In this document: positions 1 through 31,129 of the stretch, one piece after another
Numbering within the stretch: the stretch's first letter is position 1
How the letters are laid out: every line of letters starts with the position of its first letter
Virus record (IMG/VR): IMGVR_UViG_3300028610_002387
Location: 1 to 31,129 of that record
DNA from: a virus
Length of the DNA: 31,129 bases
Reading direction: 5' to 3' (one strand)
Notes under the pieces: model-generated
Told to the model about the DNA's origin: nothing
The model's database searches: none
Seen by the model: the letters and a program-made list of their open reading frames with translations, nothing else
Program-made: the position numbers and the translations under genes

Positions 1-19
1 CGCCATCACGCAGGACTGA
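1..19 (+). CDS. 3' end of an upstream phage gene (possibly portal)
   Basis: Frame 2 reads A-I-T-Q-D then TGA at 17-19. Another frame also stays open to a TAA at 33-35, so the true reading frame is uncertain. A gene just before a scaffold gene in podovirus-like phages is usually the portal protein, but five residues cannot prove it. A small perfect hairpin (CCCGC, loop TATAA, GCGGG, about 26-40) lies between this stop and the next ribosome binding site. Confidence 0.3.
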
Positions 20-53
20 GCCTAACCCGCTATAAGCGGGAAGGAGATTTTAG

Positions 54-728
54 ATGCCACCAACAGAAGAAGACGGACTCCAGACGGACGAGAACACCGG
101 TCAAGAGACCGACTCTCAAACCGAGGGAACACCCGTAAAGACCGAGACCGAAGAGAAGATCGACTGGGAAAAGCGCTACAAAGACTTGCAGACCGACCAC
201 ACCAGGGCTGCTCAGGAAGCGGCAGACCTTAGAACAAGAGTCGAGCAGCTTGAGCAGCCGGCGGAAGAACCCAACGAGTTTGACACTGACGAAGATGACT
301 TTGTGCCCCGCAAGACTGTAAAAACGATGATAACGACTGCTGTTAAAGATGCGGTCCATGAAGTTAAGCAACAAAGCGCTGATTCTTATTTTCGCAGGGC
401 CTATCCTGACTATGTTGATGACGAAGACGCTATCGGTGGAATACTTCGCAGCCCAAAACATCGTAGAGAGCTGCTAAAGTGTAATTCTTCTGAGGATAGA
501 GTGGATTTCGCCGTCAAAAAGTTTCAGGAGCGCCTGGAAAAAGCATCGGCTGACGCCAAAACCCAGGCGGAAACCGAAGCGAAAGAGCGGCAAGAGAAGA
601 ACCGCAAGGCGACCGGTCTCGGTGATTCATCAACAACTCCTTCAAAAAGCGATGATGAGGACGTTTCGGACGAACAGGAGATCAAGAACCGAAAGTCCAG
701 CTCAGCCAAAAAACGCGGGCTGAGTTAA
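54..728 (+). CDS. Capsid scaffolding protein (probable)
   Basis: This is a 224-residue, highly charged protein with no membrane segment, placed directly before the major capsid gene where phage scaffolds are usually found. The N-terminal third is acidic and rich in E, D, T and Q. Residues about 35-70 read as coiled coil (WEKRYKDLQTDHTRAAQEAA). The C-terminal part is alternating-charge helix and ends in a basic tail (SSAKKRGLS), typical of scaffolds that bind the inside of the capsid shell. The start is supported by an AAGGAG Shine-Dalgarno seven bases upstream. The role is inferred from composition and position; no catalytic protease motif was recognised, so the scaffold is probably not a fused protease. 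Confidence 0.75.
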   Translation: MPPTEEDGLQTDENTGQETDSQTEGTPVKTETEEKIDWEKRYKDLQTDHTRAAQEAADLRTRVEQLEQPAEEPNEFDTDEDDFVPRKTVKTMITTAVKDAVHEVKQQSADSYFRRAYPDYVDDEDAIGGILRSPKHRRELLKCNSSEDRVDFAVKKFQERLEKASADAKTQAETEAKERQEKNRKATGLGDSSTTPSKSDDEDVSDEQEIKNRKSSSAKKRGLS

Positions 729-760
729 ATTATGTTTTTTGATAGAAAGGAGCTACTGAA

Positions 761-1705
761 ATGGGACAGCTATGGGTAACAAATTCGCTCGGTGGCTTTC
801 TCGGTAATCGCAAGCTGTCAAGGACGGTCCGGCACGCGGCACAGCCGATGCAGAAGTTCAGACAGTTTTGTAATATCAAGGAAGCGCTGGGCAGTAACAA
901 AAATGATCTGATTTTCTACGATAAGATATCGAACGTGGCGACCCAGGGCGGCACCCTGGTCGAGACCAATACGATGCCCGAAACGCAGGTTACGATCCAG
1001 ACAGGGACCCTGAAGGTCACTGAATTTGGTAACAGCGTTCCCTTTACCGGCAAGCTGGAGATTTTAGCTGAGTTTGACGTCGATAACATCATTACCGTCG
1101 CACTGCGTAATGATGAGTCGAAGGTGCTCGATTCGACCGTTGGCGGGCAGTTCGTACTATCGCAGCTAAAGTATTCCTGCCTGACGGCATCCTCGGCGGG
1201 TTCGTTCCAGACCCTTACCGCCGATGCGGCGCAGGGGACGACCACCTGCGCGGTCACTTTCGATATGTACCACCTCAAAGAGTGCGTTGATAAGCTAAAG
1301 GTCCTCAACGTCCCGAAGTATGACGGTGAGAACTACATCTGTATTGCGTCTATCAATGCAACTCGCGGCATTAAAAATCATTCCGACTGGACGGACGCGG
1401 CCAAGTACGGCGACCCGGAAAGACTGTTCTCCGGCGAGGTCGGAAAGATTGAAGGTGTGAGGATTATCGAAGAAACCAACTTTTTGAGTAACGCACGTGG
1501 CGGGAGCACCTACGGCGAAGCCGTGATGTTCGGCGCGGACGCAGTTATGGAAGCTGTGGCCCTGCCGGAGGAGATTCGTGCCAAAATTCCCACTGACTAC
1601 GGCCGATCCAGAGGTGTTTGCTGGTACGGCCTCTGCAACTTCGGCAAGATATGGGATTACACCGGCGACGGCGAAACGCATATTATCCACATCAACAGTA
1701 ATTAA
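761..1705 (+). CDS. Major capsid protein, N4-gp56-like (HK97 fold)
   Basis: This 314-residue protein is the probable shell-forming capsid subunit. The pattern fits the N4-gp56 family of HK97-fold coat proteins: residues about 45-110 hold a strand-rich stretch (FYDKISNVATQGGTLVETN, then TVQ-type repeats), followed by the long helix region EILAEFDVDNIITVALRNDE. Residues about 220-245 hold the family-like GDPERLFSGEVGKIEGVRII block. An AGAAAGGAG ribosome binding site lies just upstream. The gene follows the scaffold by 32 bases and precedes a terminator-closed block, consistent with separate high expression. Assignment to N4-gp56 rather than another HK97-fold family is from pattern memory and is moderately certain; the capsid role is more certain. 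Confidence 0.85.
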   Translation: MGQLWVTNSLGGFLGNRKLSRTVRHAAQPMQKFRQFCNIKEALGSNKNDLIFYDKISNVATQGGTLVETNTMPETQVTIQTGTLKVTEFGNSVPFTGKLEILAEFDVDNIITVALRNDESKVLDSTVGGQFVLSQLKYSCLTASSAGSFQTLTADAAQGTTTCAVTFDMYHLKECVDKLKVLNVPKYDGENYICIASINATRGIKNHSDWTDAAKYGDPERLFSGEVGKIEGVRIIEETNFLSNARGGSTYGEAVMFGADAVMEAVALPEEIRAKIPTDYGRSRGVCWYGLCNFGKIWDYTGDGETHIIHINSN

Positions 1706-1722
1706 GACGAAAGGAAAAAACT

Positions 1723-2493
1723 ATGAGACGTTCAAGATACATTATGATCGGATTAGTCATAGGCTTCCTTTGCGTTTTAGCGATGGGATCTTATGACAAG
1801 ACGTATATTACGCACAGCCCGGTTTATGAGGATACGTATGGTCCGTATTTCGGCAACGACCTTGATTTTCGGATTTATTCCGACTCTGACGGTGTAATTG
1901 AAGTTGACCCGGATGCCGCCGGAAATACCTGGTATTTCGGTACGGGATACACCGATGCGATCAACGTTCACTGGTACTGTGATACCGACGGCGATTACGT
2001 TCTGTTCGACGAGGAAAACTGCACGGTTGACTTTGAAGATGTATCAATCCACGTGATGGACGATACCACGGTTATCTTCGGCGATGACTCCAACGGGACA
2101 CTGCAATACGATGAGGACGGCGAAGACGCCATGCAGTGGAACAACGTGGCGATCTACGGTAATTTGCGGCTTGTCGAAAAGATAACGACAGCCACAGATT
2201 TACTTACCGTAGCAGAGTCGGGGAAGGTAATTATTTCCAGCTATACCGGAAGCCAGACCCTCACCCTGCCGGCTGCGGCGGCGGGACTGTACTTCACCAT
2301 TATCGACGGCAGCAGCGTGGCCGCCGATGATCTGGCTATCGTGCCCGGTACGGGCGATCAGATTGATTACGACACTGCTGGAGACGGTATCCAAAGCGTT
2401 ACCGACGCCTACCCACAATCAATAACGTTGCAGGCAATTGATGATATTTGCTGGCACACGGTTTATGTAGATGGAACGTGGGGACAACAGTAG
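1723..2493 (+). CDS. Secreted-looking beta-rich protein, possible capsid decoration or fibre
   Basis: This 256-residue protein begins with a clear signal or anchor sequence (RRSRYIMIGLVIGFLCVLAMG). The rest is acidic and beta-rich with many D, G, T and Y residues (SDGVIEVDPDAAGNTWYFG). Residues about 160-256 (from TDLLTVAESGKVIISSY to the C terminus) resemble the beta-sandwich or spike tails of phage proteins that carry the motif SG..I...TGSQTLTLPAAAAGL. It follows the capsid gene by 17 bases with its own GAAAGGA site and ends just before a strong terminator, so it is probably expressed with the capsid. The location suggests a decoration or minor head protein, but the signal sequence is odd for a cytoplasmically assembled head. 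Function not established. Confidence 0.6.
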   Translation: MRRSRYIMIGLVIGFLCVLAMGSYDKTYITHSPVYEDTYGPYFGNDLDFRIYSDSDGVIEVDPDAAGNTWYFGTGYTDAINVHWYCDTDGDYVLFDEENCTVDFEDVSIHVMDDTTVIFGDDSNGTLQYDEDGEDAMQWNNVAIYGNLRLVEKITTATDLLTVAESGKVIISSYTGSQTLTLPAAAAGLYFTIIDGSSVAADDLAIVPGTGDQIDYDTAGDGIQSVTDAYPQSITLQAIDDICWHTVYVDGTWGQQ

Positions 2494-2495
2494 CA

Positions 2496-2534
2496 GTATG
2501 GTTAAGAAGTATGGTTAAGAAGAATGATTAAGAA
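2496..2534 (+). repeat. Three tandem 13-base repeats before a terminator
   Basis: GTATGGTTAAGAA occurs at 2496-2508 and again at 2509-2521. A degenerate third copy, GAATGATTAAGAA, occupies 2522-2534 and runs into the terminator stem. The array starts three bases after the stop codon at 2491-2493. It may simply be a slipped-strand duplication, or it may be a protein or RNA binding site. Confidence 0.8.
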
Positions 2535-2563
2535 AGCGGGGCGGGGCCGCCCGCCCCGCTTTT
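2534..2563 (+). terminator. Strong intrinsic terminator after the capsid module
   Basis: AAGCGGGGCGGG (2534-2545) pairs perfectly with CCCGCCCCGCTT (2550-2561) around a GCCG loop and is followed by a short T run (2560-2563). It separates the capsid genes from the glycan cassette, which presumably needs read-through or its own promoter. Confidence 0.85.
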
Positions 2564-2597
2564 CAGAGACATTAACAAAAATAGAGGTCCTGGTGGT

Positions 2598-4196
2598 ATG
2601 TGCCATCGTAATAACAGGTATGATAGGTTTCTGGTTTGTATGGGCGGTTGGGTTAAGGGAAATAATAAGCTGGTTCTGATGGCGGGAGTTGTTTTTTGTT
2701 TCCTGATTTCAAGCTCTAAGATTTCAAGCTATAAGGTGCTTGATATTACTCACATGACCCGATGGCTGGCCTGGACAGCCCTTTGCCTTGTGCTGGCCGT
2801 TTCCTTGGGAAAAGACCTGAAAATCCCCAAAAGCAGGGTAATGACGGCCTTCCTTCTATATCTGGTTATGTCCGCCGTATCACTAATGTTTGCATATAAC
2901 ACAACCGAGGGGATATACGAACTGGCGCATATCGTTTTAGTATTCATCTCAATAGCGGTCGTTTTTTCGATCATAAAAGATATCAAGGACGTTGCAAAGA
3001 CCTTTACCATATTTGCCCTGATAATAGGGGTGTACGGTGTGTATTACATATATTTTGTTTGGGATGGGCGAGGCCAGAATTTTGCGACGATGGGCCAGAA
3101 AAACACCTGGAGCCAGTTGAATCTGCTGCTGCTGCCGCTTTGCCTTTACATGGTATTCAGGGGGCAAAGACTATGGCGAATCGCGGGGATATTGTCGGGC
3201 CTGTTGACGGTCTTTCATGTTGTAATCCCGCAAACGAGGTCGGCGATACTGGGCATGGGTTTAGCTATCGCAGCGGCCCTTTTCGTCCAAAAACGGTGGA
3301 TGATACTGCTGGGCCTTTCTTTCTTGGCGGTGGCTGCTTTCTTTATATGCCACAAAGCCAATTATCTGACCTGCCCCCAGAGTCTCGTAAACCGCTTTTG
3401 TACCTGGAAGCAGACTTGCCTGCTGATAAGGGACAAGTTCATAGTGGGAGCGGGTAACTGGCAGCTGGAAATACCGCTCTACGCCGAAGGTTTTTACACC
3501 GAGGATGCGTTTAGAAATACATTCACTGTCAGGCCGCACAATGATTATCTCTGGGTCGCCGCCGAAGCGAGTCCGGTTGGAGCAATCTTCTATATATCAT
3601 TTTTGCTGTTTGCGCTATACTGCGCCCGGGGCAATCCCTATCTTGTGATGGGACTGGTGGGGTACATGACAATATCGTTTTTCTCGTTTCCCAAAGAAAG
3701 AGCGCCCCTGGTCGTTATGATGATATTTTATGTGGCACTGGCGCTATCCAGCTCCGAGCCGATAGGTAAATATTCCGGTTATATGATCGCGGCGATGGTA
3801 TTGGTTTTGGCCGTTGTTTCGGTAAGGACAAGGGCGGAACTTATCTCTAAACAGATTCACATAGCCAATAATGACAAGAACTGGAGCAGGATTCTTGATT
3901 TGACCGAAGGGTTTTGGCCGGCCTCACACATTGACACCTACAGCACCCCCATTATCTATTATCGCGGCATTGCCTTCGAGCAGTTAGACGATTACAAAAA
4001 CGCCCTGATCGCATACTCAAAGGCCGGCCGGGCAAATTACAATCATCTCTATACCCTGGGCGGCCTTGGTATATGCCATTATGAGCGGGGAGATTACTCT
4101 GCGGCCCAGGCGTGCTATGAAAAAGCGCTTGTCATAAAGCCCGACTACGAAGGGGCCATACAAAATCTAAGGCAAGTGAGAAGGAGAATAAAGTGA
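2598..4196 (+). CDS. O-antigen ligase/polymerase-like membrane protein with C-terminal TPRs
   Basis: This 532-residue integral membrane protein has about ten hydrophobic segments across residues 25-400 and a soluble C-terminal region. The Wzy_C/WaaL-type signature is visible. PQTRSAILGMGLAIA (about 211-225) matches the family TRS block. GAGNWQLEIP (284-293) precedes the large periplasmic loop. RPHNDYLWVAAEASPVGAIFY (about 312-332) is the conserved H-N-[DE] plus AE.G..G motif. Residues about 445-525 form two TPR-like repeats. Known relatives transfer or polymerise lipid-linked glycans at the periplasmic face; some (PglL/PglO-type) glycosylate proteins. Which of these applies here cannot be told from sequence. 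The stop overlaps the next GTG start. A GAGGT site precedes the chosen ATG; a start at M15 is also possible. Presence inside a virion gene block is unusual. Confidence 0.85.
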   Translation: MCHRNNRYDRFLVCMGGWVKGNNKLVLMAGVVFCFLISSSKISSYKVLDITHMTRWLAWTALCLVLAVSLGKDLKIPKSRVMTAFLLYLVMSAVSLMFAYNTTEGIYELAHIVLVFISIAVVFSIIKDIKDVAKTFTIFALIIGVYGVYYIYFVWDGRGQNFATMGQKNTWSQLNLLLLPLCLYMVFRGQRLWRIAGILSGLLTVFHVVIPQTRSAILGMGLAIAAALFVQKRWMILLGLSFLAVAAFFICHKANYLTCPQSLVNRFCTWKQTCLLIRDKFIVGAGNWQLEIPLYAEGFYTEDAFRNTFTVRPHNDYLWVAAEASPVGAIFYISFLLFALYCARGNPYLVMGLVGYMTISFFSFPKERAPLVVMMIFYVALALSSSEPIGKYSGYMIAAMVLVLAVVSVRTRAELISKQIHIANNDKNWSRILDLTEGFWPASHIDTYSTPIIYYRGIAFEQLDDYKNALIAYSKAGRANYNHLYTLGGLGICHYERGDYSAAQACYEKALVIKPDYEGAIQNLRQVRRRIK

Positions 4197-4417
4197 AGGT
4201 TAATATCAAATGGATTATCGTTTGTGTCGTAATCGTTGTGGTTATGTTGTGGGCCAGGAGTACGTATTTCACAATGGAAGCCAGAGACAGCAGGGCACTT
4301 GAAAAAAAGAACCAGGTCCTGCGGCTTTTAGCAGAACAGCAGGAACTTAAATATAAGATTTTAGTGCTTGAGGGCAGGCTGATGAAGGCACGGCCCGTAG
4401 AGGACCCGAACGAATGA
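4193..4417 (+). CDS. Small single-pass membrane protein with coiled coil
   Basis: This 74-residue protein starts at a GTG whose bases overlap the upstream stop (GTGA). Residues 6-22 (KWIIVCVVIVVVMLWAR) form one membrane span. Residues about 30-65 form a heptad-like coiled coil (ALEKKNQVLRLLAEQQELKY). The layout resembles FtsL/DivIC- or spanin-like small proteins, but no family is claimed. Overlap with both neighbours (ATGA with the next gene) suggests it works with the glycan cassette, perhaps as a partner of the membrane ligase. Confidence 0.65.
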   Translation: MKVNIKWIIVCVVIVVVMLWARSTYFTMEARDSRALEKKNQVLRLLAEQQELKYKILVLEGRLMKARPVEDPNE

Positions 4418-5166
4418 TAGGATTTGTGATACCGGCTTATAACGCCCCGGACGATCTGGACAGATGTGAGCAGTGTATAGTCAGGCAGGATGTCCCCCAT
4501 GAGATATTCGTACACGACAACAGTATAGACAACATCTTTTTCACGGCGGCGGTCAATAAGGGGATAAAAAAAGCAATTATGGTTGACCACGGCTTAACAC
4601 AGAATGAGTACGTTTGTGTTATCAATCAGGATGTATTTCTTGAGGATGGAGCCATAAAAAAAATGATCGAGTTAATGCGGTCGAACCCCGATATCGGGAT
4701 TGTATGCGCATGTATGCTGCCGAGCGATGATACGAATATCTGCATTGATACCGGCGGGCTGTGGGCTCTGCCGAGCGGAGGGTCGCTTCAACTGCCGAGA
4801 CATTTACTTATGGCCACGCCTTTGTTATGGGCGACGGCCGCCTGCTGGCTGCTGCGGCCGGAGATGATTGAAGAAATCGGCCTGCTGGATGAGAACCTTG
4901 TCCACTTCTGCAGCGATGTGGATTACTGCTATACCGCGCGCAGTCGCGGCTGGGAGGTGTGGAGGAGTACGGCAATCGGGATACACAGGCCAAAGAGCCT
5001 GCAACTAAGCGAAGAGCTATATATGCAGAAGAGTAAGGACACGGAATACTTCGTGAAGAAGTGGTGCGGAGGGCTTTTTCACGATTTGAATTTCACCTGG
5101 CAGAAAGAACCCCAGTACCAGGAAATAGCTGTATACAAGAAAGGCAAAAGGATAGATGTGAAATGA
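4414..5166 (+). CDS. Family 2 glycosyltransferase
   Basis: This 250-residue cytoplasmic enzyme probably transfers a sugar from a nucleotide-sugar donor. It shows the GT2/GT-A layout. The nucleotide-binding start is GFVIPAYNAPDDLDRC (3-18). The HDNSIDN segment follows at 34-40. INQDVFLEDGAI (about 69-80) lies where the metal-binding DxD-type motif is expected, although the second Asp is not canonical. LLDENLVHFCSDVDYCYTA (about 155-174) is the family (E/D)D-type catalytic region, followed by RGWEVWRS. These late motifs are typical of rhamnosyl- or Wbb-type GT2 enzymes. The start overlaps the upstream stop by ATGA and the stop overlaps the next start the same way, so translation is coupled. Sugar specificity cannot be read. 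Confidence 0.85.
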   Translation: MIGFVIPAYNAPDDLDRCEQCIVRQDVPHEIFVHDNSIDNIFFTAAVNKGIKKAIMVDHGLTQNEYVCVINQDVFLEDGAIKKMIELMRSNPDIGIVCACMLPSDDTNICIDTGGLWALPSGGSLQLPRHLLMATPLLWATAACWLLRPEMIEEIGLLDENLVHFCSDVDYCYTARSRGWEVWRSTAIGIHRPKSLQLSEELYMQKSKDTEYFVKKWCGGLFHDLNFTWQKEPQYQEIAVYKKGKRIDVK

Positions 5167-5396
5167 TTGAGCCAATTGATTTAGATTGTGACCCGATAGC
5201 AGCAACTCAAGACTTATGGGAGAAACAAGGTGAGATAATAAATCTCCTCAATATGATGCGTTCTCCAGTTTCAGCGATAGCGATTCCCTGCCCTAATGAT
5301 GATTGTTGTGGTGTGCTCTCAGTAGAAAAATACATTGACCGTCCTACCTGTAACGAATGTGGCAAGGTATATAAAATTATAGAGGTTGTGGATTAA
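5163..5396 (+). CDS. Small zinc-ribbon protein
   Basis: The 77-residue protein is started here at the ATG that overlaps the upstream stop (ATGA), rather than at a longer upstream in-frame start that would run 100 bases into the glycosyltransferase. C-P-N-D-D-C-C (about 40-46) and CNECG (about 66-70) form a two-knuckle CxxxxC/CxxC zinc ribbon. The N-terminal half is acidic helix. It sits between two glycosyltransferase genes and may be a structural or regulatory accessory. Function unknown. Confidence 0.6.
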   Translation: MIEPIDLDCDPIAATQDLWEKQGEIINLLNMMRSPVSAIAIPCPNDDCCGVLSVEKYIDRPTCNECGKVYKIIEVVD

Positions 5397-5397
5397 A

Positions 5398-7089
5398 ATG
5401 TGGGACCCTAAACTACCGGAAGGCAACGAAATGGCCAAATGCCGCAATCGCGTGGCAAGCTACCTGCGCGGGGCAGGCCTGGACCTGGGTTGCGCCAAGG
5501 CCAAAGTCTGCGAAGGGGCGATAGGGATCGATAACGCCCATAAAGAAGCGGATGTTCAGATAGACTTATCAGGCGTCGACGCCTTACGAATCTTCTCAGA
5601 CGGCGCTTTCGATTATGTATTTTCGAGCCATTGCCTGGAGGACTTTCACGCCACAGATGCTGTTCTTTCCGAGTGGTGGAGAGTCATAAGGCCGGGCGGG
5701 CATATAATCCTTTACGGGCCGGACCCGGACTTCTATCCGAAGATAGGAACGGTGGGGGCCAACCCCTCCCATAAGACAGACCTCTACTGGCATGATGTAT
5801 GGGCATTACTCGAAGCCTACGGAAACGCCGAACTCATACAACATTCCCGCCATAACGAATCAAACGAATATAGCTGGCAGCTCGTTGCAAGGAAGAAATA
5901 CGCGAGATTGAAAACAGTCAAGGCGGCCTTCGGCAAGGTCTACGATGGGATGATGGCCTTCCCACGAAGGAAAACCATAGTAGAGCGAAAGTATTTTGGG
6001 GGAAATTCTTTGCCAACTCTCACCAGGCACCGAAAAGAGGCCCTTGTCATTCGCTACGGGGCGCTGGGTGATATGATAATGATTACACCGGTCCTACGGC
6101 AGTTAAAGAAAGACGGCTACCACGTTGTCCTTAACTGCTCGGAATACGGATCGCAGGTCCTTAAAGAAAACCCAAACATCGACGAGTATATCATCCAGCA
6201 GAAAGACGTTATACCCAATAACCAGCTCGATGAATACTGGGCCGAGATCGGTAAGGGTTTCGACAAGGTAGTCAACCTTACAGCGACAATCGAAGATGAT
6301 CTCTTAAAGGTGCAGGGCAAGGAGGAGTTTAACTGGTCCCACAGCAAAAGAAAAAAAGAGTGCAACAAAAACTATATCGATTATTCGATGCTCAGGGCGG
6401 GCTATGACTTAAAGGGCGAAGATACGGAGCTGTACTTTTCCGAGTCGGAAGAGCAGTTGGCGAGGATATTCCTTGACCATTACAAAGACAAGTTTCTCAT
6501 AGTATGGGCGATGAGCGGGTCATCCATGCACAAAGTCTATCCCTTCTCTGAGTATATAGCGGGCTCGATCTGCCAGAAATACGGCGATGAAACTATTATC
6601 GTAACGGTCGGGGACGACACAGCGCGACAAATCGAATGGAACCTGCCGAATACTCTGCCCCGGTGCGGGTTATTTACTATTCGCCAGTCGATGATACTTA
6701 CCAAATATGCCAACCTCGTCATCGGGCCGGAAACGGGAATACTGAATGCCGCGGGCTGTTACGAGACGCGCAAGATTATATTCATGTCACATTCGAGCGA
6801 AGAAAATCTTACGAAATACTGGAAGAACACTACGGCACTGCATCCCGAGAACTGCCGGTGCCACCCATGCCATAAACTGATTTATGTAGATACCTGCCCG
6901 AAAGGCAAATTAGCCGGGCGGCCGAAGTGCGCCGAGAACATAAGGCCGGAAACCGTATTCAAAACGTTTGAACATTATTTTAAGGGATGGAAAAATGACC
7001 GAGACACCAGTAATTCTCAAGGGGGCGGACGAGCTCCACATCAAAGAAGACACCAAAAAAGGCACAAAAGGCGGCGTGTTCTATATTAA
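5398..7089 (+). CDS. Fusion of a SAM methyltransferase and a family 9 glycosyltransferase
   Basis: This 563-residue protein has two domains. Residues about 25-130 are a class I SAM methyltransferase: LDLGCAKAKV (28-37) is the glycine loop, FDYVFSSHCLEDF (71-83) the acidic motif IV region, and WWRVIRPGGHIILYGPDPD (93-111) the post-I region of Methyltransf_11 enzymes. Residues about 214-530 are GT9/heptosyltransferase-like: ALVIRYGALGDMIMITPVLR (215-234) is the GxGD-type N-terminal motif, and YANLVIGPETGILNAAG (437-453) is the donor-site motif. Known GT9 enzymes add heptose to LPS core. The residue 485-510 region is Cys-rich (CRCHPC, then two further Cys). The start chosen is the ATG two bases after the upstream stop; an in-frame TTG 12 bases earlier is possible. 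The C terminus (HQRRHQKRHKRRR) lies in DNA shared with the next gene and may be non-conserved. Confidence 0.85.
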   Translation: MWDPKLPEGNEMAKCRNRVASYLRGAGLDLGCAKAKVCEGAIGIDNAHKEADVQIDLSGVDALRIFSDGAFDYVFSSHCLEDFHATDAVLSEWWRVIRPGGHIILYGPDPDFYPKIGTVGANPSHKTDLYWHDVWALLEAYGNAELIQHSRHNESNEYSWQLVARKKYARLKTVKAAFGKVYDGMMAFPRRKTIVERKYFGGNSLPTLTRHRKEALVIRYGALGDMIMITPVLRQLKKDGYHVVLNCSEYGSQVLKENPNIDEYIIQQKDVIPNNQLDEYWAEIGKGFDKVVNLTATIEDDLLKVQGKEEFNWSHSKRKKECNKNYIDYSMLRAGYDLKGEDTELYFSESEEQLARIFLDHYKDKFLIVWAMSGSSMHKVYPFSEYIAGSICQKYGDETIIVTVGDDTARQIEWNLPNTLPRCGLFTIRQSMILTKYANLVIGPETGILNAAGCYETRKIIFMSHSSEENLTKYWKNTTALHPENCRCHPCHKLIYVDTCPKGKLAGRPKCAENIRPETVFKTFEHYFKGWKNDRDTSNSQGGGRAPHQRRHQKRHKRRRVLY

Positions 7090-7324
7090 GGAGGGGAAAG
7101 CCTACTACGCGGACGGCCGGCAGATGGAGCTGGGCAGGGCGTTTGTCTGCCAGTATTGTCAGCAGTCCCCGCCGTTCTGCGCGGAAAGAGAGATCGACTT
7201 CGCAAAGCACATAATCGATAAGCACCCGGAGCACGCAAAGCCGGAACCCCAAGACCGAAGACCCAAGACAGAGGACCAAGCACCAATCGTCAAGAAAAAG
7301 AAAAAGAAAAAGAAAAAGGGATAA
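6995..7324 (+). CDS. Small protein with CxxC...C...H...H finger and polylysine tail
   Basis: This 109-residue protein starts at the ATG preceded by TAAGGGA; a TTG nine codons upstream has no such site. FVCQYCQQSPPFC, followed by H and DKHPEH (about 50-80), looks like a zinc finger. The C terminus is nine consecutive lysines encoded by repeated GAAAAA units (about 7291-7319). The first 95 bases overlap the end of the upstream fusion gene in another frame. The basic tail suggests binding to nucleic acid or another polyanion. Function unknown. Confidence 0.6.
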   Translation: MTETPVILKGADELHIKEDTKKGTKGGVFYIKEGKAYYADGRQMELGRAFVCQYCQQSPPFCAEREIDFAKHIIDKHPEHAKPEPQDRRPKTEDQAPIVKKKKKKKKKG

Positions 7325-7327
7325 CCG

Positions 7328-8107
7328 ATGTCCACTTTAGCAAGCGAGATTTTAACGCGGGTCCAGTCAAACTGGCCTACCAGCTATTTCAGTGACGAGC
7401 TAACCGCCCCGATAAGGCTGAGACACCTAAACGAGGTGCAGAGAAGAGTATGCCGGGCGCATAACTTCGCCTTTATGAAGCAGGAAGTGACGCGCTCGAC
7501 CGTAGATGAGACCCAGAAATACTCCGTCCCGACAGCAGAGGCATCGGGCACTACCTGGACGGAAGTTATCGCCGGTTCGACCATTCTGCGGTTCAAGCGG
7601 GACATTTCTCTGGAACTTATCAACTCGCAGAGCTACCGGGTGCCGTTGATAAAACTGCATAAGCAGCTCCTCGAAGATAAAAAGGTCCTGGCTAAAGAGA
7701 CGGGCAAAGGAATACCACGGTTCTACGATATAGACCAACAAAGGATATGGCTCTACAAAATCCCCGAACATACTTACAACGCAGGATCGGCCTGGACGAT
7801 GAACTTCGAGTTTTTCGGCTATTTAGCGGATTTGGCAACGGGTGACAGTAATGAGCTGACCGATAACCATAACCTGATCCTCGAATACGGGGCGACTGCG
7901 CGGGGGTTCGCCTTCGGTAAAGACTGGAGGGAAGCCGACAGGTGGACGCAGATGGCACAGGACATTTTTCTTCAAATGGTGGATGAGGATACCGACCTGC
8001 AGTTATCAGGGCAGGAAGAGGGGATGTTCCCCGACCCGGCCAACAGCGTAGGCGGCGGCGATCCCTACAAAGGCTTCCTGCAGGGGACAGATTGGTACAC
8101 AAGCTGA
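7328..8107 (+). CDS. Head-tail adaptor-like protein (probable)
   Basis: This 259-residue soluble protein begins with a helix-rich segment typical of podovirus connector/adaptor proteins, including ELTAPIRLRHLNEVQRRVC and HNFAFMKQEV (about 24-52). It is followed by a beta-rich middle (KYSVPTAEASGTTWTEV) and a helical end (ITARGFAF-type, about 180-215). The position, between capsid genes and tail fibre/nozzle genes, also fits an adaptor bound below the portal. Divergence within this class is high, so this is a family-level guess. Its stop overlaps the next ATG (TGATG). Confidence 0.6.
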   Translation: MSTLASEILTRVQSNWPTSYFSDELTAPIRLRHLNEVQRRVCRAHNFAFMKQEVTRSTVDETQKYSVPTAEASGTTWTEVIAGSTILRFKRDISLELINSQSYRVPLIKLHKQLLEDKKVLAKETGKGIPRFYDIDQQRIWLYKIPEHTYNAGSAWTMNFEFFGYLADLATGDSNELTDNHNLILEYGATARGFAFGKDWREADRWTQMAQDIFLQMVDEDTDLQLSGQEEGMFPDPANSVGGGDPYKGFLQGTDWYTS

Positions 8108-8343
8108 TGAGAAAAAAACCATATACCGAAATTGGAATAAAACGCGTGCCTTGTTTCCGTTGCGGAAAACCATCTGCTCGGCAATGGCAGATATGTTCGT
8201 TGAATAATGAATACAAGGGATTGTGTCCAGAATGTGACATTAGACTTAATCAGATTGTTTTGAAGTTTATGGGATTACGACCCAACAAGATACGGCGTTT
8301 GATTGCGGATTATGTACATAACTACAGAAAGGGTAGAAAATGA
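8107..8343 (+). CDS. Conserved small phage zinc-finger protein
   Basis: This 78-residue protein is started at the ATG that overlaps the upstream stop (TGATG). It has two Cys pairs: VPCFRCGKPSARQWQIC (14-30) and LCPECD (44-49). The start MRKKPYTEIGIKRVPC and the LCPECD...LN..VL..MG block recall small proteins of unknown role found in many tailed phages. The C terminus is basic helix. A role in nucleic-acid binding is plausible but not shown. The stop overlaps the next gene by ATGA. Confidence 0.65.
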   Translation: MRKKPYTEIGIKRVPCFRCGKPSARQWQICSLNNEYKGLCPECDIRLNQIVLKFMGLRPNKIRRLIADYVHNYRKGRK

Positions 8344-9326
8344 AAAAGCACTGTATTTTAGCCTTTGTTTTGGGGGTCATGTTCATACTTCTATTCGGCT
8401 TTACGAGGGACTGGATAGAATCGACCCCGACGGACGCGACGGTAGCCAACCAGATAGATGACTTCAACAGGGGCCTGCGCGTTGATGTCTCCGACCGTAT
8501 AAAGAGTATGCTTTACGGCTTTACGGCGGGAGAGACGGAAATCGGCTTTAAGTATATGCAGATTTACGAGCAGGCAAGCGTTTCTCAGCCTTCGGCGGCT
8601 TACGGCAGGTTGTACGGCAAGGCGGTGGGCGGCAAGTGCGAATTGCACTGGCAGGATGAAGATGCAGACGAGATCGAATTGACCGAAGGCGGCAAACTCG
8701 TAATAGGTTACGGGACGGCGTCACAGGCTATAATGTGGAATACGACCGAAGAAGATGGGGCCGGCGGCAGAGAATCCCAAATACGGGCCACAGGAGAACA
8801 GTCAGGTGGCGAGAGAACTACATTGGGATATGATGAGTTCTCTCACGAAGGTTCTTCTGACGACCAGAAAGGGCAACGCAGGATTTTTCTCAACGATGGA
8901 GATGATGGAGACACCCCTACATTAGTTATGACAATTCCTTCTACGGGGGTTGCACCTACGATGGTAGAGTCTACAGCACCAACTACGGATGCTCAACTTG
9001 CCAATAAGAAATACGTTGATGACAGCTTTAGTCCGACATCGATGAGCGGGAGCGAGGATGATTCAGGCCAAGTAGAATTTCGCAACGGGCTTCAAATGAA
9101 ATGGGGGCTTGCGACAAGCGTGGGAGCCAACTCTACTAAAGCGGTAGATTTTACGGATGAAAGCTTGACTGATTTTTCCAATGCCTGCCTTCAGGCTTTC
9201 GTAACGGATAATACTTTTAATCAAAGCGAAGGCCCATCCGTATCAGCTAAATCAACAACGGGCCTGACAGTAGCTAACGGTGGCGCATCTACCAGTGATA
9301 TTGGCTGGTTTGCAATAGGATGGTAA
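8340..9326 (+). CDS. Tail fibre protein with N-terminal membrane segment
   Basis: This 328-residue protein has an N-terminal hydrophobic segment (residues 5-22, CILAFVLGVMFILLFGF). The middle is strand-rich with a collar-like ALASQAIMWNTTEED-type region, and SAPTTDAQLANKKYVDDS (about 213-230) is the motif commonly seen before the receptor-binding part of phage fibres. The last about 80 residues match the Gp53-like fibre tip pattern: GLQMKWGLATSV, then FSNACLQAFVTDN, ending in DIGWFAIGW. The tip would bind the host surface. The membrane-type N terminus is unusual for a tail fibre and may be a signal sequence or a virion membrane anchor. The start is ATGA-coupled to the upstream gene. Confidence 0.8.
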   Translation: MKKHCILAFVLGVMFILLFGFTRDWIESTPTDATVANQIDDFNRGLRVDVSDRIKSMLYGFTAGETEIGFKYMQIYEQASVSQPSAAYGRLYGKAVGGKCELHWQDEDADEIELTEGGKLVIGYGTASQAIMWNTTEEDGAGGRESQIRATGEQSGGERTTLGYDEFSHEGSSDDQKGQRRIFLNDGDDGDTPTLVMTIPSTGVAPTMVESTAPTTDAQLANKKYVDDSFSPTSMSGSEDDSGQVEFRNGLQMKWGLATSVGANSTKAVDFTDESLTDFSNACLQAFVTDNTFNQSEGPSVSAKSTTGLTVANGGASTSDIGWFAIGW

Positions 9327-11392
9327 TGAAAAAACTCCTTTTCATAGTTTTGTTCTTGTCTACCCTTGCTTTTAGTCAGGACAGCCAGATTCATCCCTAT
9401 CTGGCGCCTCGCGGCGGGCTGAGGATGGACCTGCCGGGCAATCTCATATCCGATACCCAGATTACAGACTGCCAGAACATTTTTTTCGAGCAGGGGTATC
9501 TCAAGAAGCGGTACGGATATAGCCGGCTGGGGACCAATCTGCCACTTGCAGGCCAGGTCATAGGGTCCGATCAATTCTATCTTTTCTCAGGCAGCGATTA
9601 TCTCCTTGCGCTGACCACCACAGGGGTCTGGAAGTACATACCGGCAAGCACCTACTGGGAAACGATAATGACCACCGAACAGGAGGATGATTGCGAGACT
9701 ACATGGACGGCGAAAGCGAATGTAACCGCCGCCGATGATACTTCCGACTATAAGGAGGGCTCGACCGCACAGAAAATCTCGCCGGCGGCCGGCTTTACCA
9801 CCGGAATACTCGCCTACCGCGACCAGGCACTCGGCGATAAGAGCGCCTACGGCCTGGTCCGTATCTGGGTCAAATCCTCAATAGCCCTTACCGCAGGCCA
9901 GTTGGAAGTGGTCATATCCAATAGTGCGGCCTGCGCCAGCGAAGAAGAGAACATCGACCTGCCCGCCATGGCCGCGGACACCTGGTATCTGTGGTTTGTT
10001 TCAATAGCCACGCCGGCGGGTATAAATTCGGTCGATTCGATAGGACTGAAGGCGACAGCGGACTTCGGGGCCTGTGATATAAGAATTGACGATATTCATT
10101 TCGTAGCGCCCTTCAATGCCAATATCGCCTACGACGCAGACAGCGCCGACTTGTGCTCTTTCGATTATATCCGACATACCACCCAGTCCGAACCCTGGTG
10201 GGTAATGACCAACGGGACCGATGAGGTGTGGAAATGGACGGGATCGGGCGCCCTTTCGGCGCTTATAGACGTCTGGCCTACGGGTGTAACGTCTCTGACG
10301 TGCAGAAAACTAATTGAGTTCAAAAATCACCTGTTGTTTCTGGATGTATCCGAGGACGGCAATAGATACCCGCAGCGGGTCAGATGGTCCGACACGGCCG
10401 ATCCGAACGATTTTCTGAACGGTAACGCTAATTATCAGGACCTCTCCGGCGCCGACTGGATACAAACGGCCATAAAGTTCAAAGGCGATTACCTCGCAAT
10501 ATTCAAGGAACGCTCTATCTGGTTAGGCTACGCAACGGGCGACTCGGGCATCTTCCAGTTCGACCAGAAAGTTACCGGGGCAGGCTGCGCAGCGCCGGCA
10601 ACGGTGGAATCTTTAGGTGATGAGCTGATATTCTTAGGCTGGGACGATATTTATGTCTTTAACGGGATCGATTATGAGTCCATCGGCTCTCAAATACAGA
10701 GAGAATTTTTCGACGACCTTGCCCCGGGTGATATGGACAAATGCTTCGGCGTTATTATCGAAGAGCAGAAGGAATACTGGCTTTTCGCACCTTCCTTGAA
10801 CTCGGACTACTGCGATATCGCCTGGGTATTCAATTACGAGCTGAACTCCTGGACCAAACACGATTTCGCCGCAGTTGACGGTTCGACCAACGGGATATCT
10901 CAATACGGATACTACGAAAAGCAGTCAAACGTTACTATAGGAGATCTGTCGGGCACGATTGGCCAGCAGACCTGGCGGATAGGCGACAGGGAAATATTGG
11001 CCGCGGCGCCGACGACTTTATTCGGCGATACGGACGGTTATATTTACGAATACGACCAGCTCGTTTCCAACGATGACGGCACGACGATAGATGCTTGGTT
11101 TTCCACTAAAGATTTCATGTTCACCCAGCTAATGGAACGCCAGATGATTCTGAGGATGGACGTCTATTTCGCCGGAGGTGGGGACTTAAAAATAGCCTAT
11201 TCGACAGACTTCGGAAGCACCTGGAACAGTGAGCGGACCCTGACGGGTAATTATAACTATGATATTGACAGGGTGTACTGGCGGATCGATTGCCCGTTGA
11301 TCAGGTTTCGGTTCAGGAACAATAACGCGGGAGAACATTTTGATTTCAGAGAAGCGAGGATTTACTGGCAGCCGACGGGCAGGAGATTTTAA
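9326..11392 (+). CDS. Tail nozzle/tubular-B-like protein with signal sequence
   Basis: This 688-residue protein probably forms the tail nozzle, as T7 gp12 or P22 gp10 do. Supporting patterns are the repeated beta-propeller-like blades (ALTTTGVWKYIPAS, about 93-106), the typical RVRWSDTADPNDFLNG (about 350-365), FKERSIWLGYATGD, LGDELIFLGWDDIYVFNG and the late AWVFNYELNSWTKHDF. The N terminus KKLLFIVLFLSTLAFSQ is a textbook signal peptide with a likely cut after A-F-S, which is unexpected in a tail protein. The start chosen is the ATG overlapping the upstream stop (TAATG); an ATG six bases earlier also fits. The stop is followed by an AGGAG site for the next gene. Confidence 0.75.
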   Translation: MKKLLFIVLFLSTLAFSQDSQIHPYLAPRGGLRMDLPGNLISDTQITDCQNIFFEQGYLKKRYGYSRLGTNLPLAGQVIGSDQFYLFSGSDYLLALTTTGVWKYIPASTYWETIMTTEQEDDCETTWTAKANVTAADDTSDYKEGSTAQKISPAAGFTTGILAYRDQALGDKSAYGLVRIWVKSSIALTAGQLEVVISNSAACASEEENIDLPAMAADTWYLWFVSIATPAGINSVDSIGLKATADFGACDIRIDDIHFVAPFNANIAYDADSADLCSFDYIRHTTQSEPWWVMTNGTDEVWKWTGSGALSALIDVWPTGVTSLTCRKLIEFKNHLLFLDVSEDGNRYPQRVRWSDTADPNDFLNGNANYQDLSGADWIQTAIKFKGDYLAIFKERSIWLGYATGDSGIFQFDQKVTGAGCAAPATVESLGDELIFLGWDDIYVFNGIDYESIGSQIQREFFDDLAPGDMDKCFGVIIEEQKEYWLFAPSLNSDYCDIAWVFNYELNSWTKHDFAAVDGSTNGISQYGYYEKQSNVTIGDLSGTIGQQTWRIGDREILAAAPTTLFGDTDGYIYEYDQLVSNDDGTTIDAWFSTKDFMFTQLMERQMILRMDVYFAGGGDLKIAYSTDFGSTWNSERTLTGNYNYDIDRVYWRIDCPLIRFRFRNNNAGEHFDFREARIYWQPTGRRF

Positions 11393-11393
11393 A

Positions 11394-11552
11394 ATGGAAA
11401 AACTGTTTATATTGTTAGGCCAGGCAATTTGGTCGTGTTTCTATCCGTTATGGCTTGCTGGTTATGAAGATTTTGCGATTTGGCCGATGCGTATTAGCTG
11501 TTGGTTTTGCTGGTTTTGGGACAGAAGAAGATGCAAAAGTACACTGAAATAA
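11394..11552 (+). CDS. Small hydrophobic Trp/Cys-rich protein
   Basis: This 52-residue protein starts at an ATG with AGGAG nine bases upstream; a longer in-frame start would run 50 bases into the nozzle gene. It is hydrophobic almost throughout (EKLFILLGQAIWSCFYPLWL) and has seven aromatic Trp residues. It overlaps the next gene by 22 bases. It could be a small membrane protein of the tail module. It is not recognised. Confidence 0.45.
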   Translation: MEKLFILLGQAIWSCFYPLWLAGYEDFAIWPMRISCWFCWFWDRRRCKSTLK

Positions 11553-11971
11553 TCATCATTATAATTTTATTCACGGTAATAGCATACGCAACGAACCTCC
11601 AGCGGACGCAACTGTTCCCTTCCACGGCCCGATTAGAGCCGTCGGACAAGATAGAGGACCCGTACATCAAAGAGCAGTTCAATAAGGTAAAGCAATGGGC
11701 GGAAAAGCTGCAGGAGATGCTCGACAGCACATTCAGGAAAATCGCAGAGATACCTTACAACCAGTCCGCATCTCTGACCGTTGCCGACAGCGGCAACGCG
11801 AACACAGAATTTAGCGCTTCCCACTACCTCGGAAGGACGCCGGCGGGATTCATTGTAACCAAAAGCGATAAGGCGTGCAGTGTGTACGATTCGGGAACTG
11901 CGTGGACTACAACTACGATATACCTTAAATGCGATGCGGCAAATACAGCGCTTACGATAACAGTATTTTAG
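11531..11971 (+). CDS. Signal-sequence coiled-coil protein with phage fibre-type C-terminal domain
   Basis: This 146-residue protein begins with a signal or anchor (QKYTEIIIIIILFTVIAYA, 2-20). Residues about 45-70 form a coiled coil (KEQFNKVKQWAEKLQEML). The last 60 residues (SHYLGRTPAGFIVTKSDKAC, then a beta tail ending TALTITVF) match a small beta domain that often ends podovirus tail or spike proteins, with the H.LGR.P.G..V and T..YLKC pattern. The start is the ATG at codon 11 of a longer open frame and has a weak site. The last 20 bases overlap the 3' end of the antisense HNH gene. Confidence 0.65.
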   Translation: MQKYTEIIIIIILFTVIAYATNLQRTQLFPSTARLEPSDKIEDPYIKEQFNKVKQWAEKLQEMLDSTFRKIAEIPYNQSASLTVADSGNANTEFSASHYLGRTPAGFIVTKSDKACSVYDSGTAWTTTTIYLKCDAANTALTITVF

Positions 11972-12386
11972 GACGACCATGACCACAGGTTTTCATATGA
12001 ACAGCATGATTATGAAACAATTGAAGATTTTCAATACGATTGTCTGCTTTATCTCCATTTATGTGATGGACTCTTTCAGAAGGCTTCAAAAAACGACCCA
12101 AATGTTTCTCCATTACGAGACGATGTTCACGAACACAACGGGTGGTTGTACCACAAAAAGGGTGGTCCGGGCAATAAACCAATATATAGCCTCTACTGAA
12201 CCTTTTACCACCTTTCCAATTAGCAGCTTTTTCACCTTTTCTATTAAGAGCGACTCTGCGAAGGGCTTCTCGATGTTTTTCTGTCCGGGGCGGTTTAGGT
12301 TTGCAAAGGGCTTTTCTATGTTCTTCTGTTCGAGGATATTTGCCCGTTTTCATATCTGGGGTTCTTTTGTAAACACCTGCTGGCAT
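11952..12386 (-). CDS. HNH homing endonuclease, antisense to the virion operon
   Basis: This 144-residue protein is encoded opposite to all its neighbours. EHRLVMEKHLGRFL, SERVHHINGDKADNRIENLQ (about 87-122) is a complete HNH_3 core with His 107-108, Asn 110 and the N..N.. spacing. N-terminal repeats RTEEHRKAL and RTEKHREAL (about 19-43) resemble NUMOD3 DNA-binding modules, as in phage free-standing homing endonucleases. On its own strand AAAGGA lies about ten bases before the ATG. These genes spread by cutting cognate sites in homing-endonuclease-free genomes. Its placement in a gap between virion genes is typical of an inserted selfish gene. Confidence 0.85.
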   Translation of the reverse strand: MPAGVYKRTPDMKTGKYPRTEEHRKALCKPKPPRTEKHREALRRVALNRKGEKAANWKGGKRFSRGYILVYCPDHPFCGTTTRCVREHRLVMEKHLGRFLKPSERVHHINGDKADNRIENLQLFHNHAVHMKTCGHGRPKILLS

Positions 12387-12444
12387 AATATAATTCCTTT
12401 CAAAAAAGGTTGTTTATTTACAATTATACAAGGAGACTTGTGAG

Positions 12445-13239
12445 ATGTCAATATTTACGAAAAAAGAAAAGACAAAAGAGCTTGAAGCCTTCCCGGGCGC
12501 TGCGAAGATGCGAGGGACCTTAGCGGGTGCGGCCGAGCCCGGCGCCCTGGAGAGGGTAGGACGGGCAGGGCAGACGTACCCCGGACCTTTAGTGGCGGCA
12601 CTGTCGGAGTTCGAGGAGACGGGCCTGAAAGGACTTGGAGACTATTTAGGCAGACCCCCAGCAACGGAAGGGAAACTCTATACCAGCGCCGTTGATGAGA
12701 TTGCCAAGACCTTATCCGGCGATTACGACCCGGCCCAAAGCGAATATTACCAGGCGTACAGGACGGCGGTTATGCGGGAGCTTGAAGAGTCAAAAGACCG
12801 ATTGGCCGCCCGGACATCGGCGGGGGACAAATTTTTCGGCGGCGGCCGGATAGCTACCGAAGGAGAGATGGAGGAATCGGCGGTAGGAGACCTTGCCCTG
12901 GTACTCGGACAACTGGCCGAAAGAGAGCGGGAACGCAGACTCGGCGCCGTGCCGCAGGCCCTGAGCCTTACTCAATATGGAGAACAAGCACCGGTTGATA
13001 GAGTCGCGGCAAGCCAGCAATTCGGCGCACTGCCAAGACTAATCGAGCAGGCTGAAATGGACACAGAATATCAGGAATGGATACGGGCGCTGAATGACCT
13101 GGGGATCGCACTCGATACGGCAACGGGACTGGCTACTTATACGCCCGGCGTTATAACGACAGGGGGAGGAAATAAGGCGTGGGTAACAGATTTATCAAGG
13201 ATTGGCGGCATTGTTTCAGCGTTGGGAGGTGGAGCATGA
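12445..13239 (+). CDS. Internal virion/DNA-ejection-type protein (probable)
   Basis: This 264-residue, alanine- and glutamate-rich soluble protein has a helical middle (EYYQAYRTAVMRELEESKDR, about 93-112) and a Gly-rich part near GDKFFGGGRIATEGE (126-140). The C terminus is small-residue rich and ends IVSALGGGA. Proteins with the Y..Y...V...LEES...L..... G..FGGGR pattern often precede ejected internal virion proteins in podovirus-like genomes. The start has AAGGAGA about ten bases upstream. The stop overlaps the next ATG (ATGA). Function is inferred from order and composition. Confidence 0.55.
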   Translation: MSIFTKKEKTKELEAFPGAAKMRGTLAGAAEPGALERVGRAGQTYPGPLVAALSEFEETGLKGLGDYLGRPPATEGKLYTSAVDEIAKTLSGDYDPAQSEYYQAYRTAVMRELEESKDRLAARTSAGDKFFGGGRIATEGEMEESAVGDLALVLGQLAERERERRLGAVPQALSLTQYGEQAPVDRVAASQQFGALPRLIEQAEMDTEYQEWIRALNDLGIALDTATGLATYTPGVITTGGGNKAWVTDLSRIGGIVSALGGGA

Positions 13240-13901
13240 TTAAAGTACCGATGTATCAAGCCAGAATACCGATTGGTGGTGGCGGCGGTCATATTGACCT
13301 GCGAGAAGAAGCGGGAACGAATCCCATCGCTCAAGTACTGAAAGAAATAAGCGAGCGAAAACGACAGACGGGAATAGACGATCTTAACCGCCGAATGGCC
13401 GAGGCCGAAATAGCCAAGATGCAGCAACCAGATAAGGGACGGCTTCTTAAGATGGCCGATGGTTCGTGGTCTCTTGTTGACAGTGGAGGTAACGTACTAA
13501 AGACCATACCGGCACCGCCGGAAAGCGGGGTTAAGGTTTTAGAGGAAATCGCAAAGGTCAATCGAGCGGCGGAGTCTACACCCGAAGGGGTATTGCCTAC
13601 ATCTACTGTCAACCGGACGCTTCGGCCGTTACAGGATGAGGCCATGCTTACGGGACAAACAGGAGTAAGGGAGGCACTCACCGGCTTATCCGCACCGCCA
13701 CCCAAAGAACACGCCGCCTGGCATGAGCCGAGAAAAGGCGTGACGGGAATCCCGGAAGTTACAAAACCCCCTATACGCAAAAAGGTCAAAAGCAAAAAGG
13801 TTGGATCCAAAGTCAATATGAAAGCACCGGACGGTAAGACCTACGAGGTGCCCAAGTCGGAAGTCGAAGAAGCGAAAAAGCACGGATGGAAAGTTTTATG
13901 A
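13236..13901 (+). CDS. Internal virion-type protein with basic C-terminal domain
   Basis: This 221-residue protein starts at the ATG overlapping the upstream stop. It begins with a Gly-run (PIGGGGGHIDLREEAG), then a helical region (IAQVLKEISERKRQTGIDD). The last 50 residues include a basic patch KKVKSKKVGSKV and a small domain MKAPDGKTYEVPKSEVEEAKKHGWKVL-type that resembles the terminal repeat domain found in other large phage proteins. Its stop overlaps the next start (ATGA). It probably belongs with the internal virion proteins, but no family was recognised. Confidence 0.55.
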   Translation: MIKVPMYQARIPIGGGGGHIDLREEAGTNPIAQVLKEISERKRQTGIDDLNRRMAEAEIAKMQQPDKGRLLKMADGSWSLVDSGGNVLKTIPAPPESGVKVLEEIAKVNRAAESTPEGVLPTSTVNRTLRPLQDEAMLTGQTGVREALTGLSAPPPKEHAAWHEPRKGVTGIPEVTKPPIRKKVKSKKVGSKVNMKAPDGKTYEVPKSEVEEAKKHGWKVL

Positions 13902-16900
13902 GCTGGAAGCCAGAAGGAGCGACGTTAGTCGAGGAGGAATGGAAACCCAAAGGAGCAACCCTTACAACCCCCGCCCAATCCGCCACACAGAAGGCGGACA
14001 AGCAAACGGCGGGCAAGACCACTCCAATTATGGACTCCATAAAATCAGTCGATGAAGATGAGGAGAGAAAGTTCATCTTCGATAATATCGATTCATTCAC
14101 TTTAGAAGAACTCAGGGATGCGGGACTGTCGATAGGTGAGCAGGAGGAGATAGCACAGAAACGCGCAGACGCGATGCCCGGCAGAAGAACGGCGGGACAA
14201 CCCCAACCGGTCGGGCCCGTCCGAACAGGTATAAGAGCATGGGAGCCGAGCCTGTTGGATAAGATCAAGATGAGGCTTCAAAGACCCACCCCGGCGGGGG
14301 GGGTGGATCGATCCGACCGGCCTTTCACGACCCTTGGACAACTCGGACTCCATCATACCGCCGAAACACTGTCGGGGCTGGGCCTACACTTGCCCGATGT
14401 GATTAGCGGGGAGCTTGCCGGAGGCAAAACCCTCGCCGAGGCGGTTGATAAGTGGACCGGCTTTGAGCCGAGTCCAAGAGATATACGAGCGGGAAAAGCA
14501 GGTCAATTCGTAGGTGGTCTTCATACGGCAGGTGCTATTGTCGGGCCAGTTGTCGGGACTATACCGGCAAGATTGGCCCTGCAGAGAATCCTGGCAAGCG
14601 GTCTTACTTTCGGGACCCGCCGGGCGGCGGAGGAGCTTGCAGATAAAGTCAGGAAAGACGAGCCTTTCAGTTGGGAAGGGATACATTTTGAATCGGGGAT
14701 CGGGGCCCTGTTCGGCGCCGGTGAAGTAGGACTCGGCAAGGCCATAAATTTCGTCAAGGGGCTAAAGAAACTGCCCAAACCTAAAATAACTAATGCGCGG
14801 GCCGAAGTGAACGCCGCATTGAAAAACTACAAAAAAACAGGTGACAGGACGGCGTGGGATGCGGTGAGGACCAAATACGCCGGTATTACCACAGAAGGGG
14901 CCGCCCGGATCAAGGCAAGGGCAAAGGCCCCGGATATCAAAGAATTTGGAAAATATCCGATAACTACGGTCAAGGCACAGCCTACAAGGGGGGTACAAGG
15001 CCCAGAGACTACGCTGGCTGCGAAAACGGGGGTTAAAGGGGGAGTAGTTCCAAAAGGGGCAATAAAGCGTATACCGGAAGTTCCACAGAAGAAGAGTATT
15101 GAGAAACTACAGGCGGAAATTGACAGTTATATGAAAGAGAACAAGGACCCGCCGACGGAGCTTTTAGCGGAGTTCAACGCAGCGACAAGAAAGCAAAAAA
15201 AGCCACCCATTGATGCAGCGAAATTTGCCAAAGAAGAAAGACTCGATAAGATAAAGACAAAGGCGGAGATGGGCGATATCGCCACGGAGGGTGGATATCA
15301 AAGTCAAAGCACAGCCTTCAATAAGCACATAGATTATTTCGAGGGTCGGCAACTGCCTAAGACATCGCAGATACCCCGTATTCAAAAAAATATGCGCGTA
15401 GTCAACGGCAAGAGGCTGGCCGGAACGATAACGGCACAAGAAGCCAATATAAAAATCCAACAGTTAAGAAAGATGCTGTTTGAGACTGCCAAGAGAGAAG
15501 GTGTAGCCCTGCGGAAAACAATTCCCCGGCCCGGCTCCCGCAAAGAAGGCAAGACGAGACTGTCTGTGAGGAAGGCAGGCACTTATGTACCGGAAGAGTT
15601 TGCTCAGTACGGAAAGTTCAAAGATGTTTACCCCCTTGGCAAAGACGTTACTCGCTCTATTCAGGAAATAGACGGGTCCTTGTCGCGTTCGGAAAAAGTC
15701 AAAACAAAAGGTCAAGCCGGAGCACTCGAACAAAATGTCCTCTGGCCTACCCGAGACATGAGTATTCAAAAGCTCAAGTACATCAAGGAAAAGGGTGCAG
15801 AGATAAAGGGCATACTCAGTGGTATAAAACGTGATTCAGCAGAAGACAGACGAATCAATTTAGTATTAGAGGCAATAGGCAGCGATTACAGAGACATTTC
15901 AATCAAAGAGCTGTTGGGACGAAAAGACCTGCGGGCAATAGCTGGGGCCAAAACGATAAAACAGGCCGTTGAGCTCAGGAGGTTTTATGATGATTTGATT
16001 GAAGAGCAGAACATTGCCAGGGAGATGAGGAACCAACAACCCATACCTTACACGCGGAAATATTCACCGCACATTCTGAGAGATACGACTATATGGGAAC
16101 AACTGATGTTCAGAAGACTACCAACAGAGAAGGTGCATGAACATATTTTTGGTAAGAAGGCGCCATTGCCGGACTACATCAGACCAAATAAGCAATTTAA
16201 TCCCAGGGCGGAGGCCCGATGGGGCAATATGCCTTACGAGGAAAGAGTAAAATCTGCAATGGGATTGGCCGAAAGGTATTTGGTAACGGCCTCCAAAGAC
16301 ATTTTCAATACTTCAATCATTCAGAACAACAAGGCTTTCATCCAGCAGCTTGAGTCTATGGAGAAAAAAGATGCGGCGAATTATCTAAGCGATTGGACGG
16401 CGGAGGCTTATGCCGGAATTGCACCAGCGCTTGACCGGGGGATAAAACTTACACAACTGCCAAAGGCACAAAAAGCAATGCGGTGGTTTAACCAGGTCAG
16501 AAACATGGCCGTCTTTCCACTCAACTTAGCCTGGAACCTCACGACACAACCGTCTTCAATGGCATTTACAATCGCAAGGCAGGGGGGCGTCAATACTTTA
16601 AAGGGGTTTAAGCAGTGGATTAGCGACCCGAAAATAAGAGGGGAGATGTCGGAAGATTACTATTCGTACATTGTTAAAGCATCTCAACAAGGCCGCATCA
16701 CGAAGCAGGACGCTCAGAACTTAATAGGTGAGAATGTCAGGGTTTACAGGACGCCGAAAGAATTTATACAGGATGTCGGGGGGTTCATAACTCACCAAAT
16801 CGAAAAGATGCTGACAGGAACTTCAATCAGGGCCGCATATTTGACAGGCAAGAAAAAAGGGCTGACCGGACAAGCTCTTATCAATTATGCTTCTGACGAA

Positions 16901-17782
16901 GGCGGTAAGGCCCAGAGTATGTATAATGATGAGGACAAGCCCGCCTTCCTGCGTTCCCTGGCCGTGAAAACAGCAGCTCCATATCAGACTTTCAATTACG
17001 AGGTTGTCAACGCTTTTAAGGAATGGGCCGGCAGGACAGGAACTCCACCGGACACTCAAGTAGAGCGAATGATTTTTATGGGTCGTTTTTTGGCGGCGTC
17101 CACCGTCTTCGCTTTACTCGCCAAGAATTTGGCCAATAAGGATATATGGAGCTGGAAAAGACCACCAATACCGTTTGCCGAATACTGGCTTACCCCGATT
17201 ATGCGGATATTCAACAACGAATATATCGGGGCCAGCGGTTCAGGTTTAACCTCACCGGTGGAAACCGCCCAGAGGTTAGCTAAAGGAATAGACGATTTTC
17301 TTGAGACCGGCGCAACCCGCAAGCTAAGAAACGAGGTACTCAAATATGGCCCCGGTATTTTAGGGATCCCCGGGGGCGTTCAAATCTCACGAACAGTCGA
17401 TGCGATAATCGCATATAGTCAAGGCGGAGTAAAAGACCGTCGAGGCCGCATGATGTTCAAGATGGAAGATCCACAGGATTTGGCCCAGGCTATTTTTAGC
17501 GGTGTGTGGTCAACGAAAGGTGGTAGAGGTTATCTTGACCCCGAATACAGTTGGAAACGAATGAGTCATGCGGAATTGCAAGCAGAAATAAGTAAACGTA
17601 CTTATAAGAGTCGCTATAAAAGAAAAGATGGAAATTGGTACCCCGCAGGCCATCCGCACAGCGGTAAGGAAGAAGTAGTCGCTTGGATGCGTGAAATCCT
17701 CAAGGGAAAGGAGAAAAAGAATAACGGGACAGAGCCTAAACGCAAGCAAAGATTGGAGCGGGAAAAGAGGATGCTCAGGTGA
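13898..17782 (+). CDS. Giant polyvalent-type internal virion protein
   Basis: This protein has 1294 residues from the coupled ATG (ATGA with the upstream gene; an ATG 12 bases earlier is in frame). The N terminus carries a tandem motif, WKPEGATL and WKPKGATL. Residues about 165-300 contain Gly/Ala-rich hydrophobic stretches (TAGAIVGPVVGTIPARLALQ) that may insert into membranes. Residues about 380-700 are highly charged. The C-terminal half (about 860-1290) shows the large-polyvalent-protein pattern (LTGQALINYASDEGGKAQSM, then FNYEVVNAFKEWAGRTG, FMGRFLAASTVFALLAKNLA). Such ends occur in phage proteins injected with DNA. No lysozyme, transglycosylase or protease active site was recognised. It may be an ejected protein or channel component, but this is not proven. 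Confidence 0.65.
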   Translation: MSWKPEGATLVEEEWKPKGATLTTPAQSATQKADKQTAGKTTPIMDSIKSVDEDEERKFIFDNIDSFTLEELRDAGLSIGEQEEIAQKRADAMPGRRTAGQPQPVGPVRTGIRAWEPSLLDKIKMRLQRPTPAGGVDRSDRPFTTLGQLGLHHTAETLSGLGLHLPDVISGELAGGKTLAEAVDKWTGFEPSPRDIRAGKAGQFVGGLHTAGAIVGPVVGTIPARLALQRILASGLTFGTRRAAEELADKVRKDEPFSWEGIHFESGIGALFGAGEVGLGKAINFVKGLKKLPKPKITNARAEVNAALKNYKKTGDRTAWDAVRTKYAGITTEGAARIKARAKAPDIKEFGKYPITTVKAQPTRGVQGPETTLAAKTGVKGGVVPKGAIKRIPEVPQKKSIEKLQAEIDSYMKENKDPPTELLAEFNAATRKQKKPPIDAAKFAKEERLDKIKTKAEMGDIATEGGYQSQSTAFNKHIDYFEGRQLPKTSQIPRIQKNMRVVNGKRLAGTITAQEANIKIQQLRKMLFETAKREGVALRKTIPRPGSRKEGKTRLSVRKAGTYVPEEFAQYGKFKDVYPLGKDVTRSIQEIDGSLSRSEKVKTKGQAGALEQNVLWPTRDMSIQKLKYIKEKGAEIKGILSGIKRDSAEDRRINLVLEAIGSDYRDISIKELLGRKDLRAIAGAKTIKQAVELRRFYDDLIEEQNIAREMRNQQPIPYTRKYSPHILRDTTIWEQLMFRRLPTEKVHEHIFGKKAPLPDYIRPNKQFNPRAEARWGNMPYEERVKSAMGLAERYLVTASKDIFNTSIIQNNKAFIQQLESMEKKDAANYLSDWTAEAYAGIAPALDRGIKLTQLPKAQKAMRWFNQVRNMAVFPLNLAWNLTTQPSSMAFTIARQGGVNTLKGFKQWISDPKIRGEMSEDYYSYIVKASQQGRITKQDAQNLIGENVRVYRTPKEFIQDVGGFITHQIEKMLTGTSIRAAYLTGKKKGLTGQALINYASDEGGKAQSMYNDEDKPAFLRSLAVKTAAPYQTFNYEVVNAFKEWAGRTGTPPDTQVERMIFMGRFLAASTVFALLAKNLANKDIWSWKRPPIPFAEYWLTPIMRIFNNEYIGASGSGLTSPVETAQRLAKGIDDFLETGATRKLRNEVLKYGPGILGIPGGVQISRTVDAIIAYSQGGVKDRRGRMMFKMEDPQDLAQAIFSGVWSTKGGRGYLDPEYSWKRMSHAELQAEISKRTYKSRYKRKDGNWYPAGHPHSGKEEVVAWMREILKGKEKKNNGTEPKRKQRLEREKRMLR

Positions 17783-18987
17783 GGTTCAGGCTCATATCGA
17801 GGCATTGCGACGGGATAGGGCTCTTGTACCGGCTGTGGAAGGAGGGGCACGATGTGTCGTTCTGGGTGCAGGAAAAGAAAGCTAAGCCGACTTATAAGGG
17901 GATACTGCCGCAAGTTAAATCTTATTCCTCAGACTTGAAGAAAAGCGATATTGTCTTTTTCGATATGGTGGGGTTAGGAGCGATTGCCGACCAGTTAAAG
18001 AAGTCGGGCACAGCGGTTTACGGAGGCGGGCGGATCAACGACAAACTGGAACTTGACAGACTTTACGGAATCCAAACCGCCGAGGCGGCGAAAATAAAAG
18101 TGCCGGAATATAAGGTATTCAGCTCCGGCAGAATAGCAATCGATTTTATAAAGAAGAACATAGAATCCTGGGTATTTAAGCCACTCAATAACAAGAGCCC
18201 CATGCTCACCTACGTCGCCGATGATCCGGAAGATATGATTGAAATGATCAAGTACCTGAAACCCAAAGATAAGTTCATCCTTCAAAGGAAAATAAAGGGA
18301 ACGGAAATCAGTACCGAGGCGTGGTATGCCAACGGGAAACTCGTACCCAACAGTATCAGCTCGACCATAGAGACCAAGAAGTTCATGGACGGCGATAAAG
18401 GCCCGAACACAGGATGTATGAGCTCGGTGGTATGGTTCGGCTCTAAAATATACCGTCAGACCCTGGAAAAGCTCGAAAAGTTTTTGAAACGAAAGAGATA
18501 TTCCGGACCACTGGATATCAACTGTATTATGACCGAAAAGGGCCCGTACTTTCTGGAATTTACCGCCCGGTTCGGATATAACGCTGTTTACGCGGCGCTG
18601 CCGGAGTTTGGGCAGTTCGGCACGTTCCTTTCAACCCTGGCCCAGGGCATGATTCCTAAAATAAAACCATCCGGAAAATACTACGCAGCGGTCCGGGTTT
18701 CGATACCGCCTTACCCCAACGATGTCAAGGCCAAGTCCGGCCTGCCGATAAGAGGGATAGATTCGCTCGAAGACGTATTTTTACTCGATGCCATGCACAA
18801 CGGCAAGCTGGTCACTGCCGGGGTCGATGGCGTTGTCTGTGAAGTTACAGCCAGGGCAGAGAGTCTTGACGATCTAGAGAAAGAGATATATTCGAGGGTC
18901 GATAAACTCAAGATCCCGAATAAGCAGTACAGAAGCGATGCTATCGGTATAGCAAAAAAACGGCTTGATAAACTCAAAGAGAGGTAA
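17779..18987 (+). CDS. PurD-like ATP-grasp ligase
   Basis: This 402-residue enzyme starts at a GTG overlapping the upstream stop (GTGA). It shows the ATP-grasp layout of phosphoribosylamine-glycine ligase (GARS). Residues 129-137 carry an ATP-contact Lys (SWVFKPLNN). RKIKGTEISTEAWYANGKLV (170-189) and KFMDGDKGPNTGCMSSVVW (201-219) are GARS-like. YSGPLDINCI (241-250) and YFLEFTARFGYNAVYAAL (257-274) supply the metal-binding Glu/Asn. Known PurD joins glycine to phosphoribosylamine in purine synthesis. Here the usual N-terminal domain is short and no other purine gene is near, so it may have another acceptor, perhaps a virion or cell component. This functional switch is inference. Confidence 0.8.
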   Translation: MRFRLISRHCDGIGLLYRLWKEGHDVSFWVQEKKAKPTYKGILPQVKSYSSDLKKSDIVFFDMVGLGAIADQLKKSGTAVYGGGRINDKLELDRLYGIQTAEAAKIKVPEYKVFSSGRIAIDFIKKNIESWVFKPLNNKSPMLTYVADDPEDMIEMIKYLKPKDKFILQRKIKGTEISTEAWYANGKLVPNSISSTIETKKFMDGDKGPNTGCMSSVVWFGSKIYRQTLEKLEKFLKRKRYSGPLDINCIMTEKGPYFLEFTARFGYNAVYAALPEFGQFGTFLSTLAQGMIPKIKPSGKYYAAVRVSIPPYPNDVKAKSGLPIRGIDSLEDVFLLDAMHNGKLVTAGVDGVVCEVTARAESLDDLEKEIYSRVDKLKIPNKQYRSDAIGIAKKRLDKLKER

Positions 18988-18989
18988 CT

Positions 18990-19286
18990 ATGACAACAAT
19001 GACACGGCAACCCAATGGATCATTGAAAACAGCGGGGATAATCATAGGTATTGTGCTGACGTTAGGGGGTATTATCTGGGCCTTCGCTACGCAGAGCGGG
19101 AACCTTGATGGGGCGATTGAGGATATTGACAAGCACGAAAAACAATACGAGAAGGTCGAGGGCCGTGTGAATACGGTCGAAAAGGCCGTAATAAAAATAG
19201 AGACAACGATGGGACACTTCCAAAAAGGGCAGGAAGATATGATGTCAATTCAGAAAGAAATCCTCGGAGAGCTCAGAAAAGAATAA
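18990..19286 (+). CDS. Small membrane protein with coiled coil
   Basis: This 98-residue protein has one membrane span (about 14-33, TAGIIIGIVLTLGGIIWAF) and a C-terminal coiled coil (about 40-98, HEKQYEKVEGRVNTVEKA). This resembles XhlA-like accessory lysis proteins or spanin-like proteins. It follows the ATP-grasp gene by two bases, with an AGAGAGG site inside that gene's end, and overlaps the next small gene by one base (TAATG). Lysis function is inferred from order and topology only. Confidence 0.6.
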   Translation: MTTMTRQPNGSLKTAGIIIGIVLTLGGIIWAFATQSGNLDGAIEDIDKHEKQYEKVEGRVNTVEKAVIKIETTMGHFQKGQEDMMSIQKEILGELRKE

Positions 19287-19435
19287 TGGCTGAGGTTGAA
19301 GAATATCTCAAAGACCTGTACGAGATTAACCGGCAGGCATTGGTTAAAAGCGAAGACCCGTTAGAGCTGGTCTATATTGATTTGAGAACGCGAATAGAGA
19401 CAATCGCAGAAAAAGCAAAGGAGAGCAAAGAATGA
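19286..19435 (+). CDS. Small charged coiled-coil protein
   Basis: This 49-residue gene is short but tightly placed: the ATG overlaps the upstream stop and its TGA overlaps the next ATG (ATGA). It reads MAEVEEYLKDLYEINRQAL, then KSEDPLELVY and an amphipathic helix rich in E and K. It may be the cytoplasmic partner of one of the flanking membrane proteins. Confidence 0.6.
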   Translation: MAEVEEYLKDLYEINRQALVKSEDPLELVYIDLRTRIETIAEKAKESKE

Positions 19436-19629
19436 ATCTGATAGAACTTGTAAGCGAGAAAGTTTCAAAAAAACAAATCATGGGCGTTGCTACGCTGGCC
19501 GTGTTGTTGCAGATTGAAGCGCCACCGTTGGTCAAAGCAATTTGCGTAACGCTTGTCGGCATAACCGCAATCATTGTCCAGGCGTATCTGGACAATAAAC
19601 CAAAGATTAAGGAGAAACCAAATGTGTAG
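19432..19629 (+). CDS. Holin-like small membrane protein
   Basis: This 65-residue protein starts with ATGA coupling and has two hydrophobic spans at about 16-31 and 33-52 (GVATLAVLLQ; AICVTLVGITAIIVQAYL), separated by a short EAPP turn. The C terminus is charged and Lys-rich (NKPKIKEKP), as in many phage holins. It lies among membrane/lipoprotein genes, but no endolysin gene is present in the window, so holin function is uncertain. Confidence 0.5.
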   Translation: MNLIELVSEKVSKKQIMGVATLAVLLQIEAPPLVKAICVTLVGITAIIVQAYLDNKPKIKEKPNV

Positions 19630-20038
19630 AAAAGGAATACTGCTAACTCTTGTTGTGGCCGTGCTTTCGGTGTGTTTGCTTGGCTGCCAAGTAGCAAGGC
19701 AAGCCTCGATTGATATTTCGGTCGAGGAAATCAAAAATACAGAAATGCTGCGCGAAGTCGGGTTGAATTATCTATCCGTTTGGCCGATGTACTCCGGCAT
19801 TATCAGGGGATCGCTCGGAGTAAGCATAAATGAACTGCCGTCGCAAGCCGTCGCTGCTATGGATGAACTTGATAAAATGGCTGCCTTGCATGGCCCGGAT
19901 GCACAGGCCGGGGATTACTCTGATTACGAGCTTGGCTTATCGTTGGGGTTGAAATCCCGACTGTTGTGCGAAGTGGTATTGCAGGCGCTTGAGCAATATG
20001 CCCCAGATGTAATTGAGTTACTACCACTTGTTTTGTGA
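19622..20038 (+). CDS. Predicted lipoprotein
   Basis: This 138-residue protein starts at the ATG with TAAGGAG upstream; it overlaps the holin-like gene by eight bases. Residues 5-21 are a signal peptide and L-L-G-C (19-22) is a lipobox-like cut site, giving a lipid-modified Cys22. The mature part is a helical domain (SIDISVEEIKNTEMLREVG) that may pack at the outer membrane. It could be an Rz1-type outer spanin, but it is longer and not proline-rich, so that is doubtful. Confidence 0.65.
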   Translation: MCRKGILLTLVVAVLSVCLLGCQVARQASIDISVEEIKNTEMLREVGLNYLSVWPMYSGIIRGSLGVSINELPSQAVAAMDELDKMAALHGPDAQAGDYSDYELGLSLGLKSRLLCEVVLQALEQYAPDVIELLPLVL

Positions 20039-20124
20039 GGCAAAGCGGCGGTGCTGAAATCATTGTCGGTCCGGGCGTATCTGGGCCGGAAAATATAACC
20101 TTTTATCTATTGTAGGAGCAAAAA

Positions 20125-20580
20125 ATGAGAAAGCTGTTATTTGTGGTAGCGGTTGTGCTGCTTCTCAGTCTTCCGGTCCGGGGCCAAGTGAGTACCTGGG
20201 CATGGGGTGACGATGAGGCGGTCGGTGCCCGCGTCGGTAGGAAAATTACCGAGAACAATGAAGCGGGCTTGAGCATGCTGTGGTGGCCAGATGATACAGA
20301 GCCGAGGGTGCTCGGTCTTTACGGGATCCATCATCTGGGTAACACGGTAGAAATTCGCAATCCTCTGATTCTGGACTTTTTGCCGGAAACGATAGAGGCG
20401 AGGCCGTACGTCGGGGCGAAAGTGGACCTTCACCTTGACAACAAAAAAACCTCCGTAGGGCCTGTCGCCGGTATCTTGTTCGAGGACATTCTGTTTCTGG
20501 AATACCAGTACCAGAGTTTCGAGCCAAACACGACTTCGGCGACCAGTAAGATAATATTCGGCTTGCGGATAAACTTTTAG
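20125..20580 (+). CDS. Small outer-membrane beta-barrel-like protein
   Basis: This 151-residue protein has a signal peptide (RKLLFVVAVVLLLSLPVRG, cut near G21-Q22). The remainder alternates hydrophobic and polar residues in strands (GARVGRKITENNEAGLSMLW; ARPYVGAKVDLHLD; LFLEYQYQSFEP) and ends in F after GLRIN, the classic C-terminal Phe signal of outer-membrane proteins. TAGGAGC precedes the start. Phage-coded outer-membrane proteins of this size (for example the Lom/PagC type) change the host surface. It is the last gene before a strong terminator. Barrel topology is inferred, not proven. Confidence 0.6.
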   Translation: MRKLLFVVAVVLLLSLPVRGQVSTWAWGDDEAVGARVGRKITENNEAGLSMLWWPDDTEPRVLGLYGIHHLGNTVEIRNPLILDFLPETIEARPYVGAKVDLHLDNKKTSVGPVAGILFEDILFLEYQYQSFEPNTTSATSKIIFGLRINF

Positions 20581-20604
20581 AGACACATACTTTTTCTCTT
20601 CTGA

Positions 20605-20631
20605 AGCCCCGGGACCGGCCGGGGCTTTTTT
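20605..20631 (+). terminator. Strong intrinsic terminator of the late operon
   Basis: AGCCCCGG (20605-20612) pairs with CCGGGGCT (20619-20626) around GACCGG and is followed by six T residues to 20631. It lies between the + strand OMP-like gene and the convergent - strand lipoprotein gene. On the - strand the 3' T run is much weaker, so it probably works mainly for + strand transcripts. Confidence 0.9.
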
Positions 20632-20959
20632 ATCTTTTCTTTTTATAGATATTCCGATCCCTCCACTCATCTTCGGCGAGTTTCTCCTGCCAATAAGTTG
20701 AGTTGTTTTGATTTTGGCCGGGAATAACAATTGTTCGGGGCTTAAAAGTAGATTCGGGTTGGCTGTAACGCCATGATTCCAATTTGACGGGCTGGCTGCC
20801 GGGACTAACGATAACGTTACGTCGGATATCATGTTGTTGATCAATGCCCGATAGTGCCTTGGACACATTTGACAGCCTCCTTGTTTGCTGAGATGACATT
20901 TCTTCATTACACCCGATCAGAAATACCGACAAGCACATTAAAGATAGTATTTTTTTCAT
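20630..20959 (-). CDS. Predicted lipoprotein, second gene of a minus-strand operon
   Basis: This 109-residue protein has a signal peptide KKILSLMCLSVFLIG and an L-I-G-C lipobox, with Cys17 as the lipid site. The mature part is polar, Q/R/S-rich and lacks a clear fold, ending in DRNIYKKKR. It lies two bases after the upstream regulator gene, so the two are probably co-transcribed. A lysogen-expressed lipoprotein would be a plausible superinfection-exclusion factor, but the sequence does not prove this. Confidence 0.65.
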   Translation of the reverse strand: MKKILSLMCLSVFLIGCNEEMSSQQTRRLSNVSKALSGIDQQHDIRRNVIVSPGSQPVKLESWRYSQPESTFKPRTIVIPGQNQNNSTYWQEKLAEDEWRDRNIYKKKR

Positions 20960-20961
20960 TT

Positions 20962-21351
20962 TCAGCCTCGCTTTCTTTTTCTGGGTTCAGGGCCGAGGGC
21001 CTTCCTTAACGCCGATATCATACGCTGCTCTTCAGGGGAGGGTAACTTAATTTTGACGAACTGCTTAATATTTTCGATACATTCTTCGACAGAGGATTCA
21101 GTCGGTTTGGGCGATTTAACAGTGTCGGTTTGTAATCCCATCTCACGAAAAGCGTTGAGAAGAATTTTCTGAGCGTTCTCTGCATCCGACATAAAAGCAA
21201 CCTGAGCCTCCGGAGGCATGGCTATAAACGCACGAAGTGCTCCTTCGACAGCCCGATACTTAGTATAACCCCTATCAGCGACCTGCGAAGAAAACGCATC
21301 TGAAACACCATCATCAACGTCAACACTGAAAGATTTTTTGTGCATACCCAT
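20962..21351 (-). CDS. Ribbon-helix-helix-like regulator (candidate repressor)
   Basis: This 129-residue protein has an N-terminal segment that fits a ribbon-helix-helix fold: a strand (KKSFSVDVDD, 5-14), then two helices (DAFSSQVADRGYTKYRAVEG, then ALRAFIAM) with the typical short turn. This is the DNA-binding form of Arc/MetJ-type regulators. The C-terminal helical region (EECIENIKQFVKIKLPSPEE) may mediate oligomerisation. It points away from the control region at 21352-21522. The gene order (regulator then lipoprotein, opposite to integrase and early genes) makes it the best candidate for a lysogeny regulator in this window. A second start at M3 is possible. Confidence 0.55.
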   Translation of the reverse strand: MGMHKKSFSVDVDDGVSDAFSSQVADRGYTKYRAVEGALRAFIAMPPEAQVAFMSDAENAQKILLNAFREMGLQTDTVKSPKPTESSVEECIENIKQFVKIKLPSPEEQRMISALRKALGPEPRKRKRG

Positions 21352-21445
21352 AATTTTCGACCCTATATAAACACAATATATTCAAAGACTTATGTACGCA
21401 CAAAAGGTATATTTAGATATTTTTAGGTATAACAACATATTATCA

Positions 21446-21480
21446 TTGACTTTCAGTGAAGATTGTTTCACAATATAGAC
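21446..21480 (+). promoter_or_regulatory. Candidate early promoter with inverted-repeat operator
   Basis: TTGACT (21446-21451) is a near-consensus -35 box. A poor -10 match (CAATAT, 21471-21476) is 19 bases away, so the promoter is only tentative. GTGAA (21456-21460) and TTCAC (21467-21471) form an inverted repeat between them. A protein bound there would block the promoter. It lies in the 171-base gap that divides the minus-strand regulator operon from the + strand early genes. Confidence 0.4.
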
Positions 21481-21522
21481 GATAAAAATATGGAGATTAA
21501 AGTTAAGCGCAAGGAAGCAAAA

Positions 21523-21753
21523 ATGGCCGAAAACAAGTCAGAAGACAATTCAATGGAAAAGCCGATCACGAGTTTTGGTTTTGATGCGAGTAAGAGCGTG
21601 GATGAAAAGGTTCTTAGCCTCGTCAATAATTTCTCGTCATTGCATCCGGGCATACCGGCGTTATCACTTCTTAGGAATTTGCTCCTTGAAGTACTCCCCA
21701 AACGGATAGAACAAATCCAATCAGCCAGGCGAGAAGAAAAAATAACGGTATAG
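21523..21753 (+). CDS. Small charged early protein
   Basis: This 76-residue protein is started at the ATG with AAGGA seven bases upstream (21511-21515); longer starts at 21463 (TTG) and 21490 (ATG) have no good site and would overlap the operator region. The N terminus is acidic (AENKSEDNSMEKP). Residues about 30-76 are helical (VDEKVLSLVNNF, then LSLLRNLLLEVLPKRIEQ). As the first gene of the divergent early operon it could be a regulator or excisionase-like partner, but no helix-turn-helix was recognised. Confidence 0.45.
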   Translation: MAENKSEDNSMEKPITSFGFDASKSVDEKVLSLVNNFSSLHPGIPALSLLRNLLLEVLPKRIEQIQSARREEKITV

Positions 21754-21765
21754 GCAAACAAACTT

Positions 21766-21820
21766 CCGGGTAGACCCCGGGGTTACGGTCTTAGCCAAGG
21801 AGGGCGAAGACCGGGCTTGG
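21766..21820 (+). promoter_or_regulatory. Hairpin plus H-type pseudoknot leader RNA (candidate)
   Basis: CCGGG (21766-21770) pairs with CCCGG (21776-21780) to make a hairpin. CGGTCTT (21786-21792) then pairs with AAGACCG (21807-21813), and CCAAG in its loop (21795-21799) pairs with CTTGG downstream (21816-21820), giving an H-type pseudoknot. The Shine-Dalgarno GAGG of the next gene starts eight bases later (21828). This compact arrangement just upstream of a ribosome binding site is typical of RNA that controls translation. No known riboswitch class was recognised. Confidence 0.45.
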
Positions 21821-21837
21821 AGATTTAGAGGTGTAAA

Positions 21838-22071
21838 GTGGACGCAGGAACATATAGAGGCCACACAGAGAAATGGTTTATGGGCAAGAAAGTGCGGACG
21901 CTTATACAGATGCAGAACGGCTTGATGGTTATACCGGAAGGCGCCACCTGCGTAATCACCAGAAAATTCGGCGGGTTTAATTTGAAGTCTGATCCCTGTG
22001 AGCATTGTGGCGTTCGGATAATGATAAGCAGGGTTCATCGTAGAGATGTAGAATTGGTTGGGTGGGCTTGA
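21838..22071 (+). CDS. Small conserved-looking early protein (GTG start)
   Basis: This 77-residue protein starts at GTG with GAGG six bases upstream. KVRTLIQMQNGLMVIPEGATCVITRKFGG (20-48) reads as a small beta barrel-like domain, and CEHCG (about 54-58) plus the HRRD segment suggests a metal site. The pseudoknot leader lies directly upstream. Function is not recognised. Confidence 0.55.
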   Translation: MDAGTYRGHTEKWFMGKKVRTLIQMQNGLMVIPEGATCVITRKFGGFNLKSDPCEHCGVRIMISRVHRRDVELVGWA

Positions 22072-22080
22072 AGGAGAGAA

Positions 22081-22296
22081 ATGAGGTTCAAAAGAATCAG
22101 TAAAATCGCTGATGTCCTATCCGCCGAAATACAAAAGTTTGATGAGACAGAAACAAAAAAGCTTATCGGTGAATGTCGAAGGATGTCTCAAACAAACTGT
22201 GGGTGGATTATGTACGGGCTTAAAGAGATTGTTACTGAAATAGCAAAGTGTCGAATTAGATGGTTTAAATTTCATAGAAACAAACTCAAAAAATGA
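22081..22296 (+). CDS. Small basic early protein
   Basis: This 71-residue protein has a strong AAGGAGAG site before the ATG. It is helical and basic (RFKRISKIADVLSAEIQ; CRIRWFKFHRNKLKK). It is the last gene before a 419-base non-coding stretch. No family was recognised; a nucleic-acid-binding role would fit the composition. Confidence 0.5.
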   Translation: MRFKRISKIADVLSAEIQKFDETETKKLIGECRRMSQTNCGWIMYGLKEIVTEIAKCRIRWFKFHRNKLKK

Positions 22297-22299
22297 GCG

Positions 22300-22600
22300 A
22301 GAAGGAGAGAATCCGCGAAAGCGGCTCACGAAGTGGGAAGCGAAACGTCCAACGCTGACTGGAAACAGAAATAAAAAGGGGCGTGGCCAGCCCGGGAGAG
22401 CAGCGGGCACTTTTGAAAAGTGAATCATAAGCGCAGGGCGGTGGGGCCTCCAAACCGAAAATAAAAGGTGCGCCGGAGCGAGCAAAGCCGCCCAATTTTG
22501 AAATACTTCGATAAGAAGATGCCGGACAGGTAGGCGATTCTGTGCCGGGGAAGACAGTATAAGTAGTTAGGCTGATTGCCTACATCGGCCTAACGGCGCT
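22300..22600 (+). ncRNA. Structured RNA candidate with predicted kissing loop
   Basis: The 419 bases between 22296 and the integrase hold no convincing gene but many stems. CCGC-GAAA-GCGG (22313-22324) is a GNRA tetraloop hairpin. GCCCG (22390-22394) pairs with CGGGC (22404-22408). CACTTTTGAAAAGTG is a near-perfect palindrome at 22408-22422. Hairpin A pairs CCGGACAG (22522-22529) with CTGT-g-CCGG (22540-22548), loop 22530-22539. Hairpin B pairs GTTAGGC (22566-22572) with GCCTAAC (22588-22594), loop 22573-22587. The whole loop of A is complementary to 22574-22583 in the loop of B (8 Watson-Crick and 2 GU pairs). CAGTTGC/GCGACTG (22634-22652) adds another stem. Strand is assumed from neighbours; no known RNA family was matched. 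Confidence 0.45.
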
Positions 22601-22662
22601 CCTTGATAAGTAAATAGGGGTTTGGAAGCATAACAGTTGCAGCCAGCGACTGATTCTTGTAG

Positions 22663-22699
22663 TATTCCGGTCGTAAGACTTGCCGAGCTGACCGGAATA
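22663..22699 (+). promoter_or_regulatory. Perfect 10-base inverted repeat before the integrase ribosome binding site
   Basis: TATTCCGGTC (22663-22672) and GACCGGAATA (22690-22699) are perfect complements separated by 17 bases. The repeat ends two bases before the AAGGAG site (22702-22707) of the integrase. It could be a protein operator, an mRNA hairpin limiting integrase translation, or part of a recombination site. Confidence 0.6.
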
Positions 22700-22715
22700 G
22701 AAAGGAGAGAAAATT

Positions 22716-29695: not shown

Positions 29696-29895
29696 GCAGA
29701 ACATACAAGCGGGTGAAATATTACGAAGTGGTGATTTTGATTGTTGATGCGAGCAAAGCAAAAGATTTCCTGATCAGTTATCAGAATCAAGGATATAGGT
29801 CGCGGGGCTTTGGTCCAAAGGTAACAAAGTTTCCAAAATGTGACCCGAACAGGATCAAGATGGTCTTTGAAAAAGAAATAGAGCTGAAAAAATGA
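29692..29895 (+). CDS. Small hypothetical protein
   Basis: This 67-residue protein overlaps both neighbours by ATGA. It has a beta-alpha-beta look (KYYEVVILIVDASKAKDFLI, then PNRIKMVFEKEIEL) and a basic start. Not recognised. Confidence 0.6.
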   Translation: MSRTYKRVKYYEVVILIVDASKAKDFLISYQNQGYRSRGFGPKVTKFPKCDPNRIKMVFEKEIELKK

Positions 29896-30230
29896 TAATA
29901 AGTATGGCATGGACAACTGAGGCTTTCCTTTGGGACAAGAAAACGGTAACGCGCCGGTTTTGGAGTGATAAGTATGCACAGAGATTTCACGAAGGGGATA
30001 TTGTCGATGTTTACAACAAATCGCTGAGAAACGGCGGCAGAAAAATAGGGGAAATGAGAATCACAGCGAAACTTTACAAGCAACGGCTCGGCGATATGCC
30101 TGACGAACACTTTGAACGTGAAGGCGGGACAATGTATTGGGCAAACAAAGAAGAATTTGTTGAGGTAATGGGCGGCAAAGATGCCGTGCCCTGGGTGATC
30201 GAGTTTACGAGGACAGCAGAAACGCATTGA
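29892..30230 (+). CDS. ASCH-domain-like protein
   Basis: This 112-residue protein has the small ASCH/PUA-like pattern: WDKKTVTRRFWSDKYAQRFH (14-33), GDIVDVYNKSLRNGG (35-49), and MRITAKLYKQRLGDM (about 56-70) with a C-terminal WVIEFTRT. ASCH domains bind RNA or modified nucleotides. The K-T-V-T-R-R motif is a known hallmark. It is ATGA-coupled to the previous gene and lies near a radical SAM gene. Confidence 0.7.
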   Translation: MIISMAWTTEAFLWDKKTVTRRFWSDKYAQRFHEGDIVDVYNKSLRNGGRKIGEMRITAKLYKQRLGDMPDEHFEREGGTMYWANKEEFVEVMGGKDAVPWVIEFTRTAETH

Positions 30231-30240
30231 GGAAAACAGA

Positions 30241-30441
30241 ATGAGTAATGTAAAACAAGGAGAGCAGTTTTTTGCGATAGTTCGCAAAGGTGTGTATTCT
30301 AAGACATTGGCTGGCGAGGAAGGTGCCGGCAAGAGGATTGGGCCATTTGTGGCGTCAGGTGATAGTACGTCAGTGGGTGTCAGGGCAGGATCCAGATTTT
30401 TCCGTTCGGATCATTTTAGTATCGAGAGAAAAGGAGAATGA
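30241..30441 (+). CDS. Small hypothetical protein
   Basis: This 66-residue protein is ten bases after the ASCH gene, with GAGGAAAAC before the ATG. It is strand-rich and basic (EQFFAIVRKGVYSKTLAGEE; FRSDHFSIERKGE). The stop overlaps the next ATG (TGATG). Not recognised. Confidence 0.5.
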   Translation: MSNVKQGEQFFAIVRKGVYSKTLAGEEGAGKRIGPFVASGDSTSVGVRAGSRFFRSDHFSIERKGE

Positions 30442-31129
30442 TGGCTAAAAAGGCTTGCGAAGCAAATCAAAGTAAACCGGGAGCGGTGAAGCCGCGAACC
30501 GGAACTAAAGAATGGTCTAAAGACACTGTCAATATCCAGATGGGTTGTGAGCACGGCTGCCGATACTGTTACGCCAGGCAGATGATGGTTGACTGGCTGA
30601 AAAAATGCCCCGCCGAGCAGTGGGCCCATCCAGTGATCAATAATTCGGCGGTGGACGCCGAGTACAAAAGAATAGACGGCGTTGTAATGTTCCCATCGAC
30701 CCACGACATTACGCAGCGGAACCTCGCGCAGTGTCTGTGTGTGCTCCGTAAATTGCTGGACGCCGGCAACCAGGTCCTGATCGTTTCCAAGCCCCACTGG
30801 GAATGTATAACTTTAATCTGCGAGACATTGAAGGAATACAAGTCGCAGATAATGTTCAGATTCACCATTGGTTCAAGGAGCGACGAGCTCTTAAGTTTTT
30901 GGGAGCCGTACGCGCCACGATTCCATGAGAGACTGGCCTGTTTGGAATATGCCTGGAAGTGCGGATACCAAACCTCGGTCAGTTGTGAGCCGTACCTGGA
31001 CATGAACGTAAAGGACCTGTTCGCAACAGTTGCCCCGTATATCACTGACTCTTTCTGGATCGGAAAACTGCGGGACCTTAACAGAAGGGTTGATCTGACC
31101 ACCCTCACACCCGATCAGATCGACAGGTA
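30441..31129 (+). CDS. Radical SAM protein, cut off by the window end
   Basis: The frame stays open to the last base, giving 229 residues and no stop. GCEHGCRYCYARQM (35-48) has the CxxxCxxC cluster (Cys36, Cys40, Cys43) that holds a 4Fe-4S centre for radical SAM chemistry. The block VVMFPSTHDITQRNLAQCLC and VLIVSKPHWECI (about 79-121), then FRFTIGSRSDELL and TSVSCEPYLDM, resembles a phage radical SAM group related to spore-photoproduct-lyase-like folds. The start chosen overlaps the upstream stop; an ATG three bases earlier is in frame. The reaction is not known. Confidence 0.8.
   Translation, partial: MAKKACEANQSKPGAVKPRTGTKEWSKDTVNIQMGCEHGCRYCYARQMMVDWLKKCPAEQWAHPVINNSAVDAEYKRIDGVVMFPSTHDITQRNLAQCLCVLRKLLDAGNQVLIVSKPHWECITLICETLKEYKSQIMFRFTIGSRSDELLSFWEPYAPRFHERLACLEYAWKCGYQTSVSCEPYLDMNVKDLFATVAPYITDSFWIGKLRDLNRRVDLTTLTPDQIDR

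Follow-up and report, generated by a model that had tools for sequence, protein, structure and literature searches.

A fusion of a SAM methyltransferase with a family GT9 glycosyltransferase (MT-GT9) belongs to the vertically inherited core genes of a large podovirus-like phage lineage whose members are mostly uncultured; its gene stands between that for the major capsid protein (MCP) and that for the head adaptor. In the phage described here this interval also holds a Wzy_C-TPR membrane protein (Wzy), an accessory gene that recurs in phages whose MCPs represent three or more families and is rarer than MT-GT9. We propose, with a probability of roughly 0.45, that a single late head operon combines two phage glycosylation functions, MT-GT9 acting on a head protein and Wzy on an exported product.

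The window, meaning the whole 31,129-nucleotide stretch analysed (IMG/VR record IMGVR_UViG_3300028610_002387), encodes a tyrosine integrase, which fits a temperate phage. Five genes at 2598-7089 lie on one strand, mostly with 4-nt stop/start overlaps. The original prediction had listed a Wzy/WaaL-like protein with TPRs, a small membrane protein, a GT2, a zinc ribbon and an MT-GT9 fusion between capsid and adaptor genes; all five are present, with the MCP (phrog_1357) upstream and the SU10_adaptor match (6e-13) at 7328. The features are as follows.

761..1705, + strand: MCP, upstream anchor (phrog_1357, 4.6e-19; 80 IMG/VR relatives)
1723..2493, + strand: 256-aa protein with a signal-peptide-like N-terminus, candidate Wzy acceptor; hydrophobic N-terminal segment kept in relatives L004 and L006
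2598..4196, + strand: Wzy_C and TPR polytopic membrane protein of the O-antigen ligase/polymerase/O-OTase superfamily, accessory (Pfam Wzy_C, TPR_1)
4193..4417, + strand: 74-aa protein with one TM segment and a coiled-coil-like tail, read from the sequence; a similar small TM protein precedes GT2 in L002, L004 and L006
4414..5166, + strand: GT2 glycosyltransferase (Glycos_transf_2, 2.2e-8, above cut-off; 73-74% in L002-L006)
5163..5396, + strand: 77-aa zinc-ribbon-like protein, its Cys pattern recognised by eye
5398..7089, + strand: core MT-GT9 fusion, SAM methyltransferase (about residues 6-175) and GT9 (about 215-537), with a Cys4 motif (Pfam, homologues, AlphaFold2 model)
6968..7324, + strand: small Cys/His protein whose gene overlaps the 3′ end of MT-GT9 and may in truth start later (44-56% in L002 and L004-L006)
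7328..8107, + strand: head completion adaptor, downstream anchor (SU10_adaptor, 6.2e-13)
9320: Hc3, flanking gene
22716: tyrosine integrase

The Wzy stop codon overlaps the GTG at 4193 by 4 nt, and the ATG at 5163, taken as the start of the zinc-ribbon gene, overlaps the GT2 stop; as read from the sequence, such overlaps suggest translational coupling. Judging by its homologues, the fusion begins with the ATG at 5398 and not with the TTG at 5386. A Pfam search with the zinc-ribbon-like protein gave no match. The G+C content of the Wzy gene (0.478) matches that of the window (0.488).

To follow MT-GT9 beyond the window, relatives were gathered from IMG/VR with the MCP as query, and the GT9 part was scored with HMMs built here. 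It was found downstream of the MCP in 45 of 51 loci having at least 4 kb of downstream sequence; the six exceptions were L016, L033 and four cultured-phage loci taken from annotated records (E. coli PTXU04, two Vibrio phages and one Bacteroides phage). In the reverse search an MCP lay upstream in 72 of 79 MT-GT9-seeded viral loci (two of these loci duplicate contigs from the MCP-seeded set), the others mostly starting near a contig end. The gap between MT-GT9 and the adaptor was below 60 bp in 54/69 loci. Across 89 genomes, distances between pairs of MT-GT9 proteins correlated with those between the corresponding MCPs at r 0.81, compared with 0.74 for MCP-portal, 0.73 for MCP-adaptor and 0.85 for MCP-Hc, values reached in none of 499 permutations. 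This constant position and shared divergence contradict a foreign origin for the cassette as a whole. The inserted-cassette reading is correct in part only: MT-GT9 is core, GT2 is fixed in the closest relatives, and Wzy is accessory.

Cultured phages account for four of the six exceptions. Among 50,697 phage records there was no MT-GT9 homologue covering most of the query, the one partial match (25%) falling in the MT region, and a search of the phage literature found no paper describing MT-GT9 of this lineage. In an MCP tree made with a quick method, whose careful search is unfinished and several of whose deep forks are unsettled, PTXU04 groups with the Vibrio phages in a single supported clade nested among carriers; the absence of MT-GT9 in this clade reads as loss. 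Since cultured phages keep the MCP without MT-GT9, the enzyme is dispensable for the head itself. If MT-GT9 modifies virions, head glycosylation would be ancestral in a phage lineage that spans several bacterial phyla, and would have been overlooked owing to loss of the gene in the cultured members found here.

The two halves of the fusion were assigned from profiles and from a predicted structure. Methyltransf_11 matched the MT half at 7e-9 (Pfam, with the gene called at 5386-7089). The GT9 profile PF01075 scored 12.2 bits on the window protein, under its cut-off of 22, and matched 13 of 27 MT-GT9 homologues, the best at 2.5e-10. In the AlphaFold2 model (mean pLDDT 81.5), residues 6-170 align to SAM methyltransferases (3dli, Z 17.7), while residues 215-537 align over ~280 residues to the GT9 enzymes WaaF (1psw) and a Veillonella GT9 (3tov), both at Z 19.6, followed by WaaC (Z 17.4) and TibC (Z 16.1). 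The model thus predicts the GT-B heptosyltransferase fold expected of a GT9 enzyme. Invariant or near-invariant positions in the homologues comprise R-Y-G-A/G-x-G-D, HK, GPETG, the Cys4 and the MT motif; within the first, G228-D229 is invariant and is the N-terminal GD, whose Asp is presumed to be catalytic, a motif also present in cellular GT9 proteins. The halves are separate ORFs in some loci (L041, L050, L063), and L009-L011 encode GT9s without an N-terminal MT.

GT9 is the family of LPS heptosyltransferases. The phage protein resembles WaaC/WaaF and 3tov in fold, N-terminal GD and HK motif, but differs from them in its methyltransferase fusion, its Cys4 and its location in a phage head locus, and it has GPETG where most cellular GT9 copies have GxDTG. 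It also has the GT9 fold, and four cysteines resembling those in the C-lobe, of the TibC/BAHT autotransporter heptosyltransferases, in which Cys-339, 342, 358 and 370 of TibC form an iron finger (PMC4358343); however, TibC scores below WaaF in the structural comparison. The four cysteines, invariant in MT-GT9, were considered as proof of a TibC-like protein acceptor, and this was dropped: a regular-expression search recovered a similar pattern in 5/30 cellular GT9 loci, so Cys4 gives no pointer to a protein acceptor.

A scan of GTDB contigs returned 14 loci with a match extending into the GT9 part, 11 of them full length; other matches covered essentially the MT part. An MCP lay upstream in 13/14 of these bacterial-contig loci, the exception (L098) beginning at a contig end. 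Full-length fusions occur in Paraburkholderia, Polaromonas, Accumulibacter, Geobacteraceae, Aromatoleum, Nevskia, Sulfuricaulis, Acidobacteriaceae, Armatimonadetes and an unclassified proteobacterium, and partial ones in Desulfobacterales/Deltaproteobacteria MAGs. MT-GT9 prophages span several bacterial phyla, with the names of hosts subject to binning risk as many of these loci are MAGs. Three isolates carry such a prophage, namely Paraburkholderia rhynchosiae WSM 3937, Paraburkholderia sp. C35 and Aromatoleum anaerobium LuFRes1, and virion glycosylation becomes testable in them.

The MCP-adaptor interval also collects variable sugar genes. We grouped its proteins, excluding MCP, MT-GT9 and adaptor, into 72 clusters, and compared clusters rather than genes, with one representative each. 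Pfam identified Glycos_transf_2 (4 clusters), Methyltransf_23 (5) and Methyltransf_24 (4), along with GT1/4, RMNT_CmcI, TylF, FkbM, GFO_IDH_MocA, hexapeptide and cytidylyltransferase families. A control of 72 clusters drawn as a random subset from elsewhere in the same loci contained no GT and no Methyltransf family. The GT2 of the window, searched on its own, matched no viral contig beyond L002-L006.

Wzy is the one gene of the set that separates this phage from its close clade, as none of L002-L006 carries it. Wzy_C (PF04932) matched the protein with an E value of 8e-7 and 29.4 bits, just below the cut-off of 31.7, and TPR_1 matched at 3e-11. Across six phage Wzy homologues R266 and H314 are invariant and position 214 is R or K. 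Two Arg and one His are essential in WaaL (PMC3643930), and R266, H314 and R214 are plausible counterparts of WaaL R288, H338 and R215, matched by motif order only rather than by alignment to WaaL. The protein resembles the WaaL/PglL/Wzy group in its Wzy_C match and in an R..R..H pattern kept by position, but has a TPR tail, sits in a late operon and lacks a PglL_A or PglL_B signature (none listed by Pfam at E 0.05); PilO likewise lacks both (PMC3643930). Its AlphaFold2 model had a mean pLDDT of 58.8 and retrieved essentially TPR matches, and was set aside as evidence on account of this low quality.

Full-length host relatives of Wzy, at 31-35%, come from Desulfobacterales-class genomes, with weaker matches in 16 genomes of other groups; genome sampling was narrow and we do not claim a host from it. 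Inspection by eye revealed no phage head genes in the host contig stretches, one of which (L293) places the gene in a glycosyltransferase cluster. A single-protein search of IMG/VR with Wzy gave no match, and none was found in cultured phages. Alignment queries recovered five other viral contigs in IMG/VR at 27-31%, and a phage-only alignment returned the same five.

The MCPs of these phages belong to phrog_334 (L295, L296), phrog_1357 (L298) and phrog_212 (L299), that of L297 lying outside the stretch retrieved. By a hydropathy rule, the gene directly 5′ of Wzy is signal-peptide-like in all five assessable cases (the window, L295, L296, L298 and L299); in L297 the contig end cuts this gene and hides its start. 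The window protein at 1723 shares 39-43% local identity with the gene upstream of Wzy in L295, L296 and L299. Among other genes, the rule flagged 22/104 in the six Wzy phages vs 10/945 in L008-L081, counts in which TM starts are also caught and genes are not independent. Signal-peptide-like proteins are present as well in the Wzy-less close relatives L004-L006, so they may be a host or clade trait unlinked to Wzy. Wzy stands ahead of an adaptor-like or tail-tube gene. Downstream of it are a tail protein (phrog_394) in L299, a short protein and then fibre and Hc-like genes in L296, and genes that are adaptor-like by position only in L295, L297 and L298, the last without a PHROG match. The L296 Wzy is broken by a frameshift or stop. 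As a precedent, 21/31 pglL genes adjoin pilin genes (PMC3643930), and the recurrent pairing of an exported protein with Wzy constitutes a concrete enzyme-substrate prediction.

In the arrangement we favour, MT-GT9 would be a cytosolic nucleotide-sugar transferase, its family suggesting a donor probably of the ADP-heptose type. It would glycosylate and methylate a phage head protein, either the MCP or a small protein from a neighbouring gene, with the order of sugar transfer and methylation itself presumed, and the GT2s and O-methyltransferases recruited into the MCP-adaptor interval would vary the glycan. Wzy would be a periplasm-facing ligase using a lipid-linked glycan. Its acceptor would most simply be the adjoining exported phage protein, much as pglL and pilO genes often lie beside that of their pilin substrate; glycosylation of exported phage proteins, proposed originally, is thus kept as one option, and the acceptor may alternatively be the host surface. 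The route of an exported protein into virions has no explanation in this model. Virion glycosylation has a precedent in mycobacteriophages Che8 and Rita, as cited in PMC11256854. There phage glycosyltransferases decorate capsid proteins, as MT-GT9 would here; the GT genes of Maravista are near the 3′ genome end (PMC11256854) and the hosts are different. A broader generalisation we consider unlikely: that unrelated capsid lineages carry an exported late protein with its own Wzy_C-TPR oligosaccharyltransferase after the MCP, while a separate widespread lineage has an obligate head-glycosylating MT-GT9.

The main rival, which we regard as a real possibility without adopting it, is remodelling of host LPS or O-antigen, either late, such that released virions avoid debris, or in the lysogen as superinfection exclusion. 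MT-GT9 would then place a methylated heptose on the LPS core and Wzy would alter polymerisation or ligation. The GT9 family and the top fold matches to WaaF and WaaC favour this, as do the host relatives of Wzy, including the one inside a glycosyltransferase cluster; an LPS acceptor also fits in that the MT-GT9 hosts are mainly LPS-bearing groups. Acinetobacter prophages offer a parallel, their phage-borne Wzy1Ph and Wzy2Ph being Wzy-type proteins known to convert surface polysaccharide, in this case capsule (PMC13228068). Those genes, however, lie close to the depolymerase in the direction of one prophage end (PMC13228068), whereas MT-GT9 belongs to a head block and, in hosts from several phyla, has diverged together with the MCP and not been exchanged.

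It is improbable that MT-GT9 is a morphogenesis factor or acts on another cytosolic target such as DNA, a nucleotide or a tail protein. Its tight linkage to the adaptor would suit such a role, and DNA-glycosylating phage GTs are known (Pyle et al. 2024, as cited in PMC12619734), but the invariant catalytic motifs in both domains argue for an enzyme, and a non-systematic look at the window recognised no partner gene for base hypermodification. A host genomic island or chimeric assembly, to which only the Wzy host homologues lend some colour, is largely refuted by flanks and neighbours kept in relatives at 73-88%, the apparently translationally coupled overlaps, the matching base composition and the recurrence of the Wzy slot in five further phage contigs. 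Both origins had been named at the outset as alternatives to check: full-length MT-GT9 occurs in viral contigs or, within bacterial contigs, next to phage head genes, and both flanks of the block are conserved in relatives.

In five loci of the MT-GT9 lineage (L041, L050, L063, L045 and L048), the methyltransferase and GT9 halves, which are fused in the window phage, are encoded by separate ORFs, with other ORFs intervening. Four further ORFs, one in the close viral relative L006 and three in the window, are listed here.

L006:6913-7887, flanked by GT2 and MT-GT9; the product is a NosD-like (beta-helix) protein whose N-terminus resembles a signal peptide
Window 11952-12386 (-), within the structural region but antisense to it; an ORF judged by eye to be of HNH type
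Window 17779-18987, among the tail-side genes; encodes an ATP-grasp protein resembling GARS/purD (1.2e-22 to NCBIfam purD, which falls short of the cut-off)
Window 30438-31129, an ORF left open at its end, in which the motif CEHGCRYCYA was read by eye

The HNH-type and GARS/purD-like products have matches of 52% in L039 and 28% in L016, respectively, both loci of the same MCP lineage. The motif-bearing ORF is possibly radical-SAM-like, judged by eye.

Signal-peptide-like N-termini were also observed on the window fibre-like (8340-9326) and head-closure (Hc3; 9320-11392) proteins, an odd feature in proteins of the virion. The L006 fibre has such an N-terminus; in L004, another close relative, the orthologues of both window proteins (54–63% identical) do not.

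Two mutually similar proteins with a DADT motif (L296:2632-3297 and L298:10652-11395) are encoded in the head blocks of phages carrying Wzy, and by eye they resemble GT-A glycosyltransferases.
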